Origin: Nitrosomonadales bacterium
GTDB taxonomy: Bacteria > Pseudomonadota > Gammaproteobacteria > Burkholderiales > Gallionellaceae
Length of the DNA stretch: 64,000 bases
Direction: 5' to 3'
NCBI GenBank assembly: GCA_016195965.1
Contig: JACPYR010000066.1
Span: 1 to 64,000, forward strand
In this document: piece after piece, positions 1-64,000 of the stretch
How positions within the stretch are numbered: position 1 is the stretch's first letter
Layout of the letters: each line of letters opens with the position of its first letter
Position numbers and translations under genes: made by a program
The notes under the pieces: generated by a model
Seen by the model: only the letters and a program-made list of their open reading frames with translations
Told to the model about the DNA's origin: nothing
Database searches by the model: none

Positions 1-744
1 AACCTGCTGCCCCTGGTGTTCAGCCAGCATCGCATTGTAGTAATCAAACACGGCTTCCGGTTCACCCTGCAGCGCAAGTTTACCCGCATTGAGCAGAATA
101 GCGCCATCACAAATGGATTGTATCGCCTGTTTGTCGTGCGAGACGATCAACAGCGTGGTGCCCTGCTTGCGGAATTCGCGGATGCGCTCGAAACTCTTGT
201 GCTGAAAATACGTGTCGCCCACCGACAACGCTTCATCGACGATCAGCACATCGGGACGGCGCGCCGTTGCCAGGCTAAAGGCCAGACGCATCTGCATGCC
301 GCTGGAATAAACGCGCACCGGCTGATCGAGGTAGTCGCCGATCTCGGCAAAGGCTTCGATCTCGGGCATCAAGCCGGAGATTTCCTCCACGTTCATCCCC
401 AGCAGTTGCCCGGCCATGTAGGCATTTTGCCGCCCGGTAAAATCGGGATGGAAACCCATGCCCAATTCGAGCAAGGCCGCCACGCGCCCGGTGATATTGA
501 CGCTGCCGGTGGTGGGCTGGGTGGTGCCGGTGATCATCTTGAGCAGCGTGCTTTTGCCCGCGCCGTTGATGCCGATGATGCCCACGGCCTCACCCGCCCG
601 GACCGTAAAATTGAGGTCCTGCAACACCCATTTGAGCCGGTGGCGGGGCTGGCTGAAAGGCACCAGCCATTCCGCCAAGCGCGACCAGCGCGTCGGATAC
701 TGCTTGTAGGCCTTGCCCAGATTGGTGATCGTGATCGTGCCCAT
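1..744 (-). CDS. ABC transporter ATP-binding protein, Wzt-like (exporter 1), partial
   Basis: This is the N-terminal 248 codons of an ABC ATPase; the gene runs off the window before its stop. It reads MGTITITNLGKAYKQYPTRW and then shows Walker A (GINGAGKST, about residue 57), a YSSGMQMRLAF signature and Walker B (VLIVDEAL) before an SVGD loop and the H-loop VSHD. This is the pattern of the polysaccharide-exporting KpsT/Wzt family, which powers an ABC-2 permease. Its natural partner, the permease ending at 3470, is 2.7 kb upstream, separated by toxin-antitoxin genes. The start ATG at 744 has no strong Shine-Dalgarno, unlike the copy of this start near 2246. Whether a C-terminal glycan-binding domain exists cannot be seen. 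Confidence 0.93.
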   Translation of the reverse strand, partial: MGTITITNLGKAYKQYPTRWSRLAEWLVPFSQPRHRLKWVLQDLNFTVRAGEAVGIIGINGAGKSTLLKMITGTTQPTTGSVNITGRVAALLELGMGFHPDFTGRQNAYMAGQLLGMNVEEISGLMPEIEAFAEIGDYLDQPVRVYSSGMQMRLAFSLATARRPDVLIVDEALSVGDTYFQHKSFERIREFRKQGTTLLIVSHDKQAIQSICDGAILLNAGKLALQGEPEAVFDYYNAMLAEHQGQQV

Positions 745-752
745 GTTCAGTT
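694..752 (-). repeat. Repeat copy A: 5' end of the Wzt-like gene (functional copy)
   Basis: This is the start of the intact ATPase gene with about 9 bases of leader (ACTGAACATGGG core on the minus strand). The same stretch recurs as gene fragments at 1461-1509, 2200-2248 and more distantly at 3441-3470. Copy A differs from B and C by six extra bases after the start (MGTITITNLGK against MGSITNLGK). Confidence 0.85.
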
Positions 753-894
753 AGTTGCTACTTAAATCGTGCTGGTGCAAGAAAGGATTGCACTGAATGA
801 TAGCAAACGAAACTCTTTTGAGGGCAAGGGATTTTTTGTGGCATGTAAGGGTTGAACACACGGAGGGCGATGGCGATCCCGCTAGAGCAGGATG

Positions 895-1128
895 CTACTT
901 ATCCAATGGTTCGTGATCAATCTCGTAAGCCTCAATCAGATCACCCACGACAGCGACCAGTGAGTAAAGCGGGTGTTTCCCATCGTCGCGAACAATATCC
1001 AGCAGACTGTTCAGCAAAATAGTCGCTTGTTCATAATCGGCTTCAGACTCAATATGTGCGATAGGCGCGACTGACTGGAGGGTTTGCCAAGCGGGAAGCA
1101 ATCTCTGATAGTCAATTACTGTATTCAT
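895..1128 (-). pseudogene. higA: HigA-type antitoxin, C-terminally truncated
   Basis: This 77-residue protein (MNTVIDYQRLL...) matches the N-terminal helical part of HigA antitoxins: SEADYEQATILLNSLLD, then HPLYSLVAVVGDLIEAYE. It stops at DHEPLDK. Family members continue for roughly 40-60 residues with a helix-turn-helix DNA-binding domain, which is absent here. The ATG at 1128 overlaps the toxin stop in an ATGA and has a GGAG about six bases upstream, so this start is preferred over the in-frame TTG at 1140. It probably can no longer bind its operator. Whether it still neutralises the toxin is unknown. Confidence 0.72.
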
Positions 1129-1415
1129 TTTTTTCTCCAATCGTTACGATCATACTCTGCATGAGTCATTACCTGACGAATATACATCCGTTGCTTGTCA
1201 TAATGAATGACCACTGCAATCCGGTACCTGTTTCCACCCACATCGAATAGTGTAAATCCGTCCACATAGTCAGCCGAACCGAAGGTTTCGCGCAATGCTG
1301 GAAAAGAAATCGCCGTGACTTGGCTCGCCTTGTGGAACCATTCATTTAGCATTGGTTTCGATTCCGGGTGAAGCTGCCAGAATTCTCTTAATGGTCTTTT
1401 TGAAATGATCCGCAT
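1125..1415 (-). CDS. higB: HigB-family mRNA interferase toxin
   Basis: The 96-residue product has the HigB_toxin layout: an N-terminal MRIISKRPLREFWQLHPES, a central GGNRYRIAVVIHYDKQRMYIRQVMTHAEYD, and a basic NDWRKK end. Family members fold like RelE and cleave mRNA on the ribosome. It appears full length and is translationally coupled to the truncated higA by an ATGA overlap (toxin first, the usual higBA order). It lies in the TA array separating the exporter 1 permease from its ATPase. A toxin without a complete antitoxin is odd, so it may be attenuated or neutralised by the remaining HigA fragment. Confidence 0.82.
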   Translation of the reverse strand: MRIISKRPLREFWQLHPESKPMLNEWFHKASQVTAISFPALRETFGSADYVDGFTLFDVGGNRYRIAVVIHYDKQRMYIRQVMTHAEYDRNDWRKK

Positions 1416-1460
1416 GCTTTTACATTTTACGCGAGGCTTCCAATATTACACAGCACAAGG

Positions 1461-1509
1461 ATATTGCTTGCAGGCCTTGCCCAGATTGGTGATCGAGCCC
1501 ATGTTCAGT
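1461..1509 (-). repeat. Repeat copy B: fragment of the Wzt-like gene 5' end
   Basis: These 49 bases are identical to 2200-2248 and homologous to the start of the ATPase gene at 744. Read on the minus strand they encode MGSITNLGKACKQY after an ACTGAAC leader, then run into a stop within a few codons. The stop codon of the broken vapC (1505-1507) lies inside the repeat leader, so the toxin gene and the repeat abut exactly. Confidence 0.88.
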
Positions 1510-1872
1510 GTCCCCAAGCAGCCAGCAACCCAAGCTGATTGGCTGCGGACAAGCGCTTGTCTTGCGTCCAGAGCAAGGTGCCTGGCGTCAAGCGCACACT
1601 GGTCAGCAAGTGTGCACAATATAGCCAACACCTAGTCCGTAAAGTTTGGATTTGCTGATGAACGATAGCACCTCTTCATCTGCCGCAGTCTTTGCACGGG
1701 GCATGTTGTTTAAGGTATCCAGAATAACGTCGCGTTGACGCAAGTTACCCAAAGCAAGTTCGCCGATTACAAAAGGGTGCGCAACCACCTGTCCGGTATT
1801 CAGCAGATTCACCAGGATGCTGTCGCCATGGCGGAGATGATCTATCCAAACCGATGTATCGACCAATATCAC
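1505..1872 (-). pseudogene. vapC: VapC PIN-domain toxin, frameshifted
   Basis: The frame from the ATG at 1872 reads MILVDTSVWIDHL..., HPFVIGELALGN and DEEVLSFISKSKLYGLGVGYI, then ends at VHTC. The rest of the family sequence (AHLLTS, LLWTQDKRLSAANQLG) continues in another frame to a TGA at 1507-1505. Adding one base after TATATTG restores TAT-ATT-GAT-GCA-CAC, the conserved YIDAHL of this VapC group. The lost base therefore falls in the codon of a catalytic aspartate of the PIN fold. Overlap with vapB (1869-1872) is an ATGA. A sequencing error is the alternative explanation. Confidence 0.82.
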
Positions 1873-2066
1873 ACCCGCCCCGATTGGCGTCTTGGTACAG
1901 GCTTCAGCGCTGGCTCGCTGCCGCCCAGCAATGCAAGCCGATGCGCACTTTCGCGCTCTATTAATGCTTTCAGCGCCTCTCTAACCAGCGCCGACTTTTC
2001 TGTCAGCCCGGTAAAGGCTTGCGCTTTGGCAACCAGTGCATCATCCAGCGCCAGTGTTGTTCTCAT
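1869..2066 (-). CDS. vapB: VapB-type antitoxin
   Basis: This 65-residue protein (MRTTLALDDALVAKAQAFTG, then EKSALVREALKALIERESA and GGSEPALKP) is a typical ribbon-helix-helix VapB. The N-terminal strand-helix-helix binds the operator, and the Pro-rich basic tail wraps the VapC toxin. The gene looks intact with a GGAG-like leader (AAGGAGAAATTGCCATG). It is coupled to the frameshifted vapC by a four-base overlap, so it is now an antitoxin whose cognate toxin is probably dead. Confidence 0.85.
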   Translation of the reverse strand: MRTTLALDDALVAKAQAFTGLTEKSALVREALKALIERESAHRLALLGGSEPALKPVPRRQSGRV

Positions 2067-2199
2067 GGCAATTTCTCCTTAATATTTGCTCACCGATAAT
2101 AGCATCAATCGATGACTCAAAAAATGCGGTTCATTGTCTATTCGAAAAGATAGCGTTAGTTGGTCCAGCTTAATTCGTGACGCAGCGCGTCCAAATTGT

Positions 2200-2248
2200 A
2201 TATTGCTTGCAGGCCTTGCCCAGATTGGTGATCGAGCCCATGTTCAGT
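2200..2248 (-). repeat. Repeat copy C: fragment of the Wzt-like gene 5' end
   Basis: This copy is identical over 49 bases to copy B. On the minus strand it carries GGAGCTACTGAACATGGGC, so this fragment keeps a good ribosome binding site and start codon. It encodes MGSITNLGKACKQY and then diverges, although a further ACGCGCTG block resembling the ATPase gene lies just beyond. It sits a few bases downstream of the stop of the intact vapC at 2256. Confidence 0.88.
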
Positions 2249-2255
2249 AGCTCCA

Positions 2256-2666
2256 TCAAGGGAGAGTTTCTTCCCAATCTTCCATTCTCAATCCCTTCAC
2301 GCGTTCGAATTCATCTGTGTTGTGGGTAATCAGTGTGGCATCGTGGGCGCGGGCGATGGCGGCGATCAGGGTGTCGTTCGGGCCGATAGGCTTGCCTTGA
2401 GTCAGCAGGTCGGCGTGAATTTGCCCATAGTGCTCAGCGCATTCATCATCAAAAGGCAGGCTTTGCAGCGGGGCGAAAAAGGCTTTGAGTAGTTGCAGAT
2501 TAGTTTCTACCCGTTGGCTGCGCCTCGCACCATACAGCAACTCCGCCTTGACCACGCTGCACATGGCTATGTCGGCGGGGGTATGTTGGCGAAAGTGTTG
2601 CAGGATAATCGGATGTTTTTCGTTGAGCAGGTGAATGCAGACGTTGGTGTCGAGCAGATAAATCAT
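2256..2666 (-). CDS. vapC: VapC-type PIN-domain ribonuclease toxin
   Basis: This is an intact PIN-domain toxin of 136 residues. MIYLLDTNVCIHLL supplies the first acidic residue, VKAELLYGA the second, and GPNDTLIAAIARAHDATLITHNTDEF the C-terminal Asp residues that coordinate the metal for RNA cleavage. The ATG at 2666 overlaps the antitoxin stop as ATGA. A longer in-frame extension upstream exists but would overlap the antitoxin heavily. This VapC belongs to a different subgroup from the broken one at 1505, so the array holds two unrelated vapBC modules. Confidence 0.9.
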   Translation of the reverse strand: MIYLLDTNVCIHLLNEKHPIILQHFRQHTPADIAMCSVVKAELLYGARRSQRVETNLQLLKAFFAPLQSLPFDDECAEHYGQIHADLLTQGKPIGPNDTLIAAIARAHDATLITHNTDEFERVKGLRMEDWEETLP

Positions 2667-2893
2667 TTGATTTTTAGTCGTTCTTCCAAAGGAGCAAACG
2701 CCGGACGCTCCAGCGGCGCACCTTCCCATTTTCCGAAGATGTCGAAATAGCCTTCCGGCCAAACCGCGCTGGCGCCTGCGTCGCGCTTGACTAGATCCGC
2801 CAAATAACGTGAAAGACTCAGGCCAGATTGCGTGGCACGGCGCTGTGCTTGCTGGGCAATCTCCTCAGGAACATAACAATGTAGTTGAGCCAT
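2663..2893 (-). CDS. Ribbon-helix-helix (CopG/VapB-like) antitoxin
   Basis: This 76-residue protein begins MAQLHCYVPEEIAQQAQRRA and continues GLSLSRYLADLVKRD, the RHH strand-helix-helix pattern. The tail (FGKWEGAPLERPAFAPLEERLKIK) resembles the toxin-wrapping segment of this family. The start ATG at 2893 is preceded by AAGGAGAATCTC, a good ribosome binding site. It is coupled to the intact vapC by an ATGA overlap and is very probably its antitoxin and autorepressor. Confidence 0.85.
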   Translation of the reverse strand: MAQLHCYVPEEIAQQAQRRATQSGLSLSRYLADLVKRDAGASAVWPEGYFDIFGKWEGAPLERPAFAPLEERLKIK

Positions 2894-2970
2894 GAGATTC
2901 TCCTTATGTATGTGCTATATGTGAATTTTAGCAAAATTAGGCGACAAGCACATCACTCCCTCGTGTAGGC

Positions 2971-3072
2971 TCACTGGTCATTGGACAAGGCTAGTACCGA
3001 GTAATCGAGATATTCGCGCATCCGATTCAAGTGGGCGAGTTGCTTCGCAATCAGGCGCAGATGTTCGGTCAC
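2971..3072 (-). pseudogene. HEPN-type toxin partner, 33-residue remnant
   Basis: A short frame begins with GTG overlapping the end of the nucleotidyltransferase remnant (GTGA). It reads VTEHLRLIAKQLAHLNRMREYLDYS and ends at ALSNDQ. The opening resembles the first helices of HEPN/DUF86-like proteins encoded next to minimal nucleotidyltransferases. The bulk of the domain, including any RX4HXY active site, is missing. It is therefore read as the stub of a deleted toxin. The family assignment rests on a short match and on the gene pairing. Confidence 0.5.
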
Positions 3073-3355
3073 AACTGGATCCCCTGGGCCTTCGCCAAAT
3101 TGTAGATGGGCTTTTCCTCGCCGGGCTCTTTTACTATCAGGTCAACGGGCAAATCCAGACTGTCCTCAAGCGCAACCTTGCAACGCAACGCTGCCATAAG
3201 GTATCGCGACGAGTAGTTTCGACATACAAATCCACATCGCCTCCGCGCCTTGCATCATCCACGCGCGAACCGAACAGCCAGACCCGCGCATCTGCGCCAA
3301 AATTCTGGCGCGCGGCGTTGCGGATCGTGTCTATTTGTGCGGGCGACAATCTCAT
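3069..3355 (-). pseudogene. Minimal nucleotidyltransferase (MNT antitoxin-like), frameshifted
   Basis: From ATG 3355 the frame gives MRLSPAQIDTIRNAARQNFG, then LFGSRVDDARRGGDVDLYVE, the Gly-Ser/Asp-x-Asp catalytic motif of MNT-fold nucleotidyltransferases. It leaves the family pattern near ARLRLRTV and stops. An overlapping frame continues with ALEDSLDLPVDLIVKEPGEE to a TGA at 3071-3069, the expected C-terminus. One frameshift around 3160-3190 explains both. It is followed by a HEPN stub, the usual partner, so this is a decayed MNT/HEPN TA module. Confidence 0.75.
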
Positions 3356-3440
3356 TTGACAGGGTTTCTTGGCATCAAGCTGCGCATTTTATATGAATTG
3401 ACCTGTGCAGAATCATGCAAGGCACCGCCAACGCGGAATT

Positions 3441-3470
3441 GGCCTCGCCCAGATTGGTGTTCGCGCCCAT
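3441..3470 (-). repeat. Repeat copy D: probable original start of the Wzt-like gene at the permease stop
   Basis: The permease 1 stop and an ATG overlap as TAATG. The codons after this ATG read MGANTNLGEAN, clearly related to MGTITITNLGKA of the ATPase gene at 744. This looks like the ancestral, tightly coupled permease-ATPase junction, now left as a roughly 30-base scar. Further downstream the frame has no resemblance to the ATPase. Confidence 0.7.
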
Positions 3471-4264
3471 TAGAGTTCGTCCACCATCTCGCCGGCATGT
3501 TTGCGGAACAGCCGCATACCGTAGGCGCACATTGCCATCGCCAGCAGGGTTACCGGCAACAGGCTTTGCCACGCCGGCCACTGACCGGTCACGAGTATGC
3601 CCTGCAGTGCGCCGATCAGGCTGGTCATCGGGTTGTAACTCAACAGCTCACGCACTGGCTCGGGCAGAATGCTGATCGGGTACACGATGGGGGTAAACCA
3701 GAACCAGAACTGCAGGACGATGCCGAACATCTGACCGACATCGCGGAAGAACACATTCAGCACGCCGAGGCTGATGCCCAAGCCGATCGCAAACGCGACC
3801 AGGACGCCCAGCACGGGCAGCACCGCCAAATAGGCCATGCCGGGAAAATTACCCGAGATCAGCAGGAAAATACTGAACAGGCCAAACACGATGGAGAAAT
3901 TCAACAGGGCGTTGGCAACTACGATCACCGGCAAACACAGCCTCGGGAAGCTCAGCTTCTTGAGCAGGTTGGCGTGCTCGATGAAAGTGTTTTGCGCGCG
4001 ATTGACAATTTCGGCAAACAAACCCCAGGTCAGCACTCCCGCACACAGAAAAATACTGTAGCCGAATGTGCTGTCTACACCCGGCAATTTTGCCCGCATG
4101 ATCTGTGAGAAGATCACCGTGTAGACGATGATCATCGCCAGCGGGTTGAGCACGGTCCATGCCGCACCCAGCAGTGAGTTACGGTATTTGGACTGAAATT
4201 CGCGCTTGACGCTGCCGACAACAAAACCCCGGTAAGCCCATAATGGCCTCAGTATGCTCCCCAT
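3470..4264 (-). CDS. ABC-2 type polysaccharide export permease, Wzm-like (exporter 1)
   Basis: About 264 residues, starting MGSILRPLWAYRGFVVGSVKREF. The amphipathic N-terminus and KYRNSLLGAAWTVLNPLAMIIVYTVIF first membrane segment are typical of ABC-2 exporters of O-antigen and capsule. Six hydrophobic segments follow, with the conserved FRDVGQMFGIVLQFWFWFTPIVYP region near the end. An in-frame ATG at 4300 is possible, but the 4264 start aligns with family N-termini. The stop overlaps an ATPase-like ATG (copy D), yet the intact ATPase is 2.7 kb downstream behind TA modules. It exports a lipid-linked glycan across the inner membrane with its ATPase. Confidence 0.92.
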   Translation of the reverse strand: MGSILRPLWAYRGFVVGSVKREFQSKYRNSLLGAAWTVLNPLAMIIVYTVIFSQIMRAKLPGVDSTFGYSIFLCAGVLTWGLFAEIVNRAQNTFIEHANLLKKLSFPRLCLPVIVVANALLNFSIVFGLFSIFLLISGNFPGMAYLAVLPVLGVLVAFAIGLGISLGVLNVFFRDVGQMFGIVLQFWFWFTPIVYPISILPEPVRELLSYNPMTSLIGALQGILVTGQWPAWQSLLPVTLLAMAMCAYGMRLFRKHAGEMVDEL

Positions 4265-4268
4265 CAGC

Positions 4269-4466
4269 CTACGCTCCCGGCGAAGTCGATGGGCGGACAT
4301 TGCTTACCCGTACGCCGATGCCCGCCATGGTTTTACCCGGCGGGCACGAGCAAATATTTTCCTGCGCAATCCGCGCGACCCGGATGCCCAGCCGATCGGT
4401 ATCCGGCAGCAGCGCATGCTCGAAAACTAGTGGCGCCCCCATAACATCACTGCTCATCATCTTCAT
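4269..4466 (-). CDS. Small hypothetical protein between sulfotransferase and permease 1
   Basis: This is a 65-codon frame (MKMMSSDVMGAPLVFEHALL...ICSCPPGKTMAGIGVRV). It overlaps the end of the sulfotransferase-like gene by 20 bases and stops five bases before the preferred permease start. Its position fills an otherwise empty gap in a tightly packed operon. No family is recognised; it may be the stub of a deleted gene or a chance frame. Confidence 0.3.
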   Translation of the reverse strand: MKMMSSDVMGAPLVFEHALLPDTDRLGIRVARIAQENICSCPPGKTMAGIGVRVSNVRPSTSPGA

Positions 4467-5613
4467 GCGCCCTTCGCTTTAAATTTCGGATGTGACTCAC
4501 CACGTACCGCAAGGGCTTGGTAATTTTCCAACTGGTCGAACTGTATATTCTTGCCTGCTCGGCAACCAGGTGGGCGATCTGCCCTTCGTATTCGGCAACC
4601 CGCCTGTCGAACTCGGCCATAGCCCGGATGAACTTTACCCGATTTTCAGCCTTGGTACGCACAGCCTCCTCATTACGCCCGACAACAATTTTATTGAGGC
4701 TCGCAATCTTGCCGTCGAGCTCATTCATTACCTGATTGGCGACATAATATCTGTCGACCAGATTCAGAATGGCTTTGATGCGCTCAAATTCGTCAACCCA
4801 ATGGGTCATTTTATCCAGGAATGCAGCGTCATCCAGCTGCATTTGATCCGACGCCACATCGAGCAAAGCCGTGTAGATTTCCCGCACGATGGGCGGGCAA
4901 GCCTCGTCTGCCTGCAATTCACTTAAACCGTAAACCGTATGCCGCAACCCTTCATCGAGAAATTCGGACTTGTAGCTTTGCAGCTCCGCCGGGTCAAGTT
5001 CCAAATCCAGTTTTTTTGCAATCCGACCCAACTCCCTATCCGGCGATTGCATCAGGCGATCATAGTCAACCAGCACACGCCGCTCCCCGGCACTATCGAC
5101 CAGGCTGGTAAGCACGTGGCCCAGCCACAGCAAATAGCCTTTCTCGATATCGAAGCCATCGCGCTTGGCCAACGACTTGGCCACGCTGAGCGGATGGCGC
5201 ACCGCAAGGATATAACTGACATTCAATTGGCTTTGAACAAACACCTCTTTCCAGAAGGGCAGCAACTTGGCTACGCGCGGGTCTTTGAACGCAAACAACG
5301 GCGAGTTGCCGATTTTACTGTGCAGCAATTCTGCGGCCCTGGCGAAATATCCCGCAACGGTCAGGGCCTTGACATCGCGCTCTTCGATATGGGCAATATG
5401 GTGCCAATCGTTGTGTATCGCACTCAGCATCTCGATATTCAGCGCATTCAGATCGAGGTCTTCCCAGAATCCCTTGGCATTGATGCTTTCATTGGCAGAC
5501 ATCATCCGGTCGCCCAGATTCACACCCAGCACCTGCAGCCCGCGCGTCAACGCGCTGGTGCCGCTGCGGTGCATGCCCAGCACGACGATCAGCCGGTTAT
5601 TCGCTTGCGTCAT
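4447..5613 (-). CDS. Sulfotransferase-family protein with C-terminal coiled coil
   Basis: This 388-residue protein begins MTQANNRLIVVLGMHRSGTSALTRGL. The GMHRSGTS loop is the 5'-phosphosulfate-binding P-loop of PAPS-dependent sulfotransferases, and the VRHPLSVAKSL segment fits the 3'-phosphate-binding strand-helix. After about residue 280 it becomes charged and probably coiled (DELDGKIASLNKIV..., RRVAEYEGQIAHLVAEQARI). It ends with SSTSWKITKPLRYV, a tail often seen on surface-glycan enzymes. The ATG at 5613 overlaps the Wzt2 stop (ATGA), indicating coupled expression. It probably sulfates or otherwise modifies the exported glycan, but the substrate is unknown. Confidence 0.78.
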   Translation of the reverse strand: MTQANNRLIVVLGMHRSGTSALTRGLQVLGVNLGDRMMSANESINAKGFWEDLDLNALNIEMLSAIHNDWHHIAHIEERDVKALTVAGYFARAAELLHSKIGNSPLFAFKDPRVAKLLPFWKEVFVQSQLNVSYILAVRHPLSVAKSLAKRDGFDIEKGYLLWLGHVLTSLVDSAGERRVLVDYDRLMQSPDRELGRIAKKLDLELDPAELQSYKSEFLDEGLRHTVYGLSELQADEACPPIVREIYTALLDVASDQMQLDDAAFLDKMTHWVDEFERIKAILNLVDRYYVANQVMNELDGKIASLNKIVVGRNEEAVRTKAENRVKFIRAMAEFDRRVAEYEGQIAHLVAEQARIYSSTSWKITKPLRYVVSHIRNLKRRAHEDDEQ

Positions 5614-7007
5614 GCCCGCGCCTCCTGTTCCGCTGCGGATCGCAGTTCGATTTCCGGATAACACTCGAAATCGACCACGCCGTTCGAGCATCCTTCCGCG
5701 CCGGGCAAGACCCGGAACATCGCGACATCCGTCAAGCGATGCAAAAAGGTTTCTCCTTCGCTCACCTCGCCGACTACCCCGGCGTTCATGAAATACATCC
5801 CGGCGTTGAGCACGCAGCGAAAACGAAATTCGACCCGGTAGAGCGCATCGGCCTCGACATAGGGCAAACCATCACCGGGCACGCGCGCCGTCGCGCCGCC
5901 GCCCAACTCCACGCCAGATGTGGTCTTGATCAGCATGCCGAAGCGCACATTGCTCGCGCTGCGGCTGAAACGGACGTTATAGGCATACCGGTAGGTTTTT
6001 CCGCGCACCAGGTTGTTGACCTTCTCGCCCGACAAGGTCAGCACTTCCGGCGATTCGATATAGGCTCCGTGGGACTCGTATTCTATCGTGCTGGCCGGCT
6101 TCAGGCTGGGATCGAAACTCTCTTCCTGCTGCGCATGCTCGATGGCAGCGGGGTACGCATGCGCTTCGCCGCCAACCGCTCCGGGCAAATTAAACTGGGC
6201 TGCAGCCTGACGGATCTCTTCGCGTATGGCTTCGCGATTTCCGGCTGGCGCGTAAAGTAATTTCTGGTAGCGGCTGACGATCTGCTTGGGTGTGCCCACC
6301 GCCAGCTTTTCACCCGCATCCAGCAGCACCGCGCGATCGCACAGCTCCACTATGGTGCTGCCAGAATGCGAGACGAACAATATCGTGGCGCCTTTGTCAC
6401 GGATCGCCTCGATACGGGAAAAGCATTTGCGCTGGAAAAGTTCGTCGCCCACCGCGAGCGCTTCATCCACGATCAGGATTTCCGGATCGACGTGGATCGC
6501 AACCGCAAACGCCAGCCGCACCATCATTCCGCTGGAATACGACTTCACCGGCTGCTCGATGAACTGCCCGATGTCCGCAAAGGCGACAATATCGTCGAAA
6601 CGCTCATCCACCTCCTGCTTGCCCAGACCCAGCACCGCCGCATTCATATAAACATTTTCGCGCCCGCTGAATTGCGGATTGAAGCCGGCCCCCAGCTCCA
6701 GCAGGGCAGCGACGCGCCCATTGGTTTCTACGCTGCCATGCGTCGGGAACAGCGTGCCGCAGATGATTTGCAGCAGCGTGGATTTGCCCGAGCCGTTGCG
6801 CCCTATGATGCCGACTGTTTCGCCCTTGCCGATTTCGAACGAGACGTTTTTGAGCGCCCAGAACTCGCGGTAATACAGCTGCGGCGTTTTTCCGGCCAGG
6901 CGTTGCAGCGGAGGAATGGCAAATTGCTTGAGCCGGTCGCGCGGAGTGTTATAGATGTGATAACACTTGCTGAGGTTGCTTACGCGAATAGCGATTTCTG
7001 TGCTCAT
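5610..7007 (-). CDS. ABC transporter ATP-binding protein with C-terminal Wzt domain (exporter 2)
   Basis: This 465-residue protein has an N-terminal ATPase with Walker A GRNGSGKSTLLQ (about residue 70), signature YSSGMMVRLAF and Walker B ILIVDEAL. A linker leads to a C-terminal beta-rich region from about residue 310 (VLTLSGEKVNNLVRGKTYRY... to FECYPEIELR) of the Wzt_C type. In studied systems that domain recognises the non-reducing end of the finished O-polysaccharide. Its start overlaps the ORF6N gene stop (ATGA) and its stop overlaps the sulfotransferase start (ATGA). Its permease is the gene ending at 7536, just beyond the ORF6N gene. Confidence 0.93.
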   Translation of the reverse strand: MSTEIAIRVSNLSKCYHIYNTPRDRLKQFAIPPLQRLAGKTPQLYYREFWALKNVSFEIGKGETVGIIGRNGSGKSTLLQIICGTLFPTHGSVETNGRVAALLELGAGFNPQFSGRENVYMNAAVLGLGKQEVDERFDDIVAFADIGQFIEQPVKSYSSGMMVRLAFAVAIHVDPEILIVDEALAVGDELFQRKCFSRIEAIRDKGATILFVSHSGSTIVELCDRAVLLDAGEKLAVGTPKQIVSRYQKLLYAPAGNREAIREEIRQAAAQFNLPGAVGGEAHAYPAAIEHAQQEESFDPSLKPASTIEYESHGAYIESPEVLTLSGEKVNNLVRGKTYRYAYNVRFSRSASNVRFGMLIKTTSGVELGGGATARVPGDGLPYVEADALYRVEFRFRCVLNAGMYFMNAGVVGEVSEGETFLHRLTDVAMFRVLPGAEGCSNGVVDFECYPEIELRSAAEQEARA

Positions 7008-7546
7008 GATGCTTTCTTTTTGCCAATATCTGCGGTAAAACCAATTGGGCGCGAAGATGCGCCAGGCATTTGCATCAATTGCCGAATGGTATTGATCAAT
7101 CCGGAAATTGCCTGATCGTGTGAGGCGACTTTGCGCTCCAACTCCATCAGCATAGCAGCCAACTCTTTATTCGAAGACAACATCTCGCGAAGTTGAACAA
7201 AGGTGCGCACGATGATTATTCCGACCACGTCTGCTGTTTCAGAGTTGAGTATGCTTGCAAGCATCAGCGCACCGTGTTCCGTAAAAACATAAGGGGCATA
7301 GCGTCGGCCTCCCCTGCCTTTTGAGATCACATTTTGTGATCTCAAAACCGCCCACTCTTCATCGGACAGCTGGAACATGAAATCCGATGGAAATCGGCGC
7401 AAATTACGCTTGACTGCTTGCACCAAAATTCTGGTTTCAACTTTGTAAAGCATAGCCAAATCGGCATCCAACATGACTTTATGTCCTCGCACAAAGTGTA
7501 TGCGTTGAGCCAGCATTTCCGGCGCAAGCTCATGCTCAAAGGACAT
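7004..7546 (-). CDS. ORF6N domain-containing protein
   Basis: The 180-residue product has an N-terminal ORF6N domain: RGHKVMLDADLAMLYKVETR, AVKRNLRRFPSDFMFQLSDEE, then RYAPYVFTEHGALMLASIL. Such domains occur in phage and mobile-element proteins and are thought to bind DNA. The C-terminal half (LREMLSSNKELAAMLMELERKV) is probably coiled coil. The ATG at 7546 lies inside the permease 2 gene (11-base overlap), and the stop overlaps the Wzt2 start. It is thus embedded, with translational coupling on both sides, between the two subunits of one exporter. Its role there is unknown; cargo insertion is the simplest reading. Confidence 0.88.
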   Translation of the reverse strand: MSFEHELAPEMLAQRIHFVRGHKVMLDADLAMLYKVETRILVQAVKRNLRRFPSDFMFQLSDEEWAVLRSQNVISKGRGGRRYAPYVFTEHGALMLASILNSETADVVGIIIVRTFVQLREMLSSNKELAAMLMELERKVASHDQAISGLINTIRQLMQMPGASSRPIGFTADIGKKKAS

Positions 7547-8369
7547 CGGCAAAACCTTTGCGTGTTTTCTGGAACCACCAGTATCCCGCCCAGGCGATTA
7601 CCAGGCTGGCCAGCGTGTATAAAGTCAATCCCGCCCAATCCGGCGCCTTGCCAAAGACCATTACGGCCCGGCTCTGTTCGATCATGAAGGTGAGCGGGTT
7701 GAGCATCAGCCATACCTGAAATTTTTCGGGAAGCGCGGAGACCGGGTAGAACACCGGTGACACAAACATCAGCACGGTGGTGATCATGCTGGTGATCTGC
7801 CCGATGTCGCGCACAAACACGCCGAGGGAAACCAGAAACCAGGCCACTCCCAGCGTCGCGATCAGCAGCGGCAATATCACCAGCGGAAAGAATACCGCCG
7901 TCCATGCCAGGCTGCCATTGATCAACAGGATGGCCACAAGCAGCACGCCCAGGCTGATGAGCGTATGAAACAACGCTGCTCCCATGCTGACAACCGGCAA
8001 TATCTCCAGCGGGAAAACGACTTTCTTGACGTAATTGACGTTGGCCAGTATCAAGCCGGGCGAGCGGTTTATCATCTCCGCAAACATGCCATGCACGATC
8101 ATGCCGACGAACAGCACGATGGCAAAGGCGCTTTGGCTTTGCTCCCCCCCAACGCCCCACTTGGCCTTGAATACCACGCTGAACACGAACGTATACACCA
8201 CCAGCATCAGGATGGGGTTGAAGAACGACCAGGCCAGCCCCAAGATCGAACCGCGATAGCGGCCCATGACCTCCCGACGGGTCATCTGCGCGATCAGGTC
8301 GCGATGCCGCCACAGGCTGGACATCAGCGCCGCCGGCGATGTAGAGTGACCGGCATGGGGATTAATCAT
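7536..8369 (-). CDS. ABC-2 type polysaccharide export permease, Wzm-like (exporter 2)
   Basis: This 277-residue integral membrane protein has a cytoplasmic N-terminus (SLWRHRDLIAQMTRREVMGR), RYRGSILGLAWSFFNPILML and six hydrophobic segments. FVRDIGQITSMITTVLMFVSPVFYP occupies the conserved penultimate region. It is distinct from permease 1 and should pair with the ATPase at 5610-7007. The ORF6N gene starts within its last codons. Upstream are 110 bases without a gene, then the hepT/mntA module, so this may be the first gene of its transcript. Confidence 0.92.
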   Translation of the reverse strand: MINPHAGHSTSPAALMSSLWRHRDLIAQMTRREVMGRYRGSILGLAWSFFNPILMLVVYTFVFSVVFKAKWGVGGEQSQSAFAIVLFVGMIVHGMFAEMINRSPGLILANVNYVKKVVFPLEILPVVSMGAALFHTLISLGVLLVAILLINGSLAWTAVFFPLVILPLLIATLGVAWFLVSLGVFVRDIGQITSMITTVLMFVSPVFYPVSALPEKFQVWLMLNPLTFMIEQSRAVMVFGKAPDWAGLTLYTLASLVIAWAGYWWFQKTRKGFADVL

Positions 8370-8479
8370 AAAAATAACTCAGTGTCAGAAATTTTTTGCT
8401 CGCGCTGCAACAAACGCCCAGCCATGCTCGTGTTGCTGCGCACACATGCGCAGTTAGATTTTGCCACATCAACAAACCT

Positions 8480-8902
8480 TCATTTGGGCGCCATCAGGAT
8501 AGGTTTGCGCAAAAATTCAGCGATGAATCGGTAATGAGCGTTGCCGACTAGCCCGTAAATCACGCCCATATCGATGTTCATGTAATCATGCACAATCCGG
8601 TTGCGCATGCCCAGTGCCGAATTCCACTGCTGCAACTCTTGCTGCGTGATATCGCCATGCCGCTCAAGACTGGCAAAAGCATCGTAGGCCGATACGGGCA
8701 CCGACACACCTGCCAATTTGAGCAGATGCTTTGATTTTCCTATGGCGTTTTCCACCAGAACTTGCAGGGCATGCAACATGCCACTTTGCTCCAGACGCGA
8801 AAGAGGCGCTCCCGCCACAATCCTTTGCCTGGCCTCATCCAGCAGCGCAGTTTGTTCGTTGGCAATGCGCTCGCATTCTGCCTGATACAGCTCAAGCCGC
8901 AT
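8480..8902 (-). CDS. hepT: HepT-like HEPN toxin
   Basis: This 140-residue alpha-helical protein carries RNRIVHDY, an exact RX4HXY motif of HEPN ribonucleases. In characterised HepT proteins the Tyr of this motif is the AMPylation site used by the MntA antitoxin. An ENAIGKSKHLLKL helix and YDAFASLERHG also fit the DUF86/HepT fold. It overlaps mntA by 11 bases and is translated after it. All visible catalytic residues are present, unlike the decayed MNT/HEPN pair at 2971-3355. Confidence 0.85.
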   Translation of the reverse strand: MRLELYQAECERIANEQTALLDEARQRIVAGAPLSRLEQSGMLHALQVLVENAIGKSKHLLKLAGVSVPVSAYDAFASLERHGDITQQELQQWNSALGMRNRIVHDYMNIDMGVIYGLVGNAHYRFIAEFLRKPILMAPK

Positions 8903-9275
8903 GATTTTGCCTCCAGTAATAGTCTTCCAGCTCCCCCCATGTCCCGGTAAGGTAATGGCTCCAAGCCAGTGTTTCTTCCCCCTTGAGAACCACGCCTTCT
9001 TCAGCGATCACTGCCCGCATAGCCAGACGAGCTGCCGGAATGTCGATCAAATCCAACTGGTCCGGGTGTATCCCGGTTGCCTCGGCAATTTGATGCCTCA
9101 GGAACTCCGTGCGTTCCAGGCACGCCAGCCCGTCAATGTGTCTTTCCCAGCGTATCGCCAAATCCCAGTCGCTTTGAGGGGCGTCCGCACCAGTTGCCCG
9201 ACTACCTATCAACACGGCCAGTTCAAGCTCGGGCATGTTGCGCAACACCCCGATCAGGCGATCAAGCTCTGTCAC
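8892..9275 (-). CDS. mntA: MntA-like nucleotidyltransferase antitoxin
   Basis: This 127-residue minimal nucleotidyltransferase carries GSRATGADAPQSDWDLAI, an exact GSX10DXD motif. A third acidic position (LDLIDIP) supplies the remaining metal ligand. In the MntA-HepT system such enzymes neutralise the HEPN toxin by AMPylating it. The order (antitoxin then toxin, overlapping) matches. It lies between manB and exporter 2 in the EPS locus. Confidence 0.87.
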   Translation of the reverse strand: MTELDRLIGVLRNMPELELAVLIGSRATGADAPQSDWDLAIRWERHIDGLACLERTEFLRHQIAEATGIHPDQLDLIDIPAARLAMRAVIAEEGVVLKGEETLAWSHYLTGTWGELEDYYWRQNHAA

Positions 9276-9311
9276 AAGCCCCCCGCGCGCATTGATTCGG
9301 CATGTGCTTCA

Positions 9312-10679
9312 TCAACCGGCGTTCCCGATCAGCGTTTCTATCGTTTTCACATGTTGCTGTACCGCCGCAATATTGCCGCGCGTTTCCACATTCAGCCTGA
9401 GCAAGGGCTCGGTATTCGAGCCGCGGATATTGAAACGCCACTGCGGAAATTCCGCACTGATGCCATCGGTGCGGTCGATGGCCGGATGCTGCGCCTGAAA
9501 ATGTTGCAGCACCCGTTCTATCGTCTGCGCCATATTGTTCACGCGGTAGTTGATCTCGCCGCTGCAAGGGTAGGCCGCGATGCGCTCGCCCACCAGCTGC
9601 GAGAGTTTCTTGCCGCTGATGCTGAGCAGTTCGGCCACCAGCAGCCAGGGAATCATGCCGCTGTCGCAATAGGCAAAGTCGCGGAAATAATGATGCGCGC
9701 TCATTTCTCCGCCGTAGATCGCGTTCTCCGTGCGCATGCGTTCCTTGATGAAGGCATGGCCGGTTTTGCTCTGTATCGCGATGCCGCCGGCCTGCTCCAC
9801 CATGGCTATGGTGTTCCAGGTCAGACGCGGGTCATGGATGATTTTCTCGCCGGGGTGTTTGATCAGAAAGGCCTCGGCCAGCAAGCCGACGATGTAATAG
9901 CCCTCGATAAATTCGCCGTTTTCATCGAACAGGAAGTAGCGGTCGAAGTCGCCATCCCAGGCGATGCCCATGTCGGCCTGATGCGCCTTGACGGCGTCTG
10001 CCGTCGCCGCACGGTTTTCCGGCAGCAGCGGATTCGGGATGCCGTTGGGAAAGTTGCCGTCCGGCTGATGGTGAACCTTGATGAAGGTAACCGGTGCACC
10101 GAGCTGTTTGAAGCGCGCTTCCAGCGCATCGACCACATGCCCGGCCGCGCCGTTGCCCGCGTTGACCACCAGCCTGAGCGGCTTGAGCGCTGCGGCGTCG
10201 ATGTAGCCCAGCAGGTGCTCGACATATGGATCGAGGATCGAGGATCGGGTCAGCGTGCCGCGCGTGCCGGCGGGTGCGAACTGGTTGGCCTCCACCAGTG
10301 ACTGGATGGCCTTCAAACCGGTGTCGCCGCTGATCGGACGGGCTCCGCGCCGCACCAGCTTCATGCCGTTGTAGTCCATAGGATTATGGCTGGCGGTGAC
10401 CTCGATGCCGCCGTCCACGTCCAGATGGAAAGCCGCGAAATACACCTCTTCGGTGCCGGTCATACCGATGTCGATAACGTCCGCGCCGCCATCCATCAGA
10501 CCGTTGGCCAGCGCCTGTTTCAACGGTTCGCTGGTCAGTCGCACATCGCCACCGACCACCACGCGCCTGGCGCTGAGGTGCTGTGCATAAGCGCGGCCTA
10601 TCCGGTAGGCTATATCCTCGTTGAGCTCATCGCCCAAGCGGCCACGGATGTCGTAGGCCTTGAAGCAGGCGAGACTCAT
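9312..10679 (-). CDS. manB: Phosphomannomutase / phosphoglucomutase
   Basis: This 455-residue member of the alpha-D-phosphohexomutase superfamily has [15 protein letters not shown] at the N-terminus and the phosphoserine loop [15 protein letters not shown]. The metal-binding DGDFDR (in [11 protein letters not shown]) and the sugar loop [13 protein letters not shown] follow, with the C-terminal phosphate-binding [11 protein letters not shown]. It converts mannose-6-phosphate to mannose-1-phosphate for GDP-mannose. Its start overlaps the manC stop (ATGA), so the two steps are co-translated. Confidence 0.95.
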
Positions 10680-12106
10680 TGCGCAACCCGGCCGTACTTG
10701 TCGTCAAAGCGGACAATGTCGTCTTCGCCCAGATATTCGCCGCTCTGAACTTCGATCATCACCAGATCGACCACGCCGGGATTTTCCAGACGGTGTTTGT
10801 GGCCGGCGGGAATGTAAGTGGATTCGTTGGTGTTGACGAACAGTTCTTTGTCGCCGTTCACCACGCGCGCCATGCCGCTGACGACGATCCAGTGTTCGCT
10901 GCGGTGGTGGTGCATTTGCAGGCTGAGGCTGGCGCCCGGCTTGACCTCTATGCGCTTGATCTTGAAGCGTGGCCCTTCTTCCAGCACGGTGTAAGTACCC
11001 CAGGGGCGATGCACGGTGCGGTGCAGCTTGTATGTTTCGTGGCCCTGCGCTTTCAGGCTGGCATACAGATGTTTGACATCCTGGGCGCGGTTGCGGTCGG
11101 CCACCAGCAAGGCATCGGGCGTGTCGATGATGATGAGATTATCGACCCCCACCGCACCGACCAGCCTGTCATTGCTCTGGATATAACAGTTGGCCACGTC
11201 GTGCAATATTGCTTCGCCTTCGATGCGGTTGCCTTTGACGTCGGGTTCGGTCAGATCGCCCATCGCGACCCAGGAACCGATGTCCCCCCAGCCGATGTTG
11301 CAAGGCACCACCGCCACACTGGAAGATTTTTCCATGACCGCATAGTCGATCGAATCGTCGGGCACCTGCTTGAATGTGATCGGATCAAGCTCCACCTGGG
11401 CATATCCTTTGCCTTCGGCTGTGCGCGAGTTATCCATACAGTTACGCATCGCGGCCAGAATATCCGGGCAGTGCTGCTCCATTTCGCGCAACATGGTTCC
11501 TGCGGCAAAACAGAACATGCCCGAATTCCACAGGTAGCGGCCCGAGCTCACATACTCGCGCGCTTTTTCCAGGCTGGGTTTTTCGACGAAACGTATCACC
11601 GCATTGCCCTCCGCCTCGATGTAACCGTAACCGGTTTCCGGCGCCTCGGGGTGGATGCCAAAGGTGACCAGCTTGCCTTGAGCCGCCAGCTGCGTGGCTT
11701 TTTCAACCGCTCGCGCAAAAGCCGCTTGATCGGTGATCAGATGGTCGGCGGCCAGCACCAGCAGCAGCGCCTCTTCACCGTGCGTTTGTGCCACCCGCAA
11801 TGCTGCGGCTGCAACGGCAGGAGCGGTGTTGCGCCCGAACGGTTCGAGTATGAAGCCGTTGGCTATTGCCTGGTATCCGGCGTGCGCCAACTCGCGGTAC
11901 TCGTCCTCGGTTTTGAAAAACAGTTCACGGTTGGTGACGGTCAGCGTCTCTACGACATCGGGTAGGGATGCGCCGCGCAGCCAGGCTTTTTGCAGCAAAC
12001 TTTGTCCATCGGCCAGGCGGATGAAAGGCTTGGGATGCAGCTCGCGCGAAACCGGCCAGAGGCGGGAACCTGCGCCGCCGCACAGAATGGTAGGGATGAG
12101 TTTCAT
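10676..12106 (-). CDS. manC: Mannose-1-phosphate guanylyltransferase / mannose-6-phosphate isomerase
   Basis: This 476-residue bifunctional enzyme has an N-terminal nucleotidyltransferase with [20 protein letters not shown] and [10 protein letters not shown]. The C-terminal cupin isomerase carries [27 protein letters not shown] and the ENPG segment. It makes GDP-mannose, a precursor for mannose, fucose or rhamnose in surface glycans. It directly precedes manB, forming a complete mannose-6-phosphate to GDP-mannose route. About 95 bases separate it from rfbC upstream. Confidence 0.96.
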
Positions 12107-12202
12107 ATCGATATGTTCAAGGGTTAGTTATGACGATCGCACGAATGATGCTACAGGCGCATTACGCATTAATGACACAGAGCGGATCAGGGCGCGCACG
12201 AT

Positions 12203-12748
12203 TCACGCAAACAATTCCGCATCGCTCAGGTTTTTACCCGCCGCATCCTTGGCGGAAACAACAGGAGCGACCTGCGACTTCCAATCTATCGCCAGCGTCG
12301 CATCATCCCAGCGTATGCAGCGCTCGTGTTCCGGGTACCAGTAATCCGTGGTCTTGTATAAAAAATCCGCGGTCTCGGTCAGCACCCGGAAACCATGCGC
12401 GAAACCTTCCGGGATCCAGAACATCAGTTTGTTTTCCGCTGACAATTCCAGCGCGACATGCTGCCCGAAGGTCGGCGAGTTGTTGCGGATATCCACCGCC
12501 ACGTCCAACACCGCACCCTGCACCACGCGTACCAGCTTTGCCTGTGGCCGCTGGATCTGATAATGCAGGCCGCGCAGCACGTTTTTCGCCGAACGAGAAT
12601 GGTTGTCCTGCACAAAATCCGCATCACAGCCGGTCAGTTCGGCAAAGCGGCGCCTGTTGAAGCTTTCAAAGAAGAAACCGCGATCATCGCCGAACACCCT
12701 GGGTTCGACGATCAACAGATCGGGGATGGAGGTCTGGATCACTTTCAT
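12203..12748 (-). CDS. rfbC: dTDP-4-dehydrorhamnose 3,5-epimerase
   Basis: This 181-residue cupin-fold epimerase reads [24 protein letters not shown], then [20 protein letters not shown] with the catalytic His. [20 protein letters not shown] and the C-terminal [14 protein letters not shown] follow. It converts dTDP-4-dehydro-6-deoxyglucose to the L-lyxo form. The start overlaps the rfbA stop (ATGA). rfbB and rfbD are not in this window, so the rest of the pathway must be elsewhere. Confidence 0.96.
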
Positions 12749-13647
12749 GCCGGCACGCCTTTTTCATTGAGTATCTGCATCAAATAGTGGCCGTAGCCGC
12801 TCTTGAGCAATGGCGCGGCCAGTGCTTCGAGTTGCTCGGCCTTTATAAATCCCTTGCGGTAGGCGATCTCTTCCGGGCAGGCGATCTTGAGTCCCTGGCG
12901 ATGCTCTATGGTCTGGATGAAGTGGCTGGCCTCCAGCAGCGAAGCATGCGTGCCGGTATCCAGCCATGCGTAGCCGCGCCCCATGATTTCGACGGACAGT
13001 ACGCCGCGTTCAAGATAGATGCGGTTGACATCGGTGATTTCCAGTTCGCCGCGAGGCGACGGCTTCAGGCCGGCGGCAATATCCAGCACTGCATTGTCGT
13101 AAAAGTACAGGCCGGTTACCGCATAATTGGATTTGGGGTGCTTGGGCTTTTCTTCCAGCGAGATCGCCCGCCCGTCTGAGTCAAATTCCACTACGCCATA
13201 ACGCTCCGGGTCGCGCACATGATAGGCGAACACGGTCGCGCCCGCGCCGCGCAGCGATGCATTTTCCAATTGCTGCTGAAAGGTATGTCCGTAGAAAATG
13301 TTGTCTCCCAGCACCAGCGCGGAAGGATGATTGCCGATGAACTCTCGTCCGATAATAAACGCCTGCGCCAATCCTTCCGGTGCCGGCTGCACGGCATATT
13401 GCAGATTCAGCCCCCACGCGCTGCCGTCGCCCAGCAGTTGCTGGAAGCGCGGCGTATCCTGCGGGGTAGATATGATCAGGATGTCGCGTATTCCCGTGAG
13501 CATCAGCGTAGACAGCGGATAGTAGATCATCGGCTTGTCGTATATCGGCAGCAGTTGCTTCGATACCGCCAGGGTCACCGGGTGCAATCGCGTACCCGAC
13601 CCTCCGGCGAGGATAATTCCCTTTCTGGTTTGCTTGGTGCTGTTCAT
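12745..13647 (-). CDS. rfbA: Glucose-1-phosphate thymidylyltransferase
   Basis: The 300-residue enzyme has the signature [20 protein letters not shown], the sugar-binding [13 protein letters not shown], and [11 protein letters not shown] with metal-binding Asp. [20 protein letters not shown] follows. It forms dTDP-glucose, the first step to dTDP-rhamnose and related sugars. The start at 13647 ([10 protein letters not shown]) is chosen over an upstream in-frame codon because the family begins shortly before the GGSGTR loop. It heads the rfbAC-manCB block, just downstream of the EPS regulator. Confidence 0.96.
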
Positions 13648-13733
13648 TATGCGTTCCACCCCTTGATTTATTGTTATCTTGCACTAACTTTAAAACGGCC
13701 GTCTGTTTGCGTCAGTCCCATTGCAACTCGCTC

Positions 13734-14081
13734 TCATTCAGGAACACTCTCCAGCAGGCCTTTTTGCTCGACCTCCCGCTTGAGCTCTTTGATCTCGGCG
13801 CGCAATTGCTCGTATTCGCGCATTTTGAATTTCAGGAACAGCACGGTGTAGCGCGCCTTTTCTTCCATACCGCGCGGCGTCAATAAATAGGCGTATGCCA
13901 GCTTGTTATCGCTGCTGCGGAAATCATTGACTTTCAGGCAGCCTTTTTCAATCAGCGCATTCAGGCAGAAATTGACTTTGCCCAGGCTGATGCCCAAGCG
14001 CTTTGCCAAATCTCTTTGGGAAAGGCCGGGATTATTTTCCAGGGTTTTAAGCAGGCCGTAGCTGGTGGTATCGTCTAACAT
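13734..14081 (-). CDS. MarR-family EPS-associated transcriptional regulator
   Basis: This 115-residue protein has an N-terminal winged helix-turn-helix: SYGLLKTLENNPGLSQRDLAKRLGISLGKVNFCLNALIEKG, with the wing at SSDNKLAYAYLLTPRG. A C-terminal charged helix (YEQLRAEIKELKREVEQKG) probably forms a dimerising coiled coil. This compact form is the MarR_EPS type found at the head of exopolysaccharide loci. It precedes rfbA by about 85 bases on the same strand and probably controls the locus. A heptanucleotide tandem repeat lies 50-80 bases upstream of its start. Confidence 0.87.
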   Translation of the reverse strand: MLDDTTSYGLLKTLENNPGLSQRDLAKRLGISLGKVNFCLNALIEKGCLKVNDFRSSDNKLAYAYLLTPRGMEEKARYTVLFLKFKMREYEQLRAEIKELKREVEQKGLLESVPE

Positions 14082-14132
14082 CGAATGCGTTCAGTCGGTG
14101 AACAGCACGCATTATAAGCAGGACTGCGAGCT

Positions 14133-14162
14133 AGGATCAAGGATCAAGGATCAAGGATCAAG
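14133..14162 (-). repeat. Heptanucleotide tandem repeat upstream of the EPS regulator
   Basis: Four tandem copies of the 7-mer aggatca lie between the TolC-like gene and the EPS regulator, followed by two degenerate ggggca-type units. The tract is in the expected promoter or leader region of the regulator. Seven-base units could change in number by slippage and alter spacing. Confidence 0.8.
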
Positions 14163-14167
14163 GGGCA

Positions 14168-14201
14168 AGGGGCAGATTACCTGAGCTTGGCATCTGCCCC
14201 T
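14168..14201 (-). terminator. Hairpin downstream of the TolC-like gene
   Basis: A perfect 10-bp stem (aggggcagat / atctgcccct) with a 14-base loop starts seven bases after the TolC-like stop. No run of T follows on the minus strand, so it is a weak terminator or an mRNA 3'-end stabiliser. Confidence 0.5.
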
Positions 14202-14207
14202 GGTATC

Positions 14208-15521
14208 TCAGCGCAGCGCCTGGTTCGCTTTGCTCAGGTCATCTTCGCCCAGCGAACCCACCGCCTGCTTCAGGCGCAGTTGGCTAAGCAGGTAATTGTA
14301 TTGGGCCTGGTATAAGTCGAGGCGGGTAGAAAAAAGCTGCTGCTGCGCATTCAGCACATCAAGATTGGTGCGCACACCGACTTCCTGCCCCAGTTTGCTG
14401 GCTTCGAGTACGCTTTCGCTGGAAGCGAGCGCTTGTTGCAGCGCCTTGACCTGGGCTATGCCGCTGACCACACCCAGATAGGCCTGGCGGGTTTGCTGCA
14501 CGACATTGCGCCTGGCGTTTTCCAGCTCCTGCCGGGCACGCTCGTGGTTTGCTTCCGCCTCGCGCCATTTGGAACTCACCACGCCCCCTTGAAATAGCGG
14601 CACGTTCAGCTGCACGCCGATACTCCTGTTAGTCGTAGTATTGGGCATGATGCCACCCGTGTTGCTATTCGAATAGTTGGCCACCATATCCACCGTCGGA
14701 TAGTGTCCGCCGCGATTGCGCGCCACCTCCTTATCGGCAACCTCGGCTCCCGCCTGGGCAATGGCAAGCTGCAAATTGTTCATTTGCGCCGCATCCACCC
14801 ATTTTTCCATATCGGCGGGTTGCGGCATCTCGGGCCTGAACTCCTGCCCCAGCGGCTTGAGATCTTTCGGCATCGCGCTGATGAGTTGCTGCAAGGCGTT
14901 GCGTTTAATTTCCAGATTGTTCTGCGCGGCGATCTCCTGCGCGCCGGTCAAATCAAAACGTGCTTGCGCCTCAAGCGTGTCGGTGATGGTAGCGCTACCG
15001 ACCTCGAAGTTGCGCTTGGCTTGTTCGAGCTGTTCCGAGATAGCGGTCTTCTGCGCATTGACCAGTTGCACGCTGTCCTGTGCGATCAATACATCGAAGT
15101 AGGCTTGCGCCACGCGCAGGATCAAATCCTGCTCGGCAATCTTGAGTTGCATCTCCGCCTGACTGGCCTGCAATTCGGACTCGCTATAGGCCAGCCAGTT
15201 TTGCTGGCGGAACAGTGGCTGCACCAGCGTCACTCCATAGCCATGGCTGTTATAACTGTAGCTCCCGCTGGCGGAGGACAGGAACCCCTGGTAAGTGGCA
15301 TCCTGATTATTGTAGGCGGTATTCGCGTTGAGATTGACCGAAGGCATCAGCAGTGAGCGCCCCTGCGATAACTTCTCCTGTCCGGCTTGCTGGGTTGCGC
15401 GCGCAGCGGCAAATACCGGATCATTCCCTTGCGCGGCATGATAGGTTTCAAGCAAATCGGCGGCCTGCACCCAGCCGCTTACACCAAGAAATATTGCCGG
15501 AATGATGGGTCTGAGTTTCAT
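14208..15521 (-). CDS. tolC: TolC-family outer membrane efflux/secretion protein
   Basis: This 437-residue protein has an N-terminal signal peptide (MKLRPIIPAIFLGVSGWVQA) and the internal duplication of TolC. Its first repeat is LLETYHAAQGNDPVFAAARA...LMPSVNLNANT. The second starts near VDAAQMNNLQLAIAQAGAEV...HYPTVDMVANYS. Long coiled helices rich in Gln, Glu and Ala form the periplasmic tunnel. It would supply the outer-membrane channel for type I secretion or RND/ABC efflux. It is preceded by the isoaspartate methyltransferase-like gene, an arrangement I recall from other beta- and gammaproteobacteria. Confidence 0.93.
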   Translation of the reverse strand: MKLRPIIPAIFLGVSGWVQAADLLETYHAAQGNDPVFAAARATQQAGQEKLSQGRSLLMPSVNLNANTAYNNQDATYQGFLSSASGSYSYNSHGYGVTLVQPLFRQQNWLAYSESELQASQAEMQLKIAEQDLILRVAQAYFDVLIAQDSVQLVNAQKTAISEQLEQAKRNFEVGSATITDTLEAQARFDLTGAQEIAAQNNLEIKRNALQQLISAMPKDLKPLGQEFRPEMPQPADMEKWVDAAQMNNLQLAIAQAGAEVADKEVARNRGGHYPTVDMVANYSNSNTGGIMPNTTTNRSIGVQLNVPLFQGGVVSSKWREAEANHERARQELENARRNVVQQTRQAYLGVVSGIAQVKALQQALASSESVLEASKLGQEVGVRTNLDVLNAQQQLFSTRLDLYQAQYNYLLSQLRLKQAVGSLGEDDLSKANQALR

Positions 15522-15607
15522 GGGGTTTGAATACCGCCTAAATATTAGATGTTGCTAATATACAACTTGTCCCTCAAAAATGCAATCCCCCGGCCATCGG
15601 GACAAAA

Positions 15608-16258
15608 TCAAAACACAAAGCGATCGGGCCGCGACGCATTCTGCAGTGGCGCTACGCTGGTTTCCATGATATCGACAGTCTCATAGGTATCAGCGGCGAC
15701 CCGGGTAATCAATCTGGCTGTCATGACTGGCGCATCGCCAACGATCGCGAACAGGCGTCCGCCGATATTCAGGCTGCGCTGGAACGCTGCCGGCAATATC
15801 GGCGTCGAACCGGTCAGCACGATCACGTCATAGCGCGCACTGCCGTCACCCCATCCGTTCGCCGCATCCCCCACCTCCAGCACAACATTATCGCAGCGGC
15901 TGGCCAGCAGGTTTTGCCTGGCCATCGCGCTCAGCTCGGGCACGATCTCGACCGAGGTCACATGTTTCGCCAACGCAGCCAGCAATGAGGTCAGATAGCC
16001 GCTGCCGGTCCCCACCTCAAGCACCTTGTCTCCGGGCGCAACATGCAACTCCTGAACAGCACGCGCCTCAAGTGCGGGACGCCACATGAATACCCCATGG
16101 CCCAACGGAATTTCCAAATCGGCAAAGGCCAGCTTGCGCATGCCCTTGGGCACAAATTGCTCGCGCCGCACCTGGCTCAGCAATTCCAAAATTCGGCTAT
16201 CCAGCACGTCACACGGGCGTATCTGTTGCTCTATCATATTAAAACGTGCCTGCTCCAT
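15608..16258 (-). CDS. pcm: Protein-L-isoaspartate O-methyltransferase family protein
   Basis: This Rossmann-fold SAM methyltransferase of 216 residues opens MEQARFNMIEQQIRPCDVLD. The family's VRREQFVP and a P-L-G-H substrate segment (LEIPLGHGVFMWRP) follow, then SAM motif I VLEVGTGSGYLTSLLA and VLTGSTPILP. It is shorter and more divergent than classical Pcm, as in the variant commonly found beside tolC. The ATG at 16258 is chosen because GGGGAG lies about eight bases upstream. Confidence 0.88.
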   Translation of the reverse strand: MEQARFNMIEQQIRPCDVLDSRILELLSQVRREQFVPKGMRKLAFADLEIPLGHGVFMWRPALEARAVQELHVAPGDKVLEVGTGSGYLTSLLAALAKHVTSVEIVPELSAMARQNLLASRCDNVVLEVGDAANGWGDGSARYDVIVLTGSTPILPAAFQRSLNIGGRLFAIVGDAPVMTARLITRVAADTYETVDIMETSVAPLQNASRPDRFVF

Positions 16259-16365
16259 GTCTACCGCTCCCCTCTCCACCATACCCAACTCCCGTCATTC
16301 GCGCACTTGCCTTAAATGCGCATTATTCGCGGCAGTATAGCAAGGCTGGCTTGGCTACTCAATGA

Positions 16366-16395
16366 TAACCCCGATGCCTTGTAACCCCGATGCCT
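16366..16395. repeat. Short direct repeat upstream of pyrC
   Basis: The 14-mer taaccccgatgcct occurs twice in direct orientation with a 16-base period, in the gap between the divergent pcm-like gene and pyrC. It could be a chance duplication or a regulator site pair. Confidence 0.45.
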
Positions 16396-16490
16396 GGCAA
16401 CTCACTCTATCCGCAACATGCATCTGGCGACAACGCACCGGATCAGACTTTGAATTACAATCCCCACCCCGAACTCACACGGAACCTATC

Positions 16491-17525
16491 GTGCAACAAC
16501 TGACCATTACCCGACCAGACGACTGGCATCTGCATTTGCGCGATGACGCGCTGATGCGTTCGGTCGTGCCGGACACTGCGCGGCAATTCGCACGCGCGAT
16601 CGTGATGCCCAATCTCAAGCCGCCGATCACCACCACCGAACAGGCGCAGGCTTATCGCGCGCGCATCCTTGCCGCCGTCCCCGCGGGTCATATGTTCGAA
16701 CCACTGATGACAATGTACCTGACCGACAATACCACTGCACGGGAAATCCAGCGCGCCAAACAAAGCGGCATCGTACATGCGGTAAAGCTGTACCCTGCCG
16801 GCGCGACCACCAACTCTGACGCGGGCGTGACCGACATCCGCAAAACCTATCCGGCTCTGGAAGAAATGCAGCGTTGCGGCATGCCGCTGCTGGTGCATGG
16901 CGAATCGACCGGCAGCCATGTTGACGTTTTCGACCGCGAGGCGGCGTTCATCGAACAGACGATGATTCCGCTGCTGCATGACCTGCCGCAGTTGCGCGTG
17001 GTGTTCGAGCACATCACGACCATGGATGCGGTGCAGTTCGTGATGGGCGCACCCGAACATGTCGCCGCGACCATCACCGCGCACCACCTGCTGTACAACC
17101 GCAACGCGATGTTCAGCGGCGGCATGCGTCCTCATTATTATTGCCTGCCGGTGCTGAAACGCGAGATGCATCGCGTGGCACTGGGCAAGGCGGTAGCGAG
17201 CGGCAGCAGGAAATTCTTCCTCGGCACCGATAGCGCACCGCACGCGCAACACGCCAAAGAGGCGGCCTGCGGCTGCGCAGGGTGTTACACTGCCCATGCC
17301 GCTGTAGAGCTATATACCGAGGCGTTTGAGCAGCTTAACGCGCTGGACAAGCTGGAAGGCTTCGCCAGTTTTTACGGCGCGGATTTTTACCGTCTGCCGC
17401 GCAACTCCGCGACCATCACGCTGCGCAAAGAGGAATGGCAAGTCCCCGCAACGATAGAATTTGGCGAGCACCGCCTGGTCCCGCTACGGGCCGGCGAAAC
17501 CATGAAGTGGAAATTGCTGGAATAA
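16491..17525 (+). CDS. pyrC: Dihydroorotase
   Basis: This 344-residue class II dihydroorotase (close to the 348 of E. coli) closes the pyrimidine ring precursor in de novo UMP synthesis. Visible zinc-site residues include the DWHLHLRDD HxH motif, the carbamylated Lys in [14 protein letters not shown], the His of LVHGES and of FEHIT, and the Asp of GTDSAPH. The start is taken as GTG at 16491 ([17 protein letters not shown]) with GGAAC just upstream. The longer in-frame extension does not resemble the family. Confidence 0.95.
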
Positions 17526-17637
17526 TGCCATACTGGCGATCAATTTTCGGGGGCAATTTCGGGCAACAGCCTCTTCATCAACGACAGCAGATACAATCAT
17601 CAATACAACAAACGGTTCATATCTTATGGAGAATATG

Positions 17638-18183
17638 ATGAGACAGGAGAATGGCGGCAAAGAACAGCATCTATCTTCCGAACAGCAACAATCGGCCACA
17701 TCCGTCAATTATGAAGGCCGCATGGATATGGTGATGACCCATGCCCTGCTGGAATCCTTATTCATCATCTTCGCCACCATGGTGAGATTGCAGATACAGC
17801 CCGGGGTCCCGATCCCCAAACAGGACAACATAGCCAAAGGGCATGTCTCCGGCCTGATCGGCATGAAGGCGGATGGTGCCAGCGGCAGCGTTGCGCTATC
17901 ACTCACGCTGCCGACGATACGTGAAATTTCCCGCAGCCTGCTGGGCCAGGAGATCACCGACATCGACAAGGACGCAGCGGACCTGGCCGGGGAGCTGACC
18001 AATATGCTGGTGGGCGGCGCCAAGCGCATCCTGTCCGAAAAGGGGCATGACTTCGACATGCAGACACCCGAATTGCTGCAAGGCGACAGGCACGAAATCG
18101 TGCATCATTTCTCCGGCCAAACGGTACTGCTACCCATCATGATAGATCAGCACGAGTTCTATATCGAACTGAATTTCGTCTGA
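17638..18183 (+). CDS. CheX/CheC-like chemotaxis phosphatase domain protein
   Basis: About 181 residues. After a Gln-rich N-terminus, the domain reads THALLESLFIIFATMVRLQI, GMKADGASGSVALSLTLPT and DAADLAGELTNMLVGGAKRIL. The E-L-T-N motif is the Glu/Asn pair used by CheX-type phosphatases to dephosphorylate CheY. The end, VLLPIMIDQHEFYIELNFV, closes the beta sheet. No chemotaxis genes are nearby. The start is uncertain among ATGs at 17626, 17635 and 17638; GGAG at 17628-17631 favours the last. Confidence 0.8.
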   Translation: MRQENGGKEQHLSSEQQQSATSVNYEGRMDMVMTHALLESLFIIFATMVRLQIQPGVPIPKQDNIAKGHVSGLIGMKADGASGSVALSLTLPTIREISRSLLGQEITDIDKDAADLAGELTNMLVGGAKRILSEKGHDFDMQTPELLQGDRHEIVHHFSGQTVLLPIMIDQHEFYIELNFV

Positions 18184-18204
18184 GCGCTGCCCCGTCCCCG
18201 TCTA

Positions 18205-18329
18205 ATTCCAATTTGCATTAGAAAGGAGAATAAGGCGGCGAGGATGAGGTGACGAAGACAGCACATGTAGTGCGGCTAGGAGCCGAAGACGAAGCCAACA
18301 CAGTTATCGTTTTTAATGCGAATTGGAAT
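18205..18329. mobile_element. MITE-like inverted-repeat element
   Basis: A roughly 125-base element with 16-base terminal inverted repeats (attccaatttgcatta at 18205 and taatgcgaattggaat ending at 18329, one mismatch); the similarity extends a few bases inward. The interior is GC-richer with no transposase. Part of it is an open frame that would extend the carbonic anhydrase N-terminus. It ends nine bases before that gene's start codon. No convincing target duplication longer than 2-3 bases is visible. Confidence 0.75.
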
Positions 18330-18338
18330 AACACCATC

Positions 18339-18935
18339 ATGCCTCTTTCTTCATATCTATCCACCTTCCCCGCCCTCGGTGACCGCGTTTACCTGCATCC
18401 GTCCTGCCAGGTCATCGGGGATGTGAAGATCGGCTCCGAAAGTTCTGTGTGGTGCAATGCCGTGCTGCGCGGCGACGTAAACCGCATCGTGATCGGACAA
18501 GGCACGAACATTCAGGATTTGACGATGGGCCATGTGTCACACAAGACGGCGGAAAATCCAAACGGCTCGCCGTTGATCGTCGGGGACTATGTGACGGTCG
18601 GGCACTCGGTCATATTGCATGGCTGCACCATAGGCCACGAATGTCTGATCGGCATGGGTTCCATCATCATGGACGACGCGGTCATCCGGGACCGCGTGAT
18701 GATAGGCGCTGGCAGCCTGATCTCACCGGGCAAGGTACTGGAAAGCGGCATGCTTTACATGGGTCGTCCGGCCAAAGCCGTGCGCAAGCTGACGGCGGAG
18801 GAAGTAACCTATCTGCGCTATTCCGCCGAGCATTACATGCGCGTGAAAGACCATTATTTGCACAACATGAAATCTTTGCCGGAAAGCACCGCATGGCCGC
18901 CACTCACCCGCAGGAACTCTACCGCACCAAGGTAA
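18339..18935 (+). CDS. Gamma-carbonic anhydrase family (YrdA/PaaY-like) protein
   Basis: This 198-residue left-handed beta-helix protein has hexapeptide repeats: CQVIGDVKIGSESSVWCNAVLRGDVNRIVIG, then TNIQDLTMGHVSH and VGHSVILHGCTIGHECLIGMG. The His residues of MGHVSH, VGHSV and LHGC are the zinc ligands expected of gamma-carbonic anhydrases. A C-terminal helical tail follows. The start is taken at MPLSSYLSTFPALGDRVYLHP. In-frame codons upstream belong to the inverted-repeat element, which may supply the translation leader. It may be an active carbonic anhydrase or another hexapeptide-family enzyme. Confidence 0.9.
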   Translation: MPLSSYLSTFPALGDRVYLHPSCQVIGDVKIGSESSVWCNAVLRGDVNRIVIGQGTNIQDLTMGHVSHKTAENPNGSPLIVGDYVTVGHSVILHGCTIGHECLIGMGSIIMDDAVIRDRVMIGAGSLISPGKVLESGMLYMGRPAKAVRKLTAEEVTYLRYSAEHYMRVKDHYLHNMKSLPESTAWPPLTRRNSTAPR

Positions 18936-19207
18936 ATATGGAAACCGCGCAAATCGCCTGGAAGGAATTGCAACGCTATTTCGCCAGCGGAGTCACGCTG
19001 GCCGTGGCTACCGATCTCGATTTGGTCGAGGTTGCGTTCCAGATGTCCCGGGATAACGCCGCCCAAATCCAACAATGGGTAGAGTCGGGCAAACTCGGCA
19101 AGGTGTCAGATGAGCATGCCAGGAGTTGGCTGGCCACGGACGAGATCATGTGGGCCGTTGTGGTCAGCCCATGGGTGCTGGTGCAGCCCGTGCGCGGGCT
19201 TCAGTAA
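18893..19207 (+). CDS. DUF2288 family protein
   Basis: This 104-residue protein overlaps the carbonic anhydrase gene by 43 bases in another frame. It starts MAATHPQELYRTKVNMETAQIAW with GGAAAG upstream. The family pattern includes TAQIAWKELQRYFASGVTLAVATDLDLVEVA, SRDNAAQIQQWVESGKL, then DEIMWAVVVSPWVLVQP. Function is unknown for the family. Translational coupling to the upstream gene is likely. Confidence 0.85.
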   Translation: MAATHPQELYRTKVNMETAQIAWKELQRYFASGVTLAVATDLDLVEVAFQMSRDNAAQIQQWVESGKLGKVSDEHARSWLATDEIMWAVVVSPWVLVQPVRGLQ

Positions 19208-19242
19208 CCACTTTGAAAGAAGACGCCGCATAACTCCGTGCC

Positions 19243-20739
19243 TTATGCGCTTATTTTTTTCTTCATCGCCGCTTCGATACGCTGGCACAGTGTTTTTAAG
19301 ATTTTGATGCGCGCGAAGTTTTTGTCGTTGGCCTCCACTAACGTCCAGGGTGCAATTTCGGTGCTGGTCCTGTCCACCATGTCGCACACTGCAACCTCAT
19401 ATTCGCTCCATTTCTTGCGATTGCGCCAATCTTCCTCGGTGATCTTGAAGCGCTTGAAGCCGATTTTTTCGCGCTCCTCGAAGCGGCGCAACTGTTCATC
19501 CTCGCTGATGGCTAACCAGAATTTAACGACCACGGTGTTGTGTCGCACCAGCTGCGCCTCGAAGTCGTTGATCTCGCTGTAGGCGCGCATCCAGTCGCTT
19601 TCCGCGCAGAATTTTTCGACCCTCTCCACCAGCACACGCCCATACCAGGAACGGTCAAATATCGTGCAGCGGCCCCGGCGCGGAATATGCCGCCAAAAGC
19701 GCCACAGATAAGGCTGCGCGCGTTCTTCTTCGGTGGGAGCCGCGATGGGAACGGTGTGGCAGTAGCGCGCATCCAGCGCTCCGGTAACGCGGCGGATAGC
19801 GCCCCCCTTGCCCGCCGCGTCGTTACCCTCGAACAGAACGACCACCGTGAGCCCGGCGAAACGCGGGTCGCGGGTCAGCAATGCCAGCCTGCCCTGGTAC
19901 TTTTCCAGCTCCGCCGCAAATTTTTTCTTCTCGATTTTCTGGCTGAGGTCCAGCGACTTCAGGATGTGCAACTTGTCTATTGAAGACAGCAGGGGTGGCG
20001 CATGCACCGCTACCGCCCTGCCACCCTTCTCCTCAAGGCGTTTGCGGATCGCATCATGCACCAACTTGCCCACCGTCAGGCTGCGGTAGCGCGCGTCCTC
20101 CCCTTCGACTATCAGCCACGGCGCCTCGGCGGTACTGGTATGGCGGATCACGGTCTCGTGAATGCCACGCAGTTTTTTATACATCTTGTAATGCTCCCAG
20201 TCGCGCTCGGTAACGCGCCAGCGGGTCTTGGGGTCTGCTTCCAGCATTTTCAGCCGCGCTTTCTGCTTCTCACGGGACAGATGCAACCATACCTTGATAA
20301 TGAGCGCGCCCTCGTCGGTCAACATCTTCTCCAAACGACGCGCGCGCTCCAGGCTCTGCACCAGATCGGCAACCTTGGTGCGCCCCTGAAGCTGATTCAG
20401 GATAGGCCAGGTGTACCAGGAACCGAGGAATATGCCTATCCTGCCCTTGGGTGGCAATGCACGCCAGAAGCGCCACATCATCGGGCGCTCCATTTCTTCA
20501 TCGGATGGCTCTCCCATGCCATGGGTCTGAATATAACGCGGATCCATCCATTCGTTGAGCAGATTGACCGTTTCTCCGCGCCCCGCCCCATCCAGTCCGC
20601 CCACCAGGATGATGACCTGAAACCTGGCTTGCTTGGCCAGATCGAACTGGACGTTGAGCAAATCCTCGCGCAGCCTGGGCACCTCAGCGTCGTAGCTAGC
20701 CCTGTCAATTTTGTGCCCGAGCTCCGCAGATTCAAACAT
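19243..20739 (-). CDS. pap: Polyphosphate:AMP phosphotransferase (PPK2 class II)
   Basis: This 498-residue protein has two tandem PPK2 domains. The N-terminal Walker-like loop is VGGLDGAGRGETVNLLNEWMD; the C-terminal one, VLFEGNDAAGKGGAIRRVTG, keeps the canonical catalytic GNDAAGKGG. Lid motifs DRSWYGRVLVERVE and WRFWRHIPRRG are in the second domain. Two-domain PPK2 enzymes phosphorylate AMP to ADP with polyphosphate. It is convergent with the DUF2288 gene and follows sixA by 34 bases. ppk1 is 6.6 kb away. Confidence 0.95.
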   Translation of the reverse strand: MFESAELGHKIDRASYDAEVPRLREDLLNVQFDLAKQARFQVIILVGGLDGAGRGETVNLLNEWMDPRYIQTHGMGEPSDEEMERPMMWRFWRALPPKGRIGIFLGSWYTWPILNQLQGRTKVADLVQSLERARRLEKMLTDEGALIIKVWLHLSREKQKARLKMLEADPKTRWRVTERDWEHYKMYKKLRGIHETVIRHTSTAEAPWLIVEGEDARYRSLTVGKLVHDAIRKRLEEKGGRAVAVHAPPLLSSIDKLHILKSLDLSQKIEKKKFAAELEKYQGRLALLTRDPRFAGLTVVVLFEGNDAAGKGGAIRRVTGALDARYCHTVPIAAPTEEERAQPYLWRFWRHIPRRGRCTIFDRSWYGRVLVERVEKFCAESDWMRAYSEINDFEAQLVRHNTVVVKFWLAISEDEQLRRFEEREKIGFKRFKITEEDWRNRKKWSEYEVAVCDMVDRTSTEIAPWTLVEANDKNFARIKILKTLCQRIEAAMKKKISA

Positions 20740-20773
20740 AGCTGCCCCCCGTATCGATGCAGTTAAGCACGGT

Positions 20774-21220
20774 CTATAAGAAATCCGGTGTAATGACCAG
20801 GCGCAACACGGCCTGATCGGAACCTTCGCGCTTGCTGAACCACCATATCGCGCCCTTCTTGATGCTCAAACAGGCATCTCCACAGCCCAATAATTGTGCG
20901 GCCACTTCACCCAGTGTTGGCTGATGCCCCACCACCAGCACCGTGCCTCCGGCATCCGGCCAGCGTGCCGCCTGCAACACGGCTTGTGCGGAAGCTCCGG
21001 GGGCAATAGTCGGGGCCAGCGTGAACTTGCCGGAAAGCGCGGCGACCGTTTGCCGGGTTCGGCTCGTCGGACTGACCAGGATGCGGTGATCGCCGGGCAA
21101 ATGCTGGCGCAAAAAAGCGGCAACCTTCAGCGACTGCCTGACACCCTTGGCGGTAAGCTCGCGAGCCTGGTCAGGAGTGCCGTCCTCCGCCTCCGCATGC
21201 CTCCACAGGATCAAATCCAT
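20774..21220 (-). CDS. sixA: Phosphohistidine phosphatase SixA family
   Basis: This 148-residue histidine-phosphatase-superfamily protein has the catalytic RHG-type motif LILWRHAEAEDG at the N-terminus, SPTSRTRQTVAAL, and the second His in VVGHQPTLGEVA. SixA dephosphorylates phosphohistidine on phosphotransfer proteins. It is on the same strand as and directly upstream of pap, possibly as one operon. Confidence 0.92.
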   Translation of the reverse strand: MDLILWRHAEAEDGTPDQARELTAKGVRQSLKVAAFLRQHLPGDHRILVSPTSRTRQTVAALSGKFTLAPTIAPGASAQAVLQAARWPDAGGTVLVVGHQPTLGEVAAQLLGCGDACLSIKKGAIWWFSKREGSDQAVLRLVITPDFL

Positions 21221-21303
21221 CCATCCCCCGAATATTTCATTTTGTTAATTAGAATATACCGTATACACTGTTTGCACCACATTAATTATTGGAGGGTAAC
21301 AAA

Positions 21304-21669
21304 ATGACCATCAAAAAGAATGCGGCAGCTCCCCTCAAAGCCGCAACAAAAAAGATTTCTGCTGCCGCAAAGCCGGCGGCCAAGGTTCCGGCAAAATCCG
21401 GACTTAAATCCGCAGCCGCACAGGCCGCAAAAAAACCCAGGAAAGAGTCTAAAATAAAAGTCGTGCGCGACAGCTTTACCATGCCGCAAAACGAGTATGC
21501 CAAGATCGCCGAGATCAAAGCGATTTGCCTGAAAGCTAAAATACACGTCAAGAAGAGCGAAGTATTGCGCGCCGGGCTAAAGGCATTATCCGAACTCAAT
21601 GCCACGCAATTGAAGCGCGCATTAAGCGACTTGGAAAAGATAAAAACCGGACGCCCGCTTAAACATTAG
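21304..21669 (+). CDS. Lys/Ala-rich protein with C-terminal ribbon-helix-helix-like domain
   Basis: This 121-residue basic protein starts at ATG 21304 behind an excellent GGAGGG. Residues 1-50 are a Lys/Ala/Pro repeat resembling the tails of histone H1-like proteins (KAATKKISAAAKPAAKVPAK). Residues 55-121 read KVVRDSFTMPQNEYAKIAEIKAICLKAKIHVKKSEVLRAG, a strand-helix-helix pattern like RHH regulators. It is probably a DNA-binding, nucleoid-associated type protein. Upstream is divergent sixA, downstream convergent the FTR1 gene. Confidence 0.75.
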   Translation: MTIKKNAAAPLKAATKKISAAAKPAAKVPAKSGLKSAAAQAAKKPRKESKIKVVRDSFTMPQNEYAKIAEIKAICLKAKIHVKKSEVLRAGLKALSELNATQLKRALSDLEKIKTGRPLKH

Positions 21670-21731
21670 CCGCCCGACAACTGCACGCTGCTGAGCTCAT
21701 CACACGGTGATGGCAGAAATATCGGCGGATA

Positions 21732-23702
21732 TCAAACCTGCGATGCGGGCGGCTGATTATCATGATGGCCGCGTTGCTGCCAGATCGGCACCAGGAAACA
21801 CAGTATCAGTATACCGATAGCCAATAACTGCGCCATCAGCGTTTGTGTGGTTGGTAGTATTCCCAACACAGGCAGAGAGATGAAGTGTACAGGGTGGGCT
21901 GAAACAATTCCCGCCTCCTGCAACGAGGCCACGCCCTGTCCTGAAAAAATCACAGCCATGGCAGCAAACAATATCGAGGTTCCCCCAAAAAACACCCTGG
22001 GCTGCAACCTGATGCAAATGCGCAGCGCCACCCAGCAGCCTACCAGCAATATCATGCCTGCCGCCAACGCGCCGCTCCACAGAGCCGTGCGCGTGATGTC
22101 GCTGGTTTGTGTCCAAAGCGCCTGGTAAAACAGCGCCGCTTCAAATATCTCGCGGTACACCACCAGAAACGCAATCATAGCCAGCGCACGCAGCGCCTTT
22201 TTTTCCAGCACTATACCCACCGAATCTTTCAGAAACTGCTGCCACGCGCGCGTATGTGTCTTGCCGTTTAACCAGAACCATGCATAAACCAACACAGCAG
22301 CCGCCATCAACACAGTGATACCCGATGTGGTTGCCCTGGAAGAACCCGGTATATTCATCAGCCAGGCGGCCACCCCCCAGGTCAAAACACCCAATAACAG
22401 CGCGGCGCTCCATCCCGCATGAATGTATCCCAACGCACCGCTGCGCCGCTCACTCCTCATCACGAAAGCAAGGATCACCGGCAACATCAGTACGACCACC
22501 AGCCCCTTTTTGAGCATGATCGAAAGCGAACTGGCAAATGCTCCGGTAATCGTGAGCTTGCCTCCCCTGAGCAACTCGTCGGCTTGCCGAAGTAAACCCT
22601 TCGCACGCTCGATTTTCATCAGCACCGCTTCGGTCGGAGAGCCTCCATAGATCAGCTGGCGCACCGAGGTCATTTCCTGCTCGATGTCGAGGCGAAGCTG
22701 GGAATCGAGGTTGGCCAAGCCAATTTCCATAGGCTCGAAACCTTCCAGATAGGCCTCAATGGCAAGGCGTTGCGCCTCGACCTGGTCCCCGGCGCGATAG
22801 CGGATCAACGCTTGATCGAGTTGTTCACCCGCAAATATCAGGGTGGCACGCCGTGCCGTGCCGAGCGCCTGCGGTTCAGCGCGCAGATACTCGAAAACCG
22901 CTCTGGCGTTATCTCCGTAATTGACACTCACCTCATTTGCGGCAAGGGTCGTCAGCATCAATAGGTCTGGGGCTGCGCCCTGGAAATCCCGTTTTTCCCA
23001 CAGCTCCCGCCCCTGCTTCAACCGCTCAGGCGGGTTATGCAAATTTGAAACAAAAAATGCGAGAGACCAGCGCTCATCATCGGATAATTGCGAAAATTCC
23101 GGCATCGCGGTACGTGCAACCCCCAGGGAGATAGAATTGTACAAACCGTAGACGCTGCGTTTACCCATGCGGGTCGCATCATGAAAGTTGGAGGGCTTTG
23201 GATTATGCGCTTCACTTTCCACCCCATTTCCATAACCTTCAGCACCATGGCACCGCACGCACAGCTGCTTGTATAAAACGCCAGCGTGCGCGTAATCGGG
23301 AATGTGTTGCGGCGACACTGGAACCTGATAGGCCGCGATGATTTCCTTGCGCAACAATTGTGCTAAAGCGCTGACCCGATCGGCCAACCCTTTATCCAGG
23401 ACGATGCGGTTCAACTCTTGCGCTTCTTTGATTAATGCCTCCTGGCGTGGATTGGCCGGCAGCTTGACCAGCAGCTTTACGGATTGCCCGGAAAACTCGG
23501 TCTGCTCCCGGTATTCCCTCTCGTTGACTACCGCTCCATATAACACGGCTCCGCCATAATCCACGCTCAGGTAATCGAGCATGTGCAGTATGGATTGCGT
23601 TTCCCGTTCAGAGAGCGCATCGGCATGAGCAACCGGCATAAATAAACTCAGCACAAAGATGACCATGCCGGAAGAAATTATGCGGATTGATTTGGGTAAC
23701 AA
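21732..23702 (-). CDS. Cytochrome c - FTR1 iron permease fusion protein
   Basis: This 656-residue protein has a signal peptide (SIRIISSGMVIFVLSLFMPVAHADA). An extracytoplasmic region contains a class I cytochrome c with heme motif CVRCH (about residue 150) and a Met-containing AMPEFSQLS. Roughly seven C-terminal membrane segments are of the FTR1 type. FTR1 permeases use two R-E-x-x-E motifs to move iron. The second is present (VVYREIFEAALFYQ), but the position of the first reads SIMLKKGLVVVLML, lacking Arg and both Glu. The start is a TTG with GAGGAG about eight bases upstream; an ATG start would shorten the signal peptide. Confidence 0.88.
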   Translation of the reverse strand: MLPKSIRIISSGMVIFVLSLFMPVAHADALSERETQSILHMLDYLSVDYGGAVLYGAVVNEREYREQTEFSGQSVKLLVKLPANPRQEALIKEAQELNRIVLDKGLADRVSALAQLLRKEIIAAYQVPVSPQHIPDYAHAGVLYKQLCVRCHGAEGYGNGVESEAHNPKPSNFHDATRMGKRSVYGLYNSISLGVARTAMPEFSQLSDDERWSLAFFVSNLHNPPERLKQGRELWEKRDFQGAAPDLLMLTTLAANEVSVNYGDNARAVFEYLRAEPQALGTARRATLIFAGEQLDQALIRYRAGDQVEAQRLAIEAYLEGFEPMEIGLANLDSQLRLDIEQEMTSVRQLIYGGSPTEAVLMKIERAKGLLRQADELLRGGKLTITGAFASSLSIMLKKGLVVVLMLPVILAFVMRSERRSGALGYIHAGWSAALLLGVLTWGVAAWLMNIPGSSRATTSGITVLMAAAVLVYAWFWLNGKTHTRAWQQFLKDSVGIVLEKKALRALAMIAFLVVYREIFEAALFYQALWTQTSDITRTALWSGALAAGMILLVGCWVALRICIRLQPRVFFGGTSILFAAMAVIFSGQGVASLQEAGIVSAHPVHFISLPVLGILPTTQTLMAQLLAIGILILCFLVPIWQQRGHHDNQPPASQV

Positions 23703-24006
23703 AGTTTGAGCTCCTCACGCAAAACCGTGACAAGGCATTTAATAACTCGAACACTACCTTAAGATTAAAATCTATTGCAACGCTTTTTGCATTAAATTAT
23801 TTTTTGATCTTACCCGATTACTATTCTCATCGGTGGGCTGTTTGTGTATGATCGATATAAATATTATTGAACCTCCAGCGGCGCCCCACCTCAGGGTTCT
23901 GGCGCGGACTAGCCGCGCCGACTGGATTTCAGCGCATCGTGCAGCGTTACCCGAACCCGGCCCGTTTCTTCGGCACTTAACCATTACCGCAGCCATCAAC
24001 TGACTC
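23703..24006. other. Intergenic region between divergent FTR1-cytochrome and M1 peptidase genes
   Basis: There is no convincing gene here. The part nearest the FTR1 gene (about 23755-23870) is AT-rich and probably holds promoters. A small hairpin (ggcgcgg / ccgcgcc, 23901-23919) lies nearer the peptidase gene. A 91-codon minus-strand frame overlaps this region and the peptidase start, but has no family features. No clear Fur-type palindrome was seen by eye. Confidence 0.6.
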
Positions 24007-26067
24007 GTGCGCTTACTTTTCATCCTTCCGTTCCTGCTCGCCTGCATTCCCGGCCATGCGCAAACATTGCCGCATCATCAGTTGCGCGTCGCGCTGCATC
24101 CGGAACTGCATACCCTGAATGCTGAAGATCGCATAACGCTGGCAAGCGACTCGCCGCGCACCTGGGTTTTTTCTCTGCATCGCGATTTGAATCCGGTTTC
24201 GGCGGACGCGGATATCCATCCATTGCCCGAAACTCCGGAAAGCTGGCTGCGCCAATACCGCGTCACGCTGCCGCCCGGCAGCGACGGTTTCACGCTGACC
24301 TATGCCGGAACAATATTCCATCCGCCTCAACAGGATGCGCGCGAAGCGCGAATTTTCGAAAGCACCCCGGGCACGATCTCGGCTGAAGGCACCGTGCTGA
24401 GCGGTGACAGCGGTTGGTACCCGCGCTTTGGCGATGGCATGCTGACGTTCGGGCTCGACGTGACGGTGCCGAAAAATTGGCATGCCATCAGCCAGGGAGA
24501 GCGCATCGCCGCCGGCCAGAACCATATGGTCTGGCAAGAGCGCCAGCCGCAGGATGAGATATACCTGATCGCCGCGCCGTTCACCGAATATGTTCGCAAT
24601 GAAAATGGCAGCGCGTCACTGGTCTATTTGCGCCAGGACGACCCCGCTCTCGCGCAGCGCTATCTGGATGCCACGTCACGTTATCTCGCGATGTATCAGC
24701 GCTTGCTCGGCCCTTATCCTTACGCCAAGTTTGCGCTGGTGGAGAATTTCTGGGAAACGGGCTATGGCATGCCATCGTTCACGTTGCTGGGCAGCCAGGT
24801 AATACGCCTGCCATTCATCGCCGACTCGTCTTATCCGCACGAAATCCTGCATAACTGGTGGGGCAATGGCGTGTATGTGGATTACGCCAACGGCAACTGG
24901 GCGGAGGGCCTCACCGCCTATTTGTCCGACCACCTGATCCAGGAACAAAAGGGCAACGGTGCCGAATTCCGGCGCAGCACGTTGCAGAAATACGCCGACT
25001 TTGTTTCGGCCAGCCGCGATTTCCCGCTCGCACAATTCACTTCCCGCCACAGCGCACAGAGTGAAGCCGTGGGCTACGGCAAAGCAGTGATGCTGTTCCA
25101 CATGCTGCGCAGGCAACTGGGCGACGAGACTTTCATCCGCGCGCTGCAAAATTTTTATCGCGAATATCGCTTCAAGCGTGCCGGTTTCGCCAATCTGGAA
25201 CAGGCGTTTTCTCTGGCATCGGGAAAAAACCTCAAGCCATTTTTTGCGCAATGGGTGCAACAATCCGGAGCTCCGCAATTGCGCCTGGTTTCAGCCCGGG
25301 CGCATTACGACGAGAACCGACCCAACGGAGCTAGCTATGATCTCAGCGTCAAAATCGAGCAAACCCAGCCCGGCGCGCCCTATGCCCTCGGCTTGCCGAT
25401 CACAGTTACGCTGGCCGGTCAGGATGCCGCTTACTCCGTCGTGCTCGATATGAAAGACAAACAAACCGAGTTTCACCTGCCGCTCTCCGCGCAACCGCTG
25501 CGGGTAGACGTGGATCCGGAATTCGATTTGTTCCGCCGTCTGGACAGCGCCGAAATTCCCCCGGCGCTATCGCAGCTGTTCGGCGCAGAAAAGTTGCTGA
25601 TCGTGCTGCCGCGCAAAGCGCAGGAAACCCTGCGTGCGCAATATCTGGCCATCGCACAAGCCTGGCAAAAACTGCCGTCGCGGGTGACCCTCATCAAATG
25701 GGACGATGACATCGAACGCTTACCGAATGAAGGGGCCGTGTGGTTGTTTGGTGAAGAGAACCATTTTCGCGGTGAATTCCAGAACGCGCTGATACAAAGC
25801 GGGACGATGTTATCCGAAGGCGGGGTTTGGCTGGCAAAGGAATACGACCGCACCCGGCATGCGCTGGTGTTAACCGCACACATCGGGGCCACACCCGCCG
25901 CATGGCTGACTGCCCCCGACGCGGCAATGCTGCCGATACTCGCCAGGAAGCTGCCTCATTACGCCAAGTTCAGCTATGCCGCTTTCAGCGCACCTGAATT
26001 GACCAACCTGACCAAGGGCGTATGGCCGGTGGCACACTCGCCGCTGGCGCTGGCAGTCACGCAATAG
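24007..26067 (+). CDS. M1-family metallopeptidase, secreted
   Basis: This 686-residue protein starts at GTG with a signal peptide (LLFILPFLLACIPGHA). The zinc site is HEILHNWWGNGVYVDYANGN followed by WAEGLTAYLSDH, giving HEXXH plus the distal Glu. The upstream ENFWETGYGMPSFTLLG replaces the usual GxMEN substrate loop. The N-terminal beta domain fits the M1 layout. The C-terminal 200 residues (from about GAPQLRLVSARAHYD) are beta-rich and end in an unfamiliar region. It is probably an extracytoplasmic peptidase. No partner genes are obvious. Confidence 0.88.
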   Translation: MRLLFILPFLLACIPGHAQTLPHHQLRVALHPELHTLNAEDRITLASDSPRTWVFSLHRDLNPVSADADIHPLPETPESWLRQYRVTLPPGSDGFTLTYAGTIFHPPQQDAREARIFESTPGTISAEGTVLSGDSGWYPRFGDGMLTFGLDVTVPKNWHAISQGERIAAGQNHMVWQERQPQDEIYLIAAPFTEYVRNENGSASLVYLRQDDPALAQRYLDATSRYLAMYQRLLGPYPYAKFALVENFWETGYGMPSFTLLGSQVIRLPFIADSSYPHEILHNWWGNGVYVDYANGNWAEGLTAYLSDHLIQEQKGNGAEFRRSTLQKYADFVSASRDFPLAQFTSRHSAQSEAVGYGKAVMLFHMLRRQLGDETFIRALQNFYREYRFKRAGFANLEQAFSLASGKNLKPFFAQWVQQSGAPQLRLVSARAHYDENRPNGASYDLSVKIEQTQPGAPYALGLPITVTLAGQDAAYSVVLDMKDKQTEFHLPLSAQPLRVDVDPEFDLFRRLDSAEIPPALSQLFGAEKLLIVLPRKAQETLRAQYLAIAQAWQKLPSRVTLIKWDDDIERLPNEGAVWLFGEENHFRGEFQNALIQSGTMLSEGGVWLAKEYDRTRHALVLTAHIGATPAAWLTAPDAAMLPILARKLPHYAKFSYAAFSAPELTNLTKGVWPVAHSPLALAVTQ

Positions 26068-26141
26068 AACGGCGGCACGGTGGAAGCGCCGCGCGCAACA
26101 CTTGTGCCGCGCGTCAGTTTAGCGAAGTAGTCGGCAGGCGC

Positions 26142-27311
26142 TCAACGCAGCACCACTTCCAACTGCAGCTCTTGCCGGCTGTTGTCGGGACGTTTGCGTC
26201 GCACCGCCACTCGCATCCGCTCGCCCGGTTGTTTGTCGAACATGATGGCTTTCAACCCCGCCAAGTTTTCCACCTTGATCCCGTTGAGCGCAACGATGTA
26301 ATCCCCTATCTCGACACCGGCTGCCCGCGCTGAACTGTTCGCAGGGAATTCGCTGACATACACGTTGTCCTTGCCATCGATAATCGATATTCCCAGCATG
26401 CCGGCTTTCGGCAACTCCTTGCCACCCTCCGTCGCAAGCTGGTAGTCGGCCACCCCGGGATAAGCGCCGAAATCGTTTCCGTTGATCAGAACCGCACTGT
26501 GATTGCCGCCCAGCCGCCGGTTGACCCGCTCCGGAATGCCATCGCCGTACATGACATGCACCATTCCCGCCAATACCACCACACGCGCTTGCGGATGCGA
26601 CTTCAGGTAGCGTGCAGTGATGTCGGCCATCGATTCATCCCATAGCAGCACACCCTCGACAAAAGTCCCAAAGTCGTTGCTGGGCGGATGCGAATTAAAA
26701 ATCGTTTCCAGGCGCTGCAGATAATGCCTGCTGGCGGGCTGGATTTCATCGGGCGTTTGCGCAAGCTCGCCCGCATTCAGGCTTTTCATCCCGCCCTTGA
26801 AAACCTTGTTGTGTATTTCATCAGACACGTTCAACGCCAACACCGGTATATGTTTTTCCCGAGCAAAGGCAAAAATCGGTTGCAGCAAACGGTAATCCAG
26901 CTGCCAGCGTTGAAAATATTCCGTCTTCTTCAACATCTCCCGTTCGTCTATACGGCCTGCAATATAATCGTCCAAATACGCCTGAAAGGGTTGCTGAAAA
27001 TACTCTACGCCTATGGCCATATCCGGGTCGCTTGCGTATAGCTCTTGAATGATGCGCAATTGATTCTGGTGGTGTTCCAGGCGATCGTGAACTTCGCCGA
27101 TGAATATCGCGCGCTTGCCGTTGAGCTGCCCGATCAATTGTCGGCGCTGTAGCGCGCTGCCAAGCTCAATCGTCCCCGGCTCCCCGCCCGCGCCGGATTG
27201 CATCACGGGCAGAGCCGCATCCTGACCTTGGGCGCGAGATTCGATCAACCCGCACGCGCCGCAGCAAACCGCCAAAACCAGGATAGAAATACGTTTCGTT
27301 GTCATCGTCAT
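26142..27311 (-). CDS. ChaN-family lipoprotein with PDZ domain
   Basis: 389 residues. The start MTMTTKRISILVLAVCCGACG gives a signal peptide with a Cys-rich lipobox, so it is probably lipid-anchored. Residues 60-290 match the ChaN/DUF399 fold: GKRAIFIGEVHDRLEHHQNQ, GVEYFQQPFQAYLDDYIAG, LLWDESMADITARYL and VVVLAGMVHVMYGDG. These proteins are linked to heme or iron binding. Residues about 310-389 are a PDZ domain (GMLGISIIDGKDNVYVSEFP, SARAAGVEIGDYIVALNGIKV). It lies downstream of ppk1 and may be co-transcribed. The ATG at 27311 has AGGA upstream. Confidence 0.85.
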   Translation of the reverse strand: MTMTTKRISILVLAVCCGACGLIESRAQGQDAALPVMQSGAGGEPGTIELGSALQRRQLIGQLNGKRAIFIGEVHDRLEHHQNQLRIIQELYASDPDMAIGVEYFQQPFQAYLDDYIAGRIDEREMLKKTEYFQRWQLDYRLLQPIFAFAREKHIPVLALNVSDEIHNKVFKGGMKSLNAGELAQTPDEIQPASRHYLQRLETIFNSHPPSNDFGTFVEGVLLWDESMADITARYLKSHPQARVVVLAGMVHVMYGDGIPERVNRRLGGNHSAVLINGNDFGAYPGVADYQLATEGGKELPKAGMLGISIIDGKDNVYVSEFPANSSARAAGVEIGDYIVALNGIKVENLAGLKAIMFDKQPGERMRVAVRRKRPDNSRQELQLEVVLR

Positions 27312-27382
27312 TTTTCCTGCCCTGTCAACGCCCGCCGAATTCAACGGATTGCTCCGGCATAAAGCAAGTACTCGACCGTCAG

Positions 27383-29470
27383 TTACGCATCCACCTTGCT
27401 GGAAGCCTTGGTAAATTGCTTGAGCAATTCAAGTTGAGCGCATTTGCGCGTGGCATGGCGGGATTTTTTGTGCCGGTAATACCCCTCACTGTCCATCTCC
27501 CAGGCCTGGCAATTGTCTTGCAGATAAATTTTAAGCCCTTCGTCGATCACGCGTTTCTTGAGTTTTTTGTCCAGCACCGGAAAACAGACCTCGATGCGGC
27601 GGAAAAAGTTCCTGTCCATCCAGTCAGCGCTGGCCAGGTACACATCATGCTGCAAGTCATTGCGAAAATAGAAAATGCGGGTGTGCTCCAAAAATCGCCC
27701 GACCACCGAACGCACCCTGATGTTCTCCGACAACCCCGCCACGCCTGGACGCAGCGCGCATACGCCGCGCACGATCAAATCCACTTTCACTCCCGCTTGC
27801 GAAGCAAGGTATAACGCATTGATGGTTTCCGGCTCCAGCAGCGCATTCATCTTGGCGATGATGTGGCCACGCTTACCCGATTTGGCGAGGCTGGTTTCAT
27901 TCTGTATCGCGCGCAGCACTTGCGTATGCAGGGAGAAAGGCGATTGCCACAAATAATTCAACTCGCGCACCTTGCCCAGACTGGTGAGCTGGCTGAACAC
28001 CTCGTTCACATCGGCGCACATTTTTTCATCACAGGTGAACATGCCAAAATCGGTGTACAGGCGCGCGGTGCGCGGATGATAGTTGCCGGTACCGAGATGC
28101 ACATACCGGCGCAGCCTGCCTTCCTCGCGGCGCACCACCATCAACATCTTGGCGTGAGTCTTGTGCCCGACTACCCCATAGACCACATGCGCGCCGACTT
28201 CTTCCAGGCGGTTCGCCCAGTTGATATTCGCTTCTTCATCGAAGCGCGCCAGCAGCTCGACCACCACCGTCACTTCCTTGCCATATTTGGCTGCGGCGAT
28301 CAGCGCCTCCATCAGCGCGGAATCGGCGCCCGTCCGATAAACAGTCTGCTTGATCGCGACCACATGCGGATCGACAGCCGCCTGCTGTATGAAGTCGATC
28401 ACCGGCTTGAAGGACTGATAAGGATGATGCAACAGCACATCGCCACTGCGCATCAACCTGAACATGTTTGAGCCTTTTTTCTGCAACACGCCGGGCACAT
28501 GCGGCACGAAAACAGGAAATTTCAAGTTGTCGCGCGCCACCATGTCCGGAATGCGCATCAGCCGCACCAAATTGACCGGGCCTTGTACGCGATACAGGTC
28601 TTCCGCGGTCAGCTTGAATTCCCTGAGCAACAATTCCACAATTTGATCCGAACAGTTTTCGGCAACCTCAAGCCGCACCGCATCGCCGAAATGGCGCTGC
28701 GGCAATTCGCCCTGCAGGCTGAGGCGCAGATTTTTCACTTCCTCCTCGTCCACAAACAAGTCGCTGTTTCTCGTCACGCGGAACTGGTAGCAGCCCAGCA
28801 CCTCCATGCCGCTGAACAGCTCGCCCACATGCGCGTGCAAGATAGAAGACAGGAAGACAAAGCCGTATTCACAACCGCTGATTTCGGGCGGCATCAGGAT
28901 AGTGCGCGGCACGACGCGCGGTGCCTGCACGATCGCGCGGGTCGAATTGCGGCCAAATGCATCCTTGCCCTGCAATTCCACCGCGAAGTTCAGGCTCTTG
29001 TTGATCACGCGCGGAAACGGATGCGCCGGATCGAGACCGACCGGGGTCAGCACCGGCATCACTTCGCGGAAGAAAAAATCCTTGACCCAGGCACGCTGCG
29101 CTTCATTCCAATCCGGGCGGCGCATAAATTGGATTCCTTGCCCCGCCAAAGAGGGAACGATATCCGCGTTGAACAATTGATATTGCCGTTCGATCAATTG
29201 GTGCGCCTGCTCGCGTACCAGTTTGAACGTTTGCCTGGGGGTCATACCATCCGCACCGGTCGTGATGCCTCCCAGTTTGATTTGCTCCTTGAGTCCGGCT
29301 ACGCGTATCTCGAAAAATTCATCGAGGTTGCTGCTGACGATGCATAGATACTTCAGCCTTTCCAGCAATGGAATGGTTGCATCTTCGGCCTGAGCCAGTA
29401 CGCGGCGATTGAACTCCAGCTGGCCGAGTTCACGATTCAGAAAGTTTTGCGGGGGAAATTTTTTGGCCAA
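27383..29470 (-). CDS. ppk1: Polyphosphate kinase 1
   Basis: 695 residues. N-domain NRELGQLEFNRRVLAQAED and SNLDEFFEIRVAGLKEQI, the ATP-binding core, and catalytic HPYQSFKPVIDFIQQAA lead to the phosphohistidine region MVVRREEGRLRRYVHLGTGNYHP. The C-terminal DWMDRNFFRRIEVCFPV is also conserved. It synthesises polyphosphate from ATP. The only plausible start is TTG at 29470, 13 bases after the yggX stop, because an in-frame TAA lies just upstream and no ATG precedes the conserved region. Rare initiation may keep expression modest. Confidence 0.95.
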   Translation of the reverse strand: MAKKFPPQNFLNRELGQLEFNRRVLAQAEDATIPLLERLKYLCIVSSNLDEFFEIRVAGLKEQIKLGGITTGADGMTPRQTFKLVREQAHQLIERQYQLFNADIVPSLAGQGIQFMRRPDWNEAQRAWVKDFFFREVMPVLTPVGLDPAHPFPRVINKSLNFAVELQGKDAFGRNSTRAIVQAPRVVPRTILMPPEISGCEYGFVFLSSILHAHVGELFSGMEVLGCYQFRVTRNSDLFVDEEEVKNLRLSLQGELPQRHFGDAVRLEVAENCSDQIVELLLREFKLTAEDLYRVQGPVNLVRLMRIPDMVARDNLKFPVFVPHVPGVLQKKGSNMFRLMRSGDVLLHHPYQSFKPVIDFIQQAAVDPHVVAIKQTVYRTGADSALMEALIAAAKYGKEVTVVVELLARFDEEANINWANRLEEVGAHVVYGVVGHKTHAKMLMVVRREEGRLRRYVHLGTGNYHPRTARLYTDFGMFTCDEKMCADVNEVFSQLTSLGKVRELNYLWQSPFSLHTQVLRAIQNETSLAKSGKRGHIIAKMNALLEPETINALYLASQAGVKVDLIVRGVCALRPGVAGLSENIRVRSVVGRFLEHTRIFYFRNDLQHDVYLASADWMDRNFFRRIEVCFPVLDKKLKKRVIDEGLKIYLQDNCQAWEMDSEGYYRHKKSRHATRKCAQLELLKQFTKASSKVDA

Positions 29471-29482
29471 TTTCTGACTTTC

Positions 29483-29755
29483 TTAATTCTTGGGCGGCAC
29501 ATATCCTTCAGGCATTTTTACCCCCTCGCCAAAAAAATATTGCTCCATCAACGTGGCGAGAAATTTCCTGGCCGCAGCATCGGCCAGGTTGAGGCGGTTT
29601 TCATTCACCTGCATGGTCTGGAATTTCAACCAGCCTTGCCAGGCTTCCTTGGATACGTTTTCAAATATGCGCTGACCCAGCGCGCCGGGATAGGGAGGCC
29701 GATCCAGCCCTTCGGCCTGTCGTCCCAGTTTTACGCATTTAACCATTCTAGCCAT
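29483..29755 (-). CDS. yggX: Fe(2+)-trafficking / oxidative damage protection protein
   Basis: The 90-residue product is a full-length Ygg[25 protein letters not shown] with its single conserved Cys, [19 protein letters not shown], then [16 protein letters not shown] and the MPEGYVPP end. These proteins protect Fe-S clusters and are implicated in iron handling. GGGAG lies six bases before the ATG. It is upstream of ppk1 and probably in the same transcript. Confidence 0.95.
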
Positions 29756-29804
29756 ACTTAACTCCCGTTACCGACAGTAACTTTGCAATGAAAATGATGT
29801 GGCG

Positions 29805-30632
29805 CTAGGTGATCGACCAGCTGACCAATCCGCTGTAATACGTGCCCAGCACGACCAGTCCGAAGACGATGCGATACCAGGCGAACACGGTAAAGTCGTG
29901 GCTGCTGATATAGCGCAACAGCCAGCGCACGCACAGGAAGGCCGAGATGAACGAGGCGATAAAACCTACCGACCACATGCCCAGATCATCGATGGAAAGC
30001 AGTGCACGTTCCTTGTACAACTCATAAACTGTTGCGGCGATCAACGTCGGCATCGCGAGAAAGAAGGTAAATTCCGTCGCGGCGCGGCGCGACAGCCCGA
30101 AGAACAGACCTCCGATGATGGTCGCGCCGGAACGCGAGGTGCCGGGAATCAAAGCCAGCGCCTGCGCGAATCCCACCTTCAGCGCATCCTTCCAGCTCAG
30201 ATCGTCGGCTGTTTGCACATTCACGGTGTGCTTGCGTTTCTCGGCCCACAGAATAAACAGCGCACCGACAATGGAAGTCGTTGCCACGGTGATCGGGTTG
30301 AATAGCGCCGCCTTGATGTGCTTGCCGAAAACCAGGCCGATCAGCGCAAGCGGCAAAAAGGCGATCGCCACGTTGAACACGAAGCGCCGTGCCGCTTCCT
30401 GTTTCTGCAGCAGCCCGCCGATAACGGCGCCCAGCTTCGCGCGGTACTCCCACATCACCGCCAGGATCGCCGCCGACTGAATCACGATCTCGAACAGCTT
30501 GCCGCGCTCGTCATTGAAATCGAGCAGGCTGCCCGCAACGATCAGATGTCCGGTAGATGAAATCGGCAGAAATTCGGTAAGCCCTTCGACCACGCCCAGT
30601 ATGGCGGCTTTCAACAGCAGTATTGTGTCCAT
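29805..30632 (-). CDS. uppP: Undecaprenyl-diphosphatase
   Basis: This 275-residue polytopic protein has the two catalytic loops of UppP/Bac[20 protein letters not shown] and [16 protein letters not shown]. It recycles undecaprenyl pyrophosphate to the monophosphate carrier used for peptidoglycan and for the glycans of the EPS locus. The ATG at 30632 ([13 protein letters not shown]) aligns with family N-termini; an ATG at 30653 is also in frame. Confidence 0.94.
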
Positions 30633-30673
30633 AATTTGATGCCCGTCATCCATCGGCGCTACCTCCCCCTGCG

Positions 30674-30709
30674 CGTGGTTGTTGCCGCTTTAGCGGCTAT
30701 ACAACCACG
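30674..30709. repeat. Perfect hairpin upstream of uppP
   Basis: A 9-bp stem (cgtggttgt / acaaccacg) encloses a second 6-bp stem (gccgct / agcggc). It lies in the uppP leader. No T-run is present on either side, so a structured repeat or leader element is more likely than a terminator. Confidence 0.55.
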
Positions 30710-30740
30710 GCCTACCCTTTACGGGCAAGCAGGGACTGAG

Positions 30741-30768
30741 CCGGGGGAGAGGATAGAATCTCCCCCGG
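30741..30768. repeat. GC-rich hairpin between the DUF1289 gene and uppP
   Basis: A 10-bp perfect stem (ccgggggaga / tctcccccgg) with an 8-base loop lies about 58 bases downstream of the DUF1289 gene. It could limit read-through, but no T-run follows. The C-run/G-run composition resembles the repeat family seen in polA and upstream of hemE. Confidence 0.5.
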
Positions 30769-30825
30769 CAGTTGGAGTCTGTTAATTGAAAGACGCGGAT
30801 TATACCCGACCAGGATAGATAACTT

Positions 30826-31011
30826 CTACCGCTCCTGCGCAATGCGGCGATTCACCGCCCGCCGCTCCTCGTCGCTCATCTCCGGCCAGCGGGTGATTTC
30901 GTCGAACGTGCGCCGGCAACTGCGGCATACGTCGTCGCCCAGCGCCGTGGTGCAATGCCCAACACAGGGGCATTCGGCACTGGCTTCATCGGTATTGAAA
31001 TGCATATCCAT
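30826..31011 (-). CDS. DUF1289 family protein
   Basis: This 61-residue protein has four conserved Cys (CPCVGHC and CRSCRRTFDEITRWPEMSD), the DUF1289 signature, which probably forms a small metal-binding knuckle. The family is of unknown function and often occurs as a stand-alone small gene. The length is typical. ATGs at 31011 and 31005 are both possible. Confidence 0.88.
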   Translation of the reverse strand: MDMHFNTDEASAECPCVGHCTTALGDDVCRSCRRTFDEITRWPEMSDEERRAVNRRIAQER

Positions 31012-31149
31012 AATGCATTATAGCGACGGCCTGATTGCTCCAGACTGCTCAGCTGTAGCAGCGCCTGCTCGCGCGATACTCTGCACACAACGCGCTTGCC
31101 ATCAGACTGCCGGAAAGGGTTGTTTGCTGTCAAATTTATAGGCTTTTGT

Positions 31150-31208
31150 GTAAGAGAACGGGCCCTGCCCGCGATTACCTCTTGTTCGCGGGCAGGGCCT
31201 GTTCTTAC
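31150..31208 (-). terminator. Long hairpin downstream of thiC
   Basis: Arms of about 24 bases (gtaagagaacgggccctg... and its near-complement ending gttcttac) with an 11-base loop begin 11 bases after the thiC stop. The stem is unusually long for an intrinsic terminator, and no strong T-run follows on the minus strand. It probably marks the 3' end of the thiC mRNA, or is a repeat element serving as one. Confidence 0.6.
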
Positions 31209-31218
31209 ATTATCCCAA

Positions 31219-33212
<1,994 letters not shown>

Positions 33213-33529
33213 GGCGCAAGGTATAGCAAAGACCGAGTAAAAGCAAGGGGCAACTCGCCCGCGCAAGCCACTCTTCGCCCTCAGACTGCGCTCAGGACGA
33301 GCCTTTCACGGCGGCTGCAAGATAAATTCGCCACTCCACAATTCCGTTTGATCTATCACGTCACGACACCAAACGGCTGCTGACTATTCTGTCGGTGGCA
33401 ACAAGGGACGACGTGCATGAAGAGTTGCGGATGGGGTTGGGGGCGCAGGATATGCAAGGTTGACCATCCTTTGCCTCCCAAGATGGATGAGGATTGCCCT
33501 CCCGCAAAATTAGATTTAATGTGGCCGCC
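33213..33529. other. Gap between thiC leader and antitoxin gene
   Basis: About 315 bases. The thiC promoter should lie at about 33215-33260. The rest shows no gene with family features; a 135-codon minus-strand frame across 33361-33768 is a shadow of the antitoxin gene and its leader. Nothing else is recognised. Confidence 0.55.
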
Positions 33530-33745
33530 ATGAACACACAGCTATCACCGATTAAATCCGAGTTTGCCACGACCGAAGAGGCCGAGGCATACGACCGCTG
33601 GTTCCGCGCCAAGGTGCAGGAATCGCTGGATGATGACAGTCCCTTGATCCCGCAAGACCAGGTCATGGCGGAAATGCAGAAGCTCTTGGACGAAAAGCAC
33701 CGGGAACATGCTGCCACATACTGTGGCGAAATAAGGCTCGCCTGA
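33530..33745 (+). CDS. Antitoxin / stability-determinant-like protein
   Basis: This 71-residue acidic protein reads MNTQLSPIKSEFATTEEAEAYDRWFRAKVQESLDDD, then PLIPQDQVMAEMQKLLDEKHREH. It resembles the RelB/stability-determinant antitoxins encoded with ParE-like toxins. The C-terminal codons (AATYCGEIRLA) run into the start of the broken parE frame, so the original end was probably earlier. The start at 33530 is preferred to upstream codons on family grounds. Its toxin is a pseudogene. Confidence 0.75.
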   Translation: MNTQLSPIKSEFATTEEAEAYDRWFRAKVQESLDDDSPLIPQDQVMAEMQKLLDEKHREHAATYCGEIRLA

Positions 33746-33977
33746 GCCTGTCCCAGATCAACAGCCACATCGCAACCCGGCAGCAGCCCAGCGGCTCAAG
33801 AATGACATTGAACAAGCGGTGTCCAATTTACCGCAACGCCCTAACCTATACCGCCCCGGCCTAGTTGCCTGAACCCGCGAGATTGTCGTACATCCGAATT
33901 ATGTGGTGGTGTACCGGGTTACCTCTTCATGCATCGAAGTAATTATCGTGTTGCATTCCCGGCAGCAATATCCCTGA
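33708..33977 (+). pseudogene. ParE/RelE-like toxin, frameshifted and with an in-frame stop
   Basis: Starting at the ATG overlapping the antitoxin end (MLPHTV), the frame stops at once. Another frame reads NPAAAQRLKNDIEQAV and NLPQRPNLYRPGLVA, then meets TGA. After it, TREIVVHPNYVVVYRV and IEVIIVLHSRQQYP follow. These are the conserved ParE segments (LYRPG...GTREIVVHPNYVVVYRV). The TGA stands where the family has a Gly codon (GGA to TGA). At least one frameshift plus one nonsense change inactivate it. Confidence 0.85.
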
Positions 33978-33992
33978 AAACAAGGGAGCGAT

Positions 33993-34189
33993 ATGCGTAC
34001 CATCTATTTCGACGAAGACGACATTCTCGTCATACGCCTTTCAGACAAACTGTAGTTCGCGAGGTATCGCAAAACCGGAACACCCACATCAGCTACGCCG
34101 AGGTCGGCCGCGCGGCGGAAGTGGTGCTGCTGGAGGCTCGCGCCAACGGGGCTTATCCGCTGGAAGTGCGGTATGCGCGGACGGATTAA
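33993..34189 (+). pseudogene. DUF2283-family gene, frameshifted
   Basis: ATG at 33993 gives MRTIYFDEDDILVIRLSDKL then TAG. One base earlier or later in phase the family pattern resumes as VVREVSQNRNTHISYAEVGR and AAEVVLLEARANGAYPLEV. A single-base deletion in AAAC(C)TGTAGTT explains it (DKP-VVREV). DUF2283 proteins are small and often occur near TA genes. The downstream end ARTD is ordinary. Confidence 0.75.
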
Positions 34190-34508
34190 ACTTCGCCGGG
34201 GGTTGCCCGGCAGCAAGTTACTTTTCTTGTCTTGCCAAGAAAAGTAACCAAAAGAAATCGCCCCCGGTTTGCCGCCGCTGCGCGGTGCCCTGCGTTGCTC
34301 GACTGGTCAGGCTTCCTCATAAACTCGCACGATCCGCTACGCGGCCACGTGCTCAAACATATTCGTCAGAATTCCCTGACCAGCCTGCGCTACTCGGCGG
34401 CGCACAGGGAACAGTAAAAGCGCAATGCTACAAAGCTAGACCCGACCTTACGTTTCTCGCGTTTCCTACGCTTCTCGTTTCACGGACCCTACGTTTCACG
34501 CCCGACAC
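34190..34508. other. Intergenic region with a repeated-type hairpin
   Basis: There is no convincing gene. At 34217-34248 is a perfect 13-bp stem (gttacttttcttg / caagaaaagtaac) with a six-base loop, then caaaagaaatcgccccc. This resembles a widespread proteobacterial intergenic repeat, which I recall from other genomes. Small plus-strand frames beyond it (for example 34285-34674) have the biased look of such repeats and are not called. Confidence 0.6.
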
Positions 34509-35147
34509 CTACCTGCCTCCCACAAGCGCAAGAAGTTTTGAAACCGTTGGCGTGAACGAATATGTGTTACCGAATACGTTATCATCTAATTCGAGCAAGC
34601 CAAGAGAAATCAAGCCTGACACCAACATCACGCTGTCTGGTGTCTTTTGCAAGATCACCATATCTTTTGAATAACTTGCCGTCTCGGCTTTGCCTCCAAT
34701 TGACACTACCACCCCCCGGTATTGAAAGCTGCTCACCAGCAGTCGAATTTCATCCGCTGAAATATCACGAATGACTCTTGATATGACACTTGCTTCCTTA
34801 TGTGTCATGCCCGGAGTACTTACACACGCCAGAACAGCGCTTCTCAGGTAGGCTAGCTTTTCCTCTTCCAAGGTTTGCAAGATCGTTAAGATTGTTTCAT
34901 TTATAAACTTAAATTGAGCATCCGTAAGGTTCTCAATTCTTGCACCAAGCGCTGTCAGATCAGCCTCGATCATGCTTATCGATTTGCCAATTCTTTCTTG
35001 ATACCGGCCAAAAGCAAGGGTGTCACCCAGAAGCGGAATAAATATTGCTACAAGGGTAGCTGGTGGCGCAGTAGCTGCCAGCCATGTAGCCCCTGCCTTG
35101 GTCGCTAGACTTCCCGCAATTCTTTCAACAACAGAAGGCTTTTCCAT
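34509..35147 (-). CDS. Hypothetical protein with one or two membrane segments and probable C-terminal winged helix
   Basis: A 212-residue protein of no recognised family. The start at ATG 35147 (MEKPSVVERIAGSLATKAG) has GGAG about nine bases before it. Residues 18-45 are hydrophobic (TWLAATAPPATLVAIFIPLLG), followed by a helical segment SISMIEADLTALGARIENLTD. The C-terminal 60 residues (YSKDMVILQKTPDSVMLV, SGLISLGLLELDD) suggest a winged-helix-like fold. Codon use is AT-richer than in the neighbours polA and thiC, and it sits beside decayed TA genes, consistent with acquired DNA. Confidence 0.7.
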   Translation of the reverse strand: MEKPSVVERIAGSLATKAGATWLAATAPPATLVAIFIPLLGDTLAFGRYQERIGKSISMIEADLTALGARIENLTDAQFKFINETILTILQTLEEEKLAYLRSAVLACVSTPGMTHKEASVISRVIRDISADEIRLLVSSFQYRGVVVSIGGKAETASYSKDMVILQKTPDSVMLVSGLISLGLLELDDNVFGNTYSFTPTVSKLLALVGGR

Positions 35148-35182
35148 CAATTACTCCTTACAGAAGACATTCATCAAACTGT

Positions 35183-37963
35183 TTAATGCGCCTCATCCCA
35201 ATTTCCGCCCTCGCCCAAGCCCACTTCCAGCGGCACTTTCAGCTCTGCGACATGGCACATCAGCTCGCGCAGCTTTTCCTTGACGTGCGATAGCTCGCCT
35301 TCCGGCACCTCCAGCACCAGTTCGTCGTGCACCTGCATGATCAGCTTGCTGTGCAATTTTTCCGTCTCCAGCCAGCGCTGCACCGCGATCATCGCGAGCT
35401 TGATCAGGTCGGCTGCGGTGCCTTGCATGGGCGCATTGATCGCGGCACGTTCCGCGCCTTGGCGACGCATGCCGTTGCTGCTGTTGATTTCCGGCAACCA
35501 TAGGCGGCGGCCAAACACTGTCTCGACATAGCCTTGCTGTTTGGCCTGTTCGCGGGTGCTGTCCATGTAGTTCTTCACGCCGGGGTAGCGCGCGAAGTAG
35601 CGGTCGATGTAGGCGGTGGCCGCGCCGCGTTCGATGCCGAGCTGCTTGGCCAGGCCGAATGCGGACATGCCATAGATCAGGCCGAAGTTGATGACCTTGG
35701 CGTAGCGGCGTTGTTCGCTGTCGACATCGGTGGGAGCCACCATGAAGATTTCGGCGGCGGTGGCGCGGTGGATGTCCTCGTTGTTGGCGAACGCGGTTAG
35801 CAGCCCGGCGTCGCCGGACAGGTGCGCCATGATGCGCAACTCGATCTGCGAGTAATCCGCCGACACGATGCGGCTGCCTTGGGGTGCTACGAACGCCTCG
35901 CGGATGCGTCGCCCTTCGGCGCTGCGCACCGGAATGTTCTGCAGATTGGGGTCGCTGGAGGCCAGCCGCCCGGTCACCGCGACCGCCTGCGAGTAGCTGG
36001 TATGCACGCGCCCGGTTTTTCTGTCCACCATCTGCGGCAGCTTGTCGGTGTAGGTGGATTTGAGTTTCGCCATGCCGCGATATTCCAGCAGGATTTTCGG
36101 CAGCGGGTAATCTAGCGCCAGTTCCTGCAACACCTCTTCGTCGGTGGACGGCGTGCCGCTCGGGGTTTTTTTCACCACCGGCAGCCCGAGCTTGTCGAAC
36201 AGGATTTCCTGTATCTGCTTGGGCGAATTCAGGTTGAACGGTTGCCCGGCGGCCTCGTGCGCCCTAGCCTCCAGCGCGAGCAGCTTCTCGCCCAGCTCGC
36301 GGCTCTGCACTTGCAGCAGCGCGCTGTCGAGCAGCACGCCGTTGCGTTCCATCGTGTACAGCACATGCATGCTGGGCAATTCGATGTCGCGATACACATG
36401 CAGCAATCCTTGTTGTGCTGCAATCTGCGGTGACAGGTTGTGGTGCAGCTGCAACGTGATGTCGGCGTCCTCGGCGGCATAGCGAGTCGCGGTATCCAGA
36501 TCGACCTGATCGAAGCAAATCTGCTTCGCACCCTTGCCGACCACCTCGGCATAGCTGATGGTCTTCACGTTGAGATGGCGCAACGCGAGGTTGTCCATGT
36601 CGTGCGGCTTGTGCGATTCCAGCACATAGGATTCCAGCAGCGTGTCCTCGGCTATGCCCTTTAAAGCGATGCCGTGATTGGCGAAGATATGCAGGTCGTA
36701 TTTGAGGTTCTGTCCAATCTTCTTGTGCCCGGCGCTCTCCAGCCAGTGCTTGAGCTTGTGCAGCGCCTGTTCGCGCCCGAGCTGATCCGGAGCACCGGGA
36801 TAGACATGAGCCAACGGCAGGTAGGCGGCGTGATGCGGCTCGATCGCGAACGACATGCCGACCAATTGCGCGTTCATCACGTCCAGACCGGTGGTTTCTG
36901 TGTCCACACACACCAGTTCGGCGGCGAGAATTTTTTCCAGCCATGCGTCGAGCTGGGTGTCTGTGAGGATGGTTTGGTAATTGCCAGAGGATTGCACGGC
37001 AACACCATCCCCTCCCCCTTGCAGGGGGAGGGTTAGGGAGGGGGTAGAGTCTGCGGGGTTTTTACCCCCATCCCTACCTTCCCCCTGCAAGGGGGAAGGC
37101 GCGTTGAGTTCACGCAGCCATGTTTTAAACTCGAACCTCTGGTACAGGCTGCGCAGCTGTTCGGTATCTTGCGGTGGCGGAACCAGCTCGTTGTATTGCT
37201 GCGGCAGTTCCACATCGCATTTTACGGTGATCAGGCGACGCGCCTGCGGCAGCCAGTCCTTCGCCTTGCGCAGGTTCTCGCCGACCACACCGCCGACTTC
37301 CCCGGCGTGCTGCATCAAATTGTCCAGCGTGCCGTATTGGGTCAGCCACTTCACCGCAGTCTTGGGGCCGACCTTTTCCACACCCGGAACGTTGTCCACC
37401 GTGTCGCCGACCAGGGTCAGGTAATCGACGATGCGCTCGGGCGGTACACCGAATTTGGCGTTCACCCCGGCGATATCCAGCGTCTCGTTGTTCATCGTGT
37501 TGATCAGCGTCACGCGCTCGTTCACCAGTTGCGCGAGGTCTTTGTCGCCGGTGGCGATCACGCAACGTATACCGTCCTGGCCCTGTTGCGCCAGCGTGCC
37601 TATCACGTCGTCGGCCTCCACGCCCTCCAGCATCATGATATTCCAGCCGGAAGCGGCGATGGCCTGATGCAGCGGCTCGATCTGGCGCGCCAGATCGTCC
37701 GGCATCGCGGGGCGATGCGCCTTGTATTCCGGATACCAGTCATCGCGAAAGGTTTTTCCTTTTGCGTCGAATACGCACAGGCTATAATCAGCCGGGTAGT
37801 CATGACGCAGCTTGCGCAACATGTTGAGCACGCCGTATATTGCGCCGGTGGGAAAGCCTTCGCGGTTGCGCAAATCCGGCATCGCATGGAACGCGCGGTA
37901 AAGGAACGACGAACCATCGACCAGCAACAAGGTTTTACTGAAACTCACTTCATCCGTTTTCAT
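35183..37963 (-). CDS. polA: DNA polymerase I
   Basis: The 926-residue enzyme has three domains. The 5'-nuclease (1-290) shows LLLVDGSSFLYRAFHAM, GVEADDVIGTLA and GDTVDNVPGVEKVGPKTA. The 3'-5' exonuclease begins around 345 (LVCVDTETTGLDVMNAQLVG). The polymerase carries RIVSADYSQIELRIMAHL, KVINFGLIYGMSAFGLA and MQVHDELVLEVPE. The linker at about residues 290-325 (NAPSPLQGEGRDGG..., PLQGGGDGVAVQ) is encoded by a palindromic repeat element inserted in frame. It is divergent from the LOG-family gene with only 40 bases between starts. Confidence 0.97.
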   Translation of the reverse strand: MKTDEVSFSKTLLLVDGSSFLYRAFHAMPDLRNREGFPTGAIYGVLNMLRKLRHDYPADYSLCVFDAKGKTFRDDWYPEYKAHRPAMPDDLARQIEPLHQAIAASGWNIMMLEGVEADDVIGTLAQQGQDGIRCVIATGDKDLAQLVNERVTLINTMNNETLDIAGVNAKFGVPPERIVDYLTLVGDTVDNVPGVEKVGPKTAVKWLTQYGTLDNLMQHAGEVGGVVGENLRKAKDWLPQARRLITVKCDVELPQQYNELVPPPQDTEQLRSLYQRFEFKTWLRELNAPSPLQGEGRDGGKNPADSTPSLTLPLQGGGDGVAVQSSGNYQTILTDTQLDAWLEKILAAELVCVDTETTGLDVMNAQLVGMSFAIEPHHAAYLPLAHVYPGAPDQLGREQALHKLKHWLESAGHKKIGQNLKYDLHIFANHGIALKGIAEDTLLESYVLESHKPHDMDNLALRHLNVKTISYAEVVGKGAKQICFDQVDLDTATRYAAEDADITLQLHHNLSPQIAAQQGLLHVYRDIELPSMHVLYTMERNGVLLDSALLQVQSRELGEKLLALEARAHEAAGQPFNLNSPKQIQEILFDKLGLPVVKKTPSGTPSTDEEVLQELALDYPLPKILLEYRGMAKLKSTYTDKLPQMVDRKTGRVHTSYSQAVAVTGRLASSDPNLQNIPVRSAEGRRIREAFVAPQGSRIVSADYSQIELRIMAHLSGDAGLLTAFANNEDIHRATAAEIFMVAPTDVDSEQRRYAKVINFGLIYGMSAFGLAKQLGIERGAATAYIDRYFARYPGVKNYMDSTREQAKQQGYVETVFGRRLWLPEINSSNGMRRQGAERAAINAPMQGTAADLIKLAMIAVQRWLETEKLHSKLIMQVHDELVLEVPEGELSHVKEKLRELMCHVAELKVPLEVGLGEGGNWDEAH
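37009..37099. repeat. Palindromic element inserted in frame in polA
   Basis: Two G/C-run arms (about 37009-37046 and 37064-37099) form a large inverted repeat; each arm itself contains a smaller palindrome (cccccttgcaggggg, ccccctgcaaggggg). An A/T-richer spacer gcggggtttttac lies between them. It adds roughly 30 residues to the linker between the nuclease and proofreading domains of PolA without breaking the frame. A related sequence occurs at 50709-50747 upstream of hemE. Confidence 0.85.
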
Positions 37964-38003
37964 TTATTGTCTAGAATTTGTTTTTTTATTTAGGGAAATC
38001 CGC

Positions 38004-38720
38004 ATGAGCATACCGTCCAAGCTGCCCAAATCCGCAATACCCGAGGGTTGGAATTCCAAAGAGGCATGGCGCGTATTCGGCATTATGTCAGAGTTTGTTT
38101 CCGCCACCGACCGTCTGAACAGCATCCATCCGGCGGTGAGCATATTCGGCAGCGCGCGCACGCTCCCGGACCAGCCCTATTACAAACTCACCGAAGAAAT
38201 CGCGCGCCTGCTGTCGGATGCCGGTTTTTCGGTCATTTCCGGCGGCGGCCCCGGCATCATGGAAGCCGCCAACAAGGGCGCATACTACGGAAAATCCCCC
38301 AGCGTCGGACTGAACATCCAGTTGCCGCATGAACAGGTCGGCAACCCTTACCAGAACATCAGCCAGACCTTCCAGCATTTCTTCGCGCGCAAGGTGATGT
38401 TCGTGAAATTCGCCAGCGCCTATGTGGTGATGCCCGGCGGTTTCGGCACCATGGACGAGTTGATGGAAGCCCTGACGCTGGTGCAGACCGGCAAGACACG
38501 CCGCATCCCGATTATCCTGGTGGGCAGCAAATTCTGGGGCGGCATGCTGGACTGGTTCCGCAGCTCGTTGCTGAGCGAAAAAGTGATCAGCCCGGAAGAC
38601 ATGGATCTGATCCAGCTGATCGACGAGCCGGAAGCCGTGGTCAACGCCATTTTCAAACACTACGAGACCCGCGGTTTCGAGCCGACCGAAGCGGAACGCG
38701 AGAAGCAGCTTTATCTGTAA
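38004..38720 (+). CDS. LOG-family (TIGR00730) Rossmann-fold protein
   Basis: The 238-residue protein has an N-terminal VSIFGSARTLPDQPYYKLTEEIA, FSVISGGGPGIMEAANKGAY and the hallmark VVMPGGFGTMDELMEALTLVQTG. The PGGxGTxxE motif defines the LOG/lysine-decarboxylase-like family. Characterised members are nucleotide 5'-monophosphate phosphoribohydrolases that release a base. It is divergent from polA. Confidence 0.92.
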   Translation: MSIPSKLPKSAIPEGWNSKEAWRVFGIMSEFVSATDRLNSIHPAVSIFGSARTLPDQPYYKLTEEIARLLSDAGFSVISGGGPGIMEAANKGAYYGKSPSVGLNIQLPHEQVGNPYQNISQTFQHFFARKVMFVKFASAYVVMPGGFGTMDELMEALTLVQTGKTRRIPIILVGSKFWGGMLDWFRSSLLSEKVISPEDMDLIQLIDEPEAVVNAIFKHYETRGFEPTEAEREKQLYL

Positions 38721-38745
38721 TCCCCCACCTGTTACGGATTGCGAG

Positions 38746-39069
38746 ATGACGATGGCAACCATGCCTGACACCGATGAAGAAGGTTATCTGATCGAGCCGC
38801 AGGATTGGAACGAGGAAGTGGCCGAACAATTGGCCCGCCAGGAAAGCATCCAGCTGGGTGCGGATCACTGGGACGCGATACGGTTCATGCGCGAATACTA
38901 TGCGGAGCACCAGGTCGCGCCCGATGCACGCCATGTAATGAAACACCTCGCGGAACGCCTGGGGCCAGATTCGCGCAATGCGCTGTTTGAGCTGTTTCCC
39001 TACGGTTACGTGAAACAGGCCTGCAAGATCGCCGGTATGAAGCGTCCGCGCGGCTGGAGTACCGGCTGA
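38746..39069 (+). CDS. DsrC/TusE-like protein lacking the penultimate cysteine
   Basis: The 107-residue protein follows the DsrC/TusE fold: EEGYLIEPQDWNEEVAEQLA, HWDAIRFMREYY and HVMKHLAERLG. The C-terminal arm reads YGYVKQACKIAGMKRPRGWSTG. In DsrC the arm carries two Cys 11 residues apart; here the inner one (QAC) is kept, but the penultimate, sulfur-carrying position is Trp (RGW). It therefore probably cannot carry out canonical persulfide transfer. It lies between a LOG-family gene and a DUF2782 gene. Confidence 0.85.
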   Translation: MTMATMPDTDEEGYLIEPQDWNEEVAEQLARQESIQLGADHWDAIRFMREYYAEHQVAPDARHVMKHLAERLGPDSRNALFELFPYGYVKQACKIAGMKRPRGWSTG

Positions 39070-39149
39070 ACGGATTCCCGCAGCAACTCGCGCAGAGTCT
39101 GCGTGCATCGGCTAAAATACGCACCTTCCAAATATCCCTTTCCGAATTC

Positions 39150-39512
39150 ATGGCGACCTCTTCGATGCGCTTGTCATTTCTCCCGGCGCACTTGCTGGCA
39201 TTGATGCTGCTGTGCGGCATTTCCGTTTGCGCATTTGCCGCAAAACCGGTTCCGGATAATCTCGAACCCTTGCCGGCACCCCCCGCGATGGACGAGGCGC
39301 CCGACGATGCCCCGGCGGTAACCATCACCAAGCAGACCGAGCAAATCGTCGAGGAATACCGGGTGGGCGGCAGGTTGTACATGATCAAGATCACCCCGAA
39401 ATCCGGCGCGCCCTATTATCTGGTAGATGACCAGGGAGACGGGAAATTCTCCCGCCAGGAAAGTCTGGACTCCGGATTCCGGCCGCCGCGCTGGATCATA
39501 CGCCGCTTCTGA
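39150..39512 (+). CDS. DUF2782 family periplasmic protein
   Basis: The 120-residue protein has a signal peptide (LSFLPAHLLALMLLCGISVCAFA), a Pro/Asp-rich linker and the DUF2782 domain (QIVEEYRVGGRLYMIKITP, GAPYYLVDDQGDGKFSR, PPRWIIRRF). The function is unknown. In beta- and gammaproteobacteria it is commonly found next to polA and thrB, as here. The thrB ATG follows four bases after its stop. Confidence 0.9.
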   Translation: MATSSMRLSFLPAHLLALMLLCGISVCAFAAKPVPDNLEPLPAPPAMDEAPDDAPAVTITKQTEQIVEEYRVGGRLYMIKITPKSGAPYYLVDDQGDGKFSRQESLDSGFRPPRWIIRRF

Positions 39513-39516
39513 AATC

Positions 39517-40458
39517 ATGGCCGTTTTTACCAGCGTCTCCGAGGCGGAACTCACTGCTTGGCTGGGCGATTATTCGCTGGGCCATCTGCTGGAATTGCAG
39601 GGCATCGCATCCGGAATCGAAAACACCAACTATTTCGTCACGACCAGCAATGGCCGCTTCGTTCTGACGCTGTTTGAAATCCTCAGCGCCGACGAGCTGC
39701 CGTTCTACCTGAATTTGATGGCGCATCTGGCTCGCCACGGCATTCCCTGCCCCAATCCGGTGGCGAACCGCGGCAACCAATTCCTGGGGACGCTCAAGGG
39801 CAAACCCGCCTGCATCGTCAGCCGCTTGAGCGGCAAGTCCACCACGACACCAAGCAATGCGCAGTGCGCCGCGATCGGCGCGATGCTCGGCCAGATGCAC
39901 ATCGCAGGACAAAGCTTCTCGCAAATAATGCCCAACCCGCGCGGCGCGGCATGGCGCGCAGCAACAGCTCCGCAAGTGCTGCCCTTTCTGGATGCACAAC
40001 AAGCGGCGTTGCTGGAAAGCGAAGTTGCGCTGCACGCAACACAAAATTGCTCCTCCTTGCCGCAAGGAGTGATACACGCCGATCTGTTCCGCGACAACGC
40101 GCTGCTGGAAGATGATCGCGTCGGCGGCCTGATCGATTTTTATTTCGCCTGCAGCGATGCGCTGCTGTATGACGTGGCCATCACAGTGAATGACTGGTGC
40201 ATGGGCGCCGAGGGCATACTGGACGCGGTTAAAGCCCAAGCGCTGTTGCGTGCCTACCATGCCGAACGGCCACTGTTGAATAGCGAGCATAAGGCATGGC
40301 CGCTGATGTTGCGTGTTGCTTCGCTGCGCTTCTGGCTGTCGCGCTTGTACGACAAGCACCTGCCGCGCGACGGCGAATTGATCCATGCACATGATCCGCG
40401 CCACTTCGAGCGCATTTTGAAAAATTACATCGCATCAGAATTGGCCATCTGGCTGTAA
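39517..40458 (+). CDS. thrB: Homoserine kinase (ThrB2 type)
   Basis: This 313-residue protein of the choline/aminoglycoside-kinase fold shows MAVFTSVSEAELTAWLGDY, LLELQGIASGIENTNYFVTTS and FVLTLFEI. The catalytic loop VIHADLFRDNALLEDDRVGGLIDFYFACSD follows, broken here only for reading, with HxDxxxxN and the metal Asp of IDFYF. It phosphorylates homoserine in threonine synthesis. The upstream in-frame extension overlaps DUF2782 and is not family-like. Confidence 0.93.
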   Translation: MAVFTSVSEAELTAWLGDYSLGHLLELQGIASGIENTNYFVTTSNGRFVLTLFEILSADELPFYLNLMAHLARHGIPCPNPVANRGNQFLGTLKGKPACIVSRLSGKSTTTPSNAQCAAIGAMLGQMHIAGQSFSQIMPNPRGAAWRAATAPQVLPFLDAQQAALLESEVALHATQNCSSLPQGVIHADLFRDNALLEDDRVGGLIDFYFACSDALLYDVAITVNDWCMGAEGILDAVKAQALLRAYHAERPLLNSEHKAWPLMLRVASLRFWLSRLYDKHLPRDGELIHAHDPRHFERILKNYIASELAIWL

Positions 40459-40468
40459 AGGAGACAAG

Positions 40469-41242
40469 ATGGAGCCGCAACGCCTCAGGGCCGGACAAGG
40501 CTGGGAATGGATCAAACAGGGTTACGCGTTGTTCATTAAAGCGCCGTTGCTGTGGATCGTATTATTGTTTATCTGCGTGATTGCAGCGGTGGGCGTATCC
40601 AGCATCCCCGTGGTCGGCGAGCCATTGGTGAGCCTGCTGATGCCGGTGATCCTGGTCGGCCTGATGGTCGGCTGCCATGCGCTTAAGCAGGACGAGGAAC
40701 TGGAGCTGGCGCATTTGTTCAGCGGCTTCAAACAACACACCTCGCAACTGGTCACGCTCGGTGGAATCACGCTGGTCAGTCAATACCTGATCCTCGGCGT
40801 CATGATGATGGTCGGCGGCGCGACACTGGTCGGTATTTTGATGAGCGGCCAGTCCGATACCGATCCCAACGTGATGATGGAAGCCATCACCGGCGCCGGG
40901 GTTGCTGTGCTGCTGGGCATCGCGCTGTTCAGCTTGCTGATGATGGCCATGCAGTTTGCGCCCATGCTGGTCTTTTTCAACAACGTTCCGCCAGTGCAGG
41001 CGATGAAGCTCAGTCTGCGCGCGTTCCTGCACAACATCGGCCCGATGCTGGTGTACGGCGTCACCTTCCTGATTCTGGCGGTACTCGCCAGCCTGCCGAT
41101 GATGCTGGGCTGGGTCGTGCTGTTGCCGTTGGTGTTCACCTCGCTGTATGCCAGCTATACCGCTCTTTTTCCGCTGCCACCGGAAACCGTCAGCGTGCCG
41201 CCCGAAGCAATGGATGCCGGCGACGAACAGGAACATTTTTAG
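40469..41242 (+). CDS. BPSS1780-like integral membrane protein
   Basis: This 257-residue protein has an N-terminal cytoplasmic motif GQGWEWIKQGYALFIKAPLLW and about six hydrophobic segments, including ILVGLMVGCHALKQDEELEL between the second and third. FVKYGVTF-like VYGVTFLILAVLASLPMML is near the end. It belongs to a betaproteobacterial membrane family of unknown function. GGAG lies seven bases before the ATG, and it follows thrB closely, so it is probably in the thrB operon. Confidence 0.8.
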   Translation: MEPQRLRAGQGWEWIKQGYALFIKAPLLWIVLLFICVIAAVGVSSIPVVGEPLVSLLMPVILVGLMVGCHALKQDEELELAHLFSGFKQHTSQLVTLGGITLVSQYLILGVMMMVGGATLVGILMSGQSDTDPNVMMEAITGAGVAVLLGIALFSLLMMAMQFAPMLVFFNNVPPVQAMKLSLRAFLHNIGPMLVYGVTFLILAVLASLPMMLGWVVLLPLVFTSLYASYTALFPLPPETVSVPPEAMDAGDEQEHF

Positions 41243-41258
41243 AAAAATCCTGCACTGA

Positions 41259-41729
41259 TTACAGTGGCCGCCAATCCGTAAAGGTCGCCGCCTGCCCGAG
41301 GAGTATCCCATCCCCATCCTGCAGATTCCACACCGTCGCCGCATTGATCATGAAACGCTTGCCGCTGCTGGCGATGCGCACGCCGGAATAGTCGTCCACA
41401 TAGCCATGTTGCTTCACGCGCGCCAGCAGCCTGGCGCGTTCGCCACGTTCCTGCGGCTCCGCAGAGCGCTGCGAAGGAAGAACGGTAAACGAGGTGAAAT
41501 CCATTTCGAACAACTGCAACGCCAGACGATTGCCATAAAAAAACACCGGGTCGTGCTCTGTTCCATGCGCGACGATGGCGCGTGGCGCTTCCCATAACGC
41601 CTGCCGCAATGCGGCAATATCCTGCGGCATTGCGGCAAGCAGCTGCTTGCCGGTCAGACGATGATAGCTGGCCACGATAAGCTTCAGGCGTCGGTCCAGC
41701 CCGGCATCAAAGGGGGGTAAGCTTTGCAT
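41259..41729 (-). CDS. MEKHLA domain-containing protein
   Basis: The 156-residue protein has a PAS-like MEKHLA domain: DRRLKLIVASYHRLTGKQLL, HGTEHDPVFFYGNRLALQLFEMD, DDYSGVRIASSGKRFMINAATVW and AATFTDWRPL. The domain is predicted to bind a small ligand or cofactor; no function is assigned. It overlaps the end of uvrD by 23 bases and is translated after it. Confidence 0.85.
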   Translation of the reverse strand: MQSLPPFDAGLDRRLKLIVASYHRLTGKQLLAAMPQDIAALRQALWEAPRAIVAHGTEHDPVFFYGNRLALQLFEMDFTSFTVLPSQRSAEPQERGERARLLARVKQHGYVDDYSGVRIASSGKRFMINAATVWNLQDGDGILLGQAATFTDWRPL

Positions 41730-43869
41730 ATTCCAATGCCAGCCACTTTACTCCGGCCTTGCGGAAATTCACCTGTACCCGCGCATCCGCACCGCCGCCT
41801 TCGAGATTGACAATCATGCCTTCCCCGAACTTGCTGTGCATCACCGCCTGACCGATGCGCCAGAGCGAGTTGCGCGAGTGCCCCCCAGCCCCGGAGAGGG
41901 AGGGGGGCGTATCAGCGCGGGAGAAGGGCTGTGCAAATGCATCGAACGTCTTGCGCGCCACGAAGCGCGGCGATAGCCAGCTCAGCAATTCTTCAGGCAA
42001 CTCGCGCAGAAAACTCGATGCCATGCCGTAGTTCACCTGGCCATGCAACATGCGGCTCTGCGCGAAGGTCAGGTATAGCCTGCGCCGCGCGCGCGTAATC
42101 GCCACGTACATCAAACGCCGCTCCTCATCCAGACCGCCCTCCGATTCGATGCTGTTCTGGTGAGGGAACAACCCTTCTTCCAGGCCGGTGATGAACACCG
42201 TGTGGAACTCCAGCCCCTTGGACGAGTGCACCGTCATCAGGTGCAGCGCATCGTCCTGATCGCCCGCCTGATGCTCGCCGGCCTCCAGCGAGGCATGGGT
42301 CAGAAACGAGGTCAGGCTGTCATCCTCGTTCTCGTGCACGAACATCGTCGCCGAGTTGACCAGCTCATTCAGATTCTCCAGCCGCTCCTCGGCCTCGCGT
42401 TTCTTGACTCCGGTTTCGTTCTGGTAATGCGCGACCAAACCGCTGTGCTCCAGCACATGATCGATAATTTCGGGCAGCGGCAGGTCGCGTGTCGCGCTGC
42501 GCAACGATTCGATCAACGCGACGAATGCGGACACCTTGCCGCCCGCCCTGGCCGCAGCATCCCACAGCGTGGTCGAATTCATTTTCGCGGCTTCCTGCAA
42601 TTGCTCGATGCTGCGCGCGCCTATGCCCCGCGTAGGAAAATTGATGATGCGCAGCAGCGCGTTGTCGTCGTCGGTGTTTTCCATCAGGCGCAGATAAGCC
42701 AGCGCGTGCTTGATTTCCTGGCGCTCGAAAAAACGCAGCCCGCCGTACACGCGGTAGGACAATCCGGCAGACACCAGCGCATGCTCCAGCACCCGCGACT
42801 GCGCGTTGGAACGGTATAGCAGCGCGATCTCCTTGAGGTTTATACCCTCGCGCTTGAGTTGCTGTATCTCCTCGACGATGAATTTCGCCTCATCCGCATC
42901 GGTCGGCGCCTCGTACACGCGCAACAGCTCGCCGCCGCTTTCCGCCGTCCACAGGTTTTTGCCGAGACGGTTGCGGTTGTTATTGATCAGCGCATTGGCT
43001 GCATCCAGGATATTGCCGTGCGAACGGTAATTCTGCTCCAGCTTGATGACATTGGCGATATTGAAATCGCGCAGCAATTCCTGCATGTTGCCGACATTTG
43101 CCCCGCGAAACGCGTAGATCGACTGATCGTCGTCGCCCACTGCAAACAAAGAGTTGTGATTCCCGGCCAACAATTTCAGCCAGAGGTACTGCAACGGGTT
43201 GGTATCCTGAAACTCATCCACCAGGATGTGGCGGAAACGTTCCTGATAATGCTCGCGCAACGCTTGGTTGCGTGACAGCAGTTCATAACAGCGCAGCAGC
43301 AATTCGGAAAAGTCCACCACCCCTTCGCGCTGGCATTGCGCATCGTACTCGGCAAACACCTCGACCTTGCGCCGCGTGTAAGGGTCGTAGGCTTCCACTT
43401 CGTGCGCGCGCAAGCCCTGCTCCTTGCTGCCGCTGATGAAGTGCTGCATCTCGCGCGGCGGATATTTTTCGTCGTCAATATTCATCGCCTTCATCAGGCG
43501 CTTGATCGCGGCAAGCTGGTCGCCGGAGTCGAGTATCTGGAAGGTTTGCGGCAGATTGGCCTCGCGGTAATGGGCGCGCAACATGCGGTTGCACAAACCA
43601 TGAAACGTACCTATCCACATGCCGCGAGTGTTGATGGGCAACAACGCCGACAGGCGCGCAACCATCTCCTTGGCCGCCTTGTTGGTGAATGTCACCGCGA
43701 GTATGCCCTGCGGACTCACCGCTCCCGTGCTGATCAGCCAGGCGATGCGCCTGGTCAGCACGCTCGTCTTGCCGCTCCCGGCTCCGGCGAGGATCAAGGC
43801 GGACTGGTGCGGCAGAGTGACGGCCTGGCGTTGTTCGGGATTTAGGCCGGATAGCAGCGAAGAATTCAT
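41707..43869 (-). CDS. uvrD: UvrD-type SF1A DNA helicase
   Basis: 720 residues. Helicase motifs in order: LNPEQRQAVTLPHQSALILAG with Walker A AGAGSGKTSVLT, VTFTNKAAKEMVARL, ILVDEFQDTNPLQYLWL (Walker B), VGDDDQSIYAFRGA, KLEQNYRSHGNILDAAN, LMTVHSSKGLEFHTVFI and VAITRARRRLYLTF. The C-terminal GEGMIVNLEGG and KAGVKWLALEYAKL resemble the UvrD tail that contacts RNA polymerase. It acts in nucleotide-excision and mismatch repair. The linker just before the tail (SRADTPPSLSGAGGHSR) coincides with a C/G-run palindrome. Confidence 0.93.
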   Translation of the reverse strand: MNSSLLSGLNPEQRQAVTLPHQSALILAGAGSGKTSVLTRRIAWLISTGAVSPQGILAVTFTNKAAKEMVARLSALLPINTRGMWIGTFHGLCNRMLRAHYREANLPQTFQILDSGDQLAAIKRLMKAMNIDDEKYPPREMQHFISGSKEQGLRAHEVEAYDPYTRRKVEVFAEYDAQCQREGVVDFSELLLRCYELLSRNQALREHYQERFRHILVDEFQDTNPLQYLWLKLLAGNHNSLFAVGDDDQSIYAFRGANVGNMQELLRDFNIANVIKLEQNYRSHGNILDAANALINNNRNRLGKNLWTAESGGELLRVYEAPTDADEAKFIVEEIQQLKREGINLKEIALLYRSNAQSRVLEHALVSAGLSYRVYGGLRFFERQEIKHALAYLRLMENTDDDNALLRIINFPTRGIGARSIEQLQEAAKMNSTTLWDAAARAGGKVSAFVALIESLRSATRDLPLPEIIDHVLEHSGLVAHYQNETGVKKREAEERLENLNELVNSATMFVHENEDDSLTSFLTHASLEAGEHQAGDQDDALHLMTVHSSKGLEFHTVFITGLEEGLFPHQNSIESEGGLDEERRLMYVAITRARRRLYLTFAQSRMLHGQVNYGMASSFLRELPEELLSWLSPRFVARKTFDAFAQPFSRADTPPSLSGAGGHSRNSLWRIGQAVMHSKFGEGMIVNLEGGGADARVQVNFRKAGVKWLALEYAKLTPL
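41880..41929. repeat. Probable palindromic repeat in the uvrD C-terminal linker
   Basis: A gcccccc / ggggggc pairing around ccggagag makes a hairpin of about 7 bp plus partial extension inside the coding sequence. It falls in the variable linker before the C-terminal tail of UvrD and keeps the frame. It resembles, less perfectly, the G/C-run element in polA. Confidence 0.5.
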
Positions 43870-44091
43870 GCTGCGATTATCCCACAGGATGGCGGTTTGC
43901 CGCGCCGTTTGCCGGGACGATAACCTGAAACGCTACCGCGACTCCCGTATCAATCCGGTGAATTGACAGGTATTTTCCCCTTTATCCTGCTTATCGGCTG
44001 GGATTTATGCAGCTGATAATGCTATCCGTTTTTGTAACTTAATCTGACTATCTTTATCTACGCAATGTCGCATACAAACAGGGGAGTTCAT

Positions 44092-44565
44092 ATGAACAAG
44101 CTAGTGAATATTCATGGCTGGATTTTAGCGTTATGCCTGATGTCCTTTGCCGGAGCGGCGCAAGCCCGCTTCTTTAAGGACATGACCGCGCTGCAGGTGT
44201 CTCAGGAAGTGACGGTGCAACTTTTGGCCGGCAAGAATATCGACACGGTCGCCAAGGCGGCCCATGAAGCCGGATTGCTCTCGGCACAAATTGCCTCCAG
44301 TCTGATCCAGGCCGGGCAAAAACCTGTGGCTGTTGTTTCTACTGTGGTTAGTATGGACCCCCTTGCTGCCGCGCCGATCACCGCAGCGGCATTAGCCATA
44401 AATCCCGCCCAGGCTGGGGTGATTACCGCCGCAGCGATTGCCGCCGCACCCGAGCAAAGCGGCACGATTGTCGCCACTGCGTTGACCGTGCCCAAGGTTG
44501 ATCCTTCCCAAGTAATGCCAGCGACTGCGGCGGGCGGCGACAAGAATCAGGCTGAGCGTCGCTGA
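44092..44565 (+). CDS. Exported Ala-rich hypothetical protein
   Basis: A 157-residue protein with signal peptide MNKLVNIHGWILALCLMSFAG...AQA and a strong GGGGAG ribosome binding site. The mature part has DMTALQVSQEVTVQLLAGKN and AKAAHEAGLLSAQIASSLIQAG. Two or three approximate Ala-rich repeats follow (APITAAALAINPAQAG, GVITAAAIAAAPEQSG). No family is recognised. It is preceded by a roughly 220-base gap after the divergent uvrD start, which should contain its promoter. Confidence 0.75.
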   Translation: MNKLVNIHGWILALCLMSFAGAAQARFFKDMTALQVSQEVTVQLLAGKNIDTVAKAAHEAGLLSAQIASSLIQAGQKPVAVVSTVVSMDPLAAAPITAAALAINPAQAGVITAAAIAAAPEQSGTIVATALTVPKVDPSQVMPATAAGGDKNQAERR

Positions 44566-44571
44566 CAGCCG

Positions 44572-45978
44572 CTATATCACCTTGCCCGGATTCATCAGCC
44601 CGCGCGGATCGAGTGCCTGTTTGACGGTACGCATCAACTCCAGCTCCAGCAGGTCTTTATAATCGCGAATGACGACGCGCTTGAGTTGCCCAAGTCCGTG
44701 CTCGGCACTGATGCTGCCTTCGAGTTTGCGCACCACTTCGTACACGATGCGGTTCACATCATGCTCATGCTGCTCGATGAACAGCCTGTTTTGTGACGCG
44801 TCCAGCAGCGATACATTGTAATGAATGTTGCCGTCACCGAGATGACCGAACGCCACGATACGGATGCCCGCATAAGCGCTGCGCAATGCCGCATCGGCGC
44901 TGGCGATGAATGCCGCGACACTGCTGACAGGCACCGACACATCATGCTTGATGCTGATGCCCTCACGCTTCTGCGCCTCGCTGATGTTCTTGCGCAACGC
45001 CCACCAGCGCTCGGCATAATCTTTACTGGCAGTTATATCGAACTCGATTATCCCCGCACCGAACGATAGCAGCGCCCCGCGCAAATCTTTATCCAGGGGC
45101 GCGGGCAGCACATCGGCCAATTGGGCGATGACTATCCACTCGTGCCCGGCGGAAAAAGGTTCGCGCGTATCCGCAATGTACTGAAACACCAGATCGAGAC
45201 TAGAACGCGAGATAATCTCGAAGGCGCTGATCTTATCGCCACAAGTGGCGCGCAAATGTGACAGCAGCGCAACTGCAACCTGCGGACCGCTCACCGCAAC
45301 ACATGCTGTCGCCTCCGCTTGCGGACGAGGGAACAACTTCAGCACGGCGGCGGTGATGATGCCCAGCGTGCCTTCCGCACCGATGAACAACTGCTTCAGA
45401 TCGTAGCCGGTATTATCCTTGCGCAGGCTGCGCAAGCCGTTCCACACGCGCCCATCGGGCAGCACCACTTCCAGCCCGAGCACCAGATCGCGCGCATTCC
45501 CGTAACGCAACACGCCGATACCGCCCGCGTTGGTGGAGAGATTGCCGCCGATCTCGCAATGAGGCGCAATCGCGGTAAGCCCCAGCGGAAACAGCCGATC
45601 CTGCTGCTCCGCCGCCGCACGCACACCGGCCAGCCTGCAACCCGCCTCGACCGTCATCGTGTAATTGACCGGATCGATCGCGCGTATCCTATCCATCCGC
45701 GACAGGTTCAGTACAACTTGCTCACATCCCGTCTGCAGCGGCACGCCGCCGCCACACAAGCTGGTGTTGCCTCCCTGCGGCACGATGGCGACCTGATGCA
45801 CGGCACACAGCTTCACCGCCTCGGAGACTTGCCGGGTATCGGCCGGAAACACCACCGCAAGAGCGTTGCCGGAATAGCGTCCGCGCCAGTCGGCGCAGTA
45901 CGGCGCAGCCAGTTCACCGGTCAGCACGGCATCGCTGCCCATCAACGCGGATAGTGACTGAATTAAATTTGAAGTCAT
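44572..45978 (-). CDS. FAD-binding oxidase, GlcD/D-lactate dehydrogenase-like
   Basis: The 468-residue protein has the FAD-binding-4 region VVFPADTRQVSEAVKLCAVH, VPQGGNTSLCGGGVP and GGNLSTNAGGIGVLRYGNARD. The C-terminal substrate domain ends in FGHLGDGNIHYNVS, SAEHGLGQLKR and DPRGLMNPGKV. This is the soluble 2-hydroxyacid dehydrogenase layout (glycolate, D-lactate or D-2-hydroxyglutarate). No glcE/glcF or Fe-S partner genes are adjacent. The substrate is undetermined. Confidence 0.9.
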   Translation of the reverse strand: MTSNLIQSLSALMGSDAVLTGELAAPYCADWRGRYSGNALAVVFPADTRQVSEAVKLCAVHQVAIVPQGGNTSLCGGGVPLQTGCEQVVLNLSRMDRIRAIDPVNYTMTVEAGCRLAGVRAAAEQQDRLFPLGLTAIAPHCEIGGNLSTNAGGIGVLRYGNARDLVLGLEVVLPDGRVWNGLRSLRKDNTGYDLKQLFIGAEGTLGIITAAVLKLFPRPQAEATACVAVSGPQVAVALLSHLRATCGDKISAFEIISRSSLDLVFQYIADTREPFSAGHEWIVIAQLADVLPAPLDKDLRGALLSFGAGIIEFDITASKDYAERWWALRKNISEAQKREGISIKHDVSVPVSSVAAFIASADAALRSAYAGIRIVAFGHLGDGNIHYNVSLLDASQNRLFIEQHEHDVNRIVYEVVRKLEGSISAEHGLGQLKRVVIRDYKDLLELELMRTVKQALDPRGLMNPGKVI

Positions 45979-46022
45979 CAGCGTCCCCCGCTACATGCGT
46001 CAGGCACATGCTCCGTAAGATA

Positions 46023-46400
46023 TCAATATCCGTCGTAACTATGTGTGCTGGGCATTTCAGCCCCGCTGGCGATAAGCGCCCAGATCATGCGGGCAATGTT
46101 ATCTGTCGCAACTATGGTGTGATGATTCCCCGTTGCCTTCAATTTATCCCTGATCTCGTGCCGCACCTCCTCTTCACCCGTCAGGTCAAAGAGAATGTTC
46201 AGTTTGCTGCCCATCGCGATCAGGTCATCTATGCGAAGGTTTTCGATGCCATGTTCTCGGGCCAATGCCAGGCCGGGCGTATCGCATAATTCCGCAACGG
46301 CGACGATCTCTACCCTATCATTGGAGTGTCCCAGCAATTCCTTGAGAAAGGCTGTGCCCATAGTGCCCAGACCGACGATTGCAATTGTTTGTTTTGCCAT
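46023..46400 (-). CDS. Short NAD(P)-binding Rossmann protein
   Basis: A 125-residue protein that is only a dinucleotide-binding domain: QTIAIVGLGTMGTAFLKELLG (GxGxxG), VEIVAVAELCDTPG, NILFDLTGEEEVRHEIRDKL and HHTIVATDNIARMIW. It resembles the N-terminal half of homoserine-dehydrogenase or Gfo/Idh-type enzymes, without a catalytic domain. It follows the membrane cytochrome gene by 44 bases on the same strand. It could be a redox-sensing or accessory protein, or a relic. Confidence 0.72.
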   Translation of the reverse strand: MAKQTIAIVGLGTMGTAFLKELLGHSNDRVEIVAVAELCDTPGLALAREHGIENLRIDDLIAMGSKLNILFDLTGEEEVRHEIRDKLKATGNHHTIVATDNIARMIWALIASGAEMPSTHSYDGY

Positions 46401-46444
46401 AACACTGCTATTGTGCCGTAAAATATTTTTGCATCTAAGCCACC

Positions 46445-47170
46445 CTATCGGGCGCCTTTCATAAACCACATCTGATACAGCGACGAAAAAATCATCAGCG
46501 TCGAAGCCGCACTGTAACCAAATCCGCCGAGAATCACCAGCCAGGCAAAATTCGGGTTGAGCTTGGTCAGCCACCATGCGGCAACATCCAGGATCAGGAA
46601 AGCGAATGGGAAAAATATCAGCCCTGCCTTGACTAACGTTCCGAAGCCGCTGGCATAACTGAATATCCAGCCCACGAAAAAGAAGATGAAAGCTATCCCG
46701 AACAGGTGGATGTGCGAAACACGTGTCAGGCTGGCTATGCTGGCACCGCTGTCGGTAGCCGCGACTTTCAGCATCACTTCCTTTTCGCCGACATTGAGCA
46801 AGCCCGGGATATTGGCATGGCAGGCAACGCAATATTGCTCGGTCAACGGCTTAATGGTGGTTTCCCATTCGTTGGCTGGCGCACCGGCACGCGCCCACTT
46901 GATCATGGTCAAGCGCACTTCCGGCGGGGCATTATCCTTCATCGAACCGTTCAGCTTGGCTTCCAGCTTGGAGCCGGTACGGTCGCCGTAATAGCTGTAT
47001 ACGATGTCGTCTACCGAAAGGCCGAACTTGCCATCCGCCATGCCGTGGGTCAACAGTATCTGCCCGCCCGCCATCAACAAACCCAAACCGATCGCCAGCA
47101 GATAGCCGGTAAACAGCGACTTGATGGGCAAGGATAAGTCGGCCAAATGCGTAGAATTTATTTCTTTCAT
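46445..47170 (-). CDS. Membrane-anchored monoheme cytochrome c-like protein
   Basis: 241 residues from MKEINSTHLADLSLP. One membrane helix (FTGYLLAIGLGLLMAGGQI) leads to a periplasmic region with CVACH, a heme c site, in LTEQYCVACHANIPGLLN. Three further membrane helices follow (HIHLFGIAFIFFFVGWIF, GLIFFPFAFLILDVAAWW, WLVILGGFGYSAASTLMIF). Conserved His in SHIHLFG may ligate a b-type heme or quinone. It could transfer electrons between quinone pool and periplasm. It probably forms an operon with the following Rossmann protein. Confidence 0.82.
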   Translation of the reverse strand: MKEINSTHLADLSLPIKSLFTGYLLAIGLGLLMAGGQILLTHGMADGKFGLSVDDIVYSYYGDRTGSKLEAKLNGSMKDNAPPEVRLTMIKWARAGAPANEWETTIKPLTEQYCVACHANIPGLLNVGEKEVMLKVAATDSGASIASLTRVSHIHLFGIAFIFFFVGWIFSYASGFGTLVKAGLIFFPFAFLILDVAAWWLTKLNPNFAWLVILGGFGYSAASTLMIFSSLYQMWFMKGAR

Positions 47171-47226
47171 GTTGCCCCCTATTTTTATCGCGCGCATTAT
47201 ACATCCAACTACCGCGCCGTCTTCTG

Positions 47227-49476
47227 CTAGAACTCCAGTGGATCAATGTCCAGCGAGCAGCGCAATTTTGTCGCGGGCAACACATCCAACGCGGGTTGCC
47301 AGGCGCGCAAAAATTGCTGCAAGGCCTTGCGCGTTGCAGCCTGTATCAGCAACTGCGCGCGCAAGTGATTGGCGCGACGCGGCAGCGCGGCAGGCACGAC
47401 GCCAAAAACTTCCACATCATGTTGCAGCGCTACAGCCTGGGCGCGCGCCTGATCGAGAAAGGCATAAACCTCCGTTTCATTCCGTCCCTCGGCACGCAGC
47501 ATCGCCTGGTACACAAACGGAGGAAACCCCGCCATTTTCCGCTCGGCCAGCTGCGATGCAGCCCAGCCCTCGAAGTCATGCGCTTGCAAAGCGAGAAACA
47601 ACGGATGATCCGGAAACGCTGTCTGGATAATCACCTCGCCCGGCTTGTCTGCGCGCCCGGCGCGCCCCGCTACTTGCATCAGCTGAGCGAACAGTTTTTC
47701 CGCCGCGCGGAAGTCGCTGCTGTACAGCGCACTATCGGGGTTGAGCGCGCCTACCAATGTCAGCGCGGGAAAATCGTGCCCCTTGGCGAGCATTTGCGTG
47801 CCCACCAGGATGTCCACTTCATTGGCATATATCTGCTCGCGCATGATCTGCCAGGTGCGTTTATTGCGCGTGCTGTCCCTGTCCACGCGCAAGATGCGCG
47901 CGTCCGGGAAACGTTCCTGCAACACGCTTTCCACGCGCTGTGTGCCGCTGCCGACCGGGAGCAAATCGCCATTGCCGCAACTCGGACAATGTTTGGGCAC
48001 GCGCAACTGATAACCGCAATGATGGCAGCGCAGGCGTTGCTCGTTCAGATGCAGCACCATCTTGCCCGCACAATGCTTGCAACCGGACAGCCAGCCGCAA
48101 CCGGTACACATCAACACCGGTGCATAGCCGCGCCGGTTGATGAACAGGAGGCTCTGCTCGCGGCGTGCAATGCGCAACGCGATCTCGCGCAGCAGGTTTT
48201 CGCTGATGCCGTGATGCATCACCGTCTGATTAATGTTGATGCTGCGCACCACCGGCAAGCGCGCTGCGGCTTGCGCGCGCCCGGTCAGCTTGAGCATCCG
48301 GTAGCGTCCGTTCTGCGCATTGCAGTAACTCTCCAGCGACGGGGTGGCCGATCCCAGCACAATGGGGACCTTGGCCTGGCTGGCGCGAAATATCGCCACA
48401 TCGCGCGCCGAGTAGCGCAGCCCGTCCTGCTGTTTAAACGAAGCGTCATGCTCCTCGTCCGCGATGATGAGCGCCAACGCGGGCAGTTCCGCGAATACCG
48501 ATAGCCTGGTCCCGAGCACGATCTGCGCCGCGCCCAGTTGCGCCTGCTGCCAGTTATGCAGCCGCTCGTTTTCCGACAGCCCGCTGTGCAAGCTGACCAG
48601 GTTCACATCCGGGAAACGGCTGCGAAAATAATTTTCCAGTTGCGGCGTGAGGTTGATCTCCGGCACCAGCAGCAGCACCTGCCCGTTTTTTTTCAGCGCC
48701 TCGTGCATCAGATGCACATACACCTCGGTCTTACCGCTACCGGTGATGCCGTGCAGCAGGAAGCATGCATAGCCGCTGGTTTGCGTGACCGCATCCACCG
48801 CGAGCTGCTGCTCGCTGGTCAGCGTGTGCGCGTTGTCGAAGGTATGCTTACTTACAAAACCATCCGTTAGGGCTGAGCCTGTCGAAGCCTCCATATGCCC
48901 TTCGATAAACTCAGGGCGAACGAAAACATTTACATTCTTCGCACCAGTGAAACTCTCAACCCACCCCTCCGCCACCAACACCTTCAACTGCACCCCCACC
49001 GTCGCCGACAACGCCTTCAACTGCGCCAGATTGCACGCACCTTCAGCGAGCCTCGCCAGGATGCGCCGCTGCACCACCTTGCGTTTCGGCAATGACTCAA
49101 GGTCGAGCGCCGCGCCGCTGGCGCTCAAGCGAAAACTCAACACTGGCTTGCTGATCACCGGCTTTTCGGAACGCAATCGTGTAGGCAACGCCGACAACAC
49201 CGTCTGTCCGATCGGATAGCGGTAATAGTCGCTGCAAAAGCGCAGCAAATCCAGCAATCCGGCCGACAAAGGCGCGCTGTCGTGCAACACCTGCGTCACC
49301 GGCTTGATGCGTTCCGGCGCGACATCGGTCGTCGTCACACACTCCATCACCACCCCGACCATCTGCCTTTTGCCGAATGGCACAATCACGCGTTGGCCAA
49401 CAGTCACGCCTTCGCCCACCGTGTAATCAAACAGGGTGGACAACGGAATATCAAGTGCGACACGGACTATGGGCAT
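47227..49476 (-). CDS. priA: Primosomal protein N' (replication restart helicase PriA)
   Basis: 749 residues. The N-terminal 3'-binding domain is VRVALDIPLSTLFDYTVGEG. The helicase carries GITGSGKTEVYVHLM (Walker A) and LIIADEEHDASFKQQDGLRY (DEEH). The zinc-binding Cys array is CTGCGWLSGCKHC, CHHCGYQLRV and CPSCGNG, then VGTQMLAKGHDFPALTLVG. It reloads DnaB at stalled forks. The stretch VRPEFIEGHMEASTGSALTDGF, broken here only for reading, lies between the winged-helix and helicase domains. It is encoded by an inserted palindromic repeat that keeps the frame. Confidence 0.96.
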   Translation of the reverse strand: MPIVRVALDIPLSTLFDYTVGEGVTVGQRVIVPFGKRQMVGVVMECVTTTDVAPERIKPVTQVLHDSAPLSAGLLDLLRFCSDYYRYPIGQTVLSALPTRLRSEKPVISKPVLSFRLSASGAALDLESLPKRKVVQRRILARLAEGACNLAQLKALSATVGVQLKVLVAEGWVESFTGAKNVNVFVRPEFIEGHMEASTGSALTDGFVSKHTFDNAHTLTSEQQLAVDAVTQTSGYACFLLHGITGSGKTEVYVHLMHEALKKNGQVLLLVPEINLTPQLENYFRSRFPDVNLVSLHSGLSENERLHNWQQAQLGAAQIVLGTRLSVFAELPALALIIADEEHDASFKQQDGLRYSARDVAIFRASQAKVPIVLGSATPSLESYCNAQNGRYRMLKLTGRAQAAARLPVVRSININQTVMHHGISENLLREIALRIARREQSLLFINRRGYAPVLMCTGCGWLSGCKHCAGKMVLHLNEQRLRCHHCGYQLRVPKHCPSCGNGDLLPVGSGTQRVESVLQERFPDARILRVDRDSTRNKRTWQIMREQIYANEVDILVGTQMLAKGHDFPALTLVGALNPDSALYSSDFRAAEKLFAQLMQVAGRAGRADKPGEVIIQTAFPDHPLFLALQAHDFEGWAASQLAERKMAGFPPFVYQAMLRAEGRNETEVYAFLDQARAQAVALQHDVEVFGVVPAALPRRANHLRAQLLIQAATRKALQQFLRAWQPALDVLPATKLRCSLDIDPLEF
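48866..48922. repeat. Palindromic repeat inserted in frame in priA
   Basis: Two arms, ctgagcctgtcgaag (48874-48888) and cttcgataaactcag (48900-48914), are near-perfect inverted copies, flanked by ggg/ccc. This is the CTGAGC-TGTCGAAG element that I recall as common between genes in proteobacteria. Here it lies within priA and adds about 19 residues in an interdomain linker. Confidence 0.8.
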
Positions 49477-49517
49477 AGTTTCTCAAACCATCAACTTTGC
49501 AATTGTCGCAGAAATAC

Positions 49518-49543
49518 AAAAGCCGCAGGTGACTGCGGCTTTT
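49518..49543 (-). terminator. Intrinsic terminator of hemE
   Basis: A perfect 10-bp stem (aaaagccgca / tgcggctttt) with a six-base loop lies 20 bases after the hemE stop. On the minus strand it is followed by TTTTGTATTTC. It separates hemE from priA. Confidence 0.88.
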
Positions 49544-49563
49544 GTTGGAGCTAAACAGCAAGT

Positions 49564-50628
49564 TTAATGGTATTTTTTGCTCAGTTCATGCACCGCCGCA
49601 ACCAGCGCTGCCGCGTGCTCCGGGTTGGAGTGCTGGGAGATGCCATGACCGAGGTTGAACACATGACCGCTGCCGTAGCCGTAACTGCCGAGGATACGCT
49701 CGACTTCGGCGCGTATCGCGTCTGGCGAGGCGAACAGCACGGCGGGATCCATATTGCCCTGCAGCGCGACCTTGTGGCCGACTTTCTGGCGTGCGATGCC
49801 GATGTCCATCGTCCAATCCAGGCCCACTGCGTCGCAGCCGGTGTTGGCGATGCTCTCGATCCACAGCCCGCCACCCTTGGTGAACACGATCGAGGGTATC
49901 TTCACGCCGTCTTTTTCCTTGATCAGGCCCGCCACGATACGCTGGGTGTAAGCCAGCGAAAACTCGTGGAATGCCGCGTGCGACAACACCCCGCCCCACG
50001 AATCGAAAATCATCACCGCCTGCGCGCCCGCTTCGATCTGCGCATTCAGGTAATTGATCACCCCTTGTGTGGTCACTTCGAGAATGTGATGCATCAGTTT
50101 CGGCTCGTTGTACATCAGCGTCTTCACTTTGGCGTAGTCGTCGCTGCCGCCGCCTTCGACCATGTAGCAGGACAGCGTGAACGGGCTTCCGGAAAAACCG
50201 ATCAGCGGCACGCGACCATCCAGCGCCTTGCGTATCTGTGTCACCGCATCGGTGACGTAGCGCAAATCCTTGGCCACGTCAGGCACGCGCAGTGCCTTGA
50301 TCGCAGCGGCGTCATTCAAAGGGCGTTCGAATTTCGGGCCTTCGCCTTCGGAAAAATACAGGCCCAGACCCATCGCATCCGGCACGGTCAAAATGTCGGA
50401 GAACAGGATCGCGGCATCCAGCGGAAAGCGATCCAGCGGCTGCAGGGTCACTTCGGTGGCGTAATCCGGGCTTTTGCACAGGCCAAGGAAACTGCCCGCA
50501 CGCTTGCGCGTCTCGCGGTATTCGGGCAGGTAACGGCCAGCCTGGCGCATCATCCACAGCGGCGTATATTCGGTAGGTTGACGCAGCAGGGCGCGCAGGA
50601 AGGTGTCGTTTTTTAGTTTGAAGTTCAT
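49564..50628 (-). CDS. hemE: Uroporphyrinogen decarboxylase
   Basis: 354 residues. The N-terminal signature [19 protein letters not shown] holds the substrate-binding Arg residues. [22 protein letters not shown] holds the catalytic Asp, followed by the [19 protein letters not shown] loop and [15 protein letters not shown] with the conserved His. It converts uroporphyrinogen III to coproporphyrinogen III in heme synthesis. Length and context (gltBD upstream, priA downstream) are standard for betaproteobacteria. Confidence 0.97.
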
Positions 50629-50708
50629 GATTCTCTCTTTTTAGTTAAATTCTAAAGCCGCTTAACGAGCATGGCAATTATGCCAGCCCCAATGATGAAA
50701 CATGTCAC

Positions 50709-50747
50709 GCCCGTTTCTCCCACCCCAACCCTCCCCCGCAGGGAGAA
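50709..50747. repeat. G/C-run palindromic repeat between gltD and hemE
   Basis: The stretch around ttctcccaccccaaccctc...gcagggagaaggg has a 7-bp stem (ttctccc / gggagaa). Its aaccctccccc-gc-aggg core matches the arms of the element inside polA. It sits in the hemE upstream region. Confidence 0.6.
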
Positions 50748-50778
50748 GGGACTAACGAATCGCTTCGCGAGTTTTACG

Positions 50779-52233
50779 TTAACGAGGCAATACGGAACTA
50801 CCCATCAAATACTCATCTACTGCACGTGCACACTGCCGGCCTTCGCGTATCGCCCACACCACCAGCGATTGCCCGCGACGCATGTCGCCTGCCGCGAATA
50901 CCTTGTCTTTGCTGGTACGGTAATTATCCGTATCGGCCCTGGTGTTGCCGCGACCATCCTTTTCCACACCAAAGGCATCCAGCACCTTCTGCTCCGGGCT
51001 GACGAAGCCCATTGCCAGAAAAACCAGATCGGCTTTCAGCTCGAATTCACTGCCCGCGATCTCGCTCATCTTGCCATCTTTCCATTCCACGCGCACTGCG
51101 CGCAGTTTTTCAACCTTGCCATTGCTACCGGTGAATTCCTTGGTGGCAATCGCCCAATCCCGCGAACAACCCTCTTCATGCGAACTGGAAGTACGCAGCT
51201 TCAGCGGCCAGTTTGGCCACACCAGAGATTTGTTTTCCTGCTCCGGCGGACGCGGCATCACTTCAAATTGCGTCACAGACAAAGCGCCATGGCGATTCGA
51301 CGTACCCACACAATCGGAGCCGGTATCGCCGCCGCCGATCACGACGACATGCTTGCCGGAGGCCGAGATCGGATTCTTGCCATCCCCGGCAACTTCTTTA
51401 TTTTGCGGGATCAGGAATTCCAGCGCATAGTGCACACCCTTCAGCCCGCGTCCCGGAACCGGCAGGTCGCGCGGCATTTCCGCGCCGCCGGCCAATATTA
51501 CCGCATCATATTTTTTCAGCAATTCGTCCGGGCTGATTGTTTTCGTGGCATCGTTTGTCGTACCTTTAACCGGCGCTTCCTTGCCGATGAAGGTGTTGGT
51601 CTGGAATTTCACGCCTTCTGCCGCCAACTGCGCCATGCGCCAATCGATCAGGCGTTTGTCGAGCTTGAAGTCCGGAATTCCGTAGCGCATCAAACCGCCG
51701 ATGCGGCTATTCTTCTCGAACACCGTGACGCTGTGCCCGGCACGCGCGAGTTGCTGCGCGGCAGCCATACCAGCGGGGCCCGAGCCGACCACGGCTACTT
51801 TTTTGCCTGTCTTCTTTGCAGCCGGCTGCGGCACAACCCAACCGTTCTCGCCGCCCTTGTCAATGATGGCATGCTCGATAGACTTGATGCCCACCGCGTC
51901 ATTGTTGATGTTCAGCGTGCAGGCAGCCTCGCATGGCGCGGGGCAGATGCGTCCGGTAATCTCCGGAAAGTTATTGGTGGAATGCAACACGTCCAGCGCC
52001 TCGCGCCAGTTGCCGCGATATACCAGGTCGTTCCAGTCCGGGATGATGTTGTTGACCGGGCAGCCGCTGGTGCAGAACGGAATGCCGCAGTCCATGCAGC
52101 GCGCGCCCTGTGTCTTGGCCTGATCGTCGTTCAGATGCGCGACGAACTCCTTGTAATGCTTCAGGCGTTTTTCAACGGGCGTATAGCCCTCGCTGATGCG
52201 CTCGAACTCCATGAATCCGGTTGGCTTGCCCAT
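50779..52233 (-). CDS. gltD: Glutamate synthase [NADPH] small subunit
   Basis: 484 residues. The N-terminal Fe-S Cys clusters are [17 protein letters not shown] and [14 protein letters not shown]. The FAD site is [19 protein letters not shown] and the NADPH site [17 protein letters not shown]. The C-terminal FAD contact is [18 protein letters not shown]. It passes electrons from NADPH to GltB. The gltB stop and gltD start overlap as TAATG. Confidence 0.97.
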
Positions 52234-55200
52234 TATGCGGCCTCCTTCTGCTTGCTTTGTTGCGCCGCAATTTCCTGCAGGGCACGACGATATTCGGTCG
52301 GCATCACCTTGGTGAATTTATGCAAATAGACCGGCCAGTTATCCAGAATCTGTTTGGCGCGAGGACTGTTCGTGTAGCGCAGATGCTTTTCGATCTGCTC
52401 GCGCAGCGCTTGTTCGTCTGCCTTGTCGAGATGATTGAAATGCACGCGACCATGCGATTCGACCTCGCCTGTTTCGCTGGCGTCGGCCTCCGAGGGCACA
52501 GACTCGAGCGCCACCATGGTCAGATTGCAGCGCTTCTCGAAACCGCCGTCTTCATCCAGCACGTAAGCCACACCGCCCGACATGCCTGCGGCAAAATTGC
52601 GTCCTGTCTGCCCCAATACCACAACCATACCGCCGGTCATGTATTCGCAGCCGTGGTCGCCCAGGCCTTCCACCACCGCGATCGCGCCGGAGTTGCGCAC
52701 CGCGAAACGCTCGCCGGCCACGCCCGAAAAATAGCATTCGCCGGAAGTCGCGCCATACATCACGGTGTTGCCGACGATGATGTTTTCATGTGAAACCAGC
52801 CTGGAATCGGCCGGTGGCATGATCGCGATTCGTCCACCACACAAACCCTTGCCGACATAGTCGTTGCCTTCGCCGCGCAATTCGAACGACACGCCGTGAG
52901 CCAGGAAGGCGCCGAAACTCTGGCCGGCGGTGCCGGTAAATTTCACGGTTATGGTATCGGCAGGCAAACCGGCCTGACCGTAACGCTTGGCGACTTCGTG
53001 CGACAGCATCGCCCCGACGGTGCGGTTGACATTGCTGATCCTGCTTTCCAACGCCGCCGCTTGCCTGTTGTTCAGCGCGTTCTGTGCCTGTGCGATCAGC
53101 TTGTTATCCAGCGCCTTTTCCAGCTCGTGATCCTGCGCATCCGCATGGCGGCGCGCCACATTGGCCGCCACTGCCGGTTGGTGGAACACCCTGGAGAAAT
53201 CCAGCCCCTGCGCCTTCCAGTGCTCAATGCCGTGCTTCACATCGAGCAGGTCGGAGCGTCCGATCAGTTCGTCAAACTTGCGTATGCCGAGTTGCGCCAT
53301 GTATTCACGCACCTCTTCGGCGACAAAGAAGAAGTAGTTCACCACATGTTCCGGTTGACCGGTAAATTTGCGGCGCAGCTCTGGATCCTGCGTCGCCACT
53401 CCGACCGGACAGGTGTTGAGATGGCATTTGCGCATCATGATGCAACCTTCCACCACCAGCGGCGCGGTCGCGAAACCAAATTCGTCCGCGCCCAGCAACG
53501 CTCCGATCACCACATCGCGGCCGGTCTTGATCTGGCCGTCCACCTGCAACGCGATGCGACCGCGCAACTGGTTCAGCACCAGCGTCTGCTGCGCCTCGGC
53601 TAAACCCAGCTCCCACGGCGTACCCGCGTGCTTGATCGACGAGATCGGCGACGCGCCCGTGCCGCCGTCGAAACCGGATACCACGATATGGTCGGCCTTG
53701 GCCTTGGCCACTCCTGCAGCCACCGTGCCCACACCTACTTCGGAAACCAGCTTCACCGAAATCGAGGCGGATGGATTGGCATTCTTCAGGTCATGGATCA
53801 GCTGCGCGAGGTCTTCGATCGAATAAATATCGTGATGCGGCGGCGGCGAGATCAGCCCCACGCCCGGCACCGAGAAACGCAACTTGGCGATGTACTCGGA
53901 CACTTTTCCGCCCGGCAACTGGCCGCCTTCTCCCGGCTTCGCGCCCTGCGCCATCTTGATCTGAATTTGATCCGCATTGGAGAGGTATTCGGCGGTCACG
54001 CCAAAACGTCCCGATGCCACTTGCTTGATCTTGGAACGCAACGAGTCGCCCGGCATCATTTCGCGGTCGGCCTCGATACGGTTTTTTCCGATGATGTCGG
54101 AGAGCATCTCCCCGCCCTTGAATATCTTGAAGCGCGCCGCATCTTCGCCGCCTTCGCCGGTGTTGGACTTGCCGCCGATACGGTTCATCGCGATCGCCAA
54201 CGTGGTATGCGCCTCGGTCGAAATGGAACCCAGCGACATTGCGCCGGTGGCGAAACGCTTGACGATTTCACTGGCAGGCTCGACTTCGGCCAATGGCACC
54301 GCCTTGCCCGCAGCCCTGATCGCAAACAGGCCGCGCAAGGTTTTCAGACGGGTGCTTTGTTCATTGATGAGCTTCGCGTATTCCTTGTATGTCGCTGCGC
54401 TGTTGGTGCGCGTTGCATGCTGCAATTTTGCGATCGAGTCCGGAGTCCACATGTGCTCCTCGCCGCGCACGCGGTAAGCGTATTCGCCGCCCGCTTCAAG
54501 CGCATTGGCCAGCACCGGATCGGCGCCGAATGCATTGCGATGCGTGCGCACCGCCTCTTCCGCCACCACACCCAAGCCTATGCCCTCGATCTGGGTCGCG
54601 GTGCCGGTAAAATATTCTGCGACGAAATCGGCATTCAGGCCGACCGCCTCGAATATCTGCGCGCCGCAATACGACTGGTAGGTCGAGATGCCCATCTTGG
54701 ACATCACCTTCATCAAGCCCTTGTTGATCGCCTTGATGTAGCGCTTCTTCGCCTCCTTGGCATCAACCTTGGCCGGCAGATTCATCGCCATGATGGTTTC
54801 ATACGCCAGCCACGGGCATACCGCTTCCGCGCCGTACCCGGCGAGCAACGCGAAGTGATGCACCTCGCGCGCCGAGCCGGTATCCACCACCAGCCCGGTG
54901 CTGGTGCGCAGCCCGGCGCTCACCAGGTGATGATGGACTTTGGCGCAGGCCACCAGCGCAGGGATCGCCACGCGCATCGCCGACATCGCGCGATCGGACA
55001 GGATCAGCACGTTGTAACCCTCGGCCACCGCCCGGTCGGCAGCAGAGCACAACGCCCCGATAGCCTTCTCGCAGCCTGCCGCGCCGTCCTTGGCCGGATA
55101 GGTGATATCCAGAACCTGGGACTTGTACTGCCCCTTGGTCAGCTGGTCGATATTGCGCAGCTTGGCGATGTCATCGTTGGACAGCACCGGCTGATGCACC

Positions 55201-56897
55201 TCCAGGCGCAGCATGGGCTTGGTTTCTTCGATGCCGAGCAGGTTGGGCTTGGGGCCGATAAACGAAGTCAGCGACATCACGATCTCTTCGCGGATCGGAT
55301 CGATAGGCGGGTTGGTCACTTGCGCGAACAACTGCTGGAAATAATCGTAGAAGGAACGATTCTTGTTCGACAACACCGCCAGCGCGGCATCGGTACCCAT
55401 GGATCCGGTCGGCTCTTCACCGGCGCTGACCATAGGCGCGAGTATGAATTTCAGGTCTTCCTGCGAATAGCCGAACGCCTGCTGGGTATCCAGCAACGTG
55501 GCATTCAGCTTGGGCTTGGCCGCCACTTCCGGCAGGTCGCCGAGGAAATAGCGCGATTGGTCTACCCACTTACGATACGGTTTGGCGGTGGCCAGCTGCT
55601 TCTTCAATTCGGCGTCGTCGATGATGCGCCCTGCCTGCATGTCGATCAGGAACATCTTGCCGGGCTGCAAACGCCACTTCTTGACGATCTTGTGCTGCGG
55701 AATATCCAGCACGCCCATCTCGGACGCCATCAGCACCATGTCGTCGTCGGTGATCAGGTAGCGCGCCGGACGCAGACCGTTGCGGTCCAGCGTCGCGCCT
55801 ATCATGCGCCCATCGGTGAAAGCCACGGCGGCGGGGCCGTCCCACGGCTCCATCAGCGCGGCATGGTATTCGTAAAATGCGCGGCGCTCCTCGTCCATCA
55901 GCGGATTGCCCGCCCAGGCCTCGGGAATCAGCAGCATCATCGCGTGCGGCAGGGAGTAACCGCCCGCCACCAGCAGTTCCAGCGCATTGTCGAAACAGGC
56001 CGAATCCGACTGGCCTTCGACGATCAGCGGCCACAGTTTCTCCAGGTCCTCACCGAGCAGCTTGGAGGACATCGCCGCATGGCGCGCGCTCATCCAGTTC
56101 ACGTTGCCACGCACGGTGTTGATCTCGCCGTTGTGCGCGATCATCCGGAATGGATGAGCCAGATCCCAGGTCGGGAAAGTATTGGTGGAGAAGCGCTGAT
56201 GCACCAGCGCCAGCGCGCTGACCACGCGTGAGTCCTGCAGATCGAGGTAATACTTGCCGACCTGGTCGGCCAGCAGCATGCCTTTGTAGACTATGGTGCG
56301 GCAGGACAAGGAGGGACAATAAAAACCCTTGCCTTGATTTTTGGGCAGCGCGCGCACCGCGTGCTCCATGGTCTTGCGGATCACCAGCAACTTGCGCTCG
56401 AACGCATCGGCATCGGCACAATTTTTACCTCTGGCAATGAATACCTGGCGCACCACAGGCTCGACCTTCTTGACGCTCTCGCCCAAGCCGCTGCTATTTA
56501 CCGGCACATCGCGCCAGCCCAGCAACTGCTGGCCTTCGGCTGCAATCCTGGCGGCGACTATCTTTTCACACGCGGCACGCGATGCCGCATCGCGCGACAG
56601 GAACAACATGCCCACGCCGTAACTGCCGATGGCCGGCAGGGTCATACCCTGGGCCGCGCACTGCGCGCGAAGAAACGCATCGGGGATCTGCAACAAAATT
56701 CCCGCGCCATCACCAGCCAGGGGATCGGCGCCCACCGCGCCGCGATGTGTCAGATTTTCCAGAATCCGCAACCCCTGGCGCACCATGTCATGGCTCTGCT
56801 TGCCCTTGATATGGGCTACAAAACCCACCCCGCAGGCATCGCGCTCCTGGCGCGGATCGTACAAACCTTGTTGCACAGGCAAAGAAGAATTACTCAC
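52233..56897 (-). CDS. gltB: Glutamate synthase [NADPH] large subunit
   Basis: 1554 residues, in the normal range. A roughly 21-residue propeptide precedes the Ntn-nucleophile Cys of [15 protein letters not shown] (glutaminase domain). The central FMN domain carries [16 protein letters not shown] and [17 protein letters not shown]. The 3Fe-4S region is [17 protein letters not shown]. The C-terminal beta-helix includes [21 protein letters not shown]. It makes glutamate from glutamine and 2-oxoglutarate. The start is GTG with GGGGAA just upstream. Confidence 0.97.
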
Positions 56898-56944
56898 TTG
56901 TTCCCCAATTCAAACTATAAAGCCCTATCATTTGAGAGCCAAAA

Positions 56945-56966
56945 AATGGCGGCACACGCCGCCATT
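56945..56966 (-). terminator. Intrinsic terminator of the aroB-dgt transcript
   Basis: A perfect 9-bp stem (aatggcggc / gccgccatt) with a four-base loop is followed on the minus strand by a T-run (TTTTTTGG). It lies 82 bases after the dgt stop and just upstream of gltB. Confidence 0.9.
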
Positions 56967-57047
56967 GCAATTTCAAAAGCGAAAGGGCGGAAATTCTACC
57001 TTGTCTGGTGATGATGGGCAACCGCGCCGAGCTCGCGGCCCGAATTA

Positions 57048-58175
57048 TCAGATAGGCGCCTCTTCCACCGCAAAAATCCGGCGATGCTCGCGTATCGCAT
57101 AGCGATCGGTCATTCCCGCGATATAGTCGGCAACCGCGCGCGCCCTGTCATGCTCTGCCTGCCCCTGAAATTGCGGCGGCAGTAGGCGGCTATCCGCCAT
57201 GAATATGCCGAACAGATCGTCGATGATACGTTGCGCCTTGGCGCTCATGCGTAGCACGCGGTAATGCCGGTACAAATGGATGCGCAAAAAGTTTTTCAGT
57301 GCGCGTTGTTGCTCGAACATCTCCGCGCTATATGCGATCAGCGCCGGGGCGCTACGCACCTCATCCAGCGTTGCCGGAGCGTGCATTTTGATATTGCTCT
57401 CGCTTTGGCTGACCAGATCGGTGACCAGCAGATTGATCATGCGCCGCACCGTTTCATGCACCACACGCCGCTCGGCCAGGCCGGGGTACGCATGCCGCAC
57501 TTCGGCCAATTGCATCGCGACCAGCGGCACGGCTTCCAGTTGCTCCAGCGTGATCAGGCCAGAACGCAAGCCGTCATCCACATCGTGATTGTTATAGGCA
57601 ATCTCGTCGGCCAGGTTGGCTATCTGCGCCTCCAGCGAAGGGCGGCGATTATTCAGGAAGCGCTCGCCCACTTCGCCCAGCCTGGCCGCATTTTCAGCCG
57701 AACAATGTTTGAGTATGCCTTCGCGAGTCTCAAAGCATAGATTCAAGCCGTCGAACGTGGCATAGCGCTCTTCCAGAGCGTCCACGACGCGCAGCGATTG
57801 CAGGTTGTGCTCGAATCCGCCGTAGGCCTTCATGCAGGCATTCAGCGCTTCCTGTCCTGCGTGACCGAACGGGGTGTGGCCGAGGTCGTGCGCCAGCGAG
57901 ATCGCCTCGGCCAGATCTTCGTTCAATCGCAGGCGCCGCGCAATGGAGCGGGCAATCTGCGCCACCTCGATGCTGTGGGTCAGCCGGGTGCGGAACAGAT
58001 CGCCCTCGTGATTAACAAACACCTGGGTCTTGTATTCGAGCCTGCGGAACGCCACCGAATGAATGATGCGGTCGCGGTCGCGCTGAAATTCGCTGCGCCC
58101 GTTAGGCGCGGCTTCCGTTATCTGCCTGCCGCGCGAGTTGGTCTCGCTGACCGCATAGGGCGCGAATTCGGTCAT
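57048..58175 (-). CDS. dgt: dGTPase-like HD-domain triphosphohydrolase
   Basis: 375 residues. HD-domain metal ligands appear as [38 protein letters not shown] (HD) and [16 protein letters not shown], with the opening [24 protein letters not shown]. Members hydrolyse dNTPs to nucleoside and tripolyphosphate. It overlaps the aroB stop (ATGA), as in related genomes, so it is expressed with aroB. Confidence 0.93.
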
Positions 58176-59254
58176 TTACAACAAGCCGCCAAGGTCTGCC
58201 GCAATAATTCAGGATTCGCATCGCCATACACCACCGCGCGCCCAAGCTGCTTGAGCAGCACAAAGCGTATTTTGCCGCCCTCTACCTTCTTATCCAGCCC
58301 CATCAGGTCCAGATATTTCTCCGCGCCGAGGTCGGGTGCAACCACCGGCAACCTTGCGCGCTCGAACAGCCCGCGGATGCGCGCCACGTCCTGCGCGCCG
58401 ATCCAACCCAGGCGCTGCGACAAATCTGCCGCCATGACCGTGCCCGCCGCGACTCCCTCGCCATGCAGCCAGTTGCCATAACCCATGCCTGATTCGATCG
58501 CATGCCCGAAGGTGTGGCCCAGATTCAACAGCGCGCGCTCACCGCTTTCGCGTTCATCCGCCTCGACCACTTCCGCCTTGTTCTGGCAGCTGCGCGCAAT
58601 CGCATATTGCAGTGCGACAGTATCGCGCGCCAGCAACTTGTCGATATTCTGTTCCAGCCACTCCAGGAACGGCAGGTCGCGGATCAAACCATACTTGATC
58701 ACTTCGGCGAGTCCCGCCGCCAACTCTTTATCCGGCAGGGTGTCCAGCGTATCGGTATCGGCCAGCACCAGCTGCGGCTGGTAGAACGCGCCTATCATGT
58801 TCTTGCCGAGCGGATGATTGATGCCGGTCTTGCCGCCCACCGAGGAATCCACCTGCGCCAGCAGCGTGGTCGGAATCTGGATGAATGGCACACCGCGCAA
58901 ATAGGTCGCCGCCGCATATCCGGTCATATCGCCGACCACGCCGCCGCCCAGCGCAATCAGCGGCGTAGTGCGTTCGCAGCGGTGGGTCAGCAGCGCGTCG
59001 TAGATCAGATTCAGCGTGTCGGAATTTTTATATTCCTCCCCATCGGGAAGAATAATTGTCACGCTGACGACGCCTATACTCTGCAAGGTATGCTGTAGCT
59101 TTTCCATATACAGCGGCGCGACCGTGGTATTGGAAACGATCGCCACGCGCTTGCGCGGCACCGCTTTCTGCAACAGCTCGGCCCGCGTCAACAGGCCGCT
59201 GCCGATATGTATCGGATAACTGCGCTCGCCCAATCCCACCGTCAGTGTTTGCAT
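58172..59254 (-). CDS. aroB: 3-dehydroquinate synthase
   Basis: 360 residues starting [20 protein letters not shown], the alignment-supported start; in-frame TTG and ATG codons upstream are possible. It shows the NAD site [19 protein letters not shown] and [20 protein letters not shown], the metal region [21 protein letters not shown], and [13 protein letters not shown] with zinc His residues. It catalyses the second shikimate step. It lies directly after aroK. Confidence 0.96.
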
Positions 59255-59294
59255 ATTCTTCATGTTAACCATGTACAAAAATTATTGGGTTGCG

Positions 59295-59888
59295 CTAACC
59301 CAAGCTGCATTTTTTATAGTTCTCTATTTCTTCCGCCAGGTGCAGCATCAAGGCGTGCACGCTCTGCTTGCCGCTCTGCCCGACAATGTCGGACACCTGC
59401 TGATAAAGCGGATCGCGCTGACTGAATATTTCGCTCAGCTTGGCATACGGATTTTCGGTTTGCAACAACGGGCGATTGCGGTCATGTTTGGTGCGCAGCC
59501 ACAAATCGTGCACGCCTGCCTTCAGGTAGATGACGATGCCATTCTGCTGCAGCAGCGCGCGGTTTTGTTCCGCCAGCACCGCTCCCCCGCCCGTCGCCAA
59601 AACCTGGTTATCGCGCGTGACCAGTTCGCGCAGAGCTGCCGTTTCACGCAATCTAAAGCCCACCTCTCCCTCCACATCAAAAATGTGTGGAATAGTCACC
59701 CCGGTGCGTTTGATGATTTCCTCGTCGCTATCGACAAATACCTTGCCCAGATGCCTGGCCAGCGCCCGCCCCATCGTGGTCTTGCCGGAGCCCATCATGC
59801 CCACCAGGATCAGATTACCGGACTGCAGTTTTCGGCTGCCGACCGCGCGGCTGCTATCCGGATGGCCTATGTCTTGATCGCTATGCAT
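59295..59888 (-). CDS. aroK: Shikimate kinase
   Basis: About 197 residues, slightly longer than usual because of an N-terminal extension (MHSDQDIGHPDSSRAVGSRK). It has Walker A LVGMMGSGKTTMGRALA, substrate Asp/Arg in FVDSDEEIIKRTG and GFRLRE, and the glycine loop LATGGGAVL. The lid RNRPLLQTENP follows. The start is uncertain between 59888 and an internal non-ATG codon. It heads the aroK-aroB-dgt run after the lipoprotein terminator. Confidence 0.94.
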   Translation of the reverse strand: MHSDQDIGHPDSSRAVGSRKLQSGNLILVGMMGSGKTTMGRALARHLGKVFVDSDEEIIKRTGVTIPHIFDVEGEVGFRLRETAALRELVTRDNQVLATGGGAVLAEQNRALLQQNGIVIYLKAGVHDLWLRTKHDRNRPLLQTENPYAKLSEIFSQRDPLYQQVSDIVGQSGKQSVHALMLHLAEEIENYKKCSLG

Positions 59889-59913
59889 GTGCGGTATTGT
59901 AAACGATAAAATC

Positions 59914-59938
59914 AAAAGCCCGGACTAGCCGGGCTTTT
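59914..59938 (-). terminator. Intrinsic terminator after the Ig-like lipoprotein gene
   Basis: A perfect 10-bp stem (aaaagcccgg / ccgggctttt) with a five-base loop is followed on the minus strand by a T-rich GATTTTATC. It isolates the lipoprotein gene from aroK. Confidence 0.9.
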
Positions 59939-59961
59939 TACTCGCAATTTTGACGCGCAAA

Positions 59962-62034
59962 TTAATATTTAAAAGGCGATGGCGGCAACACGCAAGGAAC
60001 GCTATCCGCTACAGAAGCCACCAGACGAAAATCCAATTGGCCTACTGCTGGCGTACCCTGGACTGACGCTGAAGCATGTATTCTGGATATGATCCAATTC
60101 GCACTGGACTTGGTATAGGTCAGGTTGAAAGTTGCCAATCCCGTCGCATCCGTTGTCGCCGTCCCAGGCTTATCAGCCGGATTCGTCGAGGCCAATGTAC
60201 CCCCGTACGAATTCAGCGGAGTAATTTGGCCATCTAAAGTCACTGCTGTTCCCGCTAGGGGCGTAGCCACAGTGCCTGTAGCGAAATATTTTCTGGTTCC
60301 GTCTTCGCCAAGATCCAGGAACAAATTCTGATTGGCATCTTCATTGTAGTATGTCCCCATATTGGCTGGAACCCATACTGGCGGCGTTGCGTTAGTCCAA
60401 TATCCGCCATCCAAATCCCATTTGCATCCCGAGCCTGTGCTCCACGCTATCGGCCATGTACTGATGTTGACCACTGTTCCTGCCGGTGCCGGACTGCCAT
60501 TGGAGTCGGCAACCAACACCGACATCGGCATTGAATAGATGGTGCTGGCACCGCCAGCATCGATAATTTTGGATGCCTGGCCGAATGCGATCGAGCCCGC
60601 CGTACCGCCGACAATTATGGCCGCATCATAACTGGACGCGGTTGTATTTGCGACCAATAAAGATTGGGTCGCAATCGCAGTGCCAACCACGCTGGCGCGA
60701 ACCTGCACCCCTGCCGCGCCGGAAGACAGTGAACCGGATGTAAACGTCGCTGGAGCAGCGCCCAAAGGCAAGCCCCCTTGAGTTGAAGCCGCCGAAAACA
60801 CCACCACGGGAGAGACGGTTTCTCCCGAGTTGGTGCCGGTACCGCTGACTATCGAGAACGCGACCGGAGCATTTCCGACCGGCGCGCCCGTTGTGTCATA
60901 CACCATAGCGGTCAGGTTCGAATAGCCCACTGTAGAACCCACACTCCTAGGCACCACAGTAGGAGTGGCCTGCAGCGAAATTTTGGCGGCAGTTTTGGCC
61001 GTCATTCCTACGGTAAGGGTGTCGCTCAAGGCGGGGCTGAGGGGGTCGAATACTTGAACATTAGCTACGCCAGCCACGGAGGTCGTCAGGGTCGCTTGCG
61101 CAATCCCGTTGACAACCGCAACCGTTACCACGTTCTGATTAGCAACCCCGTTCCATATTCCTATTGTCGTTGCAAATACCACTTTTAATGTAGGCACTGG
61201 CGCGGCAACCTGCACTACCAATGAGTCGCCTATTTGCATCGCGGTATTTTTAGGGCTAACCGGAACTACTCCTGTCCCGCCATTCAGCGTTAGCAGATTA
61301 ATGCCGAATGTAGTGGCACCGGCCCCAACCGTGAAATTAGTCGATGAAGTGGCTCCTGCTGCAGATGCAACTACGGTTGCAGTGCCAGCAACTGCCCCTG
61401 CAACCGTGACAACCATTTGACCATTGATATCCGTAGTTCCGGTAGCCGGTGTGAACGTCACACTCCCGCCACCCGTCTGACTCAGCGTTACCGCAGCGCC
61501 TGAAATCGGCGAACCACCGGCATCTTTCGCTGTGACGGTCAATGTTGTTGACCCGCCCACGGCCACCGATGTTGCTGTTGCATTCAATGCAACGGTAGAG
61601 CCGACAACTTGCACCGGCATCAACGCGGTAGATGCGCCTGATGTCGCGGTAATAGTCGCGGTGCGATTTGCCTTGTTGGCGGTTCCTGAAGTAAAGGTCA
61701 CTGTAGCTTTACCTGTCGCATCGGTGATAACCGATGCAGAGGAAAGCAGACCGGTATCCGCGCTTAAATTGACTACCACACCTGGCACTGTCGAGTTGGT
61801 AGAGCTGACAGCCAGAATAGTGATCGTACTGCTTGTCGAGTTGTCGGATTTTACCGTGGCTGGCAAGCCCGACAACTGCAAGCTAGACGCCGTGGCTACC
61901 GTTGTACCGGTCGTAGTCGCGGCGGACGGGGTGATCGAGGTTCCGGTGCAGCCCGCAAGCAACCCAACTACCGTCGCCAATATGAACGATGCCGAAATCC
62001 GGGCAAGATTGTTACTGAAATTGATTACACGCAT
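59962..62034 (-). CDS. Lipoprotein with bacterial Ig-like (Big1-type) domains
   Basis: About 690 residues, very rich in Thr, Ser, Ala, Val and Gly. The start MRVINFSNNLARISASF has GGAG six bases upstream. The lipobox LLAGC gives Cys29 as the lipid anchor. At least two Ig-like repeats are visible (GVVVNLSADTGLLSSASVIT...GKATVTFTSG; ISGAAVTLSQTGGGSVTF...INGQMVVTVAG), with more divergent ones to about residue 470. A C-terminal domain with WSTGSGCKWDLDGGYWTNATPP follows. It is probably a surface or periplasmic adhesin-like protein. It sits between pilQ and aroK. Confidence 0.85.
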   Translation of the reverse strand: MRVINFSNNLARISASFILATVVGLLAGCTGTSITPSAATTTGTTVATASSLQLSGLPATVKSDNSTSSTITILAVSSTNSTVPGVVVNLSADTGLLSSASVITDATGKATVTFTSGTANKANRTATITATSGASTALMPVQVVGSTVALNATATSVAVGGSTTLTVTAKDAGGSPISGAAVTLSQTGGGSVTFTPATGTTDINGQMVVTVAGAVAGTATVVASAAGATSSTNFTVGAGATTFGINLLTLNGGTGVVPVSPKNTAMQIGDSLVVQVAAPVPTLKVVFATTIGIWNGVANQNVVTVAVVNGIAQATLTTSVAGVANVQVFDPLSPALSDTLTVGMTAKTAAKISLQATPTVVPRSVGSTVGYSNLTAMVYDTTGAPVGNAPVAFSIVSGTGTNSGETVSPVVVFSAASTQGGLPLGAAPATFTSGSLSSGAAGVQVRASVVGTAIATQSLLVANTTASSYDAAIIVGGTAGSIAFGQASKIIDAGGASTIYSMPMSVLVADSNGSPAPAGTVVNISTWPIAWSTGSGCKWDLDGGYWTNATPPVWVPANMGTYYNEDANQNLFLDLGEDGTRKYFATGTVATPLAGTAVTLDGQITPLNSYGGTLASTNPADKPGTATTDATGLATFNLTYTKSSANWIISRIHASASVQGTPAVGQLDFRLVASVADSVPCVLPPSPFKY

Positions 62035-62184
62035 ATTCATCTCCATTCACTACTCTGCACAACGAGCACGCTACGCAATCCATCAAATTGGCGGCGAGAC
62101 TGACACACCCGACATCGCACATGCAACTCAAACCCGACTAACGGATAACTTGCGTCCACCAACGGCTTCCGCTTGATCACTGCG

Positions 62185-64000
62185 CTAGCGCAAATTCATC
62201 GCATCCTTGATGATTTTCGGGGTAATGAAAACCAGCAGCTCGCTCTTATTATCGATCTTGGATGAGCTACGGAATAAATAGCCCAGCACCGGGATATCGC
62301 CCAGCAAGGGCACTTTATTTTCGCCGGTGCTTTGTATCTGGGAATACACGCCACCGATCACCACCGTGCCGCCATTTTCCACCAACACCTGGGTGGTGAC
62401 CTTGTTGGTATCGATGCTGGGCACGCCCGCATACAAGGTGCCAACCGAATCTTTATTCACCTTGATGTCCATGATGACATTGTCGTCCGGGGTGATCTGC
62501 GGCTTGACCGACAGGCTCAACGCCGCAGTCTTGAACGCCACGTTGGTCGCACCGCTGCTGCTGGCCTGCTGGTATGGCACTTCGGTGCCGGTCGCGATCG
62601 TGGCCTCGGTCTGGTCCGAGGTGACCACGCGCGGACTGGAAATCACCTTGCCCTTACTGTCGGTTTCAAGAGCGGTCAATTCCACAGACAGTAATTTGCT
62701 CATCGAACTGTTGAATAACAGCATCGAGAATGCGCCCGCCGTACCGGCAGAGGGCAGGTTTACATTGGGCGTATTCGCGTTCGCAGTGTAGGTGCCATTT
62801 ACCGTACCGGTCAGCGGGTTAATATTCCCACCCGAAGCCACGATCTGATTGGCGCCGATATTTCCATTGATATTGGTGCCATTCACCTTAAAGGTATCGA
62901 GCGAGTTGTAGCCCAGACGCACGCCCAGATTCTTGCCGAATTTGTCCGACGCCTCGACCACGCGCGCCTCTATCATCACCTGGCGCACCGGCACATCGAT
63001 CTTCTTGATCAGTTTGCGCGCCTCTTCGAGACGTGTCGCGGTATCCTGAATAAACACGGTGTTGGTGCGCTGATCCACGACCGCACTGCCGCGCTTGGAA
63101 AGCATGCGCTGCTTGTCATCGGTCAACAACGCCGCTACGGCAGCGCCTTTCTGATAGCTCAACTGGAAGCTTTCGGTGCGCAATTCCTCCAATTCGGCGA
63201 TTTCCTGGTGCGAGGACAAGTCTATCTTTTCCTTGGCGGCAATCTCTTCGCGCGGCGCCACCTGGATCACGTTGCCGCTCTTGCGCATGTCCAGGCCTCG
63301 GCTTTGCAGAATGATGTCGAAAGCCTGATCCCAAGGCACATCCTTCAAACGCAGGGTCAGATTGCCGCTCACGGTATCGCTGATCACCATATTGGTTTCG
63401 GTAAAGTCGGCGATCACGTTCAGCGCTTCGCGCACGTCGATCTTCTGGAAATTCAGCGTCAGTTTTTCGCCGGTATAGTTGCCTTTTCCTCCCCTGCCCA
63501 GCTTGTCAGGATCAACGGTAACGGGTTTCACTTCGACGATAAATTTGTTGTCGGTTTGATAGGCCGCGTGCTCCCAGGTGCCTTTGGGCTCGATCACCAT
63601 GCGCACGTTGTCCCCCTGCACAAAGGTGTCCACCCCCTGCACCGGCGTTGCAAAATCTGCCACGTCCAGTTTGCGCTGCAAATTACGCGGTAGATTGGTT
63701 TTCAGGAAATCGACGATCAGCGTGGTGCCCTGCTGGCGTATGTCGATGCCCACACCCGGATCGGAAAGATCAACCTGGATGCGCCCTTCGCCATTTTTGC
63801 CACGGCGAAAATCGATATCGCGCAAATCGTGTTTTTGCGTGCCCTGTTTGGCCTCTGCGAAGCGCGAGGTGCTGCTGACCGCCGCCACGTCGGCGGACTT
63901 GCCATGCAAGGTAATCAGCAGATTATTGCCGTCCACCTTGGTATCGTAAGTCAACATTTGCTGGAGATTAGCCACCAGTCTGGTGCGGTTGCCGGCCTGG
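62185..64000 (-). CDS. pilQ: Type IV pilus secretin PilQ, partial (N-terminus beyond window)
   Basis: About 605 C-terminal codons; the frame continues past the window edge. An AMIN-type region (NLLITLHGKSADVAAV, DVADFATPVQGVDTFVQGDN) is followed by the STN domain (LTLNFQKIDVREALNVIADF). Secretin N1 (TNTVFIQDTATRLEEARKLI) and the secretin core follow (VISSPRVVTSDQTEATIATG, QVLVENGGTVVIGGVYSQ, VPLLGDIPVLGYLFRSS). It ends ELLVFITPKIIKDAMNLR. It forms the outer-membrane channel for type IV pili. Confidence 0.96.
   Translation of the reverse strand, partial: QAGNRTRLVANLQQMLTYDTKVDGNNLLITLHGKSADVAAVSSTSRFAEAKQGTQKHDLRDIDFRRGKNGEGRIQVDLSDPGVGIDIRQQGTTLIVDFLKTNLPRNLQRKLDVADFATPVQGVDTFVQGDNVRMVIEPKGTWEHAAYQTDNKFIVEVKPVTVDPDKLGRGGKGNYTGEKLTLNFQKIDVREALNVIADFTETNMVISDTVSGNLTLRLKDVPWDQAFDIILQSRGLDMRKSGNVIQVAPREEIAAKEKIDLSSHQEIAELEELRTESFQLSYQKGAAVAALLTDDKQRMLSKRGSAVVDQRTNTVFIQDTATRLEEARKLIKKIDVPVRQVMIEARVVEASDKFGKNLGVRLGYNSLDTFKVNGTNINGNIGANQIVASGGNINPLTGTVNGTYTANANTPNVNLPSAGTAGAFSMLLFNSSMSKLLSVELTALETDSKGKVISSPRVVTSDQTEATIATGTEVPYQQASSSGATNVAFKTAALSLSVKPQITPDDNVIMDIKVNKDSVGTLYAGVPSIDTNKVTTQVLVENGGTVVIGGVYSQIQSTGENKVPLLGDIPVLGYLFRSSSKIDNKSELLVFITPKIIKDAMNLR

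Follow-up and report, generated by a model that had tools for sequence, protein, structure and literature searches.

The window analyzed here, a stretch of 64,000 nucleotides from a Gallionellaceae MAG (2.73 Mb in 95 contigs, 82.9% complete), carries an intact polA gene, whose closest named PolA relatives were found in Gallionella and Gallionellales MAGs (Table 1). The open reading frame (ORF) was matched by the NCBIfam family PRK05755 with 1199 bits (cutoff, 720) and by PDB Klenow structures with an E value of 1e-232, the best alignment to E. coli Klenow beginning at residue 325. Codons 289 to 318 coincide with an inverted repeat, the arms of which (37010-37046 and 37063-37099, 37 nt each) are 84% complementary and lie 16 nt apart. 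In the polA frame, which is one of two stop-free frames among the six over the 91 bases from 37009, this element encodes the peptide PSPLQGEGRDGGKNPADSTPSLTLPLQGGG. The minus strand of 37009-37099, folded as single-stranded DNA, reached −35.8 kcal/mol versus a mean of −19.65 for shuffled sequences (z = −6.4), and 0 of 200 shuffles were as good. The sequence-only reading had proposed that a palindrome of ~90 bases lies in frame in polA and adds ~30 residues to the linker between the nuclease and proofreading domains. Both proposals were borne out, as the inserted codons fall between the regions for the 5'-nuclease and the 3'-5' exonuclease, ahead of the start of the Klenow match. In an AlphaFold2 model computed from a 28-row alignment, PolA had a mean pLDDT of 82.5, with values below 50 at residues 289 to 322; residues 289 to 318 are thus predicted to be disordered, i.e., ~30 Pro/Gly-rich residues without predicted structure. 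Third-position identity over polA residues 301 to 330 was 0.87 versus 0.69 overall in the comparison with one relative (G020) and 0.67 versus 0.69 with another (G013), which gives no consistent sign that the element drifts faster or slower than the remainder of the gene. An Rfam scan of the window returned a TPP riboswitch as the sole match.

TABLE 1 Coordinates of the polA element, its parts, and an intergenic relative in the window
Feature	Position	Strand	Remarks
polA, DNA polymerase I (926 aa)	35183..37963	-	Intact ORF; NCBIfam PRK05755; PDB Klenow
Element: inverted pair of hairpin-plus-tail, triplex-motif-like units	37010..37099		90 bp
Unit 1: hairpin CCCTCCCCC-TTGCA-GGGGGAGGG, loop TTA (type A), purine tail GGGAGGGGG	37010..37044	+	1 mismatch to TM_ECO
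Spacer between unit 1 and unit 2	37045..37064
Unit 2: hairpin CCTTCCCCC-TTGCA-GGGGGAAGG, tail GGATGGGGG	37065..37099	-	4 mismatches to TM_ECO
Intergenic relative of the unit	50719..50750	-	Hairpin 50729-50749; between ORFs 49564-50628 and 50779-52233

Alignment of 33 sites from the same genome revealed a common unit, consisting of a hairpin of the form CCCTCTCCC-loop-GGGAGAGGG and, in most sites, a subsequent purine tail like GGGTGAGGG. The published pattern of the triplex motif TM_ECO is CCCTCNCCC N3-6 GGGNGAGGG N3 GGGNGAGGG, with one mismatched position allowed (Holder et al. 2015, PMC4666352; for earlier work on the intrastrand triplex motif, Hoyne et al. 2000 is cited therein). With at most 0, 1, 2, and 3 mismatches, respectively, 6, 11, 18, and 26 of the 33 sites fitted this pattern, as did 23, 32, 37, and 40 of 43 sites in a relative with a more contiguous assembly (G026; 5 contigs, 99% complete). 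When the flanks were shuffled and the hairpin was kept (n = 200), fits with up to 2 mismatches fell to a mean of 2.4 (maximum, 7) in the present genome and of 5.2 (maximum, 12) in G026. Since the observed fits were far above these means, the purine tail belongs to the unit. Judged by sequence, the polA element resembles an inverted pair of TM_ECO or of a close relative of TM_ECO. The likeness extends to the 9-nt stems, the short second loop, the purine third strand, the TTA loop type, the occurrence of inverted pairs (five cases among the 23 copies described for E. coli MG1655), and a copy number that is patchy between relatives (PMC4666352). In contrast, the MG1655 copies are all intergenic according to the available text of that paper, whereas, by our classification, about half of those found here in two genomes lie in frame in genes, and many copies of the present genome are degenerate against the published pattern. 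The same hairpin is described as a palindromic repeat of Enterobacter sp. 638, CCCTCTCCCXX(X)GGGAGAGGG, with ~100 copies in that genome (PMC2869309). There, the repeat is often located at gene 3' ends and is presumed to act as a transcription terminator; the accessible part of the report says nothing of coding copies.

The element is not confined to polA. A 92-base query from polA detected one other full copy in the genome (82% identical, contig C4), which lies outside any recognized gene, and several half copies. A pattern search for the hairpin, used in place of a covariance model whose alignment was too ragged and was set aside, yielded the 33 sites mentioned above, compared to 0 for a reversed-pattern control. 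Among 61 same-genus genomes, 57 had at least one hairpin site (range, 0 to 173 per genome), and the control was nonzero in 5 of the 61, with a maximum of 2. In a survey of 200 genomes of the order, at least one site was present in 79 (50 of 108 genera), with up to 486 per genome; since the control gave up to 3 sites here (nonzero in 19 genomes), a count of one or two sites in a genome carries little weight. The sequence-only reading had also pointed to a related copy upstream of hemE, and this copy proved to be real and intergenic. Of its flanking ORFs, 49564-50628 is putatively HemE and 50779-52233 putatively GltD-like. It is part of a longer composite sequence common to copies on three further contigs (C44, C25, and C78).

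We then compared the PolA linkers of the same genus. Of the 61 genomes, six had no usable linker (G014, G025, G029, G033, G034, and G066), and G077 was dropped, its linker being cut by a contig end with no hairpin in the visible part; G018, also cut but with a hairpin, was kept. The hairpin (up to 2 mismatches) was present in the PolA linker of 26 of the remaining 54. Genomes with a PolA insert had a median of 39.5 sites genome-wide versus 6.5 in those without (one-sided Mann-Whitney test, P = 7e-6; this comparison did not include a second polA of G028). No insert occurred in the 15 genomes with up to 9 sites, while among the 39 genomes with at least 12 sites it was present in 26 and absent in 13, including the copy-rich G062 (173 sites) and G023 (159 sites). 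On a PolA tree calculated with the linker excluded (54 genus rows, 25 with insert; including the second polA of G028 and omitting G018), the label changed at least 10 times, 9 of which were forced by well-supported branches, gains not being told apart from losses. Among 8 independent pairs that differed in copy number, the insert followed the copy number in 5.7 on average and ran against it in 0, which is a borderline result (median P = 0.03; range, 0.016 to 0.063). Five genomes (the present one, G013, G018, G020, and G068) shared a near-identical layout of the paired insert, which may therefore be inherited within this group. Alignment of PolA from close relatives, suggested in the sequence-only reading as a way to see whether the insert is missing, gave a divided answer: the hairpin is missing in 28 of the 54 same-genus genomes, but a clean empty site is absent, because all linkers in the 53 genomes measured were 14 to 79 residues long. 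These linkers did not prove to be uniform proteins with divergent DNA, the outcome named beforehand as the mark of an old protein feature; instead, they hold different repeat families, in different frames and orientations, or none. In 34 more distant PolA loci, no hairpin was matched, even though two of the genomes concerned were rich in copies (G050, 58 sites; G059, 19 sites).

One of these other families is a 48-nt palindrome, which is nested in the first element in several PolA linkers and occurs in both orientations. Carriers were recognized by DNA (G016, G020, G010, G027, and the named loci L078 and L086) or by peptide (G082 and G078). Genome-wide searches detected the palindrome, sometimes arranged head to tail, in 52 of the 61 same-genus genomes and the control in none of the 61. 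A proposed 18-pair stem was assessed with 43 hand-picked units, in which 94.1% of cells were paired versus 86.2% after shuffling, and 69 cells were double changed versus 22.6 in shuffles, above every shuffle. However, pairs with double changes numbered 6 and further pair types 15, values not above those of shuffles (reached by 105 and 343 of 500, respectively). No Rfam family matched the five loci with the 48-nt palindrome that were scanned.

A search of the genome for further copies within ORFs, likewise proposed in the sequence-only reading, was productive. Sites were classified manually from stop-free frames and profile matches. In the present genome, 18 of the 33 sites were in frame in 15 genes, 12 were outside genes, and 3 were ambiguous at gene ends (TsaE, an AddB-like protein, and one ORF). 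The genes hit were polA (2 sites), mutL, mutS (2 sites), mfd (2 sites), guaA, valS, leuS, kdsB, and murU, as well as genes for an SDR, a TolC-type protein, a FadB-like protein, a restriction-type helicase, a TPS-domain protein, and a VWA-domain protein. The two mfd sites lie where contigs C50 and C75 end, each contig holding one half of mfd, and the calls for the TPS-domain and VWA-domain proteins rest on a long ORF because the profile stops short of the insert. In G026, in-frame copies accounted for 21 of 45 sites and affected 17 genes, namely, sucB, an RlmN-like gene, recQ, a CusA/CzcA pump gene, tilS (2 sites), comEC, mutL, miaA, addA (2 sites; insert beyond the best profile stretch), rlmI, bioA, prmC, hpnE, purL (2 sites), earP, pheT, and polA (2 sites). 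Other genomes had in-frame copies in bioF, priA, gluQ, recQ, a NuoD-like hydrogenase gene, and ybbP. Five further candidates (L232, L233, L234, L238, and L248) were rejected because we considered them to be either spurious or located ahead of the start. The NCBIfam scan, from which two histidine kinases (L236 and L242) were left out, gave no match at 1e-20 for L231, L240, L243, and L263. In 41 of 70 sites from the two genomes, at least five of the six frames were open over ~52 nt, compared to 34% of random 52-mers from the window, which indicates that the unit presents little obstacle to an open frame.

Judged by alignment, it is guaA and mutS, rather than polA, that provide clean empty sites. 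The GuaA insert of the present genome lies between FEELRNTRFE-type and WYD-type sequences and is absent from 29 of 29 aligned relatives, two of which (L289 and L292) have a different short insertion. MutS has two recurrent insertion places that are hit in many species. At site A, a triplex-type hairpin was present in 5 of 17 same-genus rows (the present genome, G020, G008, G017, and G016), the 48-nt palindrome in G010, and an unclassified insert in G001, and the remaining 10 rows were empty. At site B, 9 of the 17 rows had inserts, comprising the 48-nt palindrome (G009 and G012), segments that by peptide are putatively of the CCTGAGCTTGTCGAAGG kind (G009, G013, G016, and G017), a hairpin (G008), and others (G007, G020, and G021). 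Visual inspection of guaA and mutS showed no evident target site duplications, and no mobility gene or transposase was identified beside the element.

These observations are best explained if the polA feature is an inverted pair of dispersed TM_ECO-like repeats that lies in frame in the PolA linker and is tolerated by the enzyme, a reading to which we assign a probability of about 0.87. A dispersed G/C-rich repeat, with the hairpin CCCTCNCCC-loop-GGGNGAGGG followed by the purine tail GGGNGAGGG, would have come to lie in polA in the course of a process in which copies arise repeatedly in Gallionellaceae. Copies would be kept where they hit a flexible loop or a domain linker without introducing a stop or a frameshift. 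Since within genes only such frame-open loop or linker copies would survive, permissive places would collect them, and places of this kind (the PolA linker, the two MutS spots, and a RecQ loop) would come to hold different copies, different families, or none, depending on the species. The intact gene suggests that the segment is translated, that it is harmless, and that the enzyme functions normally. Spread probably proceeded without a transposase, by replication stalling with template switching or by gene conversion at the hairpin or triplex. We favor this route because no transposase lies beside the element and because Holder et al. tie the motif to local genome instability, the available text of their paper reporting no association with mobile elements (PMC4666352).

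Palindromes in frame in protein genes are already known. The RPEs of Rickettsia (Ogata et al. 2000, 2002; PMC2229807, PMC10969869) lie in frame in conserved housekeeping genes and are tolerated there, and the comparison with Rickettsia made in the sequence-only reading holds as a likeness of behavior, given the palindromes in frame in 15 and 17 genes of the present genome and G026, respectively. However, RPEs are described as 105 to 150 bp long and belong to obligate intracellular hosts, whereas the Gallionellaceae unit is ~35 nt long and rich in G/C runs. Intragenic GTAG/CGTC REPs have been reported from several species (Di Nocera et al. 2013, PMC3733652), and many of these copies lie in genes for replication and repair. 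As far as the accessible text goes, such REPs share with the present unit their in-frame position in DNA synthesis and repair genes, including that for DNA polymerase I, and in tRNA synthetase genes, as well as a suggested placement in linkers or loops and the frequent formation of dimers; Gallionella is not mentioned there. The tags that define those REPs are missing from the Gallionellaceae unit: beside the stem and in REP orientation, GTAG was found at 0 and CGTC at 1 of the 33 sites, which rules out identity with GTAG/CGTC REPs. By sequence, the Gallionellaceae case is thus a family different from these REPs. Among the open-license papers searched, we saw none that describes in-frame triplex motifs within genes or insertions of this kind in Gallionella.

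The absence of tags also bears on the question of whether the unit is a REP element that owes its spread to a RAYT (TnpA-REP) transposase. The unit is REP/BIME-like in its size, its hairpin, and its occurrence as inverted pairs, and Y1_Tnp (PF01797) was matched at two places in the genome (C63 and C16). C63, however, has no listed hairpin site, the nearest one on C16 is ~7 kb from the Y1_Tnp gene, and the loci around both genes gave no match with a narrower hairpin pattern. A RAYT could be missing from the assembly, as the genome is 82.9% complete; we nevertheless regard this origin as improbable. Still less can be said for an old, conserved PolA linker, in which the Pro/Gly-rich peptide would be ancestral and the palindrome a by-product of codons. 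Each measured same-genus PolA does have some linker of 14 to 79 residues, and the nearly identical paired insert in five genomes argues that some copies are inherited. Yet the DNA of the element recurs outside genes and in unrelated genes, relatives have different repeat families in their linkers, which also differ in frame and orientation, and the 34 more distant PolA loci gave no hairpin match. On the dispersed copies and the repeated label changes of the PolA tree, we rejected an old protein linker, which retains a very small probability. An assembly or binning artifact is scarcely credible. The sequence does come from a draft MAG, and contigs C50 and C75 end at the element inside mfd, but polA is read through within one contig with its frame kept, and in-frame inserts occur in many independent assemblies, including that of G026.

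The insert might also be selected, either because it modulates PolA (or MutS, MutL, Mfd, RecQ, PriA, or AddA) and the mutation rate or because it acts as a brake at the mRNA or DNA level. Replication and repair genes accounted for 8 of the 32 gene instances counted over both genomes (polA, mutL, mutS, and mfd in the present one; polA, recQ, mutL, and addA in G026) and for 6 of 30 without polA, which corresponds to a binomial P value of 0.003 at an assumed background of 5% and of 0.07 at an assumed 10%. The two places hit in MutS in many species point in the same direction, as does the similar bias that Di Nocera et al. find for unrelated REPs (PMC3733652). However, the background fraction is assumed, long multidomain proteins offer more loops, and the genes picked were the recognizable ones, so that the excess of repair genes is a lead rather than a result. 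Moreover, guaA, leuS, valS, kdsB, purL, pheT, and bioA are hit as well, and the inserts sit in predicted linkers or at profile gaps. We therefore consider selection unlikely in comparison with tolerated insertion of a dispersed repeat. Equally doubtful is a broader version, according to which unrelated palindromes of distant phyla would converge on replication and repair genes because they are retained there as evolvable dials of repair fidelity. The triplex motifs and the 48-nt palindrome in Gallionellaceae, GTAG/CGTC REPs elsewhere, and RPEs in Rickettsia would then provide easily gained and lost in-frame segments in PolA, MutS, MutL, Mfd, RecQ, PriA, and AddA, with a motif that stalls replication.

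With the tolerated TM_ECO-like repeats, two literatures would be joined, namely, that on an intergenic triplex-forming repeat tied to instability and that on in-frame coding palindromes, best known from Rickettsia. About half of the copies in the two Gallionella-type genomes (manual classification) are inside genes, many of them essential. The positions hit would constitute a natural catalogue of insertion-tolerant sites in PolA, MutS, RecQ, and aminoacyl-tRNA synthetases and make it possible to ask whether insertions in repair genes exceed the number expected by chance. Linkers and loops struck repeatedly by several repeat families may be a source of new disordered peptide segments. For annotation, Pro/Gly-rich insert peptides such as that of PolA are a warning sign of repeat DNA.

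A second repeat family, a 48-nt palindrome with the layout TAGCCATTYGACTA..stem..CAAGTCGCTGGTTA and a proposed covarying inner stem, was found by genome-wide search in 52 of 61 same-genus genomes, where its copies were frequently arranged head to tail. In several polA genes, it was nested within the triplex-type repeat (i.e., the hairpin with a purine tail). Searches of five palindrome loci matched no Rfam family. A further small palindrome, TCCACA-stem-TAGYGGA, was observed in the PolA linkers of loci L083, L084, and L120, with the inner stem of L120 unlike that of the other two.

Insertions were also observed in MutS of Gallionellaceae, in which two in-frame sites recurrently held at least three kinds of repeat. 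In the window's own genome, mfd was spread across two contigs whose ends at the split fall within the triplex-type repeat, probably reflecting an assembly break at this element. One relative's MAG (G028) carried two differing PolA genes (L050 and L063), 75% and about 82% identical to the query, only one of which contained the hairpin insert; the pair represents either contamination or a second copy.

The repeat copy upstream of the gene that we take to be hemE proved to be a portion of a longer composite, in which an inverted repeat lies around CGGGCRTG/CATGCCCG. The composite is partly common to three other contigs (loci L022, L024, and L026 are listed with it). Elsewhere in the window, direct repeats of 30 to 56 nt, spaced 739, 764, and 1229 nt apart, perhaps mark a gene with repeated domains.

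Locations of repeats and other features
Feature	Location	Strand	Score (bits)
Direct repeats	window 697-3470		
TPP riboswitch	window 33111-33214	minus	58.7
Composite	window 50640-50830		
Split mfd	G000:C50:1-1100; G000:C75:1-2435		
48-nt palindrome in PolA linkers	L060, L064, L066, L036, L078, L086		
MutS recurrent insertion sites	L316, L325, L326, L328, L329, L342
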